Source of the DNA: Dialister pneumosintes
GTDB taxonomy: Bacteria; Bacillota; Negativicutes; Veillonellales; Dialisteraceae
Assembly (NCBI RefSeq): GCF_001717505.1
Contig: NZ_CP017037.1
Coordinates: 1,031,001 to 1,095,000 of the forward strand
Length of the DNA: 64,000 nt
Direction of reading: 5' to 3'
Part shown: in pieces, positions 1-64,000 of the stretch
How positions within the stretch are numbered: the first letter of the stretch is position 1
Layout: every line of letters begins with the position of its first letter
Notes under the pieces: model-generated
Databases searched by the model: none
The model's input: only the letters and a program-made list of their open reading frames with translations
What the model was told of the DNA's origin: nothing
Made by a program: the position numbers and the translations under genes

Positions 1-40
1 GCAGTCATTTCCATAAAAACAACAGCTATACTTACGCTTT

Positions 41-69
41 ATTATAGCACACTTATTCTTATCGATAAA
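41..69 (-). promoter_or_regulatory. Putative promoter reading out of the left edge
   Basis: On the minus strand a perfect -10 TATAAT (41-46) lies 17 bases from a weak -35 TTTATC (64-69). It would drive a minus-strand gene lying to the left, outside the window. The -35 is poor, so the call rests on the -10 and on the gene-free position. Confidence 0.4.
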
Positions 70-118
70 TGCACGAATTTTATGTGTTAAATGTGACTTA
101 AACAGTACTATATTTTCA

Positions 119-183
119 TAAAATAAAACGCTTATATGGAATATTTCTCTTTCTTAAAATATCCATATAAGCGTTTTATTTTA
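119..183 (-). terminator. Rho-independent terminator of the cupin gene
   Basis: A long inverted repeat has arms of about 28 bases, interrupted by one bulged base, around a short loop. It is bounded by A and T runs. It lies just downstream of the cupin gene stop on the minus strand, and the T run reads correctly for minus-strand termination. Confidence 0.8.
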
Positions 184-192
184 CTTACAAAT

Positions 193-636
193 TCATTTAT
201 TTCCCATAAAAGCAGCTATGCCGGAATTCTTTAAAAAATTCTCCATATCTTGACGTGTAGGATATACCGGTGTATCCCGTTTTGTATTCACAATACAAAA
301 GAAACCTAATTTTTCACCCATATCTGCTCTAAATTGATGAAATTTCCAGGGCTCAATAACAATAAAATCACCTACAGACACTTCTTGTATCGAGTCACCT
401 AAAAGAGCATGTCCTTTCCCTTTAAAAATAACAACAATATGCATATGCTTATGATGCTCTAAAGAAGAATATCCGCCATTTTCCACCTCGAAATAACGAA
501 ATTGTATAGGTAAATCCCCCTGATTATCAAAAAGAATTTGTTTTGTTACATTAGAAAATGTACCGGAATTTTCCTTATAAACATGAGATTCAACACCATC
601 CCAACCGGTAGGATTGGATTGAAATTTTCTAATCAT
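193..636 (-). CDS. Small cupin-domain protein
   Basis: A single-domain cupin of about 147 residues. The first cupin motif is visible as SSLEHHKHMHIV, with clustered metal-ligand His residues, then GKGHALLGD. The second is GDFIVIEPWKFHQFRA. Single-domain cupins of this kind are metal-binding sensors, isomerases or dioxygenases, and the sequence does not say which. The open frame extends upstream only to a TTG at 669. I prefer the ATG at 636 because GGGAGG lies just before it, although the ATG at 648 with AAAGGA upstream is also possible. The gene stands alone with its own terminator. Its substrate is unknown. Confidence 0.7.
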   Translation of the reverse strand: MIRKFQSNPTGWDGVESHVYKENSGTFSNVTKQILFDNQGDLPIQFRYFEVENGGYSSLEHHKHMHIVVIFKGKGHALLGDSIQEVSVGDFIVIEPWKFHQFRADMGEKLGFFCIVNTKRDTPVYPTRQDMENFLKNSGIAAFMGNK

Positions 637-700
637 ACGCCCTCCCATTAGTTTTATTCCTTTGAACAATCACAACATTCCGCTACGGGATATGTTTTAA

Positions 701-2074
701 TTATTCACTTTCAAAGAAAGCTTTATATGCTAAAAAAGTTTGATAAGCATCTGCTTTTGAAAGAAGATCATAAGGAGAGTGCATAGATAACATCGAAGTA
801 CCGCAGTCTACAACTTCACAACCCCAATTAGCCATCATAAATGCAATAGTTCCACCGCCGCCCTGATCAACTTTTCCAAGTTCACCAATCTGCCATGCAA
901 CGCCTGCTTTATTAAAAATATTTCTTACTTTATTCATAAATTCTGCATTAGCATCATTACTCCCTGATTTACCACGAGAACCGGTATATTTAGTAAGTGC
1001 AATTCCATGACCGAGTAGAGAAGAATTATCTTTTTCTGTCACTTCAGGAAACATGGGATCTAAACAACTATTAACATCAGCAGAAAGCATTTCACTATTT
1101 TCCATAGCTTCATAAAAATCCAACAAAGAGGTATGTCCCTGGAGAGCCAACATCTTCATAATTACTTTTACAAAATAAGAAGATTCCATCCCTGTGTTCC
1201 CATAAGATCCGATTTCCTCCTTATCAGTAAGAAGTGCTGCCTGTGTATACATACCCGGTTTAGCTTCTAAAATAGCCCTTAAATTAGCATAGGAACACAC
1301 ACGATCATCCTGCCCGTAAGAAGCAATCAAAGAACGATCAAATCCTACATCACGACTTTTCATAGCCGGAACTAATTCCAATTCTGCCGTAGCAAAATCT
1401 TCATCTTCAATATCATAAGTATCTTTAAAGAACTTCAGTAACACTTCTTTAGCTTGCATATTTTCTTCTGAATGCGTTGCACAAATAGCCTGTAACTGCT
1501 CACCGGTAATACCTTGTGCTAAAGTTTTCTTCATTTGATCCTGAGCCATATGAATCAACAAATCAGAAATATAGAATATAGGATCTTCATCCTTCATACC
1601 TATATTAATTTCCACTTTTTTGCCACTCTTTGTATAGATAACACCAATTAAAGCAAGTGGCACACAAGTCCATTGATACTTTTTAATTCCTCCATAGTAA
1701 TGAGTACGGAAATAAACAATTCCGTCACTTTCTCTTACAGGATTCCCCTTTAAGTCTAAACGTGGAGTATCTAAATGAGAGCCTACAATTTTAATGCCGT
1801 CATGAACAGGTTTCTCCCCAATAACAGCCATAACTACAGACTTTCCTTTTTGATTCCAATATACCTTATCTCCCGCTTTCAATTCCTTGCAATCATATAA
1901 CGGTATAAAACCGGCGGCTTCTGCCTGTTTCACAATTTCAGTTACTGCTAAACGTTCTGTACGTGCTATATCTAAAAACTCTTTATAATCTTCACCATAT
2001 GCCATAGTGGCTTTACGCTCTTCTTCATTCATACGTTGCCATACTGTTTTTGTTCTGCTATACGTTTCTTTCAT
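701..2074 (-). CDS. M18 family aminopeptidase
   Basis: A 457-residue zinc aminopeptidase of peptidase family M18, which removes N-terminal residues, often acidic ones, from cytoplasmic peptides. The metal-site pattern is visible: GSHLDTPR with His100 and the following Asp, DKEEIGSYG with the paired catalytic and metal Glu residues, SADVNSCLDP, and the final ligand in SMHSPYDLLS near the C-terminus. Length and motif order are normal for the clostridial-type M18 enzymes. The ATG is preceded by a GGAGG-type site. It is monocistronic, between the cupin gene and a tRNA. The family call is firm; the exact specificity is not visible. Confidence 0.88.
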   Translation of the reverse strand: MKETYSRTKTVWQRMNEEERKATMAYGEDYKEFLDIARTERLAVTEIVKQAEAAGFIPLYDCKELKAGDKVYWNQKGKSVVMAVIGEKPVHDGIKIVGSHLDTPRLDLKGNPVRESDGIVYFRTHYYGGIKKYQWTCVPLALIGVIYTKSGKKVEINIGMKDEDPIFYISDLLIHMAQDQMKKTLAQGITGEQLQAICATHSEENMQAKEVLLKFFKDTYDIEDEDFATAELELVPAMKSRDVGFDRSLIASYGQDDRVCSYANLRAILEAKPGMYTQAALLTDKEEIGSYGNTGMESSYFVKVIMKMLALQGHTSLLDFYEAMENSEMLSADVNSCLDPMFPEVTEKDNSSLLGHGIALTKYTGSRGKSGSNDANAEFMNKVRNIFNKAGVAWQIGELGKVDQGGGGTIAFMMANWGCEVVDCGTSMLSMHSPYDLLSKADAYQTFLAYKAFFESE

Positions 2075-2156
2075 ATGAATCCTCCTTACTAATTTGATTC
2101 ACAATAAATACATAAAAACATTATAACTTTTATCAATCATAATGTCACTTACTACC

Positions 2157-2207
2157 ATATATTATTTTATCTTGCTTTATATAATAAAATTAGATAAAAT
2201 AATATAT
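2157..2207. repeat. 16-bp perfect inverted repeat around the tRNA promoter
   Basis: Left arm ATATATTATTTTATCT (2157-2172) and right arm AGATAAAATAATATAT (2192-2207) are exact complements separated by 19 bases. The -10 of the likely tRNA promoter lies inside the right arm, and the -35 starts at the last base of the left arm. This could be an operator, or a weak AT-only hairpin ending transcripts between the two divergent units. Confidence 0.6.
2172..2200 (+). promoter_or_regulatory. Putative promoter of tRNA-Gly
   Basis: TTGCTT (2172-2177), a 17-base spacer, then TAAAAT (2195-2200). The start would fall about 7 bases before the mature tRNA 5' end. The spacing is ideal and the hexamers are moderate matches. 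Confidence 0.5.
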
Positions 2208-2214
2208 ATCTTAT

Positions 2215-2288
2215 GCGGGTGTAGTTCATTGGTAGAATGCGAGCTTCCCAAGCTTGAGAGGTGGGTTCGATTCCCATCATCCGCTCCA
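2215..2288 (+). tRNA. tRNA-Gly (anticodon CCC)
   Basis: A full cloverleaf can be folded. The acceptor pairs GCGGGTG with CATCCGC (one G-U pair). The D arm contains TTCATTGGTAGAA. The anticodon stem CGAGC/GCTTG encloses loop TTCCCAA, giving anticodon CCC. The T arm has GGTTCGATTCC. The 3' CCA is encoded. The CCC anticodon reads GGG codons. Confidence 0.95.
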
Positions 2289-2304
2289 AAGTTTCCAACC
2301 CTTT

Positions 2305-2346
2305 TAGCCATTTAGCTAGATAACATCTAGCTAAATGGCTATTTTT
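2305..2346 (+). terminator. Terminator after tRNA-Gly
   Basis: A 17-bp perfect hairpin (TAGCCATTTAGCTAGAT with its complement, 3-base loop) is followed by ATTTTTATTT. It begins 17 bases after the encoded CCA, as expected for a single-tRNA transcript. Confidence 0.9.
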
Positions 2347-2753
2347 ATTTGTTCATTCATTAACATAAATTAGTAAAAATAAAGAGCTTGTGTCCCTTTT
2401 TGTGTCCCTTAATTTTATTCATGTATATCACCTCAAGCCCTGATATTATCGGAGCTTTTCTATTTCACTATTTCTAGTGTATCCCTTTTTAGGGTATTAG
2501 GAATGTGAATGTTCTCTAAAAAGAGACTCCTAGATTCCCCTACCCATTGTGGTTCTGGCTCACCCCATACAGTTTCTTTATAAGAAATTTTAAAACCATG
2601 TTATGTTCTTAACTTATATATGCATAATACCATCATTTACAGCCTCCCTTTATCACAAATACTGCATACGCTTACTCACAATTCCTTACCTTGTATGTGA
2701 AATCTTTGTTATTATAATAATTATCTAACCGGTAAGTTATATACGAATTAATC
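2347..2753 (-). other. Gene-free stretch with decayed ORF scraps
   Basis: No convincing gene lies in these roughly 400 bases. On the minus strand a 46-codon open stretch ends at about 2464 and contains residues such as ETVWGEPEPQWVGESR. It is followed by a 19-codon frame (2361-2420), MNKIKGHKKGHKLFIF, preceded by a good ribosome site (GAGGTG). A tandem TGTGTCCCTT repeat underlies the Gly-His-Lys repeat. The tRNA-flanking position suggests remains of an integrated element, but no attachment-site duplicate was seen. Confidence 0.3.
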
Positions 2754-2787
2754 AAAAACACCTATTTCAGATAGAAATAGGTGTTTT
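2754..2787 (-). terminator. Terminator of the SPFH gene
   Basis: AAACACCTATTTC pairs with GAAATAGGTGTTT around a short loop. The run of A on the plus strand becomes the T run of the minus-strand transcript. It lies 13 bases beyond the SPFH protein stop. Confidence 0.85.
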
Positions 2788-2799
2788 ACATTCATTATA

Positions 2800-3690
2800 T
2801 TATTCTTTATTTCCTTTAACAGCTTCCACAAGAGAAGTAGCACCGGAAATCAAGTTGGTCATATTGGACGGAACTATAATTTTAGTCGCTTGTCCATTTG
2901 CCATCTTTTTAGCAGTTTCATATTGTTCAAGTTGTAGATAGGATGTACTTGGATTTGCAGAATTGATTAAACGAATACTTTCTGCTTTAGCATTTTGTAT
3001 TGCAAGTAAAGCTTCTGCCTGCCCTTGTGCTTCACGAATTAAACGTTCTTTAACCGCTTCCGCTTTAAGAATAGCAGATTCTTTTTCACCTTCCGCTTTA
3101 GTAATAGCGGCTTGCTTTTCACCTTCTGCGGTCAAAATAGCAGCTCTCTTATCACGTTCTGCTTTCATTTGCTTTTCCATAGACTGCGTAATAGCCGGTG
3201 GTGGACTGATATTTTTTAATTCTACACGAGTAATCTTAATCCCCCAGGGATCGGTTGCTTCATCAATCGTTTGTAACATTTTAGCATTAACCGTTTCTCT
3301 AGAAGTTAATGTTTCATCAAGAGTCATAGCCCCAATTAAGTTTCTTAATGTAGTAGCTGCTAAATTTTCAATAGCTGCAATAGGTCTTTCTACCCCATAT
3401 GTATATAATTTTGTGTTATTAACTCTAAAATATACTACCGAGTCAACCATCATAGTAACATTATCACTGGTAATAACCGGCTGTGGTTCAAAATCCGCTA
3501 CTTGTTCTTTAAGAGACACTTTTTTAGCCACATTCATAATAATAGGAATCTTAAAATGCAATCCGGCTGTCCAAGTAGCTTGATATTTACCCAAAAACTC
3601 TACAATCCATTCACTCGCTTGCGGAACAATACAGATGCAACGTACTGCTGCCACTATAAATATCACACCCAAAATAATCATTGTATCCAT
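2800..3690 (-). CDS. SPFH/stomatin-like membrane protein (QmcA type)
   Basis: A 296-residue member of the SPFH (band 7) family. An N-terminal membrane segment (about residues 4-20) is followed by the SPFH domain (about 25-180, with GLHFKIPIIMNVAKKVSLKEQ). An Ala/Glu/Lys-rich coiled coil with repeated AEGEK/AEAVK units (about 180-235) leads into a C-terminal tail. Such proteins form oligomeric scaffolds in the inner membrane and influence membrane microdomains and proteolysis. The NfeD-like partner that often accompanies this family is not adjacent. It has its own terminator. Confidence 0.85.
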   Translation of the reverse strand: MDTMIILGVIFIVAAVRCICIVPQASEWIVEFLGKYQATWTAGLHFKIPIIMNVAKKVSLKEQVADFEPQPVITSDNVTMMVDSVVYFRVNNTKLYTYGVERPIAAIENLAATTLRNLIGAMTLDETLTSRETVNAKMLQTIDEATDPWGIKITRVELKNISPPPAITQSMEKQMKAERDKRAAILTAEGEKQAAITKAEGEKESAILKAEAVKERLIREAQGQAEALLAIQNAKAESIRLINSANPSTSYLQLEQYETAKKMANGQATKIIVPSNMTNLISGATSLVEAVKGNKE

Positions 3691-3765
3691 GTAAGTAAAT
3701 CCTTTCTACATTTAACAACTTAATGATTGTTTTATGAATTGATTATACCACGAATAATCAATATA

Positions 3766-6315
3766 TTAATCTAAATTTTTAAAGTGTTTAAATTTATACC
3801 CCTTACTTTCCAGCATCGCTTTTATATCCGCTTCTTGAATCGCAGACTTTAAAGTGAGTATAGCTTGCCCTTTTTCATGAGAAACTTCTGCACTTATTAC
3901 AGCATCCATTTCTTCAAAAGCTTTCTTTACCATCATTTCACAATGACCACACATCATCCCTTCTATAGTAATTGCTACTTTCATTTCCTTATTCTCCTTT
4001 ACGTTTAAAGATGTATTTATTTCTTTCGGATCTATTATGCTAGAACCTTCCGTTGGCCTTGTAAGCTTCACATTATTTAATCTCAATGCATTTAAACATA
4101 CAGTTACACTGGAAAGTGCCATAATAGCAGCCCCCCACATAGGTGTAATATGTATATTTGGATATAGCCCCGCTGCTAAAGGAATTAAAGTCATGTTGTA
4201 AGCAAATCCCCAAAATAAATTTTGATACACATTTTTTAAAGTTGCTCGACTTAACTGAACAGCTGATACAATATCCATCAAACTGGAATTAACTAAAACA
4301 ACATCTGCAGATTCTATTGCCACATCAGTTCCGGCGCCAATTGCCATACCTATATCTGCACTTGCTAATGCAGGCGCATCATTAATGCCATCACCTACCA
4401 TAGCCACTAATCCTTGTTCTTTCCATTGCGTTATATTCTTTTCTTTTGCATCCGGCAAAACATTTGCAAAGATTTGATCCACCCCTGCTTTCATACCTAT
4501 CGCATGCGCAGTTTTTTCATTATCACCGGTCATCATAATTGTTTTGATACCCAATTTACGTAATTTAGAAATTGCAAAAGCGGAGTCTTCTTTTATTATG
4601 TCGGAAACAGCTATGAGTCCCATATATTTTTTATTTTTTTCAAAAAGAATAGGTGTTTTCCCTTCAGAAGTCAATTTTTCATATAAAGTTAATAATGTAA
4701 AATCCAATGAAATATATTGTTTTATAAAACGTAAAGAACCTGCATGTACCAAAGCATGATTGATAGATCCTTCAATTCCGTTACCAATAAAAACTTTAAA
4801 AGAGTCTACTTTAACTGCATCTATTGATTGCTCTTTTGCAAAATCAACAATAGCTTTTGATAGTGGATGTTCTGATTTCACTTCTAAAGAGTATGCCAAG
4901 GTAAGAAATTCTGTAGAAGTTACACCACTAGCAGGAATTACATCGGTAACATAAGGCTGCCCTTTTGTAATAGTTCCGGTTTTATCAAGAGCAACCATAC
5001 GTACTTTCCCTGTATTTTCTAAAGCTTCTCCTGTTTTAAATAAAATACCGTTTTTTGCCCCCATGGTACTTCCCACCATAATAGCTACCGGTGTTGCTAA
5101 CCCTAATGTGCAAGGACATGAAATAACCAATACACTAATAGCATATTCCAATGCATGTGCTAAAGAAGCACCATATAGCAACCAACCGATAAAAACAAAC
5201 AAAGATATCATCATAATGGAGGGAACAAATATACTTGCTACTTTATCTGCACCTCTTGCAATCGGAGCTTTAGTAGCAGAAGCTTCCGACATCAATTTTA
5301 TAATTTGTGAAAAAGTAGTATCTTCTCCTACATAGAGTGCTTTAGCACGAATAAACCCCACCGTGTTAATAGTAGCTGCACTAATTTTATCGCCTACCTC
5401 TTTATCAACAGGAATAGACTCTCCCGTTAAAGCAGATTCATTAATAGAAGTAGCACCTTCTATAATAACCCCGTCTACAGGAACAGATTCTCCCGGTTTT
5501 ACAATAAAGATATCTCCAACCACAATCTCTTCAACAGGTAAAACTATCTCTTTACCGGATCGCTCAACCATAGCCGTTTTAGGTTTCATTTGTAATAAAC
5601 TTTTTAACGCATTAGTTGTACGACCTTTCGATATAGATTCCAATATTTTACCTATAATAATAAAAGTAGGAATCATTGCTGCCGATTCAAAATAAAGTTG
5701 TTCATAATAAATAGATTCTAAGTCACTTACACTGTTTCCGGTTGTAATCATATATGTCATTTTAAATACAATGCTGATTGACCAAAGAAAAGAAACCCCT
5801 GACCCTAGCGATACCAAAGTATCCATAGTAGGCATTCCTTTCCAAAGAGTAGTCACCCCTGTATAAAAAAGTTTATGATTAATACCAAGTATAATCATGG
5901 TCAAAATCATCTGCATCAACGCAAGTCCAATATAATTTCCTACAAAAAAATCAGGCAACGGTAACTTAAACACATGATTCCCTACGGTAATAAACATAAG
6001 TAAAAACAAAAAAATAAAAGAGACTTTTAATCGTTTTTTTAACTGAGGAGTTTCTTTATCGGATAACGCATCTGTCAAAACTTCTACAGAAGATTCTTTA
6101 CTACTACTTTCCTCTGCCGTGAAAGGTATTGCCTGATACCCGGCTTGCTGCACCGCATGTAATATAGCTTCATCACTATATATACCTTCTACTACCATAG
6201 AATTAGTAAGCAAGGAAACTGTCACTGAAGAAACACCCTCTACTTTACCTACCGCTTTCTCCACATGTGCTTGGCACATAGCACATGTCATCCCTATAAC
6301 TATATATTTCTTCAT
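3766..6315 (-). CDS. copA: Copper-exporting P1B-type ATPase with a fused C-terminal metal-binding domain
   Basis: A heavy-metal P-type ATPase of about 849 residues that pumps Cu(I) out of the cytoplasm. In order it has an N-terminal HMA domain with MTCAMC (about residues 9-14), transmembrane helices, LTGES, the ion-path motif SCPCTLGLATP, the phosphorylation site DKTGTITKG, SEHPL, and the hinge GDGINDAPAL. After the last helices a second HMA domain with MMCGHC follows at the C-terminus, resembling a CopZ chaperone joined in frame. The open frame begins at a TTG at 6336. The ATG at 6315 is better because AAGGTGG stands 8 bases before it. It lies directly downstream of csoR, so it is probably induced by copper. 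Confidence 0.93.
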   Translation of the reverse strand: MKKYIVIGMTCAMCQAHVEKAVGKVEGVSSVTVSLLTNSMVVEGIYSDEAILHAVQQAGYQAIPFTAEESSSKESSVEVLTDALSDKETPQLKKRLKVSFIFLFLLMFITVGNHVFKLPLPDFFVGNYIGLALMQMILTMIILGINHKLFYTGVTTLWKGMPTMDTLVSLGSGVSFLWSISIVFKMTYMITTGNSVSDLESIYYEQLYFESAAMIPTFIIIGKILESISKGRTTNALKSLLQMKPKTAMVERSGKEIVLPVEEIVVGDIFIVKPGESVPVDGVIIEGATSINESALTGESIPVDKEVGDKISAATINTVGFIRAKALYVGEDTTFSQIIKLMSEASATKAPIARGADKVASIFVPSIMMISLFVFIGWLLYGASLAHALEYAISVLVISCPCTLGLATPVAIMVGSTMGAKNGILFKTGEALENTGKVRMVALDKTGTITKGQPYVTDVIPASGVTSTEFLTLAYSLEVKSEHPLSKAIVDFAKEQSIDAVKVDSFKVFIGNGIEGSINHALVHAGSLRFIKQYISLDFTLLTLYEKLTSEGKTPILFEKNKKYMGLIAVSDIIKEDSAFAISKLRKLGIKTIMMTGDNEKTAHAIGMKAGVDQIFANVLPDAKEKNITQWKEQGLVAMVGDGINDAPALASADIGMAIGAGTDVAIESADVVLVNSSLMDIVSAVQLSRATLKNVYQNLFWGFAYNMTLIPLAAGLYPNIHITPMWGAAIMALSSVTVCLNALRLNNVKLTRPTEGSSIIDPKEINTSLNVKENKEMKVAITIEGMMCGHCEMMVKKAFEEMDAVISAEVSHEKGQAILTLKSAIQEADIKAMLESKGYKFKHFKNLD

Positions 6316-6345
6316 AAGATTCACCACCTTATTCAAATATATTTT

Positions 6346-6651
6346 TTATTGCATAAGTCGTTGCAACATTTTGCAAAGTTCATCTACTTTCCCATCATTT
6401 CCTGTTAAAATATCCTCAGTAACACATTTCCTAATATGAGAAGACAATAGCAGTTTATTAAAACTATTTAGTGCATTAGAAACAGCTAAAACTTGCATTA
6501 AAATGTCCGGACAATAACTTTCCTCTTCTACCATATTCTGAATCCCACGAATTTGTCCTTCGATAGTTCTTAAACGAATTAATAACTTTTTCTTTTCTTC
6601 TTTCGTCCGCTGTGTTGTGTGACATATAGTTTTCATATTTTGGTTTTTCAT
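6346..6651 (-). CDS. csoR: Copper-sensing transcriptional repressor CsoR
   Basis: A 101-residue all-helical repressor of the CsoR/RcnR family. The Cu(I)-binding Cys-His-Cys set is visible: Cys47 (EESYCPDIL), His72 and Cys76 (SSHIRKC). Cu(I) binding releases the repressor from DNA. The open frame starts at GTG 6660. I chose the ATG at 6651 because GGAG lies 8 bases upstream. It is the first gene of the csoR-copA unit and carries its own operator-promoter immediately upstream, so autoregulation is expected. Confidence 0.93.
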   Translation of the reverse strand: MKNQNMKTICHTTQRTKEEKKKLLIRLRTIEGQIRGIQNMVEEESYCPDILMQVLAVSNALNSFNKLLLSSHIRKCVTEDILTGNDGKVDELCKMLQRLMQ

Positions 6652-6674
6652 ATTTCTCACTCCATTCTATCTGC

Positions 6675-6703
6675 ACTATACCCCAGAGGGGTACTTAAGT
6701 CAA
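6675..6703 (-). promoter_or_regulatory. csoR-copA promoter with CsoR operator
   Basis: On the minus strand -35 TTGACT (6698-6703), a 17-base spacer and -10 TATAGT (6675-6680). The spacer contains the palindrome TACCCCAGAGGGGTA (6679-6693), which matches the known CsoR operator pattern of opposed C and G runs. Repressor bound there would block RNA polymerase directly. Confidence 0.88.
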
Positions 6704-6820
6704 TATAAATTCTTAAAACATTAATATAACTTAGTATAGGACTATTTTAAATAAGCATACTTCTTGTATTTATATTCCCTTCAGTTGTCACACTTTGATG
6801 TATTCTTTATTATTTTGATA

Positions 6821-6849
6821 TTGTTCAATATGCAATAGTGTGATATTAT
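6821..6849 (+). promoter_or_regulatory. Putative aspA promoter
   Basis: TTGTTC (6821-6826), 17 bases, TATTAT (6844-6849), about 97 bases before the aspA start. A separated pair TCACACT (6788-6794) and AGTGTGA (6837-6843) flanks it and could be a split operator. The promoter call is moderate, the operator call weak. Confidence 0.5.
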
Positions 6850-6945
6850 ATGTAAAGATTTACAATTATAATGTACACTTATAACTAAAACTCATTACAA
6901 ATGAAGTGAATTTAAATAAATCAATATTCTGAAAAGGAGATTACC

Positions 6946-8343
6946 ATGCGTACTGAACACGATTTTTTAGGAGAAATGCAAGTCGAAGATAATGTTTATT
7001 ATGGTATTCAAACATTAAGAGCTATCAAAAATTTTAAAATCACCGGGGAAAAATTAGATCCTGATTTTATTAAAGCAATTGCGATTGTAAAAAAAGCAGC
7101 TTGCTTAACGAATATAGAAACCGGTCGTATGCCGGAAGATATCGGCAATGCGCTGGTTACTGCAGCGGATGAAATTATTGAAGGAAAAATGGCAGACCAG
7201 TTTCCCTTGGATCCTATACAAGGCGGTGCCGGTACTTCTATTAACATGAACATGAATGAAGTTCTTTCTAACCGTGCATTAGAAATACTGGGTTATCCAT
7301 TAGGGCGTTATGATATTATCTCCCCTAATAACCATGCAAATATGGCACAATCTACCAACGATGCTTTCCCAACCAGTATTAAGGTTTGCATTTTGCGCAA
7401 GGCTGCCATTTTAAATGAAGCACTTATTCGTATGGCAGAAGAATTTGAAAGAAAAGGCGAAGAATTTAAAGATGTAATCAAAATGGGACGTACCCATTTA
7501 CAGGATGCAGTTCCAATTACATTAGGACAGGAAATGATTTCCTATGGCTCTATCGTTCGTCGTTGTATTTGGCGTATTACACGTTCTTTAGGTTCTCTCC
7601 AAAATATAAATATGGGAGGAACCGCAGTAGGAACCGGATTAAATGCGGAAGTAGAATACATTAAAAAATTCCCCGGTATTCTATCTGACTTAGTAGGATT
7701 CCAATTTGAGTCAGCACCGAATTTGATTGATACCACGAATAGTACCGATTGTTTTGCTGAAGTTTCTGCTGCATTAAAAGTATCTGCACTTTCTTTAATT
7801 AAGATTGCCAATGATATGCGTTTAATGGCATCCGGTCCACGTTGCGGATTTAATGAAATTAAATTACCGGCACGTCAACCGGGATCTTCTATCATGCCCG
7901 GTAAAGTTAATCCTGTAATTGCAGAAGTTATGGATCAAACTTGCTATCATGTTATTGGAAATGATTTGGCCATTACATTAGCCGTCGAAAATGGACAATT
8001 AGAATTAAATGTTATGGAACCGGTTCTTGCATTTAATCTCTTTAACTCCTTCCGCTATCTCACGAATGCTATTGATACATTTACTACTAAACTGTTAAAA
8101 GATTTAGAAGCCAATAAAGAGCAATGTCAAAAATGGGTAGATAACAGTGTAGGGATTATTACTGCATTACTTCCACATCTTGGATATGATAAATGCTCTG
8201 CAATTGCTAAAGAAGCCTATAATGAAGGAACTCCAATTAAAGAAATTTTAATGAGAGAAAAGCTTTTTACAAAAGAACGAATGGACGAAATCCTTTCTCC
8301 AATTGAAATGACTACTCCGGGTATTGCCGGCGGGAAAAAATAA
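6946..8343 (+). CDS. aspA: Aspartate ammonia-lyase
   Basis: A 465-residue enzyme of the fumarase/aspartase superfamily that reversibly converts L-aspartate to fumarate and ammonia. The superfamily signature GSSIMPGKVNP (around residue 320), with the catalytic Ser loop, is intact. Other conserved stretches are TSTN-like QSTNDAFPTS and GRTHLQDA. The length is normal. The start follows AAGGAG with a 6-base spacing. It is monocistronic, with a strong terminator after it. In an anaerobe it can feed fumarate into reduction to succinate; that role is inferred. Fumarase itself is less likely given the overall resemblance to bacterial AspA. Confidence 0.9.
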   Translation: MRTEHDFLGEMQVEDNVYYGIQTLRAIKNFKITGEKLDPDFIKAIAIVKKAACLTNIETGRMPEDIGNALVTAADEIIEGKMADQFPLDPIQGGAGTSINMNMNEVLSNRALEILGYPLGRYDIISPNNHANMAQSTNDAFPTSIKVCILRKAAILNEALIRMAEEFERKGEEFKDVIKMGRTHLQDAVPITLGQEMISYGSIVRRCIWRITRSLGSLQNINMGGTAVGTGLNAEVEYIKKFPGILSDLVGFQFESAPNLIDTTNSTDCFAEVSAALKVSALSLIKIANDMRLMASGPRCGFNEIKLPARQPGSSIMPGKVNPVIAEVMDQTCYHVIGNDLAITLAVENGQLELNVMEPVLAFNLFNSFRYLTNAIDTFTTKLLKDLEANKEQCQKWVDNSVGIITALLPHLGYDKCSAIAKEAYNEGTPIKEILMREKLFTKERMDEILSPIEMTTPGIAGGKK

Positions 8344-8344
8344 T

Positions 8345-8380
8345 AAAAAAGAGTAATAGTTCTTACTATTACTCTTTTTT
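8345..8380. terminator. Bidirectional terminator between aspA and the glycosylase gene
   Basis: A perfect 15-bp stem (AAAAAAGAGTAATAG and its complement) with a 6-base loop. A and T runs on both sides allow termination from either strand, serving the convergent genes. Confidence 0.9.
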
Positions 8381-8389
8381 ATTTCACTA

Positions 8390-9208
8390 TTACTTTTGTA
8401 CTCCTATTTCTCTCCTATAATAGAACATATATTGCTGCATAATCCCTGCATAAACAGGGTAAGAAGTAAAAGGATTATTCCCTTCATATACTTCCTGAAT
8501 CACTCGATCAATCCATACGTCAATGGGTGCTCGACTTACTCTATAATAACCAAAAAGTGCTACACAGTTGGCAACTTTTATTCCAACGCCCGGAAATTCC
8601 ATCAGTTTTTCAACTAAATCTTCATCCGATAAATTCGTCCAATGATTCATATGTATTTGTTTTTGTATTAATAAATCAATGGTTTTCTGTATATAAGAAG
8701 CTCTATATCCCAATGAACAACTTTTAAGTTCTTCTATTGTCATTTGATGTAAAGTTTCTATTGTAGGAAAAGCCAAAAACTCTTCATTCTTATGAAAAAT
8801 TTTCTCCCCGCCATAAATACACAATTTGTTTATAGCATCACGAATTGCCGGAATTGATTTTCTCTGTGAAATAATAAAAGTAATGAGCATCTCAAAAGAA
8901 TCTTGACGCAATATACGAATCCCTTTGCTATATTCCCCGGCTTTTTGCAAATATACATCTGTATTATCAATAGATTCTCTAATTTTTTTATAATTTGTAT
9001 CTAAATCAAAATACATATGCCAAATGCTATTCCACTCATTTTTTGAGCAATCCACCTCATATAAAAATGGAGCTATGGGTAATATATGTACCATATGCTT
9101 TCCTGTGATAAACCGATATTTACCATCCACTAACTTTTCAGCCCGAAAACATTGTCCGCTTTTAATAATTTTATCTAAATTAAAATCATCTGTAACTGTA
9201 ATTTGCAA
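8390..9208 (-). CDS. OGG1-type DNA glycosylase (HhH-GPD)
   Basis: A 272-residue HhH-GPD DNA glycosylase resembling the 8-oxoguanine glycosylase OGG1 rather than AlkA. The N-terminal domain has SGQCFRAEK, a hallmark of the OGG1 group. The helix-hairpin-helix reads FPGVGIKVANC and supplies the catalytic Lys211. The conserved Asp230 sits in APIDVW. The enzyme would excise oxidised or alkylated bases and cleave the abasic site. It is convergent with aspA and shares its terminator. The exact lesion specificity cannot be read from sequence. Confidence 0.85.
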   Translation of the reverse strand: MQITVTDDFNLDKIIKSGQCFRAEKLVDGKYRFITGKHMVHILPIAPFLYEVDCSKNEWNSIWHMYFDLDTNYKKIRESIDNTDVYLQKAGEYSKGIRILRQDSFEMLITFIISQRKSIPAIRDAINKLCIYGGEKIFHKNEEFLAFPTIETLHQMTIEELKSCSLGYRASYIQKTIDLLIQKQIHMNHWTNLSDEDLVEKLMEFPGVGIKVANCVALFGYYRVSRAPIDVWIDRVIQEVYEGNNPFTSYPVYAGIMQQYMFYYRREIGVQK

Positions 9209-9237
9209 TTTGTGATTCCTTCCCCTGGTATATACTT

Positions 9238-9289
9238 AAAAATACAGCACTGCAGCAATAATATATCACTTTGTGCAGTACTGTATTTT
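9238..9289 (-). terminator. Terminator of nrdG
   Basis: AAATACAG and CTGTATTT form the base of a hairpin, with a further paired CTGCA/TGCAG segment inside and a loop of about 19 bases. It begins at the nrdG stop and reads out with a T run on the minus strand. Confidence 0.7.
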
Positions 9290-9842
9290 ATAAATGAGTC
9301 ATTGCTGATATAGAAACCATTCCCGGTTTCCACAAAACAATTTTTCCTTCTTTTCGAGTTCGTTGTACATCTATAGTCCGTTGATTGGAAGATCCTTTAA
9401 AAAGCAAAGTAATATCTTTAAGTTCTAAAACAAATCGACCATCTACCAATACATCAATTCGTTTAAGTAACTCTTCTGTTTCCGGAATCATTTTACTAAA
9501 GCGTCCTACAAGATCTCTATCGTATAAATAACCGCTATAACACCAAAGATCTTTTTCCGGGTATGTTTCTTTAAACCTTTTTACTAAAGGTAATAAAGCT
9601 TTCTGATTCGAAGGCTCCATAGGCTCTCCACCTAATAAAGTCATCCCTTGATAGCAGTCTTGCCCCAACTGTTCAATAATATAATCTATTGTTTCTTCAG
9701 TAAAAGGATTTCCGTAATCAAAATCCCAGGTCTTAGCATTAAAACAGCCTTTGCAATGATGCGTACACCCGGATACAAATAGGGATAACCGAATTCCAGG
9801 TCCATTAGCTATATCATATGTTTTAATTCCTGAATAATTCAA
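9288..9842 (-). CDS. nrdG: Anaerobic ribonucleoside-triphosphate reductase activating protein
   Basis: A radical-SAM activase of 184 residues that generates the glycyl radical on NrdD. The iron-sulfur cluster motif CTHHCKGC (Cys26, Cys30, Cys33, a CX3CX2C pattern) and the following TLLGGEP SAM-binding stretch are present. The start codon is TTG at 9842, supported by GGGAGG six bases upstream and by the N-terminus MNYSGIKTYDIANGPG typical of the family. It follows nrdD on the same strand, separated by a hairpin terminator. Confidence 0.93.
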   Translation of the reverse strand: MNYSGIKTYDIANGPGIRLSLFVSGCTHHCKGCFNAKTWDFDYGNPFTEETIDYIIEQLGQDCYQGMTLLGGEPMEPSNQKALLPLVKRFKETYPEKDLWCYSGYLYDRDLVGRFSKMIPETEELLKRIDVLVDGRFVLELKDITLLFKGSSNQRTIDVQRTRKEGKIVLWKPGMVSISAMTHL

Positions 9843-9865
9843 TATAAACCTCCCTATTTATGTAT

Positions 9866-9894
9866 AAAATAAGCCGGAACAACCGGCTTATTTT
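9866..9894 (-). terminator. Hairpin between nrdD and nrdG
   Basis: AAAATAAGCCGG and its perfect complement with a 5-base loop, followed by T residues on the minus strand. It could end nrdD transcripts and lower nrdG expression relative to nrdD, since the activase is needed only in small amounts. Confidence 0.8.
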
Positions 9895-9908
9895 CGTTAT
9901 TGTATACA

Positions 9909-12116
9909 TTATAAATGTAATACACGATCCTTAATTTCTTGTGTACGACCTTGATTCCAGAATTGCGTACCAATGTATCCACAAGTGCGTCGTGCTACAG
10001 ACATCTGGTGCTGATCAGTATTCTTACAATGAGGACATTCCCAACCTAACTTACCATCATCACCGTCTTTAATCAAAATTTCCCCTTCATATCCGCATTT
10101 CATACAATAATCACTCTTGGTGTTAAGTTCTGCATACATAATATTATTGTAAATATATTTCATAACGGTTAATACTGCCGGAATATTATTCTGCATATTA
10201 GGTACTTCTACATAACTAATAGCACCGCCGGGCGATAATCTTTGAAAATCAGATTCAAATTTCAACTTATGGAAAGCATCAATTTCTTCTGCTACATGTA
10301 CATGATAGCTATTCGTAATATAATTCTTGTCTGTTACACCGGGAATCATTCCATAGCGTTTTTGTAAGCATTTAGAAAACTTATAAGTAGTAGACTCCAT
10401 AGGTGTTCCATATACAGAATAGCTAATATTTTCTGCCTCTTTCCATTCTGTACATTTATCATTGAGCATCTGCATAACTTTCATGGCAAATTCTCTACCT
10501 TCATCAGTAGTATGCGATTTTCCAAGCATGCGTACGCACATTTCATAAAGACCTGCATAACCCAAAGAAATTGTCGAGTATCCATTATATAGTAATTTAT
10601 CAATGGTTTCTCCTTTTTTAAGTCGTGCTAAAGCACCATACTGCCACAAAATAGGTGCTACATCAGATACGGTCCCCAATAATCTTTCATGACGACAACG
10701 CAATGCTCGATGGCATAATTCTAAACGTTTTTCCAATAGTTTCCAGAAGGAATCCATATCTCCTTCAGAAGCACATGCCACATCTACCAAATTAATAGTA
10801 ACTACACCTTGATTAAAGCGTCCATAGAATTTATGACTTCCATCCGAATTTCTCTGAGAATCTTCAACTGTCAAGAAAGAGCGGCATCCCATACAAGTGT
10901 ATACATTTCCACGCTTCAGTTCTTTCATAATCTTAGCGGAAATATAATCCGGCACAAGACGTTTAGCAGTACATTGTGCAGCTAACTCTGTCAGATAATA
11001 ATAAGGAGAGTTTTCATGAATATTATCTTCATCTAATACATAAATAAGCTTGGGGAATGCCGGAGTAATCCAGACCCCTTTTTCATTTTTAACACCTTGC
11101 ATACGCTGGCGAAGAACTTCTTTAATAATAAGAGCTAAATCATCTCGAGTTTGTCCTTCCGGCACCTCATCCAGATACATGAATATGGTTACGAAAGGTG
11201 CCTGTCCATTACAAGTCATTAATGTAATAAGCTGATATTGAATAGTTTGAATTCCGCTTTTAACTTCTTCTTCTAAACGACGTTTAACAATTTTATTTAT
11301 AACGATTTCATCTAAACTTTCCCCGCATTCAGTACGTTCTGCAATCACCTGTTTTCTAATCTTTTGGCGACTGATATCTACAAAAGGAGCTAAATGTGAC
11401 AAAGTAAATGACTGTCCACCATATTGATTAGATGCTACCTGGGCAACAATCTGTGTAGTTACATTACAAGCAGTAAAAAAACTATGTGGTTTTTCAATCA
11501 TAGTCTGACTAATAACAGTTCCGTTTTGCAACATATCTTCCAAATTAATTAAATCACAGTTATGTTCACGTTGTGCAAAATAATCAGAATCATGGAAATG
11601 GATAATGCCTTCTTTATGTGCTTTCACAATTTCTTCCGGCAAAAGTAGTCTCTCTGTTAAGTCTTTACTTACCTCACCAGCCATATAATCACGTTGTGTT
11701 GAATTAATAATCGGATTCTTATTAGAGTTTTCTTGTTTTACTTCTTCATTAGACAAATCAATTAAAGAAAGAATTCCGTTATCGGTAGTATTTGTCTTTC
11801 GAGAAATTTCACGTCTATATCTATAACGTACATATTTCTGTGCAACTTCATAAGCACGCATTTCCATAATGCCACGTTCTACCATATCTTGTATGTCTTC
11901 TACATGTGCTGCATGAATCATCTGCCCAACAGACTTAGCAATAGTATCCGCCACCGCACGAATTTGATATTCATTCATACGATGAATTGGCTTCACTTCA
12001 TTATTAGCAGCAGTAATTGCATTAATAATTTTTTCAATATCAAAAGAAACTTCCGTTCCATTCCTCTTAATAACTCTAGTTTTTACAACATCTGATGTAC
12101 GATGATTCCCTTCCAT
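9909..12116 (-). CDS. nrdD: Anaerobic ribonucleoside-triphosphate reductase (class III)
   Basis: The catalytic subunit, about 735 residues, that makes deoxynucleotides from ribonucleoside triphosphates without oxygen. An N-terminal ATP-cone (about residues 12-105, starting VIKRNGTEVSF) gives allosteric overall control. The catalytic barrel contains CNVTTQIVAQVASNQYGG. A C-terminal zinc site of two CxxC pairs (CMKC and CPHC) precedes the glycyl radical loop RRTCGYIG. The open frame reaches an ATG at 12146, but the ATG at 12116 has GGAGG seven bases before it and is preferred. It is regulated by NrdR boxes just upstream and followed by nrdG. Confidence 0.95.
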   Translation of the reverse strand: MEGNHRTSDVVKTRVIKRNGTEVSFDIEKIINAITAANNEVKPIHRMNEYQIRAVADTIAKSVGQMIHAAHVEDIQDMVERGIMEMRAYEVAQKYVRYRYRREISRKTNTTDNGILSLIDLSNEEVKQENSNKNPIINSTQRDYMAGEVSKDLTERLLLPEEIVKAHKEGIIHFHDSDYFAQREHNCDLINLEDMLQNGTVISQTMIEKPHSFFTACNVTTQIVAQVASNQYGGQSFTLSHLAPFVDISRQKIRKQVIAERTECGESLDEIVINKIVKRRLEEEVKSGIQTIQYQLITLMTCNGQAPFVTIFMYLDEVPEGQTRDDLALIIKEVLRQRMQGVKNEKGVWITPAFPKLIYVLDEDNIHENSPYYYLTELAAQCTAKRLVPDYISAKIMKELKRGNVYTCMGCRSFLTVEDSQRNSDGSHKFYGRFNQGVVTINLVDVACASEGDMDSFWKLLEKRLELCHRALRCRHERLLGTVSDVAPILWQYGALARLKKGETIDKLLYNGYSTISLGYAGLYEMCVRMLGKSHTTDEGREFAMKVMQMLNDKCTEWKEAENISYSVYGTPMESTTYKFSKCLQKRYGMIPGVTDKNYITNSYHVHVAEEIDAFHKLKFESDFQRLSPGGAISYVEVPNMQNNIPAVLTVMKYIYNNIMYAELNTKSDYCMKCGYEGEILIKDGDDGKLGWECPHCKNTDQHQMSVARRTCGYIGTQFWNQGRTQEIKDRVLHL

Positions 12117-12190
12117 ACCAATTCCTCCAATGAGAACTTTATGCATTTATAATTATATATTTAATTTAGCATATTATGTGTAACTTGGAT

Positions 12191-12233
12191 ACAATATATT
12201 GTTTGTTATTATACTTAAACATCAATATATTGT
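12191..12233 (-). promoter_or_regulatory. Pair of NrdR boxes upstream of nrdD
   Basis: Two copies of the core CAATATATTG (12192-12201 and 12223-12232) have centres 31 bp apart, three helical turns. The first lies within the longer palindrome ACAATATATTGT. This matches the known arrangement of paired NrdR boxes before ribonucleotide reductase genes. No nrdR gene lies in the window. Confidence 0.8.
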
Positions 12234-12499
12234 ATCTGCCTGAATTATAATACTATGTTATTCTACTTTTTTCAATATCTACTTTTTGTCATTTTTCCTT
12301 TTTATCATTCTCAAAAAAGTCCTTAATATATATATCATCGAAATATTAAATGAATAATTCTCATTGCAAGAAAATAAATGAAGTATTATGCCTTTTTAGC
12401 ATAGCATTTTTAATATTTATCATATATCGATATTATCTATACTAAATACATAAAACATACTACAATAAAAAATATTCTTATTTTTTAGGAGGATTTTTC

Positions 12500-13270
12500 A
12501 TGTACAAGTATTATGATATTGGATTGAACTTATTTACCCCTTCTTTCCCTAATCCTAAACAAATTATAAAAGATGCCGAAAATGCTAATATTTGTTGCAT
12601 ACTAACCGGAGCCCAACCGGATGATAATGAACGAGTAAATACATTCGTCCAATCACAAAATGTATACGGAACAGCAGGAATTCACCCTCATGTTGCATCT
12701 CAGGCAACCACCGCTGATATTTTACGTATTGAAGAAATCGTAAAAAACAATCCTAAAATAGTAGCTGTTGGAGAATGTGGTTTAGATTATAATCGTATGT
12801 TTTCACTAAAAGAGATTCAAATCTCTGTGTTCAAATCTCTTATTAAACTAGCCGAGAAATTAAATAAACCACTTTTCCTTCATCAACGAGATGCAGAGGA
12901 AGATTTTATCGCATGCTTTAAAGGCCATGAAGCCATATGTAAAAAAGCTGTTGTGCATTGTTTTACGGGTAACCGTGAAATGGCATTGAAACTAATTGAT
13001 ATGGGATTTTATATCGGTATTACCGGATGGATTTGCGATGAACGAAGAGGTGATGATTTACGTAAAGCCGTATCCGCCATTCCATTAAATCGTATTATGA
13101 TTGAAACAGATGCTCCCTACTTAACCCCCAGAGGATTTAATCTTCCCCGAACCAATATCCCTCAAAATATTACCTATGTAGCCAAATCATTGGCTGCTTA
13201 TATGAATATTCCTGAAGAAAGTTTGCTTATGCATGCAAGAGAAAATACGAAACGGTTTTTTTCCATATAA
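12500..13270 (+). CDS. tatD: TatD family metal-dependent DNase/hydrolase
   Basis: A 256-residue TIM-barrel hydrolase of the TatD family, linked to 3'-5' exonuclease activity and DNA repair. The N-terminus YYDIGLNLF matches the true TatD subgroup, where the usual His-x-His is replaced by IGxNL. Further motifs are GECGLDYNR, FLHQRDAEEDF, VHCFTGN and IETDAPYL. The start follows AGGAGG closely. The 270 bases upstream (12234-12499) are AT-rich and show no gene. A GAATAATTCTC stretch near 12351 faintly resembles a Fur site but was not accepted. Confidence 0.88.
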   Translation: MYKYYDIGLNLFTPSFPNPKQIIKDAENANICCILTGAQPDDNERVNTFVQSQNVYGTAGIHPHVASQATTADILRIEEIVKNNPKIVAVGECGLDYNRMFSLKEIQISVFKSLIKLAEKLNKPLFLHQRDAEEDFIACFKGHEAICKKAVVHCFTGNREMALKLIDMGFYIGITGWICDERRGDDLRKAVSAIPLNRIMIETDAPYLTPRGFNLPRTNIPQNITYVAKSLAAYMNIPEESLLMHARENTKRFFSI

Positions 13271-13310
13271 AAAATAGGAGTAAACTAATATGGTTTACTC
13301 CTATTTTTTA
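13269..13310. terminator. Bidirectional terminator between tatD and upp
   Basis: AAAAAATAGGAGTAAAC pairs with GTTTACTCCTATTTTTT around a short loop. It serves two convergent genes. Confidence 0.9.
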
Positions 13311-13317
13311 TATATTT

Positions 13318-13941
13318 TTATTTAGTTCCAAAAATTCTATCTCCTGCATCACCCAATCCAGGAACAATATACCCATGTTCATTTAAACATTCGTCTACCG
13401 CTGCCGTATAAATTCTAACATCCGGATGCTCTTTATTAACTAAAGCTACGCCTTCCGGTGCTGCAACAAGGCACATTAATCGAATATCTTTTGCGCCTCT
13501 ATCTTTTAACATTTGAATGGCAGCCACACTGCTTCCACCTGTAGCTAACATCGGATCTACTACCACAAAACTTCTGTTTTCTGTATTAGGAAGTTTGCAA
13601 TAATATTCGACAGGTTTTAATGTTTTAGGATCACGATATAATCCGATAACACCAATACGTGCAGAAGGAATTAAATCTAATAAACCTTGTACCATACCGA
13701 AACCGGCACGTAAGACAGGAACTATACCTATTTTTTTACCGGTTAGTTTCTTACTAATCGTCTTTTGAATGGGAGTTTCAATTTCCACATCTTCTAAAGG
13801 AAGATCACGAGTAATTTCATAGCCCATAAGCATAGTGATTTCTTCTAATAATTTTCTAAAATCTGCAGAGCTGGTATCTTTTTTACGCATAATTGTAATT
13901 TTATGCTGAATCAGTGGATGATCAATAATTTTTACTTGCAT
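13318..13941 (-). CDS. upp: Uracil phosphoribosyltransferase
   Basis: A 207-residue pyrimidine-salvage enzyme that makes UMP from uracil and PRPP. The PRPP-binding loop [16 protein letters not shown], the conserved [10 protein letters not shown] segment and the C-terminal uracil-binding [13 protein letters not shown] are all intact. Length is standard. AAAGGG lies before the ATG. It is apparently a single-gene unit between the tatD terminator and the uracil-DNA glycosylase gene. Confidence 0.96.
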
Positions 13942-14032
13942 AGCGGTTCCCTTTCAAAATTCTTTAAATGTATTTATCTTGTTTATAATACCATAAATAA
14001 ATTATTTTTTTGAACTACTTATAAAGCTTATA

Positions 14033-14785
14033 TTAGTCACACATAAGTTTATTTTTTTCTTTCCTCATTGCAATTCTATCTGCATAAGTATCTAACAAAT
14101 CAACTGGTTCTATACTTTTCCAATTCCAATCAGGAGCAGCTTTCATCGCACATTCTTTTGCCGCTTTCATATCATAGTAAACTTGCCACTTAGCGTCTAC
14201 TAATGATTTCCCTTCTAAACGAAGTAGATAAGCAGGATGAAAGGTCGGCATAATAGGAATATTTCTCCAAGAAATCCATTGCCCCCGACTTCTAATAATC
14301 CCAACATCTCTCCCCAAGAAAAAGCGTAATGCAGGTTTTCCCAGTGCCAAAATTACTTTTGGTTTTATAATTTGTATTTCACGTATTAACCAACGTCCTG
14401 CACACACATTGGCTTCTTGCATAGTTGGTGTACGATTATTTCTTGGACGACATTTTACTATGTTGGTCACATATACTCGATCTCGCGTAATACCTATAGA
14501 CCATAACGCTTTATCTAAAAGTTTTCCTGAAGGACCTACCAAAGGAAGTCCTTTTTCATCTTCCACACCGCCAGGTCCTTCTCCAACAATCATAAGCGGA
14601 GATTTCTCTGACCCAGAAGATAATACAGGACCATGTCCACCTTCTGTTCGTAAATGACATGCATTACATTCATAGAAACAGTTTTCCAATTCTTCATATG
14701 TCATCAATGATGTTAATGTCTTTTTTCGAGTATCCTCTTGCTTAGTCTGCCGATCCCATGCATCTTCATTTCCCCATAAATCCAT
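14033..14785 (-). CDS. Family 4 uracil-DNA glycosylase
   Basis: About 250 residues. Family 4 enzymes remove uracil from DNA and carry a 4Fe-4S cluster. Cluster cysteines are visible at CNACHL near the N-terminus and CAGRW later. The catalytic-site stretch is GEGPGGVEDEKGLPLVGPSG, followed by TNIVKCRPRNNRTP and the C-terminal HPAYLLR. The open frame extends to a TTG at 14806, but the ATG at 14785 has AGAAGG at good distance. It follows dnaB on the same strand within about 25 bases, so it may share its transcript. Confidence 0.88.
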   Translation of the reverse strand: MDLWGNEDAWDRQTKQEDTRKKTLTSLMTYEELENCFYECNACHLRTEGGHGPVLSSGSEKSPLMIVGEGPGGVEDEKGLPLVGPSGKLLDKALWSIGITRDRVYVTNIVKCRPRNNRTPTMQEANVCAGRWLIREIQIIKPKVILALGKPALRFFLGRDVGIIRSRGQWISWRNIPIMPTFHPAYLLRLEGKSLVDAKWQVYYDMKAAKECAMKAAPDWNWKSIEPVDLLDTYADRIAMRKEKNKLMCD

Positions 14786-14807
14786 AAAGATCCCTTCTAT
14801 AAACAAG

Positions 14808-16232
14808 TTACATATCTTCCGGAACTTCTTGATTTGTCATTTCATAGAACAAAGTAAATTGTCCCGCAAAATACATCTCAATGGTACCTACAGGTCCATT
14901 ACGATTTTTAGCTAAAATAACTTCTGTAACATTATTCTTCTCATCGTCATCCTGCATTTCCTTATTATAATAAGCTTCACGATATAAAAATGCTACCATA
15001 TCCGCATCCTGTTCTAATGATCCCGATTCACGAAGATCTGATAACATCGGACGATGATCTTGTCTGGACTCTACACTTCGTGATAACTGTGATAAAGCAA
15101 TAACCGGTACATTCAATTCACGCGCTAAACTCTTTAAAGAACGAGATATTTCAGATATTTCTTGTTGCCTGTTATCACTTGCATTCTTAGAAGAACCTTT
15201 CATTAACTGTAAATAGTCTATCATGATAATATCCAATCCACGCTCCGCTTTCAGTCTACGTGATTTAGATCGTACTTCTGATACCGAAATCCCCGGTGTA
15301 TCGTCAATATATAAAGGTGCATTAATAAGATGCCCCGCTGCCGCCGCTAAATTTCTCCATTCTTCTTGACTGGTAATACGACCTGTTCTAAGTTTCTGAC
15401 TGTCAATTAAAGCTGTAGAACAAAGAAGACGTTGTACCAACTGTTCTCTTGACATTTCTAAAGAGAAAAATGCTACTGTTTTATGGTCACTGGACAAACT
15501 CATATTTTTAGCGATATTTAAAATAAACGCAGTCTTTCCCATAGATGGACGAGCTGCTGTAATAATAAAATCACCTTTTTGGAATCCGCTTGTTAACCCA
15601 TCTAACTTGGAAAACCCGGAGGGAAGACCTGTAACCCCTTCCTTATTTTGAAACTTTTCATTAATATCTTCTAATGCATGCTGTACGGCTTCACCAATAG
15701 GAACAAAATCACTCTTTCTATCGTCTTTTGCAACTTCTAAAATACGTCTTTCTGCATCATCAACGATTTCTTGTACGTCGTCATGTTCATTATATGCATT
15801 ATTTGCAATAATCCCTGCCGCATCAATAAGTCCGCGTAATTTTGATTTTTCTTGCACAATCTTAGCATGTTCTCCAACGGATTTAGTTGAAAAAACCTTT
15901 TCTGCTAACCCATTAATATAAATAACACCGCCAACAGCATCCAACTTACCCATGCGACGTAATTCTTCCGTTACAGTTACAATATCTGCTTCTTTATTAT
16001 TTCTCGCTAAATTCAAAATAGCTTCAAAAATAATCCCATCCGCATCTCTGTAAAAGTCGTCTGCACGTAAAATATCTTCCGCTGTAACAATAGCACTCTT
16101 ATCTAAAAGCATCGCCCCTAATACAGCTTGTTCCGCCTCTAAGTTTTGTGGAGGAATACGACTGACTATCATATTTTCAGTAAGAGATTTCCCTCCGCGT
16201 TTTTCCCACTTTTTCTCTTCTATACGAGCCAT
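14808..16232 (-). CDS. dnaB: Replicative DNA helicase
   Basis: A 474-residue hexameric helicase that unwinds DNA at the replication fork. The N-terminal DnaB domain begins at PPQNLEAEQAVLGAML (about residues 27-42). The RecA-like core has Walker A in ARPSMGKTAF, Walker B in IIMIDYLQLM, and the SREQ and SQLSR motifs. It starts with AAAGGAG at 5 bases. Directly upstream is lonC with a 10-base gap, an arrangement seen in other Firmicutes, and downstream is the uracil-DNA glycosylase gene. Confidence 0.96.
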   Translation of the reverse strand: MARIEEKKWEKRGGKSLTENMIVSRIPPQNLEAEQAVLGAMLLDKSAIVTAEDILRADDFYRDADGIIFEAILNLARNNKEADIVTVTEELRRMGKLDAVGGVIYINGLAEKVFSTKSVGEHAKIVQEKSKLRGLIDAAGIIANNAYNEHDDVQEIVDDAERRILEVAKDDRKSDFVPIGEAVQHALEDINEKFQNKEGVTGLPSGFSKLDGLTSGFQKGDFIITAARPSMGKTAFILNIAKNMSLSSDHKTVAFFSLEMSREQLVQRLLCSTALIDSQKLRTGRITSQEEWRNLAAAAGHLINAPLYIDDTPGISVSEVRSKSRRLKAERGLDIIMIDYLQLMKGSSKNASDNRQQEISEISRSLKSLARELNVPVIALSQLSRSVESRQDHRPMLSDLRESGSLEQDADMVAFLYREAYYNKEMQDDDEKNNVTEVILAKNRNGPVGTIEMYFAGQFTLFYEMTNQEVPEDM

Positions 16233-16242
16233 AACGTCTCCT

Positions 16243-18156
16243 TTACTTATCTGCCAACATATGAGTTAACACTTCTTGAATAGTACTTACAGGAATAATC
16301 TGCATATCCATATAAGTTCTTCCCACATCCGATTCATTAAGTTTTGGAATTAATATTTTACTCATTCCTGCTTGATAAGCACCCAATACTTTTTCTTGCA
16401 CTCCGCCAACCGGCTTAATCTCTCCTGACAAAGAAATTTCACCGGTTAAAGCTATATTTTGATGAATAGGTTTCTTTTCAATTGCGGAAACAATAGCACA
16501 AGTAATAGCACTACCGGCAGAAGGCCCATCTATATTGCCACCACCGACAATATTTATATATAAATCATAATCCGATAATCTTTTCCCTGTAAGAGCTCTC
16601 ACTACAGCTGTTGCATTAGAAACAGAATCCTTGGCCATAGTCCCTGCCGTATCATTAAAATGAATCCGCCCCTTACCTTTTTCAGATGGATAAACAACCG
16701 TCTCAATTTCAATAGTACTTCCTAAATAACCGGATACACCCAGTCCATAAACATGTCCTATCTTAAACGTATCTGATGCTATTCGACGTTTCCATGCAGT
16801 CATATGTCCGGATTGCGCAATACGTTTCATTATATCATTTGTTACCAGTATATCATCGATTGCTCCTCGTTCATATACTGCCATACTATAAGCATCTACC
16901 AGTAAATTAACTGCTTTGCGCCCCTCCATAGTATATTCACTAACTACATCTTCTACGCCCTCTTCTAAATCCACATGCAGTCTTTCAGCTGCATCTCTAA
17001 CAATATGTTTTACACCTTCCGGTTGCAAAGGATTAAAAAAAACAGAAGCACAACGAGAACGAATTGCCGGATTAATTTCTTCCGGTAAACGTGTAGTAGC
17101 TCCTATGAGAATAAAATCAGCAGGTGCCCCTTCAGAAAAAAGTTTCTTAATATAAGCCGGTATTCTTACATTATCTTCATCATAATAAGCAGATTCAAAA
17201 AACACACGTTTATCTTCTAATACTTTAAGCAATTTATTTAATAAAATAGGATCCAGTTCCCCAATTTCATCAATAAAGAGTACTCCTCCATGTGCTTGTG
17301 TTACCAATCCCGGTTTCGGTTCCGGAATCCCTTCTTCGGCTAAATCCTTTTGTGCTCCTTGATATAAAGGATCATGAACAGACCCTATCAAAGGATTCGT
17401 CATATCTCGATTATCCCACCGTAAAGTAGTCCCATCACACTCTATAAAGGGAGCCTCTTCACCAAAAGCAGTATAAGCTATTTTTTTCGCTTCTTCCAAT
17501 ACCAATCTGGCAGTAGTAGTCTTTCCGACACCTGGAGGACCATAAAGAATTATATGTTGAGGAAAAGGAGAAGCTATACGTGAAGCAACCGCTTTAACTG
17601 CAGATTCTTGTCCTATAATATCTATCAACCTAGAAGGTCTTACTAAAGAAAAAGCTGTCTTAGATAAACTCACTTTATCTAATGCCGATAACTTTTTTAA
17701 TTTCCTTGCACTATGAGGAGTTTCACAAGAGGAGTCTTCTTCAGTTAAAAGTTCTCTCTTGATTTCATCTACATACTCTTGATGTTTTTCTTCTAATCTT
17801 TCAGCAATTTTCCTTTCGAGTTGTTCTTCTACTGTTTTACGTGCTAGTAACTCTGATAACTTGTTTTCAAGTGTATCCATAATCAAAGGAAATTCCTTTG
17901 ATGTAGGCTCTTTGTAAAAATCTTTACTTCCTAAAATTAAACGCTGTAATCCAACAAGGCGCTTACCTATTTCTTCTTCATGAATATACTTTAATGCATC
18001 ATACTTACTTGCATTTAAAATTAACTTTTCCGGTCCTACAATACTAACATATACTCTATAAATAGTTTCTACTTGTTGCTTTAAATAATCGTCTTCACGT
18101 CTTTTTTTATCTCCTCGATGCATGAACCGATTTAATAAACTCCTTATATCTGCCAC
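16243..18156 (-). CDS. lonC: Lon family ATP-dependent protease (LonC type)
   Basis: A 637-residue protease with an N-terminal region that includes a charged coiled coil (about residues 105-140). An AAA+ module follows with Walker A GPPGVGKTT and Walker B LFIDEIGEL. The C-terminal Lon protease domain has the catalytic Ser in DGPSAGSAIT and the Lys in GGVQEKVLGAYQAG. The classic Lon substrate-binding domain is absent, which separates it from LonA. In spore formers the related gene is sporulation-linked; in this organism the role is unknown. It is upstream of dnaB in the same unit. Confidence 0.88.
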   Translation of the reverse strand: MADIRSLLNRFMHRGDKKRREDDYLKQQVETIYRVYVSIVGPEKLILNASKYDALKYIHEEEIGKRLVGLQRLILGSKDFYKEPTSKEFPLIMDTLENKLSELLARKTVEEQLERKIAERLEEKHQEYVDEIKRELLTEEDSSCETPHSARKLKKLSALDKVSLSKTAFSLVRPSRLIDIIGQESAVKAVASRIASPFPQHIILYGPPGVGKTTTARLVLEEAKKIAYTAFGEEAPFIECDGTTLRWDNRDMTNPLIGSVHDPLYQGAQKDLAEEGIPEPKPGLVTQAHGGVLFIDEIGELDPILLNKLLKVLEDKRVFFESAYYDEDNVRIPAYIKKLFSEGAPADFILIGATTRLPEEINPAIRSRCASVFFNPLQPEGVKHIVRDAAERLHVDLEEGVEDVVSEYTMEGRKAVNLLVDAYSMAVYERGAIDDILVTNDIMKRIAQSGHMTAWKRRIASDTFKIGHVYGLGVSGYLGSTIEIETVVYPSEKGKGRIHFNDTAGTMAKDSVSNATAVVRALTGKRLSDYDLYINIVGGGNIDGPSAGSAITCAIVSAIEKKPIHQNIALTGEISLSGEIKPVGGVQEKVLGAYQAGMSKILIPKLNESDVGRTYMDMQIIPVSTIQEVLTHMLADK

Positions 18157-18219
18157 GCGTCTACTCCTTCATATTCTTTAGATTATGGATTTTCATACAG
18201 TTTTAACACAAAAATCTAT

Positions 18220-18795
18220 TTAATCCATTTCATCCAATGTTACTTTAAAGCTTTCTGCGAAATGCTCTATAAACCAGTCTACTTCTTTTAAATTTAATTC
18301 GTTTAACTTCTTTTTCGTTTCATCATATGCCTTTTTAAATTCCACATTTCCTGCATTCAGTTCTTCTGCACATTTTAGATAAGCAGACATAATATCTGCT
18401 GCTTTAGCTAAAGGCCATAACTCATCTTTTTCCATATCTACTACATATGGCTTATAAGAATTTTGCATTTCTTTAGGTAAAGTTTCCAATAAACGTTTTC
18501 TCGCCATATCTTCTATTTTTTCATATTCTTCATGAAGACTCTCATTAAAATATTTAACCGGCGTAGGTAAATCTCCGGTAAACACTTCACTGGCATCATG
18601 ATAAACCGCTAACATAGCACAGTGCTCCGGATTACATGGTTCATGAAAAATTTCTTTTCTTATTACAGCCAATCCATGTGCAATAGCTACTGTTTGTAAT
18701 GTATGCTCAGCATCATTTTCAGGCCATACATTTCGCATCAATCCCCAACGTTTTATAAATTTTAATCGAGAAAAATATGCAAAAAAGGAATTCAT
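18220..18795 (-). CDS. YfbR-like HD-domain 5'-nucleotidase
   Basis: A 191-residue HD-superfamily phosphohydrolase resembling YfbR, which dephosphorylates deoxynucleoside monophosphates. Metal-ligand residues are visible in NDAEHTLQ (first His), YHDASEVFTGDLPTPVKY (the HD pair) and later DELWPLAKAADIM (Asp). The frame opens at TTG 18810, but the ATG at 18795 has GGAGG eight bases before it. Its ribosome site overlaps the stop of thiD, which ends at 18798, so the two are translationally close. Confidence 0.82.
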   Translation of the reverse strand: MNSFFAYFSRLKFIKRWGLMRNVWPENDAEHTLQTVAIAHGLAVIRKEIFHEPCNPEHCAMLAVYHDASEVFTGDLPTPVKYFNESLHEEYEKIEDMARKRLLETLPKEMQNSYKPYVVDMEKDELWPLAKAADIMSAYLKCAEELNAGNVEFKKAYDETKKKLNELNLKEVDWFIEHFAESFKVTLDEMD

Positions 18796-18797
18796 TT

Positions 18798-19604
18798 TTA
18801 TTTCCTCCAAGGATTTTTATAAAACCAAAAATGAGATACCGGTCCATAACCATGTCCGGGACTATGTAGAGCTGCTGCTTTAATAGCACCTGTTAAATAA
18901 GATTTAGCCTGTTGCACAGCTTCTTCTAAAGAATAGTTTTGCGCTAATAATGCTGCTATAGCACTGGACAATGTACATCCGGTCCCATGTGTATTTTTAG
19001 TTTCTATCTTTTTCTCTTCATATACTATAAATTCATAACCATTATACAAAACATCCGTAGCTGTTTGTACAGCATGTCCGCCCTTAATGAGAACAGCCTT
19101 AGGTCCGATCTCCATTATTTTTAACGCCGCCTGTTTCATATCTTCTTTAGTTTGAACTTTCATTCCAGCAAGCACTTCCGCTTCAGGAACATTCGGTGTT
19201 ACTACAGAAGCCAATGGAATCAATTTTGTCCTATAAAGATGAACAGCATCCTCATCAAGAAGCCTAGCACCGCTGGTAGCTACCATAACCGGATCTACGA
19301 CTAAATTAGATGGATGTAAAGTTTCTAAAAAAGTGGATACGGTATCGACTGTTTCTGCAGTTGATAACATTCCGGTTTTTACTGCATCAGGAACAATATC
19401 ATCATAGATAGCTCTAAGTTGTGCTGTAATCATTACCTGTGAAATATTTTCTACCATGGATACTTCTTTTGTATTTTGAGCAGTAAGTGCACAAATACAA
19501 CTCATCCCATAAGTTCCTAATGCAGAAAAAGTTTTTAAATCCGCCTGTATACCGGCACCACCGGAACAGTCAGATCCCGCAATGGTTAAACATTTTTTTA
19601 ACAT
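18798..19604 (-). CDS. thiD: Hydroxymethylpyrimidine/phosphomethylpyrimidine kinase
   Basis: A 268-residue ribokinase-fold kinase that phosphorylates HMP and HMP-P in thiamine biosynthesis and salvage. The N-terminus TIAGSDCSGGAGIQADLKTF is diagnostic. The C-terminal anion hole THGTGCTLSSAIAA carries the catalytic Asp-equivalent region. No TPP riboswitch is visible in the short upstream gap and no other thi gene is adjacent. It is probably a salvage enzyme here, which is inference from context. Confidence 0.94.
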   Translation of the reverse strand: MLKKCLTIAGSDCSGGAGIQADLKTFSALGTYGMSCICALTAQNTKEVSMVENISQVMITAQLRAIYDDIVPDAVKTGMLSTAETVDTVSTFLETLHPSNLVVDPVMVATSGARLLDEDAVHLYRTKLIPLASVVTPNVPEAEVLAGMKVQTKEDMKQAALKIMEIGPKAVLIKGGHAVQTATDVLYNGYEFIVYEEKKIETKNTHGTGCTLSSAIAALLAQNYSLEEAVQQAKSYLTGAIKAAALHSPGHGYGPVSHFWFYKNPWRK

Positions 19605-19632
19605 AGTTCCTCCTACGAATACTCATACTCTA

Positions 19633-20097
19633 TTATTGACAAGCAAGAAAATTCTGTGTCATATAACCTATCACTTTTCCTTGTTTCCAAGATACATCAT
19701 ATTCTAGTATAACTATGCCTGCCGGTACAATTTTCATCGCAATAAATACCATAGTCATAAAATACGATTGCAGATATGGTTGATGTCCAACTGGTAAGAT
19801 AGGACTTTCTTCCTTTATGAGTCTTAAAGCAGTAACTCCCCACCTATCTTGCATTAATGTATCGGTAAGTTGTACCCCTTTATACAACAAGAATCAGTTC
19901 ATAATCATAGCGGTTTTCACGGTTCTTAGATAAGGACTCGCCCAAATAGTAACAGGCGTATTTTTAAAAATTTGAGATGACCATTTTGCGATTTGTTCTA
20001 CAGAATATATACCGTCTGTTGACAAAGAACAATCTTTATTTATTACCGCCTTAGAGCACTCTTCTACTTCTCCATGTCTCATAAAAATCAGATACAA
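19633..20097 (-). pseudogene. Histidine phosphatase (SixA-like) gene interrupted by an in-frame TGA
   Basis: Two open stretches in the same frame are separated only by one TGA codon at 19891-19893. The first part (19894-20097, TTG start with AGGTGG six bases upstream) carries the phosphohistidine motif FMRHGE and the family stretch SPYLRTVKTAM. The second (down to 19633) holds the second catalytic His in VGHQPYL. Rejoined, the product is about 154 residues, the right size for a SixA-type phosphatase. The simplest reading is a nonsense mutation. A 6-bp hairpin (GTTGTA/TACAAC, 8-base loop) directly after the TGA leaves read-through open but unsupported. The C-terminal region after VGHQPYL matches the family only weakly. 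Confidence 0.7.
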
Positions 20098-20118
20098 CTA
20101 CAACCACCTAAAATAAGA

Positions 20119-20739
20119 TTATTTTTCACCTGCAGGAATAACATAGTCATCATTTCCCACCATAGTATATGCTGAGTCAAGTGGAGTTCCATTATACAAA
20201 AGACTTTCTATCGCTACATTCCCCTCATGAATTCTTATTATGACATGAATCTTTCCTTTTCCATCCGTAGTTACTTTCTTTGCTTTTCCATCTCGAACTT
20301 GTATATGTTCTGTCAACTCTAATTTAGCTAACTTCTGAAATTGTTTTTCAGTTAAGTATACTCTAACTGTAGGAAAATCAAAAAGAACCCGACCTTCTTT
20401 ATATCCTAAAACTTTTGCTTCTATATATTCTCCGTCCGGTTTATCTTTTGTTGCCTGTTTTATAAACAACATTCCCTCAACATCTTTATCCGGTGTCAAA
20501 TAAATCAAAGTACCCATTTCCGGTAATTGTTTTCCCATCCATACAGCACTCGTAACAGGAATATTCACATCCAGATAATTTTTATTGGTAAAATCTTCAT
20601 ATATATCAACAGAAGCAGGTGTTTGATAAGCTATACCTTCTGCTAAAATAGTGCGATATCTGCCTTGAATCCAAAAAAGGATAGCAACTTCTATTATCAA
20701 TAATAAAACAATCCAAATAATTTTATTTTTTTTGCTCAT
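20119..20739 (-). CDS. GDYXXLXY-like membrane-anchored protein
   Basis: About 206 residues with one N-terminal transmembrane segment (roughly residues 6-24, IIWIVLLLIIEVAILFWI) and an extracytoplasmic domain. It sits directly after a DUF2157 membrane protein, the usual partner of GDYXXLXY proteins. The signature is degenerate here (KNYLDVNI instead of GDYxxLxY), so this is a divergent member. The function of the family is unknown. The ATG at 20739 has AGGAGG eight bases before it and lies inside the end of the upstream gene, indicating translational coupling. Confidence 0.65.
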   Translation of the reverse strand: MSKKNKIIWIVLLLIIEVAILFWIQGRYRTILAEGIAYQTPASVDIYEDFTNKNYLDVNIPVTSAVWMGKQLPEMGTLIYLTPDKDVEGMLFIKQATKDKPDGEYIEAKVLGYKEGRVLFDFPTVRVYLTEKQFQKLAKLELTEHIQVRDGKAKKVTTDGKGKIHVIIRIHEGNVAIESLLYNGTPLDSAYTMVGNDDYVIPAGEK

Positions 20740-22207
20740 GCCCCAGACCTCCTTCCGCTTCCTTTTCCAATATAGATTGTGCATTAGATTCGCTTCCTCC
20801 TACTGTTTTAGGAGATATTTTCTTTCGTTTTAACGGGTTTATTAATCGTTTAGGCCAATAGAGAAAAGTACAAACTAGAATCATAAATAAACCAATTATA
20901 ATAGCATAAATTCCTCGCTGCGATAACGATAAAGTGGAATCCACCATACGTAAAACACCTATCATAAAAAGAACAATGAACCCCAGTATACTCTGCCAAC
21001 TCCGTCTTGTCTGTATCCCTCGTAGTATAACACTGCATGCTAAAATACCTGCACTACTTGAAATCACAATAGCAGAAGAAGCTCCGGATACATCCCATAA
21101 AGAAAGAACTGCTGCAAGCAACATTGCAATAGGTGTAACACCCGCTACCACTGATAACCATTCAGATAATTTTAATGTAGTAATAATAAAATAAAGTTCA
21201 CAAATTAAAAGTCCAATAAAAAATGTCCATAACATCCACCCTTGTGCTACTTCAACAGAATCATTCCACAGTTCTCCCCATGAACTAACAAGAAGTACGG
21301 AAAATAATCCAACCGATCCTAATGCTCTAATAGCATTTCCTGCAATAATATGAGAACGAATACTGGACCCAATAAGCCAAGTAAAAGCAGCCGCCTCTAC
21401 AAAAAACATCATTTTCCAAACCATGTTGGTTATACCGGAAATTAAAAATAATATACCTATAGCCCAAACCCAAGAAAGAATAATTAATCCATATTGCCTA
21501 TCACTTTTCATAAAACTGAATAAAAAAGGAATGGAAGCTATCATAAGCACCCACGACGTCATATGTATCCATCCGCCGGCATCTATAGATTGGGATGCAG
21601 CAACCGTTGCTACTACACATAAAGTCCCCAAAGAAACTGACTCCATAAGATACATTAAAATGAGTAATACCACAGCACAAAGTATACATAAGAGAGGTAA
21701 AGTACCTGCTACAAAAAATGCATCTTGAATAAGATATACAGCTAATAACAAAGAACCTCCATGAAATGCACATATTATTTCACGTATATAAAACGGTATT
21801 TTATAAGAGCTTATAACTTCCTCTGATTCTCCTTCAAGCCCCGGTACCTTTTCCGTAAAATTACCTTTAACAAGACGGTTCTCCCCTTTAACCATTTGAT
21901 TCCAATGTTGATATAAAGGGATTTTTTTATCAAATAAAACTACAAGTATCAATAAAATCACAGATAAAACAAGGGGAGTAAGTGCTGCCATTAATTGTTC
22001 GCCTCTGGATAATTGACTCCATACAGAGGCCCCTATTGCAAATAATCCGCCTAATAAAGCAATAGCTGCCATGATAAAAAATACATCTTTATAAGAATGT
22101 ACTTCTTCATGATAACGAGATAATATGGTACTTCCTGTTTCTTGGGTAATAATATCCTCTTTGACCCATTTTTTTACTTCACCCTTGAGCCATTTTTTAT
22201 TACTCAT
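20723..22207 (-). CDS. DUF2157 polytopic membrane protein
   Basis: About 494 residues with a short cytoplasmic N-terminus (KWLKGEVKKWVKEDIITQET, typical of DUF2157) followed by many hydrophobic helices through the rest of the protein and a Lys/Glu-rich cytoplasmic tail. The family function is unknown. It overlaps the start of the GDYXXLXY-like gene by 17 bases and the two are probably one unit. The ATG at 22207 with GGAGG seven bases upstream is chosen over the longer frame to 22243. Confidence 0.78.
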   Translation of the reverse strand: MSNKKWLKGEVKKWVKEDIITQETGSTILSRYHEEVHSYKDVFFIMAAIALLGGLFAIGASVWSQLSRGEQLMAALTPLVLSVILLILVVLFDKKIPLYQHWNQMVKGENRLVKGNFTEKVPGLEGESEEVISSYKIPFYIREIICAFHGGSLLLAVYLIQDAFFVAGTLPLLCILCAVVLLILMYLMESVSLGTLCVVATVAASQSIDAGGWIHMTSWVLMIASIPFLFSFMKSDRQYGLIILSWVWAIGILFLISGITNMVWKMMFFVEAAAFTWLIGSSIRSHIIAGNAIRALGSVGLFSVLLVSSWGELWNDSVEVAQGWMLWTFFIGLLICELYFIITTLKLSEWLSVVAGVTPIAMLLAAVLSLWDVSGASSAIVISSSAGILACSVILRGIQTRRSWQSILGFIVLFMIGVLRMVDSTLSLSQRGIYAIIIGLFMILVCTFLYWPKRLINPLKRKKISPKTVGGSESNAQSILEKEAEGGLGHEQKK

Positions 22208-22225
22208 TAAAGTTCCTCCATAATG

Positions 22226-22258
22226 AAAAAGAAGAACCGCCATAGGCGGCTCTTCTTA
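22226..22258 (-). terminator. Terminator of the first usp gene
   Basis: AAGAAGAGCCGCC pairs with GGCGGTTCTTCTT on the minus strand (one G-U pair, 3-base loop) and is followed by T residues. It separates the universal stress gene from the DUF2157 gene. Confidence 0.88.
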
Positions 22259-22264
22259 TAAAAT

Positions 22265-22714
22265 TTATTTAATAATAAATACAGGGCATTTTGCACGACT
22301 AACCATATAACTGGAAACAGAGCCCATAAAAATCCCCTTAATTTGTCCAAGTCCACGACTTCCCATAACAATGAGATCAATGTGATTGTCATCAGCCAAC
22401 TCTAAAAGTGCCGGTCCCGGAGATCCAATTTCAAATAACTCTTCGTATGCAATCCCTTTAGGAATAAGTCCAGTTGCTTCCTCTAAATCCGCCTTACATT
22501 GATTTTCAAGCTCTTGTGCCAATGTCGTAGTAAGACATCCCTCTGCAATAGATACTTGATCAAAATTACTCATAGCCGCCACCATGTTGCAAATAGACGC
22601 GATGTATATGGTTGCATTCTCTGCGGCAGATGCTAAATCACAAGCATGCAACAATGCATTTTTTGCATGTTCAGAGCCATCATATGGTACCATAATTTTT
22701 TTATATTTTAACAT
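22265..22714 (-). CDS. Universal stress protein (UspA family)
   Basis: About 149 residues, a single Usp domain. The N-terminus KIMVPYDGSEHAKNAL and the nucleotide-binding loop GSRGLGQIKGIFMGSVSSY (ATP-binding type G-2x-G-9x-G-S/T) near the C-terminus are clear. It probably binds ATP and acts in stress tolerance. The ATG at 22714 fits the AAGGA site better than the ATG two codons earlier. A second, only moderately similar Usp is encoded 1.3 kb upstream. Confidence 0.9.
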   Translation of the reverse strand: MLKYKKIMVPYDGSEHAKNALLHACDLASAAENATIYIASICNMVAAMSNFDQVSIAEGCLTTTLAQELENQCKADLEEATGLIPKGIAYEELFEIGSPGPALLELADDNHIDLIVMGSRGLGQIKGIFMGSVSSYMVSRAKCPVFIIK

Positions 22715-22851
22715 ATACATCCATCCTTCCTTTTGAAAAATTATCTCTTACATAAAGCTTTATTTATTATATATTCTTACTAGCATTTCTGTATTTCAAT
22801 TATAGCATACATTTTTAACTATACATATCTTAATCATTCTATAATTACTAT

Positions 22852-23283
22852 TTATACAGCTGCTAAGATGACCCCAATAAAGCAAAGTATAATTCCAACT
22901 ATATTCCTAGTTCCGAGCCTATCTCCAAAATACAAAATACCAATAGTTGCCAGTATGGCAGAAGTCAATATATCTGCCACTAAAGCTCCTTGACTTACTT
23001 GCCATCCATGATGATACATGAGAATAAATCCTGCTTCCAAACCGGGAACAAATAGACCAAAAAATAAATATCTTTTAGAAGTCTGTTTTAAATCTTCCTT
23101 TAAAGTCGGTTTCTTAAATAAAATGACACAAATCATACAAACAAGAAAAGCAATAATATAAGCAAGACCTACTCCTAAAAATTGATTTCCCTGAGCAGGA
23201 ATACTCCTACTCGACAAGTGATATCCTACATTAGCTACTACAACTAATAATAGAGAGCCGTAATATATACCTTTATTTTTCAT
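22852..23283 (-). CDS. Half-size DMT/EamA-type transporter subunit B
   Basis: About 143 residues forming four predicted transmembrane helices. It is a clear paralogue of the preceding gene: both share the pattern VGYHL-SR-IP-GN-FLGVG-AYI, then FVPG-E-GFI-MYH-GW-VS-ALVAD. Half-size drug/metabolite transporters of the SMR/EamA type commonly work as dimers, and a tandem pair of paralogues suggests an antiparallel heterodimer. Start at the second of two ATGs, five bases after GGAGG. It is 10 bases downstream of its partner. The substrate is unknown; the leader RNA further upstream may sense it. Confidence 0.75.
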   Translation of the reverse strand: MKNKGIYYGSLLLVVVANVGYHLSSRSIPAQGNQFLGVGLAYIIAFLVCMICVILFKKPTLKEDLKQTSKRYLFFGLFVPGLEAGFILMYHHGWQVSQGALVADILTSAILATIGILYFGDRLGTRNIVGIILCFIGVILAAV

Positions 23284-23293
23284 CATGCCCTCC

Positions 23294-23716
23294 TCAAGAT
23301 TCTAAAAGAATAACACCGGAAAAACAACTCAGAACACCGAGTATATTAATCCAACTCAACTGTTCAGAAAACAGGAGTACACCGGCAAGAACTAAAATGC
23401 TTGTGACTAATACATCGGCAGTTAATGCTGCTTTACTGACTTTCCAACCACTATGATACATAGCAATGAACCCGATTTCTATACCGGGAACCATAATTCC
23501 AAGTAAAAAATAATGCCAAGAAATTTGTCCAAGTTCTGTATTCAAAGAACTTTCTTTAGTAAATAAAAACAATATCATACAAACAAAAAAACCAACAATA
23601 TATGCCATTCCTACACCGAAAAAATGATTTCCCGTTTCCGGTATTTTACGGCTTACCAAATGATATCCGATACCTGCAAAAAGTACTAATAGTAAAGAAA
23701 AAACTGACATAAACAT
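23294..23716 (-). CDS. Half-size DMT/EamA-type transporter subunit A
   Basis: About 140 residues with four predicted transmembrane helices, paralogous to the next gene. The open frame extends to 23755, but the ATG at 23716 is preferred: GGGGGA lies about 10 bases upstream, and the earlier frame overlaps a leader peptide read in another frame. It is the first structural gene of a unit made of strong promoter, structured leader RNA, leader peptide and two DMT genes. The function is presumably efflux or uptake of a small compound; the identity is not visible. Confidence 0.75.
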   Translation of the reverse strand: MFMSVFSLLLVLFAGIGYHLVSRKIPETGNHFFGVGMAYIVGFFVCMILFLFTKESSLNTELGQISWHYFLLGIMVPGIEIGFIAMYHSGWKVSKAALTADVLVTSILVLAGVLLFSEQLSWINILGVLSCFSGVILLES

Positions 23717-23733
23717 ATTTCTTATATCCCCCA

Positions 23734-23817
23734 TTAAAAGAAAACAAGAGTACATAATTTATAAACATAAAATCTTCGTCGATACCTTTGTTTGCATAAA
23801 GACTTTTTAGTAAACAT
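23734..23817 (-). CDS. Arg/Lys/Tyr-rich leader peptide (27 aa)
   Basis: A short frame beginning ATG at 23817, preceded by AAAGGAG at a workable distance, encodes 27 residues, including KQRYRRRFYVYK and ending LVFF. Its stop lies 18 bases before the preferred start of the DMT gene. Its rare-looking Arg cluster and its position between a terminator hairpin and the structural genes fit a translated regulatory leader. It is too short to judge by composition, so it remains a candidate. Confidence 0.4.
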   Translation of the reverse strand: MFTKKSLCKQRYRRRFYVYKLCTLVFF

Positions 23818-23847
23818 CTTGTTTTCTTCTCCTTTCAGCTAATTAAC

Positions 23848-23943
23848 AAAAAAAGCACTCTACGTGCCTTTTCAACGATTAACGTATGTAGCCTACAGGT
23901 CACGTAAAATGCTCTTATTCTTATCCGGCGACAAAAATAAATT
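23848..23943 (-). ncRNA. Structured leader RNA with competing terminator and antiterminator (riboswitch-like)
   Basis: From a predicted start near 23943 the minus-strand transcript contains a segment at 23901-23914 (GAGCATTTTACGTG) complementary to 23853-23866 (CACGTAGAGTGCTT), apart from tolerated G-U pairs. The latter overlaps both arms of an intrinsic terminator (23848-23872, stem AAAAGGCAC/GTGCTTTTT, loop GTAGA, T run). The two structures exclude each other. Between them lies a possible small aptamer with stem ACGT..TGTA ggc TACA..ACGT. The class was not recognised; a guanidine-type switch is a guess from the transporter context only. Confidence 0.6.
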
Positions 23944-23949
23944 TACAAT

Positions 23950-23978
23950 ATAGTATCATGCACCCCATATACTGTCAA
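23950..23978 (-). promoter_or_regulatory. Strong promoter of the DMT leader-operon
   Basis: Minus-strand -35 TTGACA (23973-23978, perfect), 17-base spacer, -10 TACTAT (23950-23955). It lies between the upstream usp gene and the leader RNA and sets the RNA start near 23943. Confidence 0.85.
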
Positions 23979-24001
23979 CAATATAATCACTCATTAATTT
24001 T

Positions 24002-24463
24002 CTAACAAACAGGATTCTCTTTTTGTATTTTTTCTTTGGTTACTAATACAGGACAATTTGCATGCTTTAATACATAAGAAGATACCGACCCAAAAGCTAA
24101 TCCTTTTACCATCCCCAAGCCTCGATTTCCCATAATAATTAAATCTACACCTATAGAATGAGCTAAATGAACAATCCCTTCTGCCGGCGGCCCTACAGCA
24201 ATCAATTGTATAGGTTGTATATCAGAAGGAGCATGCCCCGAAAACTCCTTGATAACACGAAGTCCCTCTTTGCGAGCATCACTTTCTTCTGTACTTCCGC
24301 TGATAGGCATGCGACCTATTCCTGAATTTTCCCAACGCACATGTACCATATATACCATATGTAATTGTGCACCAAAAGTTTGTGCTAATTCGCATGCCCA
24401 TTGAAAAGCTGCAAAAGATGCTGCGGAACCATCTACCGGCACTAAAATTTTATGTATTTTCAT
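24002..24463 (-). CDS. Universal stress protein (UspA family)
   Basis: About 153 residues, one Usp domain with the N-terminal KILVPVDGSAASFAAFQWA and the ATP-loop GNRGLGMVKGLAFGSVSSY. The ATG at 24463 is chosen over a GTG three codons earlier because AAAGGTG lies at the proper distance. It lies upstream of, but is separated by a strong promoter from, the DMT unit. It is a second Usp in the same neighbourhood as the one at 22.3 kb, with clear but moderate resemblance. Confidence 0.9.
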   Translation of the reverse strand: MKIHKILVPVDGSAASFAAFQWACELAQTFGAQLHMVYMVHVRWENSGIGRMPISGSTEESDARKEGLRVIKEFSGHAPSDIQPIQLIAVGPPAEGIVHLAHSIGVDLIIMGNRGLGMVKGLAFGSVSSYVLKHANCPVLVTKEKIQKENPVC

Positions 24464-24545
24464 AAGATTCACCTTTTACATATTGCATGAATACAAAAAT
24501 AAGAAATATGTAATTCTTATTTTCTATCATATTAGAACACATCTT

Positions 24546-25247
24546 TTATCTGACTATACTTTCTCCTAAAATAGTACGAATAATATATCCTGCCATCATC
24601 ATTCCCGCTACAGGAGGTACAAAAGAAATGGATCCTGGTATTTTATTATTCCCCAACGATTTAAGTGGTGTCTCTGTTGAACAAACCACAGGCAATCGTT
24701 TTACGCATGTTTCCTTAAGCTCTTTTCTCATTTTTCTTGCCAATCCACAAGAACTTGTTTTATAAATATCTGTAATATTTAATAACTCCGGATACAATCG
24801 ATTTCCTGTACCCATAGAAGCAATTTCAACAATCCCTTGTTCATGACAAGAAACTGCCAATGCTATTTTAGCCGAGATATCATCGATAGCATCAATAATA
24901 TAATTAACCTGTAAATTAGAAACAAAATCTATAGCTGATGGAGTATATTTAGCGACCAATGCTTGCACAACACAAGAAGAGTTTACTCTTTTCACACGTT
25001 CTTCCATTACGTCAACTTTATACTGACCAATGGTCGTATAATCAGCAACAAGCTGTCTATTCATATTAGTTTCTGTAACAATATCGTCATCAATAAAAAC
25101 CAAATGTCCCACACCGGCACGTGCTAAAGCTTCTGCTGCATAAGAGCCGACCCCACCAATACCAAACACAGCCACCTTTGCTTCTTGTAATTTTTTTATA
25201 CCGGATTCCCCTATAAGAAGTGCTGTCCTTTCATATAAAAACTCCAT
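24546..25247 (-). CDS. tcdA: tRNA threonylcarbamoyladenosine dehydratase (TcdA/CsdL)
   Basis: A 233-residue ThiF/E1-like enzyme that cyclises t6A37 to ct6A in tRNA, using ATP. The nucleotide-binding glycine motif is GIGGVGSYAAEALARAG, followed by IDDDIVTETNMNRQ. The C-terminal Cys-rich stretch typical of the group is visible (SSCGLARKMRKELKETCVKR, VVCSTE). MoeB or ThiF are alternatives, but overall resemblance and absence of moa/thi neighbours favour TcdA. It is divergent from tyrS. Confidence 0.85.
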   Translation of the reverse strand: MEFLYERTALLIGESGIKKLQEAKVAVFGIGGVGSYAAEALARAGVGHLVFIDDDIVTETNMNRQLVADYTTIGQYKVDVMEERVKRVNSSCVVQALVAKYTPSAIDFVSNLQVNYIIDAIDDISAKIALAVSCHEQGIVEIASMGTGNRLYPELLNITDIYKTSSCGLARKMRKELKETCVKRLPVVCSTETPLKSLGNNKIPGSISFVPPVAGMMMAGYIIRTILGESIVR

Positions 25248-25345
25248 TATTGTTCTCCTAAAATAATTTCTATTTTTAAAAATCTCAAATATGTTTGTAG
25301 TATAACATAGCTTTTAATTTTCATATTTCTATATAGTTTTGAATA

Positions 25346-25354
25346 TGATACACT
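25346..25354 (+). promoter_or_regulatory. Extended -10 promoter of tyrS
   Basis: TGATACACT is an extended -10 (TG, one base, TACACT at 25349-25354). No good -35 is visible, as is common with extended -10 promoters. It places the start near 25361 and leaves a leader of about 118 bases before tyrS. Confidence 0.5.
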
Positions 25355-25390
25355 ATATTTATCAAATAGCCTTGCTTATCGGAATAGCGT

Positions 25391-25423
25391 GGCGACCTAC
25401 AATCGTTTATGGTCGTCTTTTTT
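25391..25423 (+). terminator. Terminator-like hairpin in the tyrS leader
   Basis: GGCGACC pairs with GGTCGTC (one G-U) around a 13-base loop and is followed by six T. It stands before the tyrS start and after its promoter, so it looks like an attenuator. The leader is too short and lacks the specifier domain for a T-box. Confidence 0.6.
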
Positions 25424-25478
25424 GTTTAAATACTTCATTAAGCAGATTCTAAATTTATCAGAAAGGGACTTACTTCAT

Positions 25479-26741
25479 ATGAATATCATTGATGAATTAA
25501 AATGGCGTGGAGCGATTAACCAACAAACAGATGAAACCGGTTTATATAATTTAGTAAAAAATAAATCCATTGCTCTATATTGCGGTGTAGATCCTACCGG
25601 TGACAGTATGCATATCGGCCATTTGATTCCATTTATGATTTTAAAACGTTTTCAATTAGCAGGACATCACCCTTATATGTTAATCGGTGGAGGTACCGGA
25701 AGTATTGGTGATCCAAGCGGACGCAAAACAGAACGTGTTCTTCAAACGATGGATAAGGTGCAACATAATGTAGAATACTTAACTAAACAGTTAACACACC
25801 TTTTCGGTGGAGAAGAAAATATTACTTTTGTTAATAACTATGATTGGCTATCTGAAATTAACTTACTAGACTTCCTTAGAGATTATGGCAAGTATTTTAA
25901 TATTAATAAAATGCTAGCAAAAGAAGTCGTAGCCAGCCGCTTAGAAACAGGGATCTCTTTTACAGAATTCTCCTATCAAATCCTTCAATCAATCGATTTT
26001 AAACATTTATATAACACTTATAAGGTGCAACTCCAAATAGGAGGAGCAGATCAGTGGGGAAATATTACTGCCGGTATTGATATGATTCATACTATTGACG
26101 GTTCAGATGCTCCGGTATATGGACTTACCATTCCATTAATGCTCAAGGCAGATGGAACCAAGTTCGGTAAAACAGCAGGCGGTGCCGTGTGGCTGGATCC
26201 ACAAAAGACATCCCCCTATGAATTCTACCAATTCTGGTTTAACCAAGATGACCGTGATGTAGTAAAATATCTTAAATATTTTACTTTCCTCTCTCAAGAA
26301 GAAATTAATGCCTTAGAAGAAGAAGTAAATACTCATCCGGAAAAACGTGAAGCACAAAGGAAATTAGCTGAAGAAGTAACCCGTTTCGTTCATGGACAAG
26401 AAGGACTTAATGAAGCACTTCGAGTTACAGAAGCACTCTTTAGCGGCAATGTACAGGAATTAAGTGCAGCAGAAATTGAAGGAGCTTTCCGCAATACCAA
26501 GGGAGGTACTTTACACAGTGTTCCAATGAATATTGTAGAAGCATTAGTAAGTGGTAAAGTTATTAAATCAAAACGTCAGGCAAGAGAAGACGTTTCTAAC
26601 GGAGCTATTCGCATCAATGGAGAAAAAATTACAGATATTGAAGCAACCATTACCGCACATCCTAACACAAACGGAAAACATATTATTGTAAAAAAAGGTA
26701 AGAAAAATTATTTCTTATTAAAAGTCTCCAGTGAAATATAA
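25479..26741 (+). CDS. tyrS: Tyrosyl-tRNA synthetase
   Basis: About 420 residues, class I aminoacyl-tRNA synthetase charging tRNA-Tyr. The HIGH motif is in DPTGDSMHIGHLIPF, the KMSKS-type motif is KFGKTAGG, and the tyrosine site includes IGGADQWGNI. A C-terminal S4 RNA-binding domain spans about residues 355-418. The open frame extends upstream to 25389, through the attenuator hairpin. The ATG at 25479 gives the family's normal N-terminus, with AAAGGG upstream at a rather long 11 bases. Its expression is probably attenuated in the leader. Confidence 0.95.
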   Translation: MNIIDELKWRGAINQQTDETGLYNLVKNKSIALYCGVDPTGDSMHIGHLIPFMILKRFQLAGHHPYMLIGGGTGSIGDPSGRKTERVLQTMDKVQHNVEYLTKQLTHLFGGEENITFVNNYDWLSEINLLDFLRDYGKYFNINKMLAKEVVASRLETGISFTEFSYQILQSIDFKHLYNTYKVQLQIGGADQWGNITAGIDMIHTIDGSDAPVYGLTIPLMLKADGTKFGKTAGGAVWLDPQKTSPYEFYQFWFNQDDRDVVKYLKYFTFLSQEEINALEEEVNTHPEKREAQRKLAEEVTRFVHGQEGLNEALRVTEALFSGNVQELSAAEIEGAFRNTKGGTLHSVPMNIVEALVSGKVIKSKRQAREDVSNGAIRINGEKITDIEATITAHPNTNGKHIIVKKGKKNYFLLKVSSEI

Positions 26742-26752
26742 TTTATTTATCT

Positions 26753-26792
26753 AAAAAGGAAGCTATAGAAAAACAGCTATAGCTTCCTTTTT
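26753..26792. terminator. Bidirectional terminator between tyrS and sbcC
   Basis: AAAAAGGAAGCTATAG and its exact complement with an 8-base loop, flanked by A and T runs. It serves two convergent genes. Confidence 0.92.
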
Positions 26793-26793
26793 A

Positions 26794-29439
26794 TTATCCA
26801 TCTATTTCAAATGCTGCAATACTTCCCCGCTGCGTTTTTTCTATACGTAAACGAGTAGTAATTCTTTCTTCTAACTCTGATACATGAGAAATAATCCCAA
26901 TCATACGGTTTTGCCCTTGCATTGCAATTAAAGTTTTCATGGCTAAATCTAAGGTTTCTTGATCAAGACTGCCAAACCCTTCATCTATGAACATAGAATC
27001 TAAATGGACTCCACCGGCGTACTCTTGTACTACATCTGCCAATCCAAGTGCCAAAGATAGAGAAGCTAAGAAAGTTTCTCCTCCGGAAAGAGTAGAAGCT
27101 ACTCTAGACTTTCCGGTATAACTATCCATAACTTCTAAATCCAATCCTCCCGTTTTTCTGGCATCCACTCTTTCACCACGAGCACGTTGCAGCTGGTAAC
27201 GACCTCCACTCATGACAGAAAGCCTTACATCTGCTTTACGAGTTACATCATCCAACAAGGCACCAAGAACAAATCTTTCAAGATTTACACCAGTCTCCGT
27301 TCCTCGAATAACCATATGTAAACCTCCTATAACTGCATGTTTCTTTTCTTTCTCCGCTCCTAATGTTTCAAGTTTTTCAATTTCTTCTAAAGTCTTTTTA
27401 CGTGTCTTATATTGTTCTTCCAATCTAGTTAATTCTGATAAAACCGTTTTCGTTTTACCATCTAATGTATCTCTTTGTTTATTCCATGCCTCTATATCCG
27501 GCTTTTTCTCTCCGGCAATTCTTTTACTCTCATTTTCAATAATTTGTTTTGCAGACTTTATATCCGCTTCATAAGCAGTTAACTCTTCTGTTAACTCTTT
27601 AATTTGAGGAATTCTCTGATTATATCTCTGCTGTTCTTTTTCATCAGAAAAACCTTCTTCCCTAATTTTTTTCTTAAAGTCGGAATAAGAATTCTCATAG
27701 GTATTATTAAGTACAGATAAATCATTTTTTAATATCTGTAAACACGCTTTTTGTTTCTCAAACTCTTGTTTAGATTCATTAAGCAAAGTTTCTATTTGAT
27801 GTCGTTGTTTTTCATAAGAATTACAGATAGAATCCAACTCTTGTATTTTTTTATTAAGTACTTTTAATTGTTTAAATTCTTGCGGAATCTTTCTATGCAA
27901 TTCAGCCCAGAGACTTTCTGTCCTCACATAGGTATCTTTTTTCAAAAGAAATTCTTTATTTCGGTACTCTTCATGCTTTCCTCTCGCTTCTTTTGCCATC
28001 TGTTCCGCATCTACCGCTTGTTTTTTAGCTTGCTTTACATCTTCTTTTGTAATGGATTCTTCTCTATAAGCAGACGGTTTGGGATGTACTAAAGAACCAC
28101 ATACCGGACAAGGTTTTCCATCTTCTAATGTATTTGCCAAAAAAGAGGCTTGATTATGAGTAAATTTTTCTGCTAAAGCTTCTGCAATATTTCGAGTCAA
28201 CCTTACTTTCTCTTCTGCCGTTTTATACACATCATCTAATTTTTGATAAGTTAACTGTGCTTGTTCCCATTCTTGTTTTGCCTTCGCTAAAGCTCCTGTA
28301 ATTTCCTCAAATTTTTCAACTTCCGGTTTTAAAGTAGTCAGAATGGTAAGTTTTTTTGCCATTTCTTCCTGTTTTTCCTTATCTTTTTGTATAGCATCAA
28401 AAGCAAGCTCTGCTTCTTCCTTTCTTTTTGCTATAATTTCAAATTGATTTATCCCCTTCTCTATAGCTTTCTTTTTATCCAATCGATTTTTAAAAAGTTC
28501 TACTAAAGCATTTCGAGTAGGTGCTAACCGTTCTGCAGCTTTAATTTTATCCAGTTCAATGGTTTTCTGCTGCATCTCTTTATGCTTTGACTCCAATCCG
28601 GACAAAGATTCTTTTGCTATAGATAATCGAGAAAAAGCATCATTAAGTGCAACCACCTTACTATAAGACTCTTGGAAAAGCTTTTGTTTTTGCTCCAACT
28701 CTTTCCATTTTTTTCTTTTTTCTTTTTCTAACGCCGCATCTTGGATAATACATTGTTTTAACGCTTCTGTACTTGCAAATTCCTGTGTAGTCAAAAGAGT
28801 TGCAATTCGTTCTCTCATTCCTGTTACTTCATGCTCTAAATCCAAGACCATTCTTTTTAATTTTTGCTCAATTAACCCATATCTGTAAGTTCCAAATAAT
28901 TTCTGCATAATTTCTTGCCGTTGACTGGAACCTGCCAACAATAAATCTTTGAAATCTCCTTGCGGTAAAAGAATAATTTGTCGAAATTGGTCAAATCCGA
29001 TTCCCAATAAATCTTCCACCGCTTTTTCTACACCCTTAGTTGTTATGTTTCGAATAACATTCCCTTTGTTATCAATCTCATTAAAAAGTGCTTTACCAGC
29101 TTTTTCTACCGGTTTATCAGTATCTCCACGTTTTCGTTTTGCCTGTTGTGTAGGGCTTCGATGTACACGATAATACTTATCCCCCAAACAAAAATCAAAC
29201 TCTACATAGGTTTCTCGCTCAAGAGTTGCATGGGAAGAACGCATACTTTCTCCAGTTCGCATTTCACCACTCGTTCTTCCATATAAGGCATAGCACATAG
29301 CATCTAAAATAGTGGATTTTCCTGCACCTGTAGGTCCACAAATCAAAAATAGCATATGATTTCCTAACGTAGTAAAATCAAGCTCTTGTAAATCAGCATA
29401 GGGACCAAAAGCGCTCATAGTTAATTTTATCGGTCTCAT
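26794..29439 (-). CDS. sbcC: Exonuclease SbcC subunit (Rad50-like ATPase)
   Basis: An 881-residue SMC-like ATPase that with SbcD opens hairpins and double-strand ends. Walker A is GPTGAGKST near residue 40. Long coiled coils flank the zinc hook, recognised by GKPCPVCGSLVHPKPS. The C-terminal lobe has the ABC signature TLSGGETFLASLSLALGLAD and the Walker B FIDEGFGSLD. It is a little shorter than E. coli SbcC because the coiled coils are shorter. It overlaps sbcD by 4 bases, indicating coupled translation. Confidence 0.95.
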   Translation of the reverse strand: MRPIKLTMSAFGPYADLQELDFTTLGNHMLFLICGPTGAGKSTILDAMCYALYGRTSGEMRTGESMRSSHATLERETYVEFDFCLGDKYYRVHRSPTQQAKRKRGDTDKPVEKAGKALFNEIDNKGNVIRNITTKGVEKAVEDLLGIGFDQFRQIILLPQGDFKDLLLAGSSQRQEIMQKLFGTYRYGLIEQKLKRMVLDLEHEVTGMRERIATLLTTQEFASTEALKQCIIQDAALEKEKRKKWKELEQKQKLFQESYSKVVALNDAFSRLSIAKESLSGLESKHKEMQQKTIELDKIKAAERLAPTRNALVELFKNRLDKKKAIEKGINQFEIIAKRKEEAELAFDAIQKDKEKQEEMAKKLTILTTLKPEVEKFEEITGALAKAKQEWEQAQLTYQKLDDVYKTAEEKVRLTRNIAEALAEKFTHNQASFLANTLEDGKPCPVCGSLVHPKPSAYREESITKEDVKQAKKQAVDAEQMAKEARGKHEEYRNKEFLLKKDTYVRTESLWAELHRKIPQEFKQLKVLNKKIQELDSICNSYEKQRHQIETLLNESKQEFEKQKACLQILKNDLSVLNNTYENSYSDFKKKIREEGFSDEKEQQRYNQRIPQIKELTEELTAYEADIKSAKQIIENESKRIAGEKKPDIEAWNKQRDTLDGKTKTVLSELTRLEEQYKTRKKTLEEIEKLETLGAEKEKKHAVIGGLHMVIRGTETGVNLERFVLGALLDDVTRKADVRLSVMSGGRYQLQRARGERVDARKTGGLDLEVMDSYTGKSRVASTLSGGETFLASLSLALGLADVVQEYAGGVHLDSMFIDEGFGSLDQETLDLAMKTLIAMQGQNRMIGIISHVSELEERITTRLRIEKTQRGSIAAFEIDG

Positions 29440-30578
29440 GGGGTCGCCTCTTCTTTAATTTCCTCTAATATATGTTGAATATACTTTTTTTCCTCATCAT
29501 TTAATTTTCTATTTCTAAACTCTTCCATAAAAATTTCTATCATATCCAGTTCACTAACTTTTTTATGCAAATCAAGATGACGCTCCCCACTATCCTCTTT
29601 AGTTAATCTTCTACTGGTTAATGCCATAATATGTGGATAACGTGTGCGCAATCGAGCCATCGCATCAATAACAGGATTTTCATCCATCAAGTCAGCACGA
29701 ATAAAATCATCATTATATAAATCTTCTTGTTGCATTAATTCTGCAAAAGTACCGGTAATAATTCTTACATTATGTCTTGGTTTTAATGGTATAAAACGAG
29801 TAGTTACCTGCCCTTCTCCATTAATTTCTCCAACAATAATACCTTTTTTCTGCTTTACTTCACTAAAAGAATATTTCAATAAACTCCCACTATAACGAAT
29901 AACATCTGACCCCGCTTTCTGTGGAGCATGCAAATGTCCCAATGCAGTATAATTATAGTCTTTAAAAATATCTGCTTGAATTTGTTCCGTACCTCCGATA
30001 TCTAAAGGTCTTTCTGAATCACTTGCCAATCCACCTGCTACGTATTCATGTGCAATAGCAATCTTACGAGAATGCTGAGGTAATGTTGCTAATATACTTT
30101 CTGATAAAGCCCGCTCCGCACTATCATGATCTCGAATAGCATCACATTGCAAATAATGACGAATCACACTAGGTTCCGCATAAGGAAGTGGAACAAAAAT
30201 TACATCTCCCCATGTATCTTTTAAAACAATAGGGCTCGTAGTTATTCCCAGTTCTCCGCATATATAAAGTCCCTGTTTACGTAAAAGATGAGATGCAAAA
30301 GATAAGCGTTCTGCACTGTCATGATTGCCGGAAATAACAATCATTGGAATTTTTCTTTTATCACAAATTTCATATACTATTTCATTAAATAAATCTACTG
30401 CTTCTGCAGGAGGAACAGATCTATCATATACATCCCCGGCTAATAAAATAACATCCGGTTTTTCTTCATCTACAAGAGGGATAAATTGCTCTTTTAATAT
30501 CCATTCTTGTTCTTCAGTAAGATATCCTCCATAAAACAGTTTTCCCAAATGCCAATCCGCGGTATGTATAAATTTCAT
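29436..30578 (-). CDS. sbcD: Exonuclease SbcD subunit (Mre11-like)
   Basis: A 380-residue calcineurin-like phosphoesterase nuclease, partner of SbcC. Metal-site motifs are in order: HTADWHLGK, LAGDVYDRS, ISGNHDSAERL, HEYVAGG and LGHLHAPQ. A C-terminal capping domain follows. It has a GGAG-type site before ATG 30578. It is the first gene of sbcDC; the upstream 100 bases are gene-free. Confidence 0.95.
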   Translation of the reverse strand: MKFIHTADWHLGKLFYGGYLTEEQEWILKEQFIPLVDEEKPDVILLAGDVYDRSVPPAEAVDLFNEIVYEICDKRKIPMIVISGNHDSAERLSFASHLLRKQGLYICGELGITTSPIVLKDTWGDVIFVPLPYAEPSVIRHYLQCDAIRDHDSAERALSESILATLPQHSRKIAIAHEYVAGGLASDSERPLDIGGTEQIQADIFKDYNYTALGHLHAPQKAGSDVIRYSGSLLKYSFSEVKQKKGIIVGEINGEGQVTTRFIPLKPRHNVRIITGTFAELMQQEDLYNDDFIRADLMDENPVIDAMARLRTRYPHIMALTSRRLTKEDSGERHLDLHKKVSELDMIEIFMEEFRNRKLNDEEKKYIQHILEEIKEEATP

Positions 30579-30696
30579 AATGCCTCCTATGCATAAGCAT
30601 CTGTTATTACTTATATATTAAAGATATTCATCGATAATTCATTTATTTTTTATTATACCAAACCTCAGTTTACTACGACTGTAAACTGCCATATCA

Positions 30697-30724
30697 AAAA
30701 AGAGACGTTATATAACGTCTCTTT
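30697..30724. terminator. Palindromic terminator of the CNNM/CBS gene
   Basis: AAAAGAGACGTT-ATATAACGTCTCTTTT is a perfect 28-bp palindrome. It overlaps the 3' end of the CNNM-type gene, so that gene's stop lies within the hairpin. Confidence 0.85.
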
Positions 30725-32054
30725 TATTTCTTGTAACAAGTACCTTATCTATTCTACGATTATCACAATCTATTACTTCAAAAATAAACTCTCCAAAACT
30801 TGTTTTTTCTGTTTCTTTAGGAATATATCCAAAACGATATGTTACAAATCCTCCTACAGTTTTATAGTAATCTTTTGCTTCTCCGGGTAACTCTTCTTCT
30901 ATTGAAAAATAGTTTCTAAAATCATCGATTGTACAAAGACCTTCCACTAGCCAAGTATCTTCCGCATAGGGAACGATTTTATTTTTCTCCTCTGCTACAT
31001 CTTCTTGATTCCCAGGCATATTTCCTAAAAGTTGTTCTAATACGTCATGAAGAGTAACCATTCCTGTTAATATACCATATTCATCAATGACAATAGCTTC
31101 GTGAGTCCCTTTTTCTTTAAAAGTAGAAAGGATTTTGTCTAAAGTAAGTGTCTCAGGAATTAAAACCGGAGTATATAAACATTTTTTTATAGATTCCTTT
31201 ATACTTTGCCTACCTTGTGTTTGATGTTGATCAAGTAATACATCCGTTGTCCCGATAAGACCGGAAAATTCATCTAAGGAGCCTTTGCCTACAGGCAGTC
31301 TGTAATGTTCACTTTGCTCTACCATTTTCCAAATCACTTCATCAGATTCGTCTATATCCACCCAATAAAACACACTGCGAGGAGTCATACAATCCGCTGC
31401 TGTTAAATCATTCATCTGAAATACACGATCGATAATTTCCGGCTCTTCTTTATCAAAAGTCCCAAGGCGTGCACCTTGTTGTAATAAAACCATAATTTCT
31501 TCTTCCGATACAGACTTTTCACGCTCCATATGAATTCCCATAGCAGAAACTACATGCTTAGTAGACCAAGTACAAAAAGATATAATCGGTCTAAATATAC
31601 GAGCTGTCCATAACATAGGACCTGCCACTAAACAAGCTACTTTTTCCGGCTGTGCAATAGCAATCCACTTTGGTACCAATTCTCCTATAATCAAAGATAC
31701 ATAGGTAACTAATGCCATAACAATAAATAAAGACAATCCCTCTGCATAGTCAGCTAACAAAGGAGTCTTTCTAAGTACATTTGCCATGGGACCTGCTAAG
31801 GAAGCACCGGAAAACATACCTGTTAAAATACCGATCGTAGTAATTCCTACTTGAATAGTAGAAAACAACTCTTCTGTATGTTGTGCCATATGAAGAGCCA
31901 ATTCTGCTTTTTTATTGCCCTCTTCTGCCATTTCCGTTAACTTCGTTTTTCTGGCACCAACAATAGAAATTTCAGCTAATGAACATACTGCATTCCCTAA
32001 AATAAGCAAAAATAAAATCAATAATTCGGGCCATAGGGGTCCGTTATTCTCCAT
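30708..32054 (-). CDS. CNNM/HlyC-CorC family membrane protein with CBS pair
   Basis: About 448 residues. An N-terminal CNNM transmembrane domain (about residues 5-190) is followed by two CBS domains (about 210-330) and a C-terminal CorC/HlyC domain (about 350-440). This layout is annotated as a hemolysin family protein and is linked to magnesium or cobalt efflux and tolerance; no direct haemolysin role is implied. The ATG at 32054 has GGAGG about 11 bases upstream, and a longer frame reaches 32081. Apparently monocistronic. Confidence 0.85.
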   Translation of the reverse strand: MENNGPLWPELLILFLLILGNAVCSLAEISIVGARKTKLTEMAEEGNKKAELALHMAQHTEELFSTIQVGITTIGILTGMFSGASLAGPMANVLRKTPLLADYAEGLSLFIVMALVTYVSLIIGELVPKWIAIAQPEKVACLVAGPMLWTARIFRPIISFCTWSTKHVVSAMGIHMEREKSVSEEEIMVLLQQGARLGTFDKEEPEIIDRVFQMNDLTAADCMTPRSVFYWVDIDESDEVIWKMVEQSEHYRLPVGKGSLDEFSGLIGTTDVLLDQHQTQGRQSIKESIKKCLYTPVLIPETLTLDKILSTFKEKGTHEAIVIDEYGILTGMVTLHDVLEQLLGNMPGNQEDVAEEKNKIVPYAEDTWLVEGLCTIDDFRNYFSIEEELPGEAKDYYKTVGGFVTYRFGYIPKETEKTSFGEFIFEVIDCDNRRIDKVLVTRNKRDVI

Positions 32055-32118
32055 AGTGATAAATTCCTCCTCACATACCATTTATCATTCACTATAACAC
32101 AATCCTATAAGAATATCT

Positions 32119-33318
32119 TTATGAATCTTCTTTCTTTTTCTTCTTGGAGTGGCTCTCATCCTCGAGCCAAATACCTCTACGTATAGCCATCTCTCCATAT
32201 TTGTGTTGTATCTCATCCACAACAGAAGCCACCTTATTATAGCGTTCTTTACGATCGGAAAACAGGTTCATCATTTCCATAGTTTTCGTTAAATGACTTC
32301 CTGTAACACCAATAAGCCTTACGCCCTCTTTTATTGCCATTCGTTGTAATAATTTCTGTGCTACCATATCAATTTCAGATGCAAGACAGGTCGGATCTAT
32401 CAAAGACATGGAACGTGAAATGCTTTTAAAAGATGCAAATTTAATTTTCAACGTAATTGTAGCTGCCGATAAGTTATGCGCTCTTAATCGTTTAGCCACT
32501 ATATCACTATGTAGTGAAATTTGTTTGGATATTTCATGAATATCATTTAAATCCGTTTCATAAGTAGACTCGTCACTGATAGATTTAATAATTCTTTTGG
32601 GTACAATAGGACGATGATCTATTCCCAGCGATAAGTTTTTTAATCGCTTAGCCTGGTTACCAACTATTTTAGCGAGTTTTGTAATATCGACTTGTTGTAT
32701 ATCTCCAATCGTTTTAAATCCGGACTGCAATAATTTCTTCTCCGTAATATGACCTACTCCCCATAATTTTCTTACGGGTAATAATTTTAAGGTAGAAGCT
32801 TCTTTTCCATATGGAATAATATACAGTCCATCCGGTTTAGCTAAATCGCTTGCCATCTTTGCCAAAAATTTATTAGGAGCAATACCGACAGAAGCTATCA
32901 ATCCCACTTTTTCTTTAATTTCTTTTTTAATAGCCGTTCCTATATTATCTAAAGTCTTATATTGACTCCCCATTCCTGAAATATCCATAAAAGCTTCATC
33001 TAAAGAAAGAGGTTCTATCGTTTCTGCATAATGTAACATGATTTCATGAATTTCTTTGGATATTTTCTTATATACTGTAAATCTCGGTGTCACAAAAATT
33101 CCTGTTGGACATTTACGCCTGGCAAGCATGATAGACATAGCTGAATGCACACCAAACTTACGTGCTTCATAAGATGCCGTTGCGACCACACTCCGTTTAG
33201 TGTTCCCCCCTACGATTACAGGTTTTCCTCGATAATCAGGATTATCACGTTGTTCTACCGATGCATAAAACGCATCCATATCAACATGCATAATCCAAGA
33301 ACGTTGTTTTTTCATCAT
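32119..33318 (-). CDS. dinB: DNA polymerase IV
   Basis: A 399-residue Y-family translesion polymerase. The palm motifs IMHVDMDAFYASVEQRD and SLDEAFMDISG carry the three catalytic acidic residues. YEARKFGVHSAM is the usual finger segment. The little-finger domain occupies about residues 240-350, and an EMMNLFSD stretch could serve as the clamp-binding site. The tail is Lys-rich. No LexA-like box was noticed upstream, so SOS control is not shown. It is 11 bases after dgt on the same strand. Confidence 0.94.
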   Translation of the reverse strand: MMKKQRSWIMHVDMDAFYASVEQRDNPDYRGKPVIVGGNTKRSVVATASYEARKFGVHSAMSIMLARRKCPTGIFVTPRFTVYKKISKEIHEIMLHYAETIEPLSLDEAFMDISGMGSQYKTLDNIGTAIKKEIKEKVGLIASVGIAPNKFLAKMASDLAKPDGLYIIPYGKEASTLKLLPVRKLWGVGHITEKKLLQSGFKTIGDIQQVDITKLAKIVGNQAKRLKNLSLGIDHRPIVPKRIIKSISDESTYETDLNDIHEISKQISLHSDIVAKRLRAHNLSAATITLKIKFASFKSISRSMSLIDPTCLASEIDMVAQKLLQRMAIKEGVRLIGVTGSHLTKTMEMMNLFSDRKERYNKVASVVDEIQHKYGEMAIRRGIWLEDESHSKKKKKEDS

Positions 33319-33329
33319 GATTCATTCTT

Positions 33330-34319
33330 CTAAAAATTCCAATAACGAGGAACATAAATCTCTTGATATAATGAAATAGCTCTATTATCCGTTAATCCTG
33401 AAATATAATCGGTAACTGCTTGACTTGTATCCTTTGCTAAACGAAGAAATTTCTCAGGAAGTTTTTCTGAATGTTTTATGAAATAAGAATACAATTGTGT
33501 AACTACATGATATCCGCGTTCTCTGTCAGGAACCATAATTGGTGCAATATACACATTCTCAAACATAAATTTTCTAAACTGTAAAAGAGTTTTTTCTCCG
33601 GTAGGCGACATAGATAAGGTGTGTTTATCTAAGGAATACGTAATTAAATCCATAACCATGGCAGTAATCATATCCGAATGTGTCATACCGAACAACTCTC
33701 GAACCTCTACTGGTAAATCTTTAGCTGTTAATATATTAGAGCGTTCTGCATCATCAAAATCATGACAAAGATAAGCAATTCGATCTGCATATTTTATTAA
33801 GCGACCTTCCCAAGTATATGCCTGAATATTTCCTGTATGATGCAAAATACCATCTCTTACTTCGTTTGTTAAATTAAGACCTTGCCCATTTTTCTCTAAG
33901 TGTTCTACAATACGTACACCTTGTTCATTGTGTTTAAAATGCCCACAAATATCATTAAGTGCCGATTCGCCAACATGACCAAAAGGTGTGTGCCCCATAT
34001 CATGACCAAATGCAATAGCTTCTGTAAGATCTTCATTCAAAGAAAGAGCCCTTGCAATAGTTCTTCCAATTTGTGCAACCTCTAACGTATGCGTCATTCT
34101 TGTTCGGTAATGATCCCCCTTGGGCGCTATATATACCTGTGTTTTATGTTTCATTCTACGAAAAGAATTACTATGTAAAATTCTATCTCTATCTCGTTGG
34201 AAAGCAGTACGAATAGGACAAGGCTCTTCCGGATAATCTCTTTTCGCATTGCAAGCAAGTGCAGCTTCTTTTATTAATAATTGTTTTTCTACTTGTTCTG
34301 AACGTTCACGAATATTCAT
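33330..34319 (-). CDS. dgt: dGTP triphosphohydrolase-like HD protein
   Basis: A 329-residue HD-domain enzyme of the deoxyguanosinetriphosphate triphosphohydrolase-like family. Conserved stretches are SFRRMKHKTQV, RTRMTHTLEVAQIGR (first His), AFGHDMGHTPFGHVGE (HD pair) and HDFDDAER. It hydrolyses dNTPs to nucleoside and triphosphate. It belongs to the shorter, Firmicute-type group rather than E. coli Dgt. Directly precedes dinB, suggesting a joint role in nucleotide-pool control and DNA repair, which is inference. Confidence 0.88.
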   Translation of the reverse strand: MNIRERSEQVEKQLLIKEAALACNAKRDYPEEPCPIRTAFQRDRDRILHSNSFRRMKHKTQVYIAPKGDHYRTRMTHTLEVAQIGRTIARALSLNEDLTEAIAFGHDMGHTPFGHVGESALNDICGHFKHNEQGVRIVEHLEKNGQGLNLTNEVRDGILHHTGNIQAYTWEGRLIKYADRIAYLCHDFDDAERSNILTAKDLPVEVRELFGMTHSDMITAMVMDLITYSLDKHTLSMSPTGEKTLLQFRKFMFENVYIAPIMVPDRERGYHVVTQLYSYFIKHSEKLPEKFLRLAKDTSQAVTDYISGLTDNRAISLYQEIYVPRYWNF

Positions 34320-34376
34320 AACTCTCCTTTCTCAATACCCGAAAGTATTGTTATCTTTACATAAATTTATATAGAT

Positions 34377-34406
34377 AAAAAAACTGCGCTCTCAGGCGCA
34401 GTTTTT
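34377..34406 (-). terminator. Terminator of the ArsR-type regulator gene
   Basis: AAAAAACTGCGC and GCGCAGTTTTTT form a G+C-rich stem with a small loop. It begins at the regulator's stop codon and reads out on the minus strand. Confidence 0.92.
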
Positions 34407-34774
34407 TAATTGCCAAAAATATCTTTTCCATCCTGGCCGTTAGCTTTTTCATCTTTACTATATTTTACATAACGACAGATGCATTTATCTTTTAGTCGAT
34501 AAAGCTTAGGAATAAAGGCAAGTAACTCTTCAAATGTTTCTTCATTAATAGAATACTTTGTCCATAAACCTTCACGACGTGCATTAACAACTTTAGCTTC
34601 AATTAAAATCTTCATATGATAACTTAAAGTAGATTGAGATAAAGTAAAGTTACTAAGAATATCCCCTGCAGACATTTCATTACAAGATAACATGTCTACA
34701 ATACATAATCTTGTTTCATCAGATAATGCTTTAAAAATAACCGCATAATCTTTATAAAATAAAGTATCAGCCAT
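34406..34774 (-). CDS. ArsR family transcriptional regulator
   Basis: About 122 residues, a winged helix-turn-helix repressor of the ArsR/SmtB family. The DNA-recognition helix is in LSQSTLSYHMKIL, preceded by ALSDETRLCIVDMLS. A Cys pair near the C-terminus (DKCICRY) and another in LSCNEMSAG could bind a thiophilic metal, but the canonical ELCVCDL site of ArsR is not present as such. No transporter lies next to it, so its target is unclear. ATG 34774 has GGGAG seven bases upstream. It has its own terminator. Confidence 0.8.
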   Translation of the reverse strand: MADTLFYKDYAVIFKALSDETRLCIVDMLSCNEMSAGDILSNFTLSQSTLSYHMKILIEAKVVNARREGLWTKYSINEETFEELLAFIPKLYRLKDKCICRYVKYSKDEKANGQDGKDIFGN

Positions 34775-34930
34775 CGCCATTCTCCCTTTTGTTTTAGATA
34801 ATCGTTCTTAAATCGATAGTTTTCAATTTATTATATAAAAAGATTAATAGAATGTCAATATATTTCGATAATATCTTGCATTATTGCCCCTAATGATATA
34901 TTGCATTTCCTATCAACTTATCTTTTCTTT

Positions 34931-35761
34931 TTAATAACGCTCCCCATAAATTTGTTTATTTCTTTCCATAATTTCCATAATACGAGAAGCCGTTTCTTCA
35001 ATCGCCTTATTAGATACATCTAACACAGCACAATGTAAATGACGCATTACAGATTTAGCATATAACAATTCTTCCTCAATACGAGAAATATCCGTATAAT
35101 TAGCCGACCCGTTAAACCCTAATGCCTTAATTCTTTCTGTTCGAATAGAGTTTAATTTAAACGGATCGATAATAAGCCCTATTAACTTGTAAGGCGGTAC
35201 TTCAAAAATTTCCTTAGGAAGAGGTAGTTCCGGAACAAGAGGTAAGTTTGCCACTTTGTAAGCTTTATGTGCTAAATACATTGATAATGGAGTCTTAGAA
35301 GTGCGAGATACCCCGATAAGAACTATATCGGCCTGCTTAAATCCCACCGGATTTTTTCCATCATCATATTTAACGGCAAACTCAATCGCTCCAACCTTTT
35401 TAAAGTATTCTTGATCCAACTTATGAATAATGCCCGGTTTCATCCTAGGTTTAGTTTGTGTTACTTGAGATAACATATCCAGCATAGGACCTAAAAGATC
35501 TACATATTTAACTTGCTTTTCCGTTGCTGCTCTTTCAAATTCCGCGCGAAGCTCTTCCGATACCAAAGTATGACATACTACACCGTTATTAGTTGCTGCT
35601 TCATTTACAATATTCTGAATCTGCTCTACATGCCTTACAAAAGGTACTCTAATAATATCCAAATGACTTTCATCAAACTGACTAATAGTCGCTTTGGCTA
35701 CGCTTTCGGCTGTTTCTCCTAAAGAATCGGATACTACATAGATCATTTTTGGCTCATTCAT
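34931..35761 (-). CDS. ppsR: PEP synthase regulatory protein (DUF299 kinase/pyrophosphorylase)
   Basis: A 276-residue bifunctional regulator that phosphorylates (with ADP) and dephosphorylates (with phosphate) a Thr next to the catalytic His of PEP synthase or pyruvate phosphate dikinase. The N-terminus IYVVSDSLGETAESVA and the P-loop GVSRTSKTPLSMYLA are diagnostic. It overlaps the stop of the CcpN-like gene by one base (TAATG). The probable target, ppsA, is encoded just upstream with the Thr-Cys-His site intact. Confidence 0.93.
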   Translation of the reverse strand: MNEPKMIYVVSDSLGETAESVAKATISQFDESHLDIIRVPFVRHVEQIQNIVNEAATNNGVVCHTLVSEELRAEFERAATEKQVKYVDLLGPMLDMLSQVTQTKPRMKPGIIHKLDQEYFKKVGAIEFAVKYDDGKNPVGFKQADIVLIGVSRTSKTPLSMYLAHKAYKVANLPLVPELPLPKEIFEVPPYKLIGLIIDPFKLNSIRTERIKALGFNGSANYTDISRIEEELLYAKSVMRHLHCAVLDVSNKAIEETASRIMEIMERNKQIYGERY

Positions 35762-36405
35762 TATTTATCTTTACCTTTACCTAATTCCAAGAACAACCTG
35801 GTAATATTTGTCTTAGATAAGCGTCCATGAAGTACATATTTCTTGCTACCGCCTTCATCCTCTATGGTAATAACCGGTAAACAGTCAATTTCATAATCAA
35901 TTAACTTCTTAGCAACATCCACCATGCTATCCTTAGGTTCCGCAAAAATCATTTTCGACTTGGATGTCATCACCATGGAAATAGGCATACTCTGTAAATT
36001 TTCTCTTCCCATAGCTGCCTTAAGAAGATCCTTACGAGATACTACACCTAATACATCCTCTTTAGTTCCAACAAAGACAGTTCCTATATCTTGTGTAAAA
36101 AGAAGTACCGCTGCATCATAAGCACTTGCTGTTACAGAAACAATAGCAGGACTTGACATACAGTCTTCCACAATACACTTTCTGATTTCCATAGCTGCCG
36201 GATCTTCTCCGCCGCCCAGATAATAATACCCAAGACGACGTCGTGCCGCAATAACTTCACCGGATAATAACACTGCCAAGTCTCCACGAAGTGCACTTCT
36301 GGTTACATGAAGTCTTTCTGCAATCTGTTCTCCTGTAATGGGGCCATTTTCACGCACAATAGCCGTAATTTCCTTCTGTCTCTCAGTAAGCCTCAAACTA
36401 CTCAT
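35761..36405 (-). CDS. CcpN-like HTH/CBS transcriptional regulator
   Basis: A 214-residue protein with an N-terminal winged helix-turn-helix (about residues 5-65, LTERQKEITAIVREN, LHVTRSALRGDL) and two CBS domains (about 80-205). The same layout, beside a DUF299 gene, is found in Bacillus CcpN, which represses gluconeogenic genes in response to the energy state sensed by CBS domains. A role in controlling ppsA is likely but inferred. It is co-translated with the DUF299 gene. Confidence 0.85.
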   Translation of the reverse strand: MSSLRLTERQKEITAIVRENGPITGEQIAERLHVTRSALRGDLAVLLSGEVIAARRRLGYYYLGGGEDPAAMEIRKCIVEDCMSSPAIVSVTASAYDAAVLLFTQDIGTVFVGTKEDVLGVVSRKDLLKAAMGRENLQSMPISMVMTSKSKMIFAEPKDSMVDVAKKLIDYEIDCLPVITIEDEGGSKKYVLHGRLSKTNITRLFLELGKGKDK

Positions 36406-36506
36406 CTCACTTTCTGTAGCCCCATATAAGGAGCTATTAATTTACGACAAAGCCGGAACTGTAGATACAGTTCCGCTTTATCCTTACCTCGTAAGTATAT
36501 ATGTTA

Positions 36507-38888
36507 TTACCAATTGTAATCTTCTACTTCCACTTTTCCACGACCGGTAGCAGCATCAAGCATAAGTCTTTGTTCAAAACGTGCCACATTTCTCTTGGTA
36601 ACCTTAACCATATCCGGATTTACAGACACATAATCAATGCCGCTCTTAATTAAAAATTCAGTAAATTCCGGATATACGGATGGAGCTTGTCCACAAATAG
36701 ATACAGTCTTACCATCTTTATGTGCCGTTTCAATTAAATGACGAACAGCTCTCTTAATTGCCAAATTTCTTTCATCAAACAGCTTAGCAACCGTATCGTT
36801 ATTTCTATCACAACCAAGAATCAACATGGTCAAATCATTAGAACCTATAGAGTATCCATCGACAAATTTATTAAACTGATCTGCCAAAATAATATTTGCC
36901 GGAAGTTCTGCCATCAAATAGAGTTTGAAGTCCGGACCACGTTCCAATCCTTCTTCTCTCATAATATCTGTAACCAATTCCGCTTCCTTAACAGTACGGC
37001 AGAACGGAATCATACAATTTAAATTCTTAAGCCCAAATTCTTCGCGTACTTTACGTACTGCTTTTAATTCCAAACGGAAAGCTTCGGTATATTTTGGATC
37101 ATAATAACGAGAAGCACCTCTCCAACCAAGCAAATCCGCTTCTTCCAAAGGTTCGTACTTATCCCCGCCTTTAAGATTTCTATATTCTCCGGACTTGAAG
37201 TCAGAGAAACGAAGCACTACCGGTCTTGGATTCATAGCACGGCAAACTTTAGAAATACCTTCTGCCAACATATCAATTACTTTATCTGCACGACCTGTTT
37301 CAATTAAATACAGTGGATGTTCATGAATAAAAGTAGTCCAAATAAATTCTTCACGCATTAATCCAATACCGTCGCAAGGAAGGTTTGCATACTTGGCAGC
37401 TAAATCCGGATCACCTAAATTCATCATAACTCCGGTACCGGTTGGTGCAAAATATTCTGCTACTACTGCCTGTCCTGCAGCCTGTGTATCCTCTTTCTTA
37501 ATCATATCTTCAACGATACCATCATAAATAATACCGTTTTGTGCATCTACGGTTACATCCTGTCCATCTTTTAAAGTTAATGTAGCTTCCACACTGCGGC
37601 TCTTAGTACCTACTACGCAAGGAATTCCTAATTCACGAGATACAATAGATGCATGACAAGTCATTCCTCCTGCATCAGTAATAATAGCTACCGCTTTCTT
37701 CATTGCAGGAACCCAGTCCGGAGATGTCATCGGAGTTACAAGAATTTCACCCTTCTTAAACTTTTCAATATCTTCCGGATTAGTAATAACATGTACTTTA
37801 CCTGCTACTAAACCGGGAGAGGCAGGAAGTCCCTTAACAAGTACCTTATGATCTGTTGTAATATTCACTTTCTTTTCTTCCTTTGTATCTTTATTTCTTC
37901 TGGACCATACAGTTTCCGGACGTGCTTGTAAAATCCAGATTCTGTTTTTATGATCAACAGCCCATTCCATATCCATATAGCAACCATAGTGCTTTTCAAT
38001 AGCACGAGCATATCCGGCTAATTCTGCCAACTGTTCATCAGTAATAACCTGCGTTCTTGCTAGCTCGTCAGAAACTTTACGCTCTTCTACACCACCATTG
38101 GGAAGACGTACTAATTCTACTGCTTTATCATTAATTTGCTTGGAACGAATGCTTAAGTCACTCTTGTTGATAACGAAATTATCCGGTGTAACAGTTCCCT
38201 GTACTACAAATTCACCTAACCCCCAAGAACCTTCTACCATAATGCAATCATCCTCACCGGTTGCAAGGTTTACAGTAAACATAACACCTGCTGCTTTAGC
38301 GTCCGCCATCATTTGAATAGCTGCTGATAAAGCTACGTTTTCATGGTCATAACCTTGTTTTGCACGATAATAAACTGCACGATCTGTAAAGGTAGATGCA
38401 TAACATTCTTTTACCTTACGAATTACTTCTTCTTTTCCATGCACATTTAAGTAAGTATCTTGCTGCCCTGCAAAAGATGCATCAGGAAGATCTTCAGCCG
38501 TTGCACTGGAACGAACTGCAACAAAAGGATTGTGTTCTCCTACTTTTTTTGCTAATTCTTCATAAGCAGCTGCAATAGCATCCGCTAAATCCTTTGGCAT
38601 TTCTGCACCCATGATACTTTCACGAATGCGTGTGCATACATCATGCAACTCCACACTGTCTTCCACGTCATTAAGTCCTTCAAGAAGCTCATGAATCTTA
38701 TGATTTTGACCTGTCACATCCATAAAATAACGGTATGCGTTAGCGGTGGTAGCGTATCCATAAGGAACCGGTACTTTTGTTTCACTAGTAAGTTCACCTA
38801 AAGAAGAAGATTTCCCTCCAACTAAACCTACATCGGCTCTACGCAACTCATCAAACCACAATACATATTCGTTTTCTCTTTTGTCCAT
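36507..38888 (-). CDS. ppsA: Phosphoenolpyruvate synthase
   Basis: About 793 residues; converts pyruvate, ATP and water to PEP, AMP and phosphate in gluconeogenesis. In order it has an N-terminal ATP-grasp domain (VGGKSSSLGEL; FAVRSSATAEDLPDASFAGQ-type stretch), the swivelling phosphohistidine domain with catalytic His in GGMTCHASIVSREL, and the C-terminal PEP-binding barrel (YSIGSNDLTMLILG). The Thr two residues before the His is the expected site for the regulator encoded downstream. The frame extends to 38933; the ATG at 38888 sits six bases from AGGAGG and gives the usual N-terminus. Confidence 0.93.
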   Translation of the reverse strand: MDKRENEYVLWFDELRRADVGLVGGKSSSLGELTSETKVPVPYGYATTANAYRYFMDVTGQNHKIHELLEGLNDVEDSVELHDVCTRIRESIMGAEMPKDLADAIAAAYEELAKKVGEHNPFVAVRSSATAEDLPDASFAGQQDTYLNVHGKEEVIRKVKECYASTFTDRAVYYRAKQGYDHENVALSAAIQMMADAKAAGVMFTVNLATGEDDCIMVEGSWGLGEFVVQGTVTPDNFVINKSDLSIRSKQINDKAVELVRLPNGGVEERKVSDELARTQVITDEQLAELAGYARAIEKHYGCYMDMEWAVDHKNRIWILQARPETVWSRRNKDTKEEKKVNITTDHKVLVKGLPASPGLVAGKVHVITNPEDIEKFKKGEILVTPMTSPDWVPAMKKAVAIITDAGGMTCHASIVSRELGIPCVVGTKSRSVEATLTLKDGQDVTVDAQNGIIYDGIVEDMIKKEDTQAAGQAVVAEYFAPTGTGVMMNLGDPDLAAKYANLPCDGIGLMREEFIWTTFIHEHPLYLIETGRADKVIDMLAEGISKVCRAMNPRPVVLRFSDFKSGEYRNLKGGDKYEPLEEADLLGWRGASRYYDPKYTEAFRLELKAVRKVREEFGLKNLNCMIPFCRTVKEAELVTDIMREEGLERGPDFKLYLMAELPANIILADQFNKFVDGYSIGSNDLTMLILGCDRNNDTVAKLFDERNLAIKRAVRHLIETAHKDGKTVSICGQAPSVYPEFTEFLIKSGIDYVSVNPDMVKVTKRNVARFEQRLMLDAATGRGKVEVEDYNW

Positions 38889-38935
38889 CATAATCCTCCT
38901 AGAACATATGACTACTGACGATTGTACATGCATAA

Positions 38936-38977
38936 AGTATACACGTTTATCTTTTCTATACTAATTATGGTATACCA
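38936..38977 (-). promoter_or_regulatory. Putative ppsA promoter and operator
   Basis: Minus-strand -10 TATACT (38936-38941), 17-base spacer and weak -35 TTAGTA (38959-38964). The perfect palindrome TGGTATACCA (38968-38977) lies just upstream and partly resembles the published CcpN site. The rest of 38978-39229 is AT-rich with no gene that I can see. Confidence 0.35.
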
Positions 38978-39229
38978 CAGCATTTAGACTGTCAAATCTG
39001 TTTTAGTTATCATATTATGCATTTATATTATTGAAACTGGTATTTATTTATCTATTTAGTACCTTTTAAAAAGATTGTACTCATTATGACAATACTTATA
39101 CAATTAATTATTGTATATTACGTGTTTTATTTTTAAAAAAGAGTATGCTTATTATATATTTTTTATGTGTACTCCCAAAAGATAAATAGAATGCCATCGG
39201 TATCTTTTATAAGTTGACTATCACAAAAT

Positions 39230-39267
39230 AAAAATGAGACGTATCATAAACAGATACGCCTCATTTT
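39230..39267 (-). terminator. Terminator of the PBP1A gene
   Basis: AAAATGAG and CTCATTTT, with inner GTATC/GATAC pairing, form a hairpin ending at the gene's stop. The T run reads out on the minus strand. Confidence 0.85.
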
Positions 39268-39268
39268 A

Positions 39269-41371
39269 CTATTCTTCAACAGACTGTCCCGCCACTTTAT
39301 CCAACAATGTCTTCCCTACTTTTTCAGCAGAGTTATTCGCTTTATCTGCTAAAGACTCTTTCTTATTCTTATCTTCAGAGGAGTCTTTCTTATTATCCTT
39401 CTCTTTGCTCTTATCTTTTTTATCTTTATTTTCCTTCTCAGTTTCAGCTTGTGACCTGCCTATTTCATTTCTGATAGATGGTGGAATATCAAAATTACCA
39501 CTCCCCATTCGGGAAACAACTTGCCCCATAAAATCTCTCCAAATAGTAGCAGGTATAGTACCTCCGGTATAACCGGCATCCGTACCCGTATCATCACCAA
39601 TCCATACTGCAGTTACCAACTCCGGTGTATATCCGACAAACCACGCATCATGCTCTTGATCGGTAGTTCCTGTCTTACCTGCCATAGCAGTGCCAATATA
39701 AGCTCCGCCACCGGTTCCACGAAGAACTACTTGCTCTAACATAGCATTCAAACGTTGTACCGCTGTCTCCTCTAATACACGTTCCTCTTTGGGTGTTTCG
39801 TTATGATCCTCCAATACATTACCATTGCGATCTTCTACTCGAAGAATAACTCGTGGTTGTACCAATTTTCCATTATTTGCAAAAACACTATAAGCTTTTG
39901 CCATATCCCATAAAGAAACGCCTTTAGTAAGACCGCCAAGTGCAGATGCTAAATTACCATCATTATAAGGACCACTTTCTACAAGACTGGAAATTCCACA
40001 TTTTTTAGCGGTTTCTAATACATTTGACATACCCACCTTATTTGCCAAATTGACAGTTGGAATATTTAAAGAGTGTACCAATGCTTCTGTCATTGTTACC
40101 GGAGCACTTGTAGTCCCTGCATAGTTCTTAGGGGACCAACCACCAAAAGTTACTCTTTCATTCCCCAACATAGATAAAGGACTCATTCCCGCTTCCAATG
40201 CAGTTACATAAGTAAAAGGTTTAAATGCAGATCCCGGTTGACGATACATTTGCACCGCACGATTAAACTGATCTTCACCACGTCCACCAACCATAGCTTT
40301 CACATTACCTGTTTTAGCTTCAATAGTAATTAAAGCCCCTTGAGGTTGTGTTAATCCATTAGCGTCTTTATCCCCTGCAGGAAGCCCCTGTTTAACCGCT
40401 GCTTCTGCTTCTTTTTGCATATCCAAGTCCAATGTCGTATAAATCTTTAACCCCTCTTTATAAACAACATCGGAATCATATTTATCACTGATTGTTTGAA
40501 TAACATAAGAAACAAAATAAGACGCAAAATTATTACTTTCATTAGAGTTTGGCTGCATCAAACCTAAATCGGCATTCTTAGCTTCTTCAGCTTGTTCAGG
40601 AGTAATATATCCATATTTAGCCATTTGATCCAATACTAACCCTTGTCTATATTTGGCCGCTTCCAAGCTTCTAAACGGAGAATAGTAATTAGGACTATTA
40701 GGGAGTCCCGCCAATAATGCACACTGTGCTAAGTTTAAATCTTTAACATCTTTACCAAAATAAATATGTGAAGCAGTTTGTGCCCCATAAGCACCTTGTC
40801 CAAAATAAATTTGATTAATATACATTTCAAGAATTTCTTTTTTCGTATATTTATTTTCAATTTCTATAGCAAGAACTGCTTCTAAAAGTTTTCTCTTAAT
40901 AGTCTGATCTTGTGACAAGAATGCATTACGTGCTAACTGCTGTGTAATAGTTGACCCGCCTTGTCCTGTTGAATTACCGGATATGATATTCTTATATATC
41001 GCTCGTAAAATCCCACGCGGGTCAATACCATGATGTTGATAAAAACGCACATCTTCTGCTGCAATAAATCCGTTTTGCAGATTTTCAGGAATTTCATCAA
41101 TACTGACCGGCAATCGATTCTGTTCTGCATGTACTGTAGTAATTAATTTCCCATTACAATCAAAAATTTGTGAAGATATTTCCGGACGGAAGTTTTGACT
41201 CACATCCGGTAAAGTACCTGTTACAGATAATAAAAATCCGGCACCTGCACCTGTAAAACAAATTACACAAATAATAAGAAGTGCAGTAATTAATTTTTTC
41301 CATAAAGGCTTTTTATCTCGTACCGCTCTCCGATAACGATTTCGTGTAGATTGAATTTCTGAATTTTTCAT
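39269..41371 (-). CDS. Class A penicillin-binding protein 1A
   Basis: About 700 residues. A basic cytoplasmic start is followed by one transmembrane anchor (about residues 25-48). The GT51 glycosyltransferase domain has EDVRFYQHHGIDPRGI and GGSTITQQLARNAF. The transpeptidase domain has the SxxK Ser in PGSAFKPFTYV, the SLN in VHSLNIPTVN, and KTGTTDQEHDAWF. A Lys/Glu/Asp-rich low-complexity tail of about 60 residues ends the protein. It polymerises and cross-links peptidoglycan outside the cytoplasmic membrane. ATG 41371 with AGGGG upstream is preferred over 41404. Confidence 0.93.
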   Translation of the reverse strand: MKNSEIQSTRNRYRRAVRDKKPLWKKLITALLIICVICFTGAGAGFLLSVTGTLPDVSQNFRPEISSQIFDCNGKLITTVHAEQNRLPVSIDEIPENLQNGFIAAEDVRFYQHHGIDPRGILRAIYKNIISGNSTGQGGSTITQQLARNAFLSQDQTIKRKLLEAVLAIEIENKYTKKEILEMYINQIYFGQGAYGAQTASHIYFGKDVKDLNLAQCALLAGLPNSPNYYSPFRSLEAAKYRQGLVLDQMAKYGYITPEQAEEAKNADLGLMQPNSNESNNFASYFVSYVIQTISDKYDSDVVYKEGLKIYTTLDLDMQKEAEAAVKQGLPAGDKDANGLTQPQGALITIEAKTGNVKAMVGGRGEDQFNRAVQMYRQPGSAFKPFTYVTALEAGMSPLSMLGNERVTFGGWSPKNYAGTTSAPVTMTEALVHSLNIPTVNLANKVGMSNVLETAKKCGISSLVESGPYNDGNLASALGGLTKGVSLWDMAKAYSVFANNGKLVQPRVILRVEDRNGNVLEDHNETPKEERVLEETAVQRLNAMLEQVVLRGTGGGAYIGTAMAGKTGTTDQEHDAWFVGYTPELVTAVWIGDDTGTDAGYTGGTIPATIWRDFMGQVVSRMGSGNFDIPPSIRNEIGRSQAETEKENKDKKDKSKEKDNKKDSSEDKNKKESLADKANNSAEKVGKTLLDKVAGQSVEE

Positions 41372-41502
41372 AATAGCCCCTAAGTCATATCGACTAGAAA
41401 ACATAAATTCTTATAAAAACCCTCTATTTAAAAGAAAGTTTAAAATGCTTAACTTCACTAATTATAGCATATAGTCCCTTAATATAAGCTTATTTTAAGT
41501 AC

Positions 41503-42714
41503 TTAATTTTGGAATTGTTTTTGATAAGAAATTGCAAAAGAACGCATCAATAAAATCATGTTTGTCGGCGATAAAAGAGCATCTATATCTGCTGCAGAAT
41601 GAATGATTATCTCCTCTTTTAAAAGATATTTTTCAAAAGCAACTTGTATTTGTTCCACCTCATATTGACGAACAGGTAATTCTACTTCTTTTCCTTCTAT
41701 CAATTTCATTAATACTTTCATAACTACCGGTCTAAAGAAATATTCCATAAAACAACTCTCAATCCAATAAGTATGTATTGTTTTATGAAATCTTGCTGTT
41801 AACGGCATAAATTGCATATATAAAGATACCCCATCATAATAGCCGCCCCAAAAATCACTAAAAGCAATATCATATTCGCCATCTTTCTGCTGCTTTACGA
41901 ACTCCAATGCATCGGCTTCTATAATGTGAATCTTATCTTTATGTGGAAATTGAATTAATATTTTATCTTTAAATAAAGAAATTACATCCGGATTTTTTTC
42001 GATAATGGTGACACTTTCTACATTTTCTTTTGCCGCTACCATAAATGCATAATAGCCAAGTCCCAATCCATATGTAATCACCTTACCATGTGCCAAGTCT
42101 ATATCCTTTTGCATGGACTCAATTTCACTCACAACTACACTCATCCACACATTCCCATTTTCTAAAAGAGCTGGAAAATATATCTTTCTATCAAAAAAAC
42201 CTAATTTTGCGTAAAAGAACGGATTGCTTTTATCATATGTTTGGTAGTATGCCTGAAAAAACTCATACGGCAAGGTATCTTTGGTAGAAAGAGTAATTGC
42301 CCCACAAGTTGTTGTATCTAATTTCACATTTTTATAATAAGGATTATCGGTAATAGACTCATAAGAATAATAGTGGATATGTTTTGAAATTTTATCAAAA
42401 ACTTCCTCCATGAAATCTTCCGGGTTCCATATAGAAGTTAATTCATTATAAGGTGCAATTGGATTTTCCCCCTCATAAAGCTGATAAGCTACCTCACGAA
42501 TATCTTCGCCAAACCCACAAGCTGTTATTGCATCAATTAAGTATTCTAATTTTTCTTTCTTATCAACACTTTCTACAAGTGTTTCCATATTCTCTAAATA
42601 AAGATGATCGGAAACGGCTCCTAACAAAAGATCATTGCATATACTTGCAATCAAAAAATGTTCCCATAATTCTTGGCATCGTTGTTGTATTTCTACAGTC
42701 TGCTGTACTTTCAT
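41503..42714 (-). CDS. Rossmann-fold SAM-dependent methyltransferase-like protein
   Basis: About 403 residues. The middle contains a nucleotide-binding pattern of spermidine synthase or methyltransferase type: VITYGLGLGYYAFMVA, then VTIIEKNPDVI with the acidic ribose-binding residue, and IAFSDFWGG at the position of motif IV. The N-terminal 150 residues are helical and not recognised. No substrate can be named. ATG 42714 has GGAG six bases upstream, while a longer frame reaches 42726. It stands alone between the PBP1A gene and rsmG. Confidence 0.6.
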   Translation of the reverse strand: MKVQQTVEIQQRCQELWEHFLIASICNDLLLGAVSDHLYLENMETLVESVDKKEKLEYLIDAITACGFGEDIREVAYQLYEGENPIAPYNELTSIWNPEDFMEEVFDKISKHIHYYSYESITDNPYYKNVKLDTTTCGAITLSTKDTLPYEFFQAYYQTYDKSNPFFYAKLGFFDRKIYFPALLENGNVWMSVVVSEIESMQKDIDLAHGKVITYGLGLGYYAFMVAAKENVESVTIIEKNPDVISLFKDKILIQFPHKDKIHIIEADALEFVKQQKDGEYDIAFSDFWGGYYDGVSLYMQFMPLTARFHKTIHTYWIESCFMEYFFRPVVMKVLMKLIEGKEVELPVRQYEVEQIQVAFEKYLLKEEIIIHSAADIDALLSPTNMILLMRSFAISYQKQFQN

Positions 42715-42760
42715 GATGTTCTCCATCCATAAAATTATTTGTTTTTATTATACATGATAT

Positions 42761-42800
42761 AAAAAGCTGCAATGAAAAATTTCTCTCATTACAGCTTTTA
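42761..42800 (-). terminator. Terminator of mnmG-rsmG
   Basis: AAAAGCTGcAATGA pairs with TCATTaCAGCTTTT (one internal mismatch), just after the rsmG stop on the minus strand. Confidence 0.82.
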
Positions 42801-42806
42801 TACTAT

Positions 42807-43508
42807 TTACTTGATAGGATGGCGTTCCGCTTCCCCTGCTTTTCTAGGAAATCGTGTAGGTGTAACCCCATTTTTCTTAATATAGAGAATAGCTCGTTGC
42901 TCTCCGGATGGTAATGTTAACTCTTTAACAGCATCTACAGACGCATGCATACAATGTAAAATCGATTGTGACTCTCCCAATTCCGTTTCTGCTCCCGGAC
43001 CTTTCATCGCTGCAAAAAAACCGCCTTTTTTTACAAAAGGCAATGCCCATTCAGAAATTACGGGTAAAGATTTTACCGCTCTGGCAGTAACTACATCAAA
43101 TGCATCTCGATAAACGGGCTGTATAGCTGCATCTTCGGCACGGCTATGTACAACCTCTACATTTCTAAGACATAATAACTCTACCGCTTCTTGTATAAAA
43201 GAAAGCTTTTTTCTAATCGCATCCATTAATACGACCTGCATATCCGGTCGCAAAATCGCTAAAACAACACCCGGAAATCCTGCTCCTGTACCTAAATCAA
43301 GTATTCGCCCTTGTTCGGGAAAATATTTTTTGTCATATACAGTCAAAGAGTCATATATATTTTTTATCATACTTTCTTGTAAATCTTTAATACCGGTAAG
43401 ATTCATGACCTTGTTTTTTTCCATAACTAAGTCATTATACTTTATAAGTAACTCTGCTCTTTCCAAACTTATAAATGCAAAGGACTTTACTATATCTTGC
43501 GCTGTCAT
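42807..43508 (-). CDS. rsmG: 16S rRNA (guanine527-N7)-methyltransferase
   Basis: A 233-residue SAM methyltransferase that modifies G527 in 16S rRNA. The SAM-binding motif DLGTGAGFPGVVLAI and the conserved NLTGI and TARAVKSLP segments are present. It overlaps mnmG by 4 bases, the usual gidA-gidB pair. Loss of this enzyme gives low-level streptomycin resistance in other bacteria. Confidence 0.95.
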   Translation of the reverse strand: MTAQDIVKSFAFISLERAELLIKYNDLVMEKNKVMNLTGIKDLQESMIKNIYDSLTVYDKKYFPEQGRILDLGTGAGFPGVVLAILRPDMQVVLMDAIRKKLSFIQEAVELLCLRNVEVVHSRAEDAAIQPVYRDAFDVVTARAVKSLPVISEWALPFVKKGGFFAAMKGPGAETELGESQSILHCMHASVDAVKELTLPSGEQRAILYIKKNGVTPTRFPRKAGEAERHPIK

Positions 43509-45379
43509 TTAGAAACTCCCTTACGTTGCTTTAAATACACCATAAGTACTGTCATATCAGCCGGTGATACACCGGATATACGAGCTGCTTGCCCTAAAGA
43601 TAACGGACGTATTTTATCTAATTTTTGTCTAGCTTCTATTGTAATACCTTCTATATGTAAGTAGTCAATATCTCGCGGAATTTTTTCATTCTCCATACGT
43701 GCGGCTTTGGTAATCGCTTTTTCTTGCCGTGCAATATACCCTTCATACTTAACAATAATTTCCATTTCTTCTGTAGCATCTAAACTAAACGGTGTGCAAC
43801 CTAAAAATGTAACCATTTTTTCATAAGTCATTTCCGGACGTTTTAATATTTGATCTGCGCCAATACCTGTCGTAATAGGTGCTGAATTAGCCGACTTTAA
43901 TGCGTCATTAGTTGTTTGCGTAGGGGTAAATCGCTTTGTACGAATATAAGTAAGTGCTTCTTCCAGTCTTGCCTGTCTTTCCAAAAAACGTTGATATCTC
44001 TCTTCTGTAACCAACCCAATTTGATATCCTTTTTCTGTAAGCCTAAGATCTGCGTTATCTTGACGAAGAATCAATCGATACTCACTACGACTTGTCATCA
44101 TGCGATAAGGTTCATTCGTACCTCTTGTAACCAAGTCATCAATAAGAGAACCGATATATGCTTCATGACGAGCTAAAATAAACGGTTCTTTCCCTTGAAT
44201 CTTTAATGCTGCATTAATACCTGCCATAAGCCCTTGGGCTGCAGCCTCTTCATAACCGGAAGTACCGTTAGATTGTCCTGCAGAATATAGCCCAGGAAGA
44301 GATTTTAATTCCAAAGTCGGATATAACTGTAACGGATCGAGTAAATCATATTCAATCGCATAAGCAGCACGCATAATTTGTACATTTTCAAGACCGGGAA
44401 TTGTACGTAAAAAAGCATATTGCACATCAATAGGAAGGGAGGTCGACATCCCTTGTACATACATTTCATTTGTTTCCATACCTTCCGGTTCAACAAATAA
44501 TTGATGTTGCTTTTTATCAGCAAAACGCACAATTTTATCTTCAATAGAAGGACAATATCTGGCACCTACACCATCAATCAACCCGGAAAACATAGGCGCT
44601 CTGGATAAATTAGCACGAATAATACTATGCGTAGTCTCATTTGTATAAGTCAGCCAACAAGTAGCATGATTTCTATCGACATCTTCATCCATAAAAGAAA
44701 AAGAATGATGATCCGGATCTCCTTCTTCCAATGACATATTTTCTAAAGTAAGAGTACGCTTATCTACACGACAAGGTGTTCCCGTTTTAAATCTCAGAAG
44801 TTTAATTCCATGCTTACGAAGATTTTCAGAAAATCCGGTACTGGGACGCATACCACTCGGTCCCCCTTTATACTTATGGTCACCGGTAATAATAGCACTT
44901 TCCAAGTAGGTTCCCGTACAAAGAATAACCGCTTTGGCACGGTATACTTCCCCTAACTCGGATATAACACCGCAAATGCGACCGTGTTCTTCCAATACAT
45001 CTATAATCATCATCTGTTTTAAATCCAGATGTTCTGTATTCTCTACCACCTTTTTCATATAACGATGGTAAGCACCTTTATCAGACTGTGCACGAAGTGC
45101 ATATACAGCCGGACCTTTGCTTCGATTTAACATGCGCATTTGAATAGCGGTTGCATCTGCAGCCATTCCCATTTCACCGCCCAGTGCATCCAGCTCTTTT
45201 ACCAAATGACTTTTCCCCGGTCCCCCAATAGCAGGATTGCAGGGCATCATAGCTACATTATCTAAAGAAATTGTCGTAAGTAAAGTCTTGCATCCCATAC
45301 GAGCCGCTGCCAAAGCAGCTTCACAGCCTGCATGTCCTGCTCCAACAACAATGACATCATAGCTATCAATCAAATACAT
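43505..45379 (-). CDS. mnmG: tRNA uridine 5-carboxymethylaminomethyl modification enzyme
   Basis: A 624-residue FAD enzyme (GidA) that with MnmE modifies the wobble uridine of certain tRNAs. The FAD-binding motif is VIVVGAGHAGCEAALAAARMG. Conserved blocks include MPCNPAIGGPGKSHLV, RPSTGFSENLR and GQSNGTSGYEEAAAQGL. Start with AGAAGG upstream. mnmE, normally the upstream neighbour, is absent here; thioredoxin and ferritin genes occupy that side. Confidence 0.96.
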   Translation of the reverse strand: MYLIDSYDVIVVGAGHAGCEAALAAARMGCKTLLTTISLDNVAMMPCNPAIGGPGKSHLVKELDALGGEMGMAADATAIQMRMLNRSKGPAVYALRAQSDKGAYHRYMKKVVENTEHLDLKQMMIIDVLEEHGRICGVISELGEVYRAKAVILCTGTYLESAIITGDHKYKGGPSGMRPSTGFSENLRKHGIKLLRFKTGTPCRVDKRTLTLENMSLEEGDPDHHSFSFMDEDVDRNHATCWLTYTNETTHSIIRANLSRAPMFSGLIDGVGARYCPSIEDKIVRFADKKQHQLFVEPEGMETNEMYVQGMSTSLPIDVQYAFLRTIPGLENVQIMRAAYAIEYDLLDPLQLYPTLELKSLPGLYSAGQSNGTSGYEEAAAQGLMAGINAALKIQGKEPFILARHEAYIGSLIDDLVTRGTNEPYRMMTSRSEYRLILRQDNADLRLTEKGYQIGLVTEERYQRFLERQARLEEALTYIRTKRFTPTQTTNDALKSANSAPITTGIGADQILKRPEMTYEKMVTFLGCTPFSLDATEEMEIIVKYEGYIARQEKAITKAARMENEKIPRDIDYLHIEGITIEARQKLDKIRPLSLGQAARISGVSPADMTVLMVYLKQRKGVSK

Positions 45380-45499
45380 TTTTTAACCTTCTTTCCCCTC
45401 CTGTCGGGAGGAAACACTCAATCATGATAGTTATTATACAAGTAAACAAGTAGCAAATAAAGAGCAGGATTAACCTATTATGTGTATTTATATTTTCTC

Positions 45500-45527
45500 T
45501 TGCTATTTTTTTACTTTGCGTTATACT
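45500..45527 (+). promoter_or_regulatory. Putative thioredoxin promoter
   Basis: TTGCTA (45500-45505), 16-base spacer, TATACT (45522-45527), about 64 bases before the thioredoxin gene. A reasonable sigma-A type promoter. Confidence 0.6.
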
Positions 45528-45590
45528 ATATATAGATTTTTTTAGATATAGTTTCTTCTTTTGAAAAAACTGATTATAAGGGGGTAACTC

Positions 45591-45902
45591 ATGGAAATTA
45601 TACTTACTAAAGATAACTTTGAAACAGAAGTTCTTAAATCTGAAAAACCGGTTCTCGTTGATTTTTGGGCAACTTGGTGCCCGCCCTGTCGATTATTGGG
45701 ACCTGTTATTGCTGAAATTGCAGAAGAACAAATAACATCTTTAAAAGTAGGAAAAGTGGATGTAGATGAGCAAAAAGAACTTGCTTCACAATTTAATATT
45801 ATGAGCATTCCTACCATGATTTTATTTAAAGACGGAAAAGTAGTAAAAGAAATTTTAGGTTACAAACCAAAAGAAGAAATTTTAAAACTTATTAACCTAT
45901 AA
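45591..45902 (+). CDS. Thioredoxin with CPPC active site
   Basis: A 103-residue single-domain thioredoxin. The fold landmarks are VLVDFWATWCPPC, KVDVDEQKELASQFNI and the cis-Pro in SIPTMILFKDGK. The active site is Cys-Pro-Pro-Cys, not the Cys-Gly-Pro-Cys of standard TrxA. The change in the dipeptide between the cysteines is expected to alter the redox potential. There is no signal peptide, so it acts in the cytoplasm. The start follows a GGGGG run at 8 bases. It is monocistronic, 136 bases before ferritin on the same strand. Confidence 0.9.
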   Translation: MEIILTKDNFETEVLKSEKPVLVDFWATWCPPCRLLGPVIAEIAEEQITSLKVGKVDVDEQKELASQFNIMSIPTMILFKDGKVVKEILGYKPKEEILKLINL

Positions 45903-45944
45903 TAAGGAAATCTAGGAAATTCTCCATGTTTTATACAAACTCTC

Positions 45945-45973
45945 TATAAATAATTTATAAGTAGAGTTATAAT
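45945..45973 (+). promoter_or_regulatory. Ferritin promoter with Fur/PerR-like palindrome
   Basis: A perfect -10 TATAAT (45968-45973) with a weak -35 TATAAA (45945-45950) at 17 bases. TATAAATAATTTATA (45945-45959) is a perfect 7-1-7 palindrome whose centre AATnATT agrees with Fur-family boxes. Regulation by iron or peroxide is plausible but unproven. Confidence 0.45.
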
Positions 45974-46038
45974 AAAACTAGGCAAACCGTATTGCCATCT
46001 ATTTATACAACACAAGGAGTTGTAAGGAGGAATGTATT

Positions 46039-46533
46039 ATGAAATTAACTGCTTCTATGGAAAAAGCACTCAATGAACAGGTAGTAAAAGAGTTCCATTC
46101 TGCTTATTTATATCTGTCTATGGCAAAAGATATGAAAAGAGAAGGATTCCCGGGATATGCCGCTTGGCTCACAAAACAATACAACGAAGAAAGAGAACAT
46201 GCATTAAAACTTTCTGACTATATTGAAGATCGTGACGGAACTACTGAATTCGGTGCTATTGATGCTATCACTACCCATTTTGAATGTCCGGTAGTCGTAG
46301 CGGAAGCTGCATTAAAACACGAAGAATATATTTCTGATTCCATCCGTACATTGTTTAAAAAAGCAAGAGCTGAGGGAGATTTAGAAACTGAAGTATTCCT
46401 CCAGTGGTATATCACTGAACAGGTAGAAGAAGAAGCTAATGCACATGATGTCCTCTCCGGATTTACAGCTTCTCATGAAGATACCGCAGCACTTCACCAC
46501 TTTGATCATTTCCTCGGAAAGAGAAAAGACTAA
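46039..46533 (+). CDS. ftnA: Ferritin (non-haem, FtnA type)
   Basis: A 164-residue four-helix iron-storage protein forming a 24-subunit shell. Ferroxidase residues are seen as the Glu in VVKEFHSAYLYLS, the pair in EEREHALKL, and Glu/Gln in ITEQVEEEANA. It has AAGGAGG before the ATG. It stores iron as ferric mineral and protects an anaerobe from oxidative damage. Confidence 0.95.
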   Translation: MKLTASMEKALNEQVVKEFHSAYLYLSMAKDMKREGFPGYAAWLTKQYNEEREHALKLSDYIEDRDGTTEFGAIDAITTHFECPVVVAEAALKHEEYISDSIRTLFKKARAEGDLETEVFLQWYITEQVEEEANAHDVLSGFTASHEDTAALHHFDHFLGKRKD

Positions 46534-46547
46534 AAAGTTAAACCGAC

Positions 46548-46595
46548 AAAAACACGTACCTGCTACACACAGAGTGTAAATAGTACGTGTTTTTA
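46548..46595 (+). terminator. Terminator of ferritin
   Basis: AAAAACACGTAC and GTACGTGTTTTT form the base, with a partly paired interior including ACAC/GTGT. It starts 14 bases after the ferritin stop and also faces the convergent gene beyond. Confidence 0.88.
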
Positions 46596-46653
46596 TTTTC
46601 CCCAAAAATAAGATTTCTATATACTTTATATCTTAATTTTAAGATAATTTCAT

Positions 46654-48462
46654 TTAGCCATTAATATGGAAACCCAAATCATCACTTATTTTCTCTTTAC
46701 CATGGAAAGTTAATGCTTGTTCTTTGGTAAGAGAGTATTGTGGTGATGAAAAATCATACTCCGGATTATAAAAATTAGTTTTTGCCTGAAAAAGTCCTGC
46801 TACGGTATCAAAAATTAAATCATTCGTAAAAACGATTTGTGCATGCTTTTTAAGCTGTACCATTAATTCAGGGTAAAGAGCTCTATACTCCGGTGATAAA
46901 TAAACAAAAAATGGAATATGCACCATATCAAAGAAGAAGGGAGATGTACCATGATAATGAACCATATTTTCTCCATGGTCCGAAAAATATATCATAGCTT
47001 GTAAATGCATATGTTCTCTAGCGTACTCAAAAACATTTTTAAAAATCCAATCATTATAAGCTAAAGTAACATCATAGTCATGATCCGGATCCTGTGTTGA
47101 AATACCAAAATCATTCCAGCGATGTTCAGGTACACGAGATGTATAACTATAATGACTACCATTCATATGAACAAATATAACTCTTTTCTTTGCCGGTGGT
47201 AATTTTTGGATAACATCCAACATTTTTTCATCCGGATCTTGCTCCCAATATGTTCTATCACTACGTTCAGCAATCATAGTGACTGCTGCACTTGCCAACG
47301 AACTTCTAGATTGAAAAGATATCCAATCAGTCTCATATCCCGCTGCTCTTAAAGCATCCATAAGACTTATTGCATTTTTTAGAGAAGTATCCCCATATTG
47401 GTTAGCACTGGTCAACGCATAACTTAAGGACATAATAGTTGTGGGAAAATTAGAATAAGCTTTATAGCCAAGTGCAACATCCTCAGTCCCCACCATCTCA
47501 GAAAACCAAGGAGTAGTATTTTCTGCATAATGAGGAGTAAAAGCTTTCATGTGATCTCGATTCGCACTCTCGCCGACAATCACTATATAAGTGCCGTCAG
47601 GTGCTTGTTGTCCCTTTTGTAAAATAATATTCTCCGCGTTTTTATCAAGACTCCCATTCATTTGTTCAAGAAGAGCGTACGCACCATCACGTTTATGCAT
47701 AGCGCGATAAATATTTAAAGGAAACACATGCATTGCCATGCGAATGAATCCACCTAAAAATAAAATAGTAACAAAAATAAGAGCTATTTTTCCGGAACGT
47801 GAATGACTCCTTGTTTTATCTACACAATATTTCCCTGTATTCATAAGAGAAAAAGAGCCTTTCATCGTTAAGAAAAATAAGAATAAAGTAAGAACTATAA
47901 CACCTATAGTTCGGGTTGGAGAAACTACCGTTTCAAAAAATGCTTGTACTTCTTCGATATTAGTTGCCATAATAGCTATTAAAGCAAAAATATCCATCTC
48001 GCCCCCCATGGCAATATAGTATCCTACATAAACGAAGGGACAAACAGCGATAATAAATGCTGCCAATCCTTGTAAAAAATTCCATACCCATTGTCCTTTG
48101 CGTAAATGAGAGGCCCATGTAACAGAAAGATAAGGGAGCGTAAATAGTAAAGAAGCATACATATAGTAGTCGCCTAAATGTCTTTTTTCAGGCAATCCGA
48201 CAAACCCATATGCCCAAGTAAAAATCCCTGCCCATAATACAGGTAATACTCCCGCATATGGTAATAACTTTCTTATAAATTCTTCTTTAAATATAGAAAG
48301 CATCCCCCATACAGTAATAAAAATAACTGCAACTGCCGTAATAAGTCGAGGTTTTAAATAGCTATCTAATGTGGTAAATTCTACGCCCTGTGAAAGAATT
48401 CCCATAAGGAATAAAACAAATGCTATCGTATATAATAATGAATGAATAATGATCTTCCTCAT
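46654..48462 (-). CDS. Lipid A/LPS phosphoethanolamine transferase (EptA-like)
   Basis: About 602 residues: five or so N-terminal transmembrane helices (residues 1-230) and a periplasmic sulfatase-fold domain. Active-site motifs are IVIVGESANRDHM, NTTPWF (catalytic Thr), HMNGSHYSY and YFSDHGENM. The enzyme moves phosphoethanolamine from phosphatidylethanolamine to an outer-membrane lipid, usually lipid A or core. This supports a diderm cell. In other bacteria such a change lowers polymyxin susceptibility; whether this copy does is unknown. ATG 48462 with AGGAG upstream is preferred. Confidence 0.85.
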   Translation of the reverse strand: MRKIIIHSLLYTIAFVLFLMGILSQGVEFTTLDSYLKPRLITAVAVIFITVWGMLSIFKEEFIRKLLPYAGVLPVLWAGIFTWAYGFVGLPEKRHLGDYYMYASLLFTLPYLSVTWASHLRKGQWVWNFLQGLAAFIIAVCPFVYVGYYIAMGGEMDIFALIAIMATNIEEVQAFFETVVSPTRTIGVIVLTLFLFFLTMKGSFSLMNTGKYCVDKTRSHSRSGKIALIFVTILFLGGFIRMAMHVFPLNIYRAMHKRDGAYALLEQMNGSLDKNAENIILQKGQQAPDGTYIVIVGESANRDHMKAFTPHYAENTTPWFSEMVGTEDVALGYKAYSNFPTTIMSLSYALTSANQYGDTSLKNAISLMDALRAAGYETDWISFQSRSSLASAAVTMIAERSDRTYWEQDPDEKMLDVIQKLPPAKKRVIFVHMNGSHYSYTSRVPEHRWNDFGISTQDPDHDYDVTLAYNDWIFKNVFEYAREHMHLQAMIYFSDHGENMVHYHGTSPFFFDMVHIPFFVYLSPEYRALYPELMVQLKKHAQIVFTNDLIFDTVAGLFQAKTNFYNPEYDFSSPQYSLTKEQALTFHGKEKISDDLGFHING

Positions 48463-48579
48463 ATGAACTCCTGATATATACATACAAATCGGCAAAACCG
48501 GATTCTATATAATGATTTTTATCTTGCTAATCTCCTTTATGGCTTTTATACTGAAAACAAATTACAAAGGAGGTGCTAT

Positions 48580-49455
48580 ATGAATTTTTTGTATAAAGAA
48601 AAACAAAAAATCAGTCTTTGGTGGAAAGGTATATCAAAAAAAGAAATTATCGTCTTTACTTTTAGCGCCATTACTTTGTTAACTTTAATTTTTATGTATT
48701 ATAGGCAAATACATATATCCGGCTTATCTTCATGGCATCGTTTTTTACGCTGTATAGTAGAATCCTTTTTTCTGTTATTTTTAACACAATTAATGACCGG
48801 CAAGAGTATATTGCATCCCTTCTGGCGTATTGGATATTTCCCATTTGCATTGTGGATGACAATCTTCCCTTACTGCCTTACACATGCAATAAACAACACA
48901 ACGCCTACTGACTTTAATCATCTAAGTCCCTATTTTTTAACCGGTATGGGAATATTTTTATTACTTTTCTTTGTTATGAATATCATTTCCAAAGCCGTTC
49001 TTGGTAAGAAAATGATGAGTTATATTACATTAGGATTAGTTGCTTACTTTTCAGCCATTCCTATGATTTACTTCCTACACACGCTATTAACCGGGTTAGT
49101 TATGACACCGCATGAACTATATATCGCCACTAATATGCCTACTACTTGGCTCTCTGTTATTATATACCCTAAAGTCGGTTTTGTCGGAAGTATCCTTTTA
49201 TTTTTAAGTTTTATATTATACCTTATTATATACCACCGCTGGATTTGGTCGAGTGCTTACCATTTAAATCCTCGATGGAAAAACCAACGAGGCTCTCAAA
49301 TTTCAATTATTTACCGCATTGTGCAAATCCTTGTATTTGCCGGATGTGTATGGCTAGTTATTCGGTGGAGCAGTGAATGCTTCCCTATGAAAGATTTTGA
49401 ATCTTTAGAAGAATATGAAAATTACTTGGAAATGATTAAAACCACTCTTCCATAA
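48580..49455 (+). CDS. Uncharacterised polytopic membrane protein
   Basis: A 291-residue protein with about seven hydrophobic segments and no motif I recognise. It is transcribed divergently from the phosphoethanolamine transferase gene across an intergenic region of about 120 bases, which suggests an envelope-related role without proving one. AAAGGAGG lies 6 bases before the ATG. A terminator follows. It is similar in layout to membrane regions of glycolipid-modifying enzymes, but it lacks any soluble catalytic domain. Confidence 0.6.
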   Translation: MNFLYKEKQKISLWWKGISKKEIIVFTFSAITLLTLIFMYYRQIHISGLSSWHRFLRCIVESFFLLFLTQLMTGKSILHPFWRIGYFPFALWMTIFPYCLTHAINNTTPTDFNHLSPYFLTGMGIFLLLFFVMNIISKAVLGKKMMSYITLGLVAYFSAIPMIYFLHTLLTGLVMTPHELYIATNMPTTWLSVIIYPKVGFVGSILLFLSFILYLIIYHRWIWSSAYHLNPRWKNQRGSQISIIYRIVQILVFAGCVWLVIRWSSECFPMKDFESLEEYENYLEMIKTTLP

Positions 49456-49460
49456 AAATA

Positions 49461-49492
49461 AAAACTGATGAAATAAAATCATCAGTTTTTTT
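49461..49492. terminator. Bidirectional terminator
   Basis: AAAACTGATGA pairs with TCATCAGTTTT around a 7-base loop, with A and T runs on both sides, between two convergent genes. Confidence 0.9.
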
Positions 49493-50204
49493 ATTCTATT
49501 AAATATCGGTATAATTTCGAGAAAGCTTCTACATCCTTCATATGAAGAAAATCTAATGATTTAGCTATAACTCCTAACATACTGTATTTCTTTAAAAGAA
49601 GTTTTGCCTGTTCTTTAGTTTCCACCCCTACTATGGATAAATACCCATCTTCTAAAGCTTTAATAAAAGATGGATAATCATAAGGCTCTCGATATAAGCT
49701 AAGTAACATCAATAAATAATCCACTGCTTTTCTATTATCCAAATTCTCAAAAAAAGGAGTATTTTCCCAATCAATTAAAGTAATCTTTTCCCCGTCATAT
49801 AAAAAATCACGTAAAGAAGGTCTCCCATGCGTAATACCTGCATGATGCAATTTACCCAAAGCCGTTCCTGCATCAAAAAGAATTTGTAACCGTTTTTCAT
49901 CCTCAATATCAGACTCTATCCAGTCTCCGACAGAACAACCGGCACCTTCCGTAATCATATATTCTGCACAAAGATAAACTATTTTAGGTGAAAGTTTTGT
50001 TTGTACATAAGCAATGGAAGATCTTGCAATCTCAGCATAAAACTGTTGATTGACCGATTTTTTAGCAAACTGTTTACGTCCGTTTGATAAACGTCTTTTA
50101 ATCCAATAAGTTTTCCCAAAATAAGGAAAACTTACATTTCTATAAGCAGGGTGGGTTTCCATCACTTTTTCAGCTTCTTTTATAAACTGTTCATCAGTAA
50201 TCAT
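49491..50204 (-). CDS. LPS-kinase-like protein (WaaP/Kdo kinase superfamily)
   Basis: A 237-residue protein-kinase-fold enzyme. The catalytic loop is HGRPSLRDFLYD, and the metal-binding Asp follows in ITLIDWENT (DWE in place of DFG). An upstream Lys-containing segment (YWIKRRL) and Glu are in the expected place. This pattern matches the lipopolysaccharide core or Kdo kinase group, which phosphorylates inner-core sugars. The context of phosphoethanolamine transferase fits. A RIO-like kinase is an alternative. Confidence 0.7.
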   Translation of the reverse strand: MITDEQFIKEAEKVMETHPAYRNVSFPYFGKTYWIKRRLSNGRKQFAKKSVNQQFYAEIARSSIAYVQTKLSPKIVYLCAEYMITEGAGCSVGDWIESDIEDEKRLQILFDAGTALGKLHHAGITHGRPSLRDFLYDGEKITLIDWENTPFFENLDNRKAVDYLLMLLSLYREPYDYPSFIKALEDGYLSIVGVETKEQAKLLLKKYSMLGVIAKSLDFLHMKDVEAFSKLYRYLIE

Positions 50205-50381
50205 AAAATCCTCCCTCTTTATAATACAAATTTCTTAGCGAATATAGTGTATCAGAAACTCATTTTTATAGCAAAATATGCATAGTCATTTCTTGTTTAC
50301 TTCGTCCACTCATGGTAGAATATTACGAATAAAAACACAATAATTAAAACTAATAAACGAATACATATAAATGAGGTATTT

Positions 50382-51404
50382 ATGAAAAACCAAACAGGAT
50401 CTAAACCATTATATATCCGCCATTGTTTAATTACATTGCTAATAACTCTTATCGGTAATTTCCTATATGCGGTAGGGTTAAATTTATTTTTCGTTCCCCA
50501 TCAATTTTTGGCCGGCGGTCTGGCCGGAATTGCAATGATTAGCTTTTATTTAACGGGAATTCCCATCGGTATAACCAACTTAGTATTAAATATCCCTTTA
50601 TTGGGGCTTTCCCTTCGCTATATGGGTAAATTTTATACCATTCTTACTATTATCAGTACTATTGCACTCTCTGTATTTATTGATTTAACAAGCGGGCTTG
50701 CCGCTCCGATTTTAATTAAAAACCCACTCGTTTCTGCTATTGCCGGTGGCGTTATTATCGGTATAGGTAATGGCATCCTTTACCGTTTCGACAGCAATAG
50801 CGGTGGTTTGGATGTGATTGGCGCTATCCTCAAAAAATATTATAATTTAGACATCGGATATGTTGTGTTTGCACTAAATTTCCTCATCGTGGGAGTAAGT
50901 GCTATCATATTCTCATTAGAGCCTGCGGTATGTACACTCATCGGTATGTACTTAACAGCTACCATGTCCAACCGTGTAGTTATCGGATTTGCACAACGTA
51001 AAGCTGCTTTCATTGTGTCAGATAAACCTCTAGAAATTACAGATGCTATTTTACGAGAAATAGGTCATGGTGCTACACTCCTTGAAGGACAAGGTGGATT
51101 CAGTGGCGATAAAAAACATATTATATTTGCAATTGTTGATTTATTACAAATTTCCAAACTGCATCTCATTATTCATGAAATTGATCCGGCGGCATTCCTA
51201 TTTATTATGAACACAACGGATGTTATTGGACGAGGATTTACCAAGCCATTACATACAGGCTCTCATCCTATAAAATCCTCACGCTACACGATTGCCAAAG
51301 ATGGAACTTTAATCCCTACAAAGATTTGGGAGTATGAAATGAATTGTGAAGCCAATCCTTCTATGGAAGAGATGCAGTCTCCGCCGAAAATTGATAATAA
51401 GTAA
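50382..51404 (+). CDS. YitT family membrane protein
   Basis: A 340-residue membrane protein with five to six N-terminal helices (about residues 15-220, including GLNLFFVPHQFLAGGLAGIAM) and a C-terminal DUF2179 domain (about 225-310, ending PLHTGSHPIK). The function of the YitT family is not established. It is followed after 10 bases by a small exported-protein gene and is probably co-transcribed with it. Confidence 0.85.
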   Translation: MKNQTGSKPLYIRHCLITLLITLIGNFLYAVGLNLFFVPHQFLAGGLAGIAMISFYLTGIPIGITNLVLNIPLLGLSLRYMGKFYTILTIISTIALSVFIDLTSGLAAPILIKNPLVSAIAGGVIIGIGNGILYRFDSNSGGLDVIGAILKKYYNLDIGYVVFALNFLIVGVSAIIFSLEPAVCTLIGMYLTATMSNRVVIGFAQRKAAFIVSDKPLEITDAILREIGHGATLLEGQGGFSGDKKHIIFAIVDLLQISKLHLIIHEIDPAAFLFIMNTTDVIGRGFTKPLHTGSHPIKSSRYTIAKDGTLIPTKIWEYEMNCEANPSMEEMQSPPKIDNK

Positions 51405-51414
51405 AGGAGGCCAT

Positions 51415-51831
51415 ATGTCATTACGAACTTTTATCCTTTCAATCACTTTATTGTTTTTTAGCCCTATATGGGGATTAGCCAATGTTCCGGAAAATACGGC
51501 ACATATTCTTTCTTATACCAGTTATAGTTCCAGTGAAATCTTTAAAGACGGCTCTCATACTTCATCTACCTCTTCTTCAACCATGTACTTCAATGATGAA
51601 ACGGGAGCACTGCTTTCTTTTGAAGTACAAACTGATGGACAGACCATGTCTATTATCATCCGAAAGAACGGTATAAAAATATGGAGTGAGTCTTTCAAAG
51701 AATCCAGTCCGCATTATACGATTACACGAAAAAGAGATAAAGAAGTCATGTCATTCCTTATGCAATTAGGTCATAGAACTTATCTGGCTTCCTATGCTCC
51801 TGACGGACAATTAATCGTTACACAACAATAA
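51415..51831 (+). CDS. Small exported protein of unknown function
   Basis: About 138 residues starting at ATG 51415, seven bases after AAAGGAGG. The N-terminus SLRTFILSITLLFFSPIWGLAN is a typical signal peptide, cleaved near GLA-N. The mature part is Ser/Thr-rich and beta-rich, without cysteines or recognised domain. The open frame extends upstream into the YitT gene, but those codons are not expected to be used. It lies 10 bases after YitT and ends at a strong terminator. Confidence 0.7.
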   Translation: MSLRTFILSITLLFFSPIWGLANVPENTAHILSYTSYSSSEIFKDGSHTSSTSSSTMYFNDETGALLSFEVQTDGQTMSIIIRKNGIKIWSESFKESSPHYTITRKRDKEVMSFLMQLGHRTYLASYAPDGQLIVTQQ

Positions 51832-51832
51832 C

Positions 51833-51865
51833 AAAAAGAGGAACACTATATAGTGTTCCTCTTTT
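51833..51865. terminator. Bidirectional palindromic terminator
   Basis: AAAAGAGGAACACTAT and its exact complement form a 32-bp perfect palindrome between convergent genes. Confidence 0.92.
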
Positions 51866-51885
51866 ATAATACGTTACTATACTAT

Positions 51886-53145
51886 TCAATACCATTCATT
51901 AATCCAGTTAGCTTGCTTATTCCAAACTTTCATCATGAACCGAGTCACTTTTTCTCTCTTACTTTCATCGGTCGTAAGCCAAGTAATCATATCTCGATGC
52001 AAAAGCTCTTTAAAATCCGAAGCACCAAAAACCAATTCATTTAATGCCGGAATATTCATACAAAAAGCCGGTTCCGGTATATGATGATCTAAATCAACAC
52101 CTGCCATATCTTCAACATGAATTCGTAAATTGTAGAATACATCATCTTGTAACGCATGAATATATCCATTTTCTGCATTGAGCATATAAATTCCATTATT
52201 TTCTGATAATACGGAATCTACCAATTGAAATGAAAACTCACCATCCAAGTCTTTATCACAAGGCATACCGTCCATAGCAGCAACGGGGTCTATAATACGA
52301 CACATCATAAATGGGAATGTTTTGTTTTCTATATAGATATGCTCTGCACCATTAGGCCAATAATAAAAAGAACGATCATCTAAAGGTTCAAACCAACTGC
52401 AACGTGCAATAGATCCACGATGACCTGCCATGAAAAAGTAAAGTTCCTCTCGTCCCTTATTCGAAGAATATGCCATTTCCCCTGCCAAAAGATGTGTATC
52501 ATTTACACCATAGAAAAGATATCCGGCAGCTCCGGTTTCATCTCCGACCACTGCAATATATCCTTCTTCTAATTGTCCTTCAATTAATCTTCGCCAAGAA
52601 CTTTCCTCACGAATTGAAAATCCATTTCTTCCCTTTATAAAAGTACGATATATGCCATCCAATAACTCCCATTCGTCAGGAGATGAAAGGGTCTTCACCC
52701 AACTTGGTTTTGATCCGACCTTTCCCAACCACTCCGGTGACGTTTCTCTCTTCCATTGGTGTACATAGAAAGAACATCCTAACGGTTGATAAAAAGATGC
52801 GTCGGAAGGCATAAGAATCATAGTGGAATTTCCATTAGAACGAGAAAATCGAAAGGCATTTTTTAATAATTTTTTCCCAATACCATTTCCACGTGCAGCT
52901 GGATGTGTAGCAAGCCCTACTGCATAATCCACCAATAGAGAATTTCCACGTAAACAAATTTCATAAGGTCTTAAATGCACAGCAGCTGCAATATTTCCCT
53001 GTTCTTCAGCAACAACGACATTGTCATGTTCATAAATTTTTGAGAAAAACCATTGAAAAAATGCTTCATCCGGCTTTTCAAAACAATATGCCCATAAAGA
53101 CTTAATATCTTTACTGTCAGATTCTTTCGCTCTCCTAAATTGCAT
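51886..53145 (-). CDS. GNAT N-acetyltransferase (Eis-like)
   Basis: About 419 residues. The N-terminal GNAT domain (about 1-140) has the acetyl-CoA loop LATHPAARGNGIGKKLL. A second GNAT-like half and a C-terminal sterol-carrier-like domain follow, the three-part layout of Eis-type enhanced-survival acetyltransferases. The substrate is unknown. ATG 53145 with GAGGG at 7 bases is preferred to 53166, which would crowd the upstream gene's stop at 53172. It forms a pair with the DUF2156 gene. Confidence 0.8.
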   Translation of the reverse strand: MQFRRAKESDSKDIKSLWAYCFEKPDEAFFQWFFSKIYEHDNVVVAEEQGNIAAAVHLRPYEICLRGNSLLVDYAVGLATHPAARGNGIGKKLLKNAFRFSRSNGNSTMILMPSDASFYQPLGCSFYVHQWKRETSPEWLGKVGSKPSWVKTLSSPDEWELLDGIYRTFIKGRNGFSIREESSWRRLIEGQLEEGYIAVVGDETGAAGYLFYGVNDTHLLAGEMAYSSNKGREELYFFMAGHRGSIARCSWFEPLDDRSFYYWPNGAEHIYIENKTFPFMMCRIIDPVAAMDGMPCDKDLDGEFSFQLVDSVLSENNGIYMLNAENGYIHALQDDVFYNLRIHVEDMAGVDLDHHIPEPAFCMNIPALNELVFGASDFKELLHRDMITWLTTDESKREKVTRFMMKVWNKQANWINEWY

Positions 53146-53171
53146 ATACAATCCCTCAAACATCAAACTGC

Positions 53172-54059
53172 TTATTCATTACTTGCTAACATTACATTAT
53201 ATTTTTCTGCAAAATGATCCGGATGATATTCCATCTTTGCTTGTCGAAGTCCGGGAATACCTAAATCTTCCTCTCGATTTACAAATAAGGTATCTGCAAA
53301 TTCATGCATAATGAAATCTCTGTTAATAACTTGATATAATCCTCTAATTTCCGGATTTGCTTTTTCAAAATGAATATGAGCTACTCTATCATTAAGCTTA
53401 TCTCCAATGGAAAAGGCTTCTATTCGTCCATAGATACGAATAACAGCACCTTTGACACCTAACTCTTCCCAATAGTCAAAACAACGCTGTATAGATACCA
53501 TTTCATCCTCAATATCACCATGTCGCTTAAACCAAGCTGCACAAGCTTCTTTCACTTCTGCCATATTTTCAAGAGTAATCGGTTCATATACATAATCCGG
53601 ATATTCACGTAAAAAACTATTTAAATGGTTCTTTTTCATTCTAAATTTTTTACCCGAAAGACGAATTAAATCTTCCGTCTTATAAATATATTCAAAATCA
53701 TCTCTAAACTCTTCAAAAGTATACGTGTGCTTACAAACATTCTTAATTTGTTCTACCACCCAAGGAGATGCACCCATCAGACGGAATGGCTTACCTTGCG
53801 ATTCCAAATGCTGCTTTATCACTTCAAGACCATGTTTAAAAGAAGCACCTTCTCCCTCAAACGGCGGCATAAAATATGCCATATCACCTCGACCGGCTCT
53901 GATGAAAAGAATATTATCCTCTACAGCCCAAACAGTATTATATGCATGCTGCCATAAAAACAAAGTATTAAATGAACAATCACATTGTTCATAATGATGT
54001 TCCCCAAAAAAAGAATTAATGTAGTCTTTATCCTTTATATCAAAGGAATGAAATTCCAT
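53172..54059 (-). CDS. DUF2156 family protein
   Basis: A 295-residue soluble protein made of two GNAT-like halves. The DUF2156 hallmark is visible as LIRLSGKKFRMKKNHLNSFL (residues about 130-150). This family is related to the aminoacyl-tRNA-dependent lipid transferase domain of MprF. The protein has no membrane region, so the lipid role is not implied. It is the first gene of a two-gene unit with the Eis-like acetyltransferase. Confidence 0.82.
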   Translation of the reverse strand: MEFHSFDIKDKDYINSFFGEHHYEQCDCSFNTLFLWQHAYNTVWAVEDNILFIRAGRGDMAYFMPPFEGEGASFKHGLEVIKQHLESQGKPFRLMGASPWVVEQIKNVCKHTYTFEEFRDDFEYIYKTEDLIRLSGKKFRMKKNHLNSFLREYPDYVYEPITLENMAEVKEACAAWFKRHGDIEDEMVSIQRCFDYWEELGVKGAVIRIYGRIEAFSIGDKLNDRVAHIHFEKANPEIRGLYQVINRDFIMHEFADTLFVNREEDLGIPGLRQAKMEYHPDHFAEKYNVMLASNE

Positions 54060-54299
54060 GCTTACTCCTCACCGTAGTTATAACAACTACTATTCCCTAT
54101 TTTATTTTATATTTAATATTATAAATCTACTAGTATTGTAGCACATTCATCAACCGGGCAGGGTTCTTATTTTTTATGTGCATTCCACATGGACATTTTT
54201 ATAATATTTATACCCACAAAAAGTAAAATCCCCCATATAAAGCCGATTATTTTAAAAAGACTGTAAAAAAATAATCGCAATAGGTTTATGAAATATAAG

Positions 54300-54640
54300 T
54301 ATTTCACAAACTGTTCATAAGTTATTCATTTTTTCACTATCATAAAATTTTCAATAATTATCGAAGATAATCACAATATGTCCTTCTTTCCCTCAAGTTT
54401 TTTATAAAGTTATCCACAACTATTCACAGCATCCTGTGTACATCTCCAGTGTACAACCTTCGAATAATCCTGATAATATCGTATTTTCAATATATATACG
54501 TATTGAAAATACACATGCCTCTCCATGAATGTGAATAACACTGTGAATAAGTTGAATAACTCCCACTTTAATTAGAAAAAATGCCACCAAACAAAAAATC
54601 GATGAACAAATATTCGAATTATTCACAGGCTCGATATGGT
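54300..54640. other. DnaA-box cluster, possible replication origin
   Basis: In a gene-free AT-rich stretch (54060-55013) there are four perfect matches to TTATNCACA: TTATCCACA at 54410-54418, TGTGAATAA at 54530-54538 and 54542-54550, and TTATTCACA at 54619-54627. One near match lies at 54420-54428. Genes to the left are mostly minus strand, i.e. co-directional with a fork moving left. No dnaA, dnaN or rpmH is nearby, and genes to the right do not switch consistently, so this may instead be an accessory DnaA-binding locus. Confidence 0.5.
54481..54512. repeat. 12-bp perfect inverted repeat inside the DnaA-box region
   Basis: GTATTTTCAATA (54481-54492) and TATTGAAAATAC (54501-54512) with an 8-base spacer, TATATACG. 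It has no T run, so it is more likely a protein-binding or cruciform site than a terminator. Confidence 0.6.
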
Positions 54641-54825
54641 CGAAATTCCTTCCATTTTTCAGCTATTTTCATTTAAAAATAACAAATAAATGCGAAGTAA
54701 ATTGAACTTTTGTTCCCTTACTGCAAAAAATACGCTGCAGCCATTTTTTATATGCATAATAAATGTACAATAAAAAAACAGCTCCCTATCAAAAGAGCCG
54801 CTCTTAATATAAATAACCATTAAAT

Positions 54826-54861
54826 ATTTAACCATTTTTATAAATTACATCACTCTCAAAC
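54826..54861 (-). repeat. Orphan degenerate CRISPR repeat 1
   Basis: 36 bases matching 31 of 36 of the array repeat. On the minus strand the first 19 bases, GTTTGAGAGTGATGTAATT, are identical to the repeat. All five differences fall in the other part. It lies 530 bases beyond the trailer end of the array. Confidence 0.85.
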
Positions 54862-54927
54862 TTGTTTACCTCTATGGGTATATAAAATAAAATTCTTTAC
54901 TGAATATTTATTTCCACTTTTTACCTT

Positions 54928-54963
54928 AACATTCTACACATGACAATTACATCACTCGCAAAC
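54928..54963 (-). repeat. Orphan degenerate CRISPR repeat 2
   Basis: On the minus strand GTTTGCGAGTGATGTAATT (54945-54963) differs from the array repeat at one of 19 positions. The rest of the unit has diverged beyond confident alignment. Its end lies 102 bases from that of the first orphan repeat, not a multiple of the 66-base array period. Confidence 0.7.
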
Positions 54964-55013
54964 CTTGTTAAGTGCTTAAATTCATGTTTACTTGTTTAAA
55001 ACGCTTTAATCTT

Positions 55014-55241
55014 TTATGCCGTTCGTTCTGCAAAAAACTTTTTCCAGTAGGGATTCTCTTTATCAAAAATTTCTTTTTGCTCTGCCGTTAAATTATGCGG
55101 ATAGTCAGCAAACAGGTTAAAAATTTTTATTTTATCGAACGAAAACTCTCTAACTCCAACCTTTTCTGGCAAATCCACCCAATAAATGGAATCTGTTGAC
55201 TTGTTCTTATAAAACGTTACCTTATTTGACACTTCCTTCAT
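55014..55241 (-). CDS. Small conserved-type hypothetical protein
   Basis: A 75-residue soluble, acidic/aromatic protein with no signal peptide. Recognisable features are YWVDLPEKVGVREFSFDKIKI and DYPHNLTAEQKEIFDKENPY-type stretches, which I associate with a widespread uncharacterised family in Firmicutes; this is from memory and unchecked. Its ATG overlaps the end of the preceding small frame in a different register, suggesting a formerly coupled pair. It lies between the array and the orphan repeats, with no role shown in CRISPR. Confidence 0.6.
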   Translation of the reverse strand: MKEVSNKVTFYKNKSTDSIYWVDLPEKVGVREFSFDKIKIFNLFADYPHNLTAEQKEIFDKENPYWKKFFAERTA

Positions 55242-55401
55242 CCCCTTTCAATTGTTTATTCTCAAGCGTGTTAATATATCCTAGCAACACTTCAAATTCC
55301 TCTGAATCTTTTAAGGTATCAACGTCAATCATAAATCCGTCCGTTAAATCCCCTGTGCTATTGCCACAACCAAAAAGTTGCGATAGCGTGTGTTTAACCA
55401 T
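55222..55401 (-). pseudogene. Gene remnant abutting the trailer end of the array
   Basis: An open frame of 59 residues starts at an ATG lying within the terminal CRISPR repeat, runs through non-repeat DNA (SQLFGCGNSTGDLTDGFMID) and stops at 55222, overlapping the start of the 75-residue gene. A shorter start at 55332 is possible (36 residues). The frame is cut off by the array, so it looks like the 3' end of an older gene. No domain was recognised. Confidence 0.35.
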
Positions 55402-56682
55402 ATTCGTGAATTACATCACTCTCAAACGCTACAGCCTGAACGCTATCGAGAACTTCCGTTTAACCATATTCGTGAATTACATCACTCTCAAACTATTAGT
55501 TAAAGGCTTGTTCGTTGGTTCTAGTTTAACCATATTCGTGAATTACATCACTCTCAAACATAGCTAAGAGGCTAAACGTTTCTTATAATGTTTAACCATA
55601 TTCGTGAATTACATCACTCTCAAACCCGGATACATCTCAATAGGTGTTGATTCAGGTTTAACCATATTCGTGAATTACATCACTCTCAAACTGACGAGGC
55701 ATCAAGCATCGACAATCACATGTTTAACCATATTCGTGAATTACATCACTCTCAAACTATATTGATATGCCTGTTACTGTCCCGTGTGTTTAACCATATT
55801 CGTGAATTACATCACTCTCAAACTCGCATCTTCATGTAGCACCTGTCTGAGAGGTTTAACCATATTCGTGAATTACATCACTCTCAAACGACGTTTACCA
55901 CGTAACAATACCTTAGCACGTTTAACCATATTCGTGAATTACATCACTCTCAAACCAATATCAGACACTGCTGTTATTGGAACCCGTTTAACCATATTCG
56001 TGAATTACATCACTCTCAAACGAGGGAATTTATACTTTTATAGTTCCCAAAGTTTAACCATATTCGTGAATTACATCACTCTCAAACTGGCAAGGGCTAC
56101 CGCCTAAAAGTAAATCAGTTTAACCATATTCGTGAATTACATCACTCTCAAACTATCAAATATTAAACTAACACAAAAAATTAGTTTAACCATATTCGTG
56201 AATTACATCACTCTCAAACCTAGCCGCTGACGTGCTTTTGCGAGTACGTGTTTAACCATATTCGTGAATTACATCACTCTCAAACAATGCAACTATTACA
56301 GGAGCTACCACTGGCGTTTAACCATATTCGTGAATTACATCACTCTCAAACTTTGTCCGCAATTTCTTTTCCTTTTTTAATGTTTAACCATATTCGTGAA
56401 TTACATCACTCTCAAACCGACCAGACGAGTGGAGCAACAAAAGTAAAGTTTAACCATATTCGTGAATTACATCACTCTCAAACTTTGTCCGAAATTTCTT
56501 TTCCTTTTTTAATGTTTAACCATATTCGTGAATTACATCACTCTCAAACAGAGCACGTTTATAAAGAGCGTTGACTATCGTTTAACCATATTCGTGAATT
56601 ACATCACTCTCAAACTAATGAAAAAGCAATATGGTTGTCTGGCAAAGTTTAACCATATTCGTGAATTACATCACTCTCAAAC
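55392..56682 (-). CRISPR. Type II-A CRISPR array: 20 repeats, 19 spacers
   Basis: Twenty apparently identical 36-base repeats (minus-strand ends GTTTGAGAGTGATG and ATGGTTAAAC) alternate with 19 spacers. Eighteen spacers are 30 bases; the leader-proximal one (56616-56646) is 31. The repeat begins GTTTGAGA, as in other type II-A systems, and transcription is taken as minus strand with the leader at the high-coordinate end. Spacers at 56352-56381 and 56484-56513 are the same except for one base. No repeat decay is seen within the array, even at the trailer end. Confidence 0.98.
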
Positions 56683-56755
56683 CTCAATTCGCTAGTAGTC
56701 GCAAATCGAGATTCTCTACAAGTGGATACACCCCACCGGATGTCGTAATTCCTTG
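56683..56755 (-). promoter_or_regulatory. CRISPR leader
   Basis: 73 bases between the csn2 stop and the first repeat. On the minus strand the leader ends ...CGAATTGAG directly against the repeat. This is close to the ATTTGAG leader-anchoring sequence used by streptococcal II-A adaptation complexes. No convincing -35/-10 pair was found, so the array promoter may lie further upstream within csn2. Confidence 0.7.
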
Positions 56756-57427
56756 TTAGAAAATCTGACAAAGATCTTCATCAATGATTAAACAACTTTC
56801 TTGTTCTATTGTATCATGACATGCCCCCTCCAGTAACAAAAATGGAATTTCTTCTTCCATCGCACAAGTATAAAACTCTTTTCGCATCGATTTGGGTAAA
56901 TAGATACGGAATTGATTAAATATAAAACAAGTTTTCCCGAATAACTCTGTCCAAAGTTTCATATATTCAATCATCTTTTCCATTACATTTAAATCGGATG
57001 TATCGACTTGTACATGTACGGCTTTAAATAAATTAGCTACATCCGGATTCCAGTCATAGGTAAGTGGTATGGGAAGTTCTTGTTCCAGCTCTTGTAAATA
57101 ACTGAGTACATGCTGCATAACCGCTTTTGTTTTCATATAATGTTGTTCATTATTCGCTTCTTCTTTCAAACGATTACACAGTCTTTTAGTCACAACTGCC
57201 GTTGAAAAATCCATAGTCCAAGGACTTAAGAGAAGTTGTACATGTTTTCGAAAATCTAAAATTTCTCCATCATCAGATAATACAAAAGAACCTTCTTTGC
57301 CTTCCGTTTGTTGATACAATTCCTCTACTACCTGATAGTAGTAAGTAGGATTTTCTATCGATACAATGGGAACACTCTTAAAATCAAATACGATTTGTTT
57401 CTCCCATTCCGGATGTACTAATTTCAT
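56756..57427 (-). CDS. csn2: CRISPR-associated protein Csn2
   Basis: A 223-residue protein, the hallmark of type II-A systems, which forms a ring around DNA ends and takes part in spacer acquisition. It is recognised by position (last cas gene, beside the leader), size and overall character: an N-terminal MKLVHPEWEKQIVFDFKSV, acidic calcium-binding-like stretches, and a C-terminal FLLLEGACHDTIEQ. It overlaps cas2 by 4 bases. Confidence 0.9.
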   Translation of the reverse strand: MKLVHPEWEKQIVFDFKSVPIVSIENPTYYYQVVEELYQQTEGKEGSFVLSDDGEILDFRKHVQLLLSPWTMDFSTAVVTKRLCNRLKEEANNEQHYMKTKAVMQHVLSYLQELEQELPIPLTYDWNPDVANLFKAVHVQVDTSDLNVMEKMIEYMKLWTELFGKTCFIFNQFRIYLPKSMRKEFYTCAMEEEIPFLLLEGACHDTIEQESCLIIDEDLCQIF

Positions 57428-57744
57428 ACAATCACCAACCGTTCATCCGAATCTACCACTTCTTCTTGAACATGACCCGTTACTAATTCCATATTGGCAT
57501 ATTGTTTTTCTGTAATCATCATCATTTGAATAAGACCGTGTTTAGGAGCTTCTATCCGTACATGTCCCATGACTGCTTGTGCAGCAGGCACATTTTGTAC
57601 GATTTTACTGTATACGGATTCTTGCATCATAATAAATCCGTTTCGAATTAAAAATTTCCTAAACTGCGTATACGCTCGCCTATCTGCCAACGTTTCTACA
57701 GGTAAATCAAATAATACCAACACACGCATAAACCTATTCCTCAT
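57424..57744 (-). CDS. cas2: CRISPR-associated endoribonuclease Cas2
   Basis: A 106-residue ferredoxin-fold protein, structural partner of Cas1 in the adaptation complex. The N-terminal strand MRVLVLFDLPVET carries the conserved Asp, followed by YTQFRKFLIRNGF and QESVYSKI. It overlaps cas1 by 11 bases at its start and csn2 by 4 bases at its end, showing tight coupling. No defect is visible. Confidence 0.95.
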   Translation of the reverse strand: MRNRFMRVLVLFDLPVETLADRRAYTQFRKFLIRNGFIMMQESVYSKIVQNVPAAQAVMGHVRIEAPKHGLIQMMMITEKQYANMELVTGHVQEEVVDSDERLVIV

Positions 57745-58616
57745 GCATCATCTCATAACACCGAATGTTTTCCGGTTTTCCTTCTTCTAATGCCGTTAAT
57801 ACACTACGACAGTAAATACCGATGGCTTGTGATACCGTCGTTTTTCTATTTACAATTCTTACTTTTTCATTGAGTACATTAACCAGTTGAGACTTTTCTT
57901 CTTTCCCTATTTGCTTAGGTTTCATAGACAACACTTTATAGTCCACCAAGGGACGAAAAGGCTCCATCAAATCACAGCCTAAATTAAAAGGATTGTATGT
58001 ATTATCATGAAAAATCCCCAACTGTGTAGAATAGCCGGAACTTACAATTTCTCGATTACAAGCCGATAAAATGATGGCATACCCATAATTCATAGCCCCA
58101 TTTTCTACCGACTCTTCACGACGTGAAAAAGTCATCCCCCATAAAGCACTAAAATACACTTTGGCGGCATGTCCTTCTCGATTAGTCGCATCTCCCAGTT
58201 CTACTTGCCGACTATATCCTTTAAGAATTTCAGATTCTATATCTCTCTATATAAAGAAAAAGTACTTCTGCCTGCTTTCGTATTTTCTCACTTACAATCC
58301 GCTGCCATACCTGTTCTTTCCGTGCCGGACTCCATGCAATTTGCTTTCGAAGACAACGACTCGCATCACAACTTCCTGCATAAGAAATCAGTTCTCCTCG
58401 AGGATTTCGTTTTTCATCACAAAAAATAATTTTAATTTTTCGTTGCATACACTGATTCAACCAAGAGGTCGTCAAGGATATAGCCGTCGACTCTAACAAA
58501 ACCGTTTGAATCTCATCCATAAAGATACGATGAGTTTCTTCTCCACGAATCACCATATATCCTAAACTGTAACTCACCTTGGCACGCCGTGTTACAACCA
58601 CCGTTCTCCAACTCAT
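57734..58616 (-). pseudogene. cas1: cas1, split by a +1 frameshift
   Basis: Type II Cas1 integrase of about 290 residues read in two frames. The first frame (58616 to a stop at 58230) gives the N-terminal domain (SWRTVVVTRRAKVSYS) and runs to LFLYIERYRI-stop. The second, open from about 58246 down to 57734, continues EILKGYSRQVELGDATNREG, HAAKVYFSALWG and ENGAMNYGYAIIL, containing the catalytic Glu and the following helix. Removing one base in the TATAGAGAGATATAG tract (about 58240-58252) restores LYIEDIESEILKGY. Either adaptation is dead, the reading is recoded, or this is a sequencing error in a dinucleotide run. The start overlaps the cas9 stop by 4 bases. Confidence 0.88.
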
Positions 58617-61600
58617 GATTTCTTATAGGGGGCTAACGGAATATGCTGTTCATAGAACCCTGTTACCGACTGATGAATAATGTACCAAGAATCTTTGTCC
58701 GATAAATTTTTACTCATATATAATCTTCCAGATTGTTTTGAACTTCCAAGCAAACTCAGATTAGATAATGTAGCATTGCATTGGAATAAATGTAAAATTT
58801 CACTTAGTATTTGACATTTATCTTCTAACGATAGTGCTATATAAGATTCTCTACCATTTTTTAATACATCTCTTTGTGTAGAAAACCGCTTGCTAAAACA
58901 ACTATGTTCTAATTTATCCAAGAATACATCATATAAAGCAAGTAATTGCGATTCTTCCAAATGGTCATAAGAAGTAATCAATGCCTCTTTATTCATCTTT
59001 CTGCGATTAACAAATTTTAATACCGCTTTTAAAGTCATTGCATACCCATTATTAAGAACCAATTCTTCTGCTAATCTACAACCATATTGCTTTCCTGTCT
59101 TTCCTGCTATAGTCACTCTAAATCCATCTACACTAAATAAAGATTGTATTGGAATTTGTTCAATAAGTACTTTAGGATTTTTGAGTTTTCCACCGGTTGA
59201 CATCCAGAGTTCTTCGCAATATTTTTGTTTTTCTTCTAACGTAGTCAGTCTTGCTGCCAGGTGAAGAGGCATCGTTTCGATTACATACACAGGCTTCCCT
59301 TTGTTATCTTCTCCTTCTACGTACATAAAGTAAGCAGTCGATGCACTATTATAGCCTCCATATTTAGAGATGTCTGATATAGCCCCTTCTTTCTTTAAGG
59401 AAACTTGTCCTTTCCCTTTTTTGAGTGGCAATTGATCAAACAATTCCCCTTGTCCTACATAGGACATACGCGTTACCAAGATATTATTTTTATTCATCCA
59501 TCTCGTAACACTTGGCATCATCCCTTCTTCATTGGGTGCCCATGCTACAACTCCATTTCTTTCTACCGTATATTTATAAAGAGCATGTTCATTTAAGCTA
59601 TATATCTGACAATCTTTTACAAAACGTATCGGATTCGATGTAAATTTGGTGTAGTGTACATTCCCTGTCACTATATTCAAGTAAGCATCTTTCGCATGAT
59701 GATAATCGTTCAAATCTCTTACTTTAATAAATTCCCCATACTGACGGAAACGGGAAGTAAGCCCTGCTTTCACGTATACGATAATACTCTTCGGCAGTAC
59801 TCTCTTTAATATTTCAGCTACGGCTTTGGTACTTTGTCTTGTTTCCACTAATTGACGTGCAATAAATTCTGCTTTTTCCGCATCACTAAAAGGAGTATTT
59901 CGAGTTAATCGGAAGTACTTTTCTTTACTGATAAATCCTTTATCACGTAACAGTTTCCAAAAGCCGATTTGTCTTTCTCGAATATTTTTACTTAAAGGAT
60001 AGGTATTACTCTTATCTCTATTTTCCCTATTGTCTACAATAACCAAATTATCCAAGCTGTCATCTTTCGTCTGTGATTGTGGATAAATATGGTCTCTATC
60101 ATACAACTGCCCTTTTAGTAACGCTCCTAAATCAATCGGTTTTCCGGTGTACATACATTTACCCATTTGTGTATAGTACAAAAACAGTTTATTGCTCCTA
60201 AGTTGTGAATCGGACTTAGATTCAATTTCTTCAACCCAGTCTTTACTCTCACGATTGCTCCATGAACGAACATCCTCTTTACACTTCTTATATAGTTCAA
60301 TCAGTTGCTTCTTTCTAGAGTCCGTCCTTCCTTTATCCGGTTGTTTATCTCTCGCCATTTCTATAAATATACGAGCCGGCTCAGCTCCCATAATATGGGT
60401 AATTTCTTTGATGATTTTTAAAGTTTGCCAAATCGGCCTTTTTACTGCAGGAGATACGGTCAATTCTTTTACAGTTTCATAACTTAATACAGTATTTCCA
60501 ACTAACTCTTTATTTGCTTCACTAATCGCTGCGCTATAGCCATATGTCGAACTTAAAATTTCCATTAAATTTAAAGAAGTCTTCTTTAAAGCAGTAATAA
60601 TGTTCATAATTTCGCCGGTAGATGTATCTACCAACACTTGTACATCATCGGTTACTCTAGGTGTAATTTCAGTTAAAAATTCTTTAGAGAATCGTCCCCA
60701 TCCTGTATAACGAAGTTTGGATAATTGTTTGGCGACAGGTTCGGATACTATACGCATTAAATACTTTTTAAGTATCTTTTTATCCATGCTGAAAAGAGTG
60801 ATGGCTTTAATGATTTCTTCCGCTTTGTCTCTGGTAAAATCTTCTCCTAATATATTTTTTAAATCAATCCAAGGTGCTAACGAAGACTTAAACCCACCAT
60901 CTAAACCTTTAATTTCTACTGCTTCTTCTTTATCAATGCCCTCTTTAATTAAGAACTTTGAGAATTTACTAAGAGTTACTTTTTTCGTTGTAAGAAACAG
61001 TTCCTTCCATAATTTTTCTTTTTGTTCTTCTGTTAAATACGTACCCGCTTTACCAATTTTTACATTATTTAATTCATTAAATAACATATATTCCGTATAT
61101 AACAAAGAGTTCTTAGGTAATACATCTTTCCCAAGCAAATAGGTACATTTATTAGTCATACGAGTAATAAATTTTTCTGCACTTTTTTCTTCATTAATAC
61201 GTTCGTTAAAATTCCACGGTAAAATACGACCTTCCTTATCCGTATGCACTGCCCAACTCTTATCGGAATGTCTATTTAAAGGTCCTACATAGAACGGAAT
61301 TCTAAAAGTAAGTAATTGCTTGATTTTTTCACTAATTGTTCCATAAGCATCTTTTTCCATAAGGAAAGGTAAATACTGTTCTGCTTTTTTTAAGATGATA
61401 TCTAATTCCTGCTCCTGCAATTGATACGGAATGATGCCGTTAATAGTGGAAACTGCTTTCGGTAAGAAATTTTCTGCTTCTATTTTTGATAATACATATA
61501 TTTTATCTTCACAATCCGGAAGTTTACTTATTTCTTTTTTCAAAAACTTATAAAATTCTTCCGTACTTCCACGTTTTTCAATAACCAGTTTTTCACCATG

Positions 61601-62710
61601 AATCATACAGCTACCAACATAAGCACTGTAACTATCCTTATCAGTTCCTCTAAACAGCTTTCTATATAAAGATTTATCTTGTCGTGTAAGCCTTTTTAAT
61701 ACTTCTAAATCTTTTTTATGGGTTTCATATATTGCAATCTTGGCTTCTGATAATGTTTTTCTATCTCCCATGAGCTCGGCTAACAAAGACCAATCATAAA
61801 GCATTTTAGCTGCATAAACTAAATCAAATCGTTGTTCCAGTACACTTTGCAAGTCCGATTCTTTTTCTTCATAAACGGCAGTACTAAAACTAATTTTACT
61901 ATCTTTAATTTCGAATACTTTTAATGCTTCTTTCAAAGATTCATCCATAAATAACGTACTTAAATTAGCGGTTCCACCACATATTAACTGAACTACTTCT
62001 TTAAGTTGTTTATCTTTTATTACATCCCAAACTTGTAATATTTTCTCTGTTTTTTCTCTCTTTGATAGACTCTTATCTTTAAGTATAATTTGAATTTTTT
62101 CTACATGACCGACCGGAATTTCTTTTTGTAATAATTCCTTAATCGCATTAGTTAAAGCTATATAAGATTCATCAAAACCGGAAGTTTCTTGATTAGATAA
62201 ATCATAATTTTCAAGCAGGAAGTGTCCACGATGCTTAATAATATGATGAATAGCTAAATACACTAGACGCACGTCAAAAGATTTATTTTCCGTCATCAAT
62301 GCATAACGCAAATGATAAATTGTAGGATAAGCCTTGTGATATGCTTTATCATCAAAATCTTCATCATTAAAAAGAGTATTCGGCTGGTCTATACTTTTAT
62401 CTTCTTGCCATAATCGACTTTCATGGAGTCTTATAAAAAATCCGGGATCTACTTTGCAAATTTCTTTTGCAAATAATTCTTGTAAAAGAGCCAGTCGCTG
62501 CTTACGACGCTGTATTCTGCGACGTGCAGTTCTATGAAGACGTCTATCTGCTGCCGTCTGTGCTTCCTCAAAAAGACGAACGCCCCATAAGGCCTTTCCA
62601 TGTTTTTTGACAACATTATAAGAGGCATCCGTTACCGCCCAACCAACAGAAGAGGTTCCCATATCCAAACCGATGTAATAAGGTTGTTTGTTCGTCTTAG
62701 CCGTATCCAT
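58613..62710 (-). CDS. cas9: CRISPR-associated endonuclease Cas9 (type II-A)
   Basis: A 1365-residue RNA-guided nuclease with all catalytic parts intact. RuvC-I is YYIGLDMGTSSVGWAVTD with Asp16. The Arg-rich bridge helix is RRLHRTARRRIQRRKQRLAL. RuvC-II is RIFIEMARDK. The HNH site is YDRDHIYPQSQ with a downstream NLVIVDNRENRDKSN. RuvC-III is HHAKDAYLNIV. The length matches S. pyogenes-type II-A enzymes (about 1370). AGGAG (62719-62723) precedes the ATG and lies inside the divergent tracrRNA promoter. The PAM is not known. Confidence 0.97.
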   Translation of the reverse strand: MDTAKTNKQPYYIGLDMGTSSVGWAVTDASYNVVKKHGKALWGVRLFEEAQTAADRRLHRTARRRIQRRKQRLALLQELFAKEICKVDPGFFIRLHESRLWQEDKSIDQPNTLFNDEDFDDKAYHKAYPTIYHLRYALMTENKSFDVRLVYLAIHHIIKHRGHFLLENYDLSNQETSGFDESYIALTNAIKELLQKEIPVGHVEKIQIILKDKSLSKREKTEKILQVWDVIKDKQLKEVVQLICGGTANLSTLFMDESLKEALKVFEIKDSKISFSTAVYEEKESDLQSVLEQRFDLVYAAKMLYDWSLLAELMGDRKTLSEAKIAIYETHKKDLEVLKRLTRQDKSLYRKLFRGTDKDSYSAYVGSCMIHGEKLVIEKRGSTEEFYKFLKKEISKLPDCEDKIYVLSKIEAENFLPKAVSTINGIIPYQLQEQELDIILKKAEQYLPFLMEKDAYGTISEKIKQLLTFRIPFYVGPLNRHSDKSWAVHTDKEGRILPWNFNERINEEKSAEKFITRMTNKCTYLLGKDVLPKNSLLYTEYMLFNELNNVKIGKAGTYLTEEQKEKLWKELFLTTKKVTLSKFSKFLIKEGIDKEEAVEIKGLDGGFKSSLAPWIDLKNILGEDFTRDKAEEIIKAITLFSMDKKILKKYLMRIVSEPVAKQLSKLRYTGWGRFSKEFLTEITPRVTDDVQVLVDTSTGEIMNIITALKKTSLNLMEILSSTYGYSAAISEANKELVGNTVLSYETVKELTVSPAVKRPIWQTLKIIKEITHIMGAEPARIFIEMARDKQPDKGRTDSRKKQLIELYKKCKEDVRSWSNRESKDWVEEIESKSDSQLRSNKLFLYYTQMGKCMYTGKPIDLGALLKGQLYDRDHIYPQSQTKDDSLDNLVIVDNRENRDKSNTYPLSKNIRERQIGFWKLLRDKGFISKEKYFRLTRNTPFSDAEKAEFIARQLVETRQSTKAVAEILKRVLPKSIIVYVKAGLTSRFRQYGEFIKVRDLNDYHHAKDAYLNIVTGNVHYTKFTSNPIRFVKDCQIYSLNEHALYKYTVERNGVVAWAPNEEGMMPSVTRWMNKNNILVTRMSYVGQGELFDQLPLKKGKGQVSLKKEGAISDISKYGGYNSASTAYFMYVEGEDNKGKPVYVIETMPLHLAARLTTLEEKQKYCEELWMSTGGKLKNPKVLIEQIPIQSLFSVDGFRVTIAGKTGKQYGCRLAEELVLNNGYAMTLKAVLKFVNRRKMNKEALITSYDHLEESQLLALYDVFLDKLEHSCFSKRFSTQRDVLKNGRESYIALSLEDKCQILSEILHLFQCNATLSNLSLLGSSKQSGRLYMSKNLSDKDSWYIIHQSVTGFYEQHIPLAPYKKS

Positions 62711-62739
62711 TTGACATACTCCTTTATTTTCTGTACACT
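62711..62739 (+). promoter_or_regulatory. tracrRNA promoter
   Basis: Perfect -35 TTGACA (62711-62716), 17-base spacer, -10 TACACT (62734-62739). The -35 directly abuts the cas9 start codon, so the promoter occupies the cas9 5' untranslated region on the opposite strand. Confidence 0.85.
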
Positions 62740-62740
62740 A

Positions 62741-62758
62741 TAAACATCTAGATGTTTA
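62741..62758. repeat. 18-bp perfect palindrome between cas9 and tracrRNA
   Basis: TAAACATCTAGATGTTTA reads the same on both strands. It covers the predicted tracrRNA start and the first bases of the anti-repeat, and lies in the cas9 upstream region. A dyad operator for a repressor acting on both genes is possible. Confidence 0.7.
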
Positions 62759-62863
62759 ACCATCATTTAGAGAATTACATTACGAGTTCAAATAAAAATT
62801 TATTCAAACCGTCACGCAAGTGACACCACAGTGTGTGGGAAAAGCTCCTTCGGGAGTTTTTTT
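62746..62863 (+). ncRNA. tracrRNA
   Basis: The anti-repeat begins GTTTAACCAT (62754). GAATTACATTAC (62772-62783) pairs with GTGATGTAATTC of the crRNA repeat with one G-U. A bulge follows, GAGT (tracr) against GA (crRNA), then lower stem TCAAAT with GTTTGA. This is the same bulge geometry as in S. pyogenes. Downstream are an AT-rich nexus, a hairpin TCAC-GCAA-GTGA (62812-62823), a hairpin CCACA-GTG-TGTGG (62826-62838) and a terminator GCTCC-TTCG-GGAGT plus T run (62844-62863). The 5' end is set from the promoter. Confidence 0.93.
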
Positions 62864-62978
62864 ATTTGTATTATTTATGCGTGATTTACTTATTATTATT
62901 CAATTATATCTCTTTTGTTAATAAAAATAAACTTATTGTTATTTTAATTATGAGTTTTATAAAATAATTTTGGCAAAT

Positions 62979-63005
62979 AAAAAAAGCATCCATAGGGATG
63001 CTTTT
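62979..63005 (-). terminator. Terminator of the outer-membrane protein gene
   Basis: AAAAAGCATCC and GGATGCTTTT with a small loop, reading out on the minus strand just after the gene's stop. The stretch 62864-62978 is AT-rich with nothing else seen. Confidence 0.9.
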
Positions 63006-63015
63006 CTATTTGTAA

Positions 63016-63489
63016 TTAAAACTGATAAGATGCTCCAACACCGACTCCGGATTCATCTTTACCATGTTTTGGATTGTATTTATGGTAATTAACATTGAGT
63101 TCTATTCCAAATCCGATATCATAGTTTACACCTACATTCGTTTCTCCGAAAGAAGAACCTGCTACGTAACTTACATAGGGCTGAAAACCTAAGAAGTGGT
63201 CTGTTGCTACACGAGCACCGCCATAGAAGGAATTATTCTGTCCTTTCATATGATTACGCCAACCGCCGAGAACTTGAAGATTTTCTCCCATTACATCATA
63301 TTTTGCATATAAATCATTCTGATGTCCATACTGATCTCTATAAACACGTGCATAACCAACGGTTGTTTTTGGAAGAACGGAAGCTTCTACAAAAGATTCT
63401 TTAGTTCCCAAACCAACTCCTACATTTGCTGCAAAGGTAGTACCGGATACTGCAGCAGCTACCGCTGCTATCAATAATATTTTTTTCAT
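63016..63489 (-). CDS. Small outer-membrane beta-barrel protein
   Basis: A 157-residue exported protein. The signal peptide KKILLIAAVAAAVSGTTFAA is cleaved after a typical A-x-A. The mature part consists of alternating amphipathic strands separated by turns and ends in ASYQF, the C-terminal aromatic signature recognised by the outer-membrane assembly machinery. It resembles YfaZ-type small barrels; its function is unknown. Its presence supports a diderm envelope. AGGAGGG lies upstream of the ATG. It stands alone, with its own terminator. Confidence 0.78.
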   Translation of the reverse strand: MKKILLIAAVAAAVSGTTFAANVGVGLGTKESFVEASVLPKTTVGYARVYRDQYGHQNDLYAKYDVMGENLQVLGGWRNHMKGQNNSFYGGARVATDHFLGFQPYVSYVAGSSFGETNVGVNYDIGFGIELNVNYHKYNPKHGKDESGVGVGASYQF

Positions 63490-63604
63490 AATACCCTCCT
63501 ATATGCTATGTAACTATTAATAAAAAGCTATTTTAATGCAATGTATTCTTCTTATTGCTATTATTAGTTTATCATAAATGTTGAGAATCACAAAATAAAA
63601 AACC

Positions 63605-63633
63605 TTATACAATTCTGTAAGTTACGATATAAT
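63605..63633 (+). promoter_or_regulatory. Putative promoter of the glycosyltransferase gene
   Basis: TTATAC (63605-63610), 17-base spacer, perfect TATAAT (63628-63633), about 64 bases before the ATG. The leader contains a small hairpin, AAGGG-CTCAAC-CCCTT. Confidence 0.6.
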
Positions 63634-63696
63634 ACATACAGAAAAGGCTTATAAATAACAAGGGCTCAACCCCTTATTTAAGTAAAGGATTTTCTT

Positions 63697-64000
63697 ATGA
63701 TGACACAAGGCTCTCTACCGTTGGTATCAGTTATTATCCCCATATACCATGGTGAAAATTATGTACAAGAAGCAGTTCGAAGTATTTTAAATCAAACCTA
63801 TCCGCATATTGAATTATTACTGATTGATGACGGTTCCCCGGATAAGAGTGGAGAACTTTGTGACGAAATAGCTTCCTCTGATGCACGTATTCAAGTGTTC
63901 CATATTCCACATCAGGGGGTAGCCGCTGCCAGAAATGTAGGACTTGACCATGCCAAAGGCGACTATATTTGTTTCTTTGATGTCGATGATCATATGTATG
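63697..64000 (+). CDS. Family 2 glycosyltransferase, N-terminal part (cut by window end)
   Basis: The first 101 residues of a GT-A fold glycosyltransferase (family 2). It begins SLPLVSVIIPIYHGENYV, continues SILNQTYPHIELLLIDDGSPD, and reaches the metal-binding region YICFFDVDD. Such enzymes transfer sugars from nucleotide donors to surface polysaccharide or LPS acceptors. AAAGGA lies nine bases before ATG 63697. The gene runs off the right edge, so length and acceptor cannot be judged. Confidence 0.9.
   Translation, partial: MMTQGSLPLVSVIIPIYHGENYVQEAVRSILNQTYPHIELLLIDDGSPDKSGELCDEIASSDARIQVFHIPHQGVAAARNVGLDHAKGDYICFFDVDDHMY

Follow-up and report, generated by a model that had tools for sequence, protein, structure and literature searches.

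A guanidine-IV/Gd4v-group leader RNA as the probable riboswitch of a half-size DMT transporter pair in Dialister pneumosintes

The guanidine-IV riboswitch (i.e. the mepA motif; Lenkeit et al. 2020, PMC7736828) is built from two hairpins, the second of which is a transcription terminator, and a loop-loop pseudoknot forms between them on ligand binding (PMC7736828, PMC11611296, PMC12186494). Binding of guanidine leads to read-through (PMC7736828, PMC11611296), and the embedded terminator and ON behaviour are both established in published work (PMC7736828, PMC9788692, PMC11611296). The Gd4v motif is a guanidine-IV variant with an orphan ligand (Lenkeit et al. 2022, PMC9788692) and is found in Dialister before a transaminase gene. 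In the absence of ligand, transcription of Gd4v constructs, one of them from Dialister, yielded terminated product only, and guanidine at concentrations of up to 10 mM elicited no response from the Dialister succinatiphilus Gd4v RNA (PMC9788692). Two features separate the published types: guanidine-IV RNAs upstream of sugE always have G at position D1 and lack hairpin D2, whereas Gd4v RNAs upstream of the transaminase never have G at D1 and carry the D2 hairpin (PMC9788692). Another orphan-ligand RNA, ykkC subtype 2d (PMC7266159), is a guanidine-I variant that is also linked to EamA genes, but its architecture is unrelated to that described here and an Rfam scan detected no ykkC match in the window (i.e. 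the whole 64-kb stretch of D. pneumosintes DNA that was analysed).

The leader under study lies in a complete genome of 1.27 Mb. Genes on the minus strand are ordered as ThiF, a universal stress protein (24472-24002), the leader, two half-size EamA transporters and a universal stress protein. A near-consensus promoter described in the earlier note was confirmed at 23978-23950 (TTGACA-17 nt-TACTAT; 10 of 12 consensus matches), with an extended -10 TG. The same note had recognised two paralogous half-size DMT proteins downstream, and both proved to be EamA members. The first (about 140 aa; 23294-23716, minus strand) is 71% identical to its orthologue in Allisonella histaminiformans (locus L017), and the second (22852-23286, minus strand) shares 52% identity with the first in a local alignment. 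The position of the ribosome-binding site and the comparison with the A. histaminiformans orthologue place the predicted start codon of the first transporter at 23716 and not at 23755.

Two adjoining hairpins were identified in the leader RNA. P1 (23915-23940, minus strand) has 11 bp, formed by 23940-23930 with 23925-23915, and a loop, L1, of GCCG (23929-23926). P2 (23853-23914, minus strand) begins immediately after P1 and is formed by GAGCAUUUUACGUG (23914-23901) and CACGUAGAGUGCUU (23866-23853), giving 14 contiguous paired positions, and by a further pairing of CCU (23899-23897) with AGG (23869-23867) beyond a bulged A at 23900. The folding energy of P2 was -22.9 kcal/mol (z -4.4). Complementarity of equal length to the 3' arm arose in none of 2000 dinucleotide shuffles, and none of the 34 further sites in the window with a hairpin and a U-run had an equivalent 14-bp pairing. 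A tract of seven U (23848-23854, minus strand) stands 3' of P2. Within the P2 loop, L2, the GGC (23891-23893, minus strand) of GUAGGC (23896-23891) is proposed to form a pseudoknot with the GCC of L1 (23929-23927).

The earlier note had assigned the terminator to a short hairpin (23873-23849) and had treated the 14-bp helix as its antiterminator. Both structures do exist and are mutually exclusive, as the short hairpin competes for the 3' arm of P2, and its folding energy (-10.5 kcal/mol) is better than that of its own shuffles (z -5.2). The pairing of 23901-23914 with 23853-23866 stood, over 14 contiguous bp, but the roles are reversed: because the 14-bp helix abuts the U-tract, leaving five U unpaired beyond it, and is more stable by about 12 kcal/mol, it is the P2 terminator stem and not an antiterminator. 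The stem of the short hairpin, in contrast, uses up most of the U-tract, and in a stepwise folding series the long helix displaced the alternatives once the 3' arm of P2 had emerged. Every relative that was read has P2 as its 3' hairpin, with U after it, which is also the arrangement of the published family. A terminator at the short hairpin is barely credible.

The Rfam scan that the earlier note had put forward as a check against all guanidine classes gave no match for the window or the leader, including guanidine-I, -II and -III at the gathering score. This negative is uninformative since Rfam 15 matched none of 14 tested loci of guanidine-IV/Gd4v type. The Rfam 15 library omits or misses this group, so that routine annotation passes over guanidine-IV and Gd4v switches without notice. 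A nucleotide search with the leader in 61 genomes of the order returned no homologue; conservation of the element is confined to its structure and to short loop motifs. Covariance models were accordingly used. Model R2 was seeded with nine leaders from other genomes, three of which came from DMT loci, and matched the leader over its full length (model positions 1-77; 23863-23938, minus strand) with 38.3 bits (E=7.3e-10 in 77 kb). When the whole D. pneumosintes genome was searched, the leader (E=1.2e-8) was the sole match at E<=0.01. Several of the DMT-associated R2 seeds had been picked up through their DMT gene, which introduces circularity, and model R3 was built to remove it, seeded exclusively with leaders of transaminase, GNAT, MATE and SMR genes. 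R3 matched the leader with 33.9 bits (E=6.7e-7 in 148 kb) and recovered all 29 other DMT-associated leaders. The conserved loop nucleotides (L1 NCCGGAU; L2 GYAGGY ... AA) were recognised by these independent profiles. On these comparisons, membership of the leader RNA in the guanidine-IV/Gd4v group is statistically clear, although it scored below most members (38.3 bits versus up to 75.6 with R2). The first guess of the earlier note, a guanidine class, was thereby borne out at the level of the group. R2 matches occurred in 85 of 379 genomes of the class, and in 3 of 299 genomes of a wider phylum sample at a stricter cutoff. Weak R2 and R3 matches (E 0.04 and 0.06, respectively) at 20503-20439 (minus strand), with CACCGGAU and CAGGCAA, lie inside an ORF and are probably due to chance.

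A syntenic gap in A. histaminiformans (L017:2772-2912) holds a promoter (TTGACA-18-TACACT) at a place equivalent to that of the D. pneumosintes leader and a long hairpin with UUUU. The best score of this leader with R2 was below zero, in a comparison that included one genus-mate genome, and the motif may have been lost, been replaced or be unrelated to the guanidine-IV/Gd4v RNA. A two-sequence model, R1, made from this leader and that of D. pneumosintes contained apparent compensatory pairs. It was dropped as evidence because the A. histaminiformans leader fails R2 and the plain alignment barely beats shuffles (18/500). Matches of R1 to three loci (L055-L057; E 0.08-0.5) were weak, had no common context and were attributed to chance.

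Covariation was examined in an alignment of 71 R2 matches (A7). Standard pairs made up 95.6% of cells in P1, P2 and the pseudoknot, as compared to 68.4% after shuffling and 30-41% when the partner was slid, and both sides changed in 15 of 19 pairs. P1 was 97.6% paired and all eight pairs of inner P2 varied on both sides. Because the sequences of A7 were aligned on the model's P1 and P2, the alignment favours those helices; the pseudoknot is absent from the model and was nevertheless 99.0% paired, its first pair (12-90) being G-C in 37 sequences and A-U in 24. The long helix of the earlier note (i.e. P2) covaries, together with P1 and the loop-loop pseudoknot. A run of at least four U follows P2 in all 30 DMT-associated leaders. 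We consider the D. pneumosintes leader to be a guanidine-IV/Gd4v-group riboswitch through which expression of the half-size DMT pair is regulated at the level of transcription termination (probability about 0.88). A ligand-free element, whether a constitutive attenuator, the end-of-operon terminator of the usp gene or a small RNA, was weighed against this reading: the promoter, two hairpins and U-tract would also fit a small RNA of about 95 nt, and the stretch from the usp stop (24002) to the leader contains no other terminator. A plain terminator would, however, hardly show conserved loop nucleotides together with a pseudoknot that covaries across many genera, and the element stays 5' of transporter and detoxification genes. 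The plain attenuator or small RNA reading was dropped after the R2 match, and a ligand-free element of any of these kinds is regarded as very unlikely.

The genes downstream of the 71 matches encode half-size DMT proteins in 30 cases (D. pneumosintes included), pyridoxamine-oxidase-like proteins in eight, MATE transporters in seven and SMR, transaminase and GNAT proteins in five each; the other 11 contexts include several weak matches that are probably chance. The MATE, SMR, GNAT and transaminase contexts agree with those reported for guanidine-IV and Gd4v RNAs (PMC7736828, PMC9788692). A DMT/EamA link is not named in the main texts of the papers cited here on these RNAs, which list SugE, MATE, PnuC, GNAT and transaminase. 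In a reciprocal count over 97 genomes of the class, the RNA was found 30-144 nt upstream and on the same strand in 30 of 100 half-size DMT homologues, a figure that overstates the number of independent events as most of the genomes with a DMT-linked RNA are of one genus. The order RNA-GNAT-DMT occurred in four more genomes (G022, G034, G036 and G134), and a fifth case at 250-700 nt is the second DMT gene of D. pneumosintes itself. In three Dialister genomes (G007, G009 and G010; L065-L067, L129), the gene immediately before a half-size DMT pair encodes a class I/II aminotransferase, and in G010 the RNA sits between the aminotransferase and the pair. The RNA-GNAT-DMT and transaminase-DMT operons bridge the Gd4v contexts and the DMT context. 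The pairing of RNA and DMT gene recurs among related bacteria of the gut and mouth, which gives a hint of the export substrate of the transporters.

Assignment to a sub-type was based on the D1 and D2 features. D1 was equated with column 112 of A7 by inference from the mutant numbering in PMC7736828, and the equation fits because this column separates the MATE leaders from the transaminase and GNAT leaders: G was present in all seven of the former, none of which has a hairpin atop P2, and absent from all ten of the latter, every one of which has it. In the D. pneumosintes leader the position is occupied by A (23872, minus strand), which agrees with Gd4v (non-G) and not with guanidine-IV (G). 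A small hairpin, ACG-UUAAU-CGU (23875-23885, minus strand), is found atop P2 at the place of D2 but is weak, with 3 bp only and -0.8 kcal/mol. The leader further has in common with Gd4v the two hairpins, the loop-loop pseudoknot, the 3' hairpin as terminator and the loops GUC-NCCGGAU and GYAGGY, in addition to a presumed D1 other than G, and the transaminase relatives before DMT pairs add a likeness in context. It differs from Gd4v in the pseudoknot, which is ACC/GGU in all ten transaminase and GNAT leaders and GCC/GGC in D. pneumosintes. Dialister leaders upstream of transaminase paralogues read UGUCACCGGAU ... GCAGGU ... GAAAGG, and the corresponding letters in D. pneumosintes are UGUCGCCGGAU ... 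GUAGGC ... GAAAAGG. The gene context is also not the transaminase, GNAT or MATE gene typical of Gd4v but a half-size DMT pair, a context unnamed in the main text of PMC9788692. Taking the A at D1 and the weak D2 hairpin together, we read the RNA as probably nearer to Gd4v than to guanidine-IV despite its GCC/GGC pairing.

Under a guanidine-IV assignment, the ligand would be guanidine and the DMT pair would be a guanidinium exporter of a non-SMR family. The architecture and terminator logic are shared with guanidine-IV, and the GCC/GGC pseudoknot is common to guanidine-IV leaders before MATE (L104, L110 and L111) and SMR genes. Two leaders before orthologous half-size DMT genes (L118 and L123) show the plain loop of guanidine-IV, with G at D1 and no D2 hairpin, and one leader (L099) has a DMT-type loop before an SMR gene. 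However, the A at D1 and the D2-like hairpin, neither of which occurs in the MATE leaders, are Gd4v features (PMC9788692), the nearest loop relatives are mixed (identity of 0.68 to a Dialister transaminase leader and 0.67 to SMR and DMT leaders), the Gd4v RNA of D. succinatiphilus was unresponsive to guanidine at up to 10 mM, and the published guanidine-IV transporters are SugE, MATE and PnuC as opposed to half-size EamA. Guanidine-IV proper is on balance a doubtful, if serious, candidate. Most DMT-associated leaders come from one family (e.g. L079 and L083) and share with D. pneumosintes the GCC/GGC pairing, a D2 hairpin in most cases and a half-size EamA gene downstream; they differ in having G at D1 (all 28 that have a letter in this column) and, as far as read, a single DMT gene, in place of the A and the gene pair of D. 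pneumosintes. Many of them (L079, L082-L090, L092-L098, L100-L103, L106-L108, L113 and L120) have both G at D1 and a D2 hairpin, and so mix features of guanidine-IV with those of Gd4v. Three SMR leaders (L117, L119 and L141) possess the P2 hairpin and lack G at D1, contradicting the strict published border. The border between guanidine-IV and Gd4v thus appears blurred in this class, because the DMT group mixes G with the hairpin, L118 and L123 have the plain loop and the SMR leaders have the hairpin without G.

By homology with the published guanidine-IV and Gd4v RNAs, the leader would be an ON switch with a kissing-loop mechanism. Without ligand, the nascent RNA would fold P1 and then the complete P2 ending at the U-tract, and polymerase would stop near 23848. 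With ligand, the GCC of the P1 loop would pair with the GGC of the P2 loop and, together with conserved nucleotides of loop 2, form the binding site; the rigid kissing structure would keep the outer pairs of P2 open, allowing polymerase to read through into the transporter genes. The ligand-type transcription switch suggested before the DMT pair is supported through membership of the RNA group, but not in its antiterminator form, P2 being the terminator. Export of the ligand, or of a guanidino or amine compound related to it, would probably fall to a heterodimer of the two transporters. Should the ligand be other than guanidine, a guanidino or amine compound is proposed, because the enzyme associated with Gd4v acetylates agmatine and, less well, arginine (PMC9788692). 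A broader proposal is that half-size DMT (EamA) proteins, single or paired, constitute an unnamed exporter class under guanidine-IV-type RNAs, the leaders of which would be new sub-variants, one with G at D1 and a D2 hairpin (in one family) and one with A at D1 and GCC/GGC (in D. pneumosintes); we advance this tentatively, at a little short of even odds. The ligand of such sub-variants may be a guanidine derivative, and they could lead to the orphan ligand of Gd4v. The recurrent link to a small exporter offers a handle on that ligand, as the exporter probably carries either the ligand itself or a closely related compound.

The gap between the terminator and the first transporter differs from that of most relatives in holding about 100 extra bases and a 27-codon ORF (23734-23817, minus strand) with a good Shine-Dalgarno sequence. 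The basic peptide (MFTKKSLCKQRYRRRFYVYKLCTLVFF) contains several Arg/Lys-X-Arg/Lys triplets, a motif that occurs in drug-dependent ribosome stalling, and the ends of the ORF are joined by a stable 14-bp inverted repeat (AGAAGAAAACAAGA/UCUUGUUUUCUUUU; fold z -2.9). These features could suggest that control is mainly translational, through stalling on the ORF or through the inverted repeat. The ORF had no Pfam match and no convincing relatives in 61 genomes of the order, so a conserved leader peptide was ruled out and the ORF is private to the D. pneumosintes genome; in the relatives, moreover, the transporter ribosome-binding site directly follows the U-tract. Translational control as the main mechanism is highly improbable, and regulation via the ORF could add to the riboswitch but not replace it.

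A separate observation concerns the pyridoxamine-5'-phosphate-oxidase-like (Pyridox_ox_2) genes among the R2 contexts. Eight guanidine-IV-like RNAs with UGCCACCGGGUA ... GGUAGGUCUUGG (L122, L126, L130, L132, L135, L137, L139 and L145) precede such genes in two genera, both of which belong to one family of the class. Genes of this kind go unnamed in the main texts of the published descriptions cited here.

What the first reader, a model, noticed from the sequence alone, without database searches (positions are those of the whole stretch)
56352..56513. Twin spacers for one protospacer differing by a single seed base
The spacers at 56352-56381 and 56484-56513 match at 29 of 30 positions; the only change is C at 56360 against A at 56492. 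In crRNA orientation it is 9 bases from the PAM-side end, inside the Cas9 seed. The registers are identical, so both came from the same protospacer position and PAM. The leader is at the high-coordinate end, so the A-variant is the younger spacer. This reads as immunisation, a phage seed escape mutation, then re-immunisation against the escaper. In one frame of the spacer the change is Ala to Ser within KKGKEIADK.
Basis: partly seen in the sequence, partly recalled or inferred. Interest (0 to 1): 0.78.

Follow-up and report, generated by a model that had tools for sequence, protein, structure and literature searches.

The report
Twin CRISPR spacers differing in seed
A bacterium's CRISPR memory holds the same 30-letter viral snippet twice with one letter changed at a spot that matters for recognition, most likely because it re-vaccinated itself against a mutated virus; a survey of 115 arrays found five other one-letter pairs, all changed in the same critical stretch.

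Summary
The type II-A array at 55392-56682 has 20 identical repeats and 19 spacers. Spacers S03 (56484-56513) and S05 (56352-56381) match at 29 of 30 bases, in the same register. The change is 9 nt from the PAM-side end. The leader is at the high-coordinate end, so S03 is younger. No target was found in the own genome, 380 Negativicutes genomes, IMG/VR or GenBank phages and plasmids, so immunisation, escape and re-immunisation cannot be shown directly here.

I tested the prediction on 115 type II arrays (2,054 spacers). Six independent one-substitution twins exist, this one included. All six differ within the 9 PAM-proximal bases (positions 9, 5, 3, 3, 1, 1; p about 0.001 against uniform, 0.004 without this window). 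More diverged twins (3-6 changes) show no seed bias, and most are codon-periodic, as expected of homologous protospacers from related phages. Exact duplicates are mostly tandem or block copies; near-twins are mostly isolated.

Re-acquisition of one protospacer from a seed variant is therefore the best explanation, over array duplication plus mutation. Whether the variant arose by escape from this host's own older spacer is inferred. Precedent: Legionella type I-C (PMC5071653). cas1 in the window reads as frameshifted.

The parts
55392..56682 (-). CRISPR array, 20 identical 36-nt repeats (crRNA sense GTTTGAGAGTGATGTAATTCACGAATATGGTTAAAC), 19 spacers
56484..56513 (-). S03, younger twin spacer ATTAAAAAAGGAAAAGAAATTTCGGACAAA
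56352..56381 (-). S05, older twin spacer ATTAAAAAAGGAAAAGAAATTGCGGACAAA
56418..56447 (-). S04, unrelated spacer between the twins
56492..56492 (-). the differing base in S03 (A on the plus strand; T in the crRNA), 9 nt from the PAM-side end
56360..56360 (-). the differing base in S05 (C on the plus strand; G in the crRNA)
56683..56755 (-). leader between the csn2 stop and the first repeat; leader-anchoring-like end GAATTGAG
56756..57427 (-). csn2 (type II-A)
   Evidence: E 2.8e-69
57424..57744 (-). cas2
   Evidence: E 1.6e-41
57734..58616 (-). cas1, split by a frameshift between 58160 and 58259 (100 nt where three relatives have 99)
58613..62710 (-). cas9, 1365 aa
   Evidence: E 8.9e-260
56154..56183 (-). 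S08, exact match to Microviridae PV594036.1 (human nasopharynx)
55758..55787 (-). S14, 29/30 match to the same microvirus, rep gene

Best explanation
S03 and S05 are two separate Cas9/Csn2-type acquisitions of the same PAM-anchored 30-nt protospacer, taken at different times from two variants of one phage lineage that differ at one seed base. The older spacer (G allele) gave immunity. A phage variant with a substitution 9 nt from the PAM, poorly recognised by the old guide, later infected the lineage, and the same PAM site was sampled again. The new spacer was kept because the old one did not cover the variant. Shown: the two spacers, their order, their register, and the general seed bias of such twins. 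Inferred: the phage, the PAM, that the variant arose by escape rather than standing variation, and loss of cleavage by the older guide.
For: Twin confirmed with S04 between. Leader polarity. In 115 type II arrays, all six independent one-substitution twins differ within 9 nt of the PAM end; p = 0.0014 for the 10-nt seed, 0.004 without this window, 0.012 without the two position-1 pairs. One- and two-substitution twins together: 10 of 12 substitutions in the seed, p = 5e-4. Diverged twins: 14 of 34 substitutions in the seed, not biased, and six of seven pairs are fully or almost fully codon-periodic, so same-site resampling of related phages happens in nature. Twins of unequal length share the PAM-side register (L098, 29 vs 30 nt; L209, 29 vs 30 nt), as independent acquisition predicts. 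Near-twins are isolated in 7 of 9 cases, exact duplicates in 8 of 23 events (Fisher p = 0.049). All 20 repeats are identical (720 nt without a change), so point mutation inside the array is rare.
Against: No phage with either allele was found in IMG/VR, GenBank phages, plasmids or 380 Negativicutes genomes. The survey holds only six one-substitution pairs. Eight isolated exact duplicates show that a second copy of a spacer can appear without any escape. The change here is the most PAM-distal of the six and lies outside a strict 6-8 nt seed.
Confidence: 0.6

Rival explanations
1. Two acquisitions from a polymorphic phage population at a favoured PAM site, with no escape: the variant was standing diversity and the older spacer may still work on it.
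For: Diverged, mostly codon-periodic same-register twins exist (L109, L209, L238, L244), so the same site of related phages is sampled repeatedly. Two of the two-substitution pairs (positions 5/14 and 3/12) look like codon drift.
Against: Neutral variants should fall anywhere in the 30 nt; one-substitution twins fall only in the PAM-proximal 9.
Confidence: 0.22
2. Duplication of S05 inside the array by recombination between repeats, loss of a neighbour, then a point mutation in one copy.
For: Exact tandem and block duplicates are common in related arrays: 15 of 23 exact-duplicate events. L147 shows a tandem cluster with one variant copy.
Against: Needs a block copy of two units, deletion of one S04 and a mutation, against one acquisition. 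Repeats are invariant over 720 nt. Mutation of copies would not favour the seed.
Confidence: 0.12
3. The single-base difference is a sequencing or assembly error, and the twins are an exact duplicate.
For: cas1 in the same assembly carries a one-base frameshift that could be a sequencing error; reads were not available.
Against: Both copies sit between unique spacers in a single-contig genome; an indel-prone assembly would rarely give a clean substitution.
Confidence: 0.06

Closest known systems
Legionella pneumophila ST222 type I-C spacers against LME-1 (PMC5071653)
   Same: Two spacers of one array target overlapping sequence; the older one has a seed or PAM mismatch to the present element and the newer one matches perfectly; read by its authors as escape followed by re-acquisition.
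   Different: Type I-C with primed acquisition, overlapping rather than same-register protospacers, and the target element is known. Here it is type II-A, same register, target unknown.
Laboratory type II-A co-evolution in staphylococcal colonies (PMC7105378)
   Same: Type II-A; phage escape by seed or PAM mutation precedes acquisition of further spacers.
   Different: The passages read do not describe the same protospacer being taken again with the mutation; only term matches were read.
One-substitution twin spacers in other type II arrays, e.g. Intestinimonas butyriciproducens L098 spacers 3 and 9
   Same: Isolated twins with one substitution in the seed (position 5 from the PAM end) and the same PAM-side register.
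   Different: Spacer lengths differ (29 and 30 nt), so a copying origin is less likely there than in the window.

Membership tests
Type II-A CRISPR-Cas | cas9, cas1, cas2 and csn2 in one operon next to the array | tested here: met
   cas1 reads as frameshifted
Type II-A CRISPR-Cas | 36-nt repeat beginning GTTTNAGA in crRNA sense and about 30-nt spacers | tested here: met
Type II-A CRISPR-Cas | leader-anchoring sequence (ATTTGAG-like) at the leader-repeat junction | tested here: met
   GAATTGAG here; GGTTTGAG, GATTTGAC, AATTTGAG in L136, L137, L157
Type II-A CRISPR-Cas | tracrRNA with anti-repeat | tested here: inconclusive
   repeat-like stretches at 54826 and 54945, no convincing fold, no Rfam tracrRNA match
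Escape and re-immunisation twin (as in Legionella LME-1) | two spacers for the same site, the younger differing in the seed | tested here: met
   position 9 counts as seed only if the seed is taken as 10-12 nt
Escape and re-immunisation twin (as in Legionella LME-1) | known target carrying the younger allele next to a functional PAM | tested here: inconclusive
   no target found:
Escape and re-immunisation twin (as in Legionella LME-1) | older guide fails to protect against the variant | not testable with these tools
   needs an interference assay

The most novel reading that the evidence does not exclude
Isolated one-substitution twin spacers in type II arrays are a general fossil record of seed escape followed by re-immunisation at the same protospacer, so the rate and position of natural escape from Cas9 can be read from host genomes alone, without the phage.
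Probability: 0.45. Interest if true: 0.62.

Novelty: new member of a known kind. Interest (0 to 1): 0.42.

Why it matters
Seed escape from Cas9 is well studied in the laboratory, but natural cases of escape followed by renewed immunity are usually shown only when the invading element is in hand. If twins of this sort are dependable markers, thousands of existing genomes can be screened for them, giving the rate of re-immunisation and an in-nature map of the positions at which phages escape Cas9.

Tried and rejected
Exact and relaxed searches for the protospacer: own genome, genus, family and class at up to 3 mismatches; IMG/VR with a 27-mer, a 20-mer (hits in unrelated phage genes, mismatching elsewhere), a peptide-level pattern KKGKEI(A/S/T/P)DK (one large protein family shared by three contigs, 5-6 mismatches, no tie to this host) and a seed-plus-AT pattern (9-13 mismatches overall). 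BLAST of the spacer and the whole array against phages and plasmids. The microvirus hit by S08 and S14 does not carry the twin site: its best match has 10 mismatches, no better than shuffles. Its 80 IMG/VR relatives gave no spacer match at 6 mismatches or fewer. The exact repeat was not found in other genomes or IMG/VR. IMG/VR had no match for two of the survey twins. A same-species array comparison was not possible: one genome per species is held.

Full report
Observation. The array was re-read from sequence. It has 20 identical 36-nt repeats and 19 spacers, numbered S01 (leader side, next to csn2) to S19. S03 and S05 differ at one of 30 positions, 9 nt from the PAM-side end of the crRNA, with S04 between them. 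No other pair in the array is similar. The neighbourhood is a type II-A locus: cas9, cas1, cas2 and csn2 on the minus strand. The leader side was confirmed from the junction sequence of related arrays, so S03 is younger than S05.

Target. No protospacer was found for the twin anywhere searched. Two other spacers do have a target: S08 (30/30) and S14 (29/30) match a Microviridae genome from a human nasopharyngeal swab, PV594036.1, and S12 matches its major capsid gene at 25/30. The 3' flanks GTGATG, AGCATT and ATGATT share AT at positions 4-5, a weak hint of a PAM NNNAT. The twin does not come from this virus as sequenced.

Comparative test. If a twin records seed escape followed by re-immunisation, the difference should lie in the PAM-proximal seed; if it records duplication plus mutation, or neutral resampling, it should lie anywhere. 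Arrays were extracted, oriented by repeat sequence and reduced to 115 distinct arrays with 2,054 spacers. Six independent one-substitution twins exist: this window (position 9 from the PAM end), L098 (5), L147 (3), L209 (3), L237 (1) and L250 (1). All lie in the last 9 nt. Under a uniform expectation p is 0.0007 for 9 nt, 0.0014 for 10 nt and 0.004 for 12 nt. Without this window p is 0.004 (10 nt), and without the two position-1 pairs, which could reflect imprecise ends, 0.012. Three two-substitution twins each have at least one change within 6 nt.

Controls. Seven diverged twins (3-6 substitutions) show no seed bias (14 of 34), and six of the seven have all or all but one of their changes in one codon phase, as expected of homologous genes of related phages sampled at the same PAM. 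Between different arrays no spacer pair has fewer than 8 mismatches, so the within-array twins are not chance. Exact duplicates are mostly tandem or block copies (15 of 23 events), while near-twins are mostly isolated (7 of 9; Fisher p = 0.049). Two of the near-twin pairs have unequal lengths but the same PAM-side register (L098; L209 31/32), as separate acquisitions would give.

Reading. The best explanation is a second acquisition of the same PAM-anchored site from a seed variant. That the variant was selected by this host's older spacer is likely but not shown; standing variation in the phage, with the younger spacer kept because only it covers the variant, would leave the same trace. Duplication plus mutation needs three events and predicts no seed bias.

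Known ground. The idea is not new: in Legionella type I-C arrays, older spacers with seed or PAM mismatches are followed by newer perfect spacers for overlapping sequence (PMC5071653), and in type II-A laboratory co-evolution seed or PAM escapers precede further acquisition (PMC7105378). My literature searches did not turn up a survey of substitution positions in twin spacers, but the library is open-access only, so absence means little.

Limits. Six pairs are few; II-C arrays were pooled with II-A; orientation rests on repeat sequence, and one reference repeat used for scoring came from one of the twin arrays (L250), although that array also lies downstream of and in line with its cas9; genomes were sampled, not exhaustive; no reads, sister strains or phage were available.

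Noticed in passing
window 57734-58616 (-): cas1 is split in two frames; the stretch between the conserved halves is 100 nt against 99 nt in three relatives. If real, spacer acquisition is off and the array is frozen; it may also be a sequencing error.
   Followed up: partly
window 56154-56183, 55758-55787, 55890-55919: S08, S14 and, weakly, S12 target one Microviridae genome from a human nasopharyngeal swab (PV594036.1), which links that virus group to this Negativicutes host.
   Followed up: yes
L008 3' flanks of the S08, S14 and S12 sites: Flanks GTGATG, AGCATT and ATGATT share AT at positions 4-5, a possible PAM NNNAT for this Cas9.
   Followed up: partly
window 54826-54861 and 54945-54963: Two degenerate repeat-like stretches beyond the trailer end, candidates for a tracrRNA anti-repeat or old repeats; no convincing fold or Rfam match.
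   Followed up: partly
L109 spacers 10/35; L238 6/39 and 11/46; L244 24/53; L209 31/32: Within-array twins with 3-6 changes, mostly in one codon phase: the same protospacer of related phages sampled twice at a long interval in the array.
   Followed up: yes
L147 spacers 4-7: Tandem run of three identical spacers and one variant differing at position 3 from the PAM end.
   Followed up: partly
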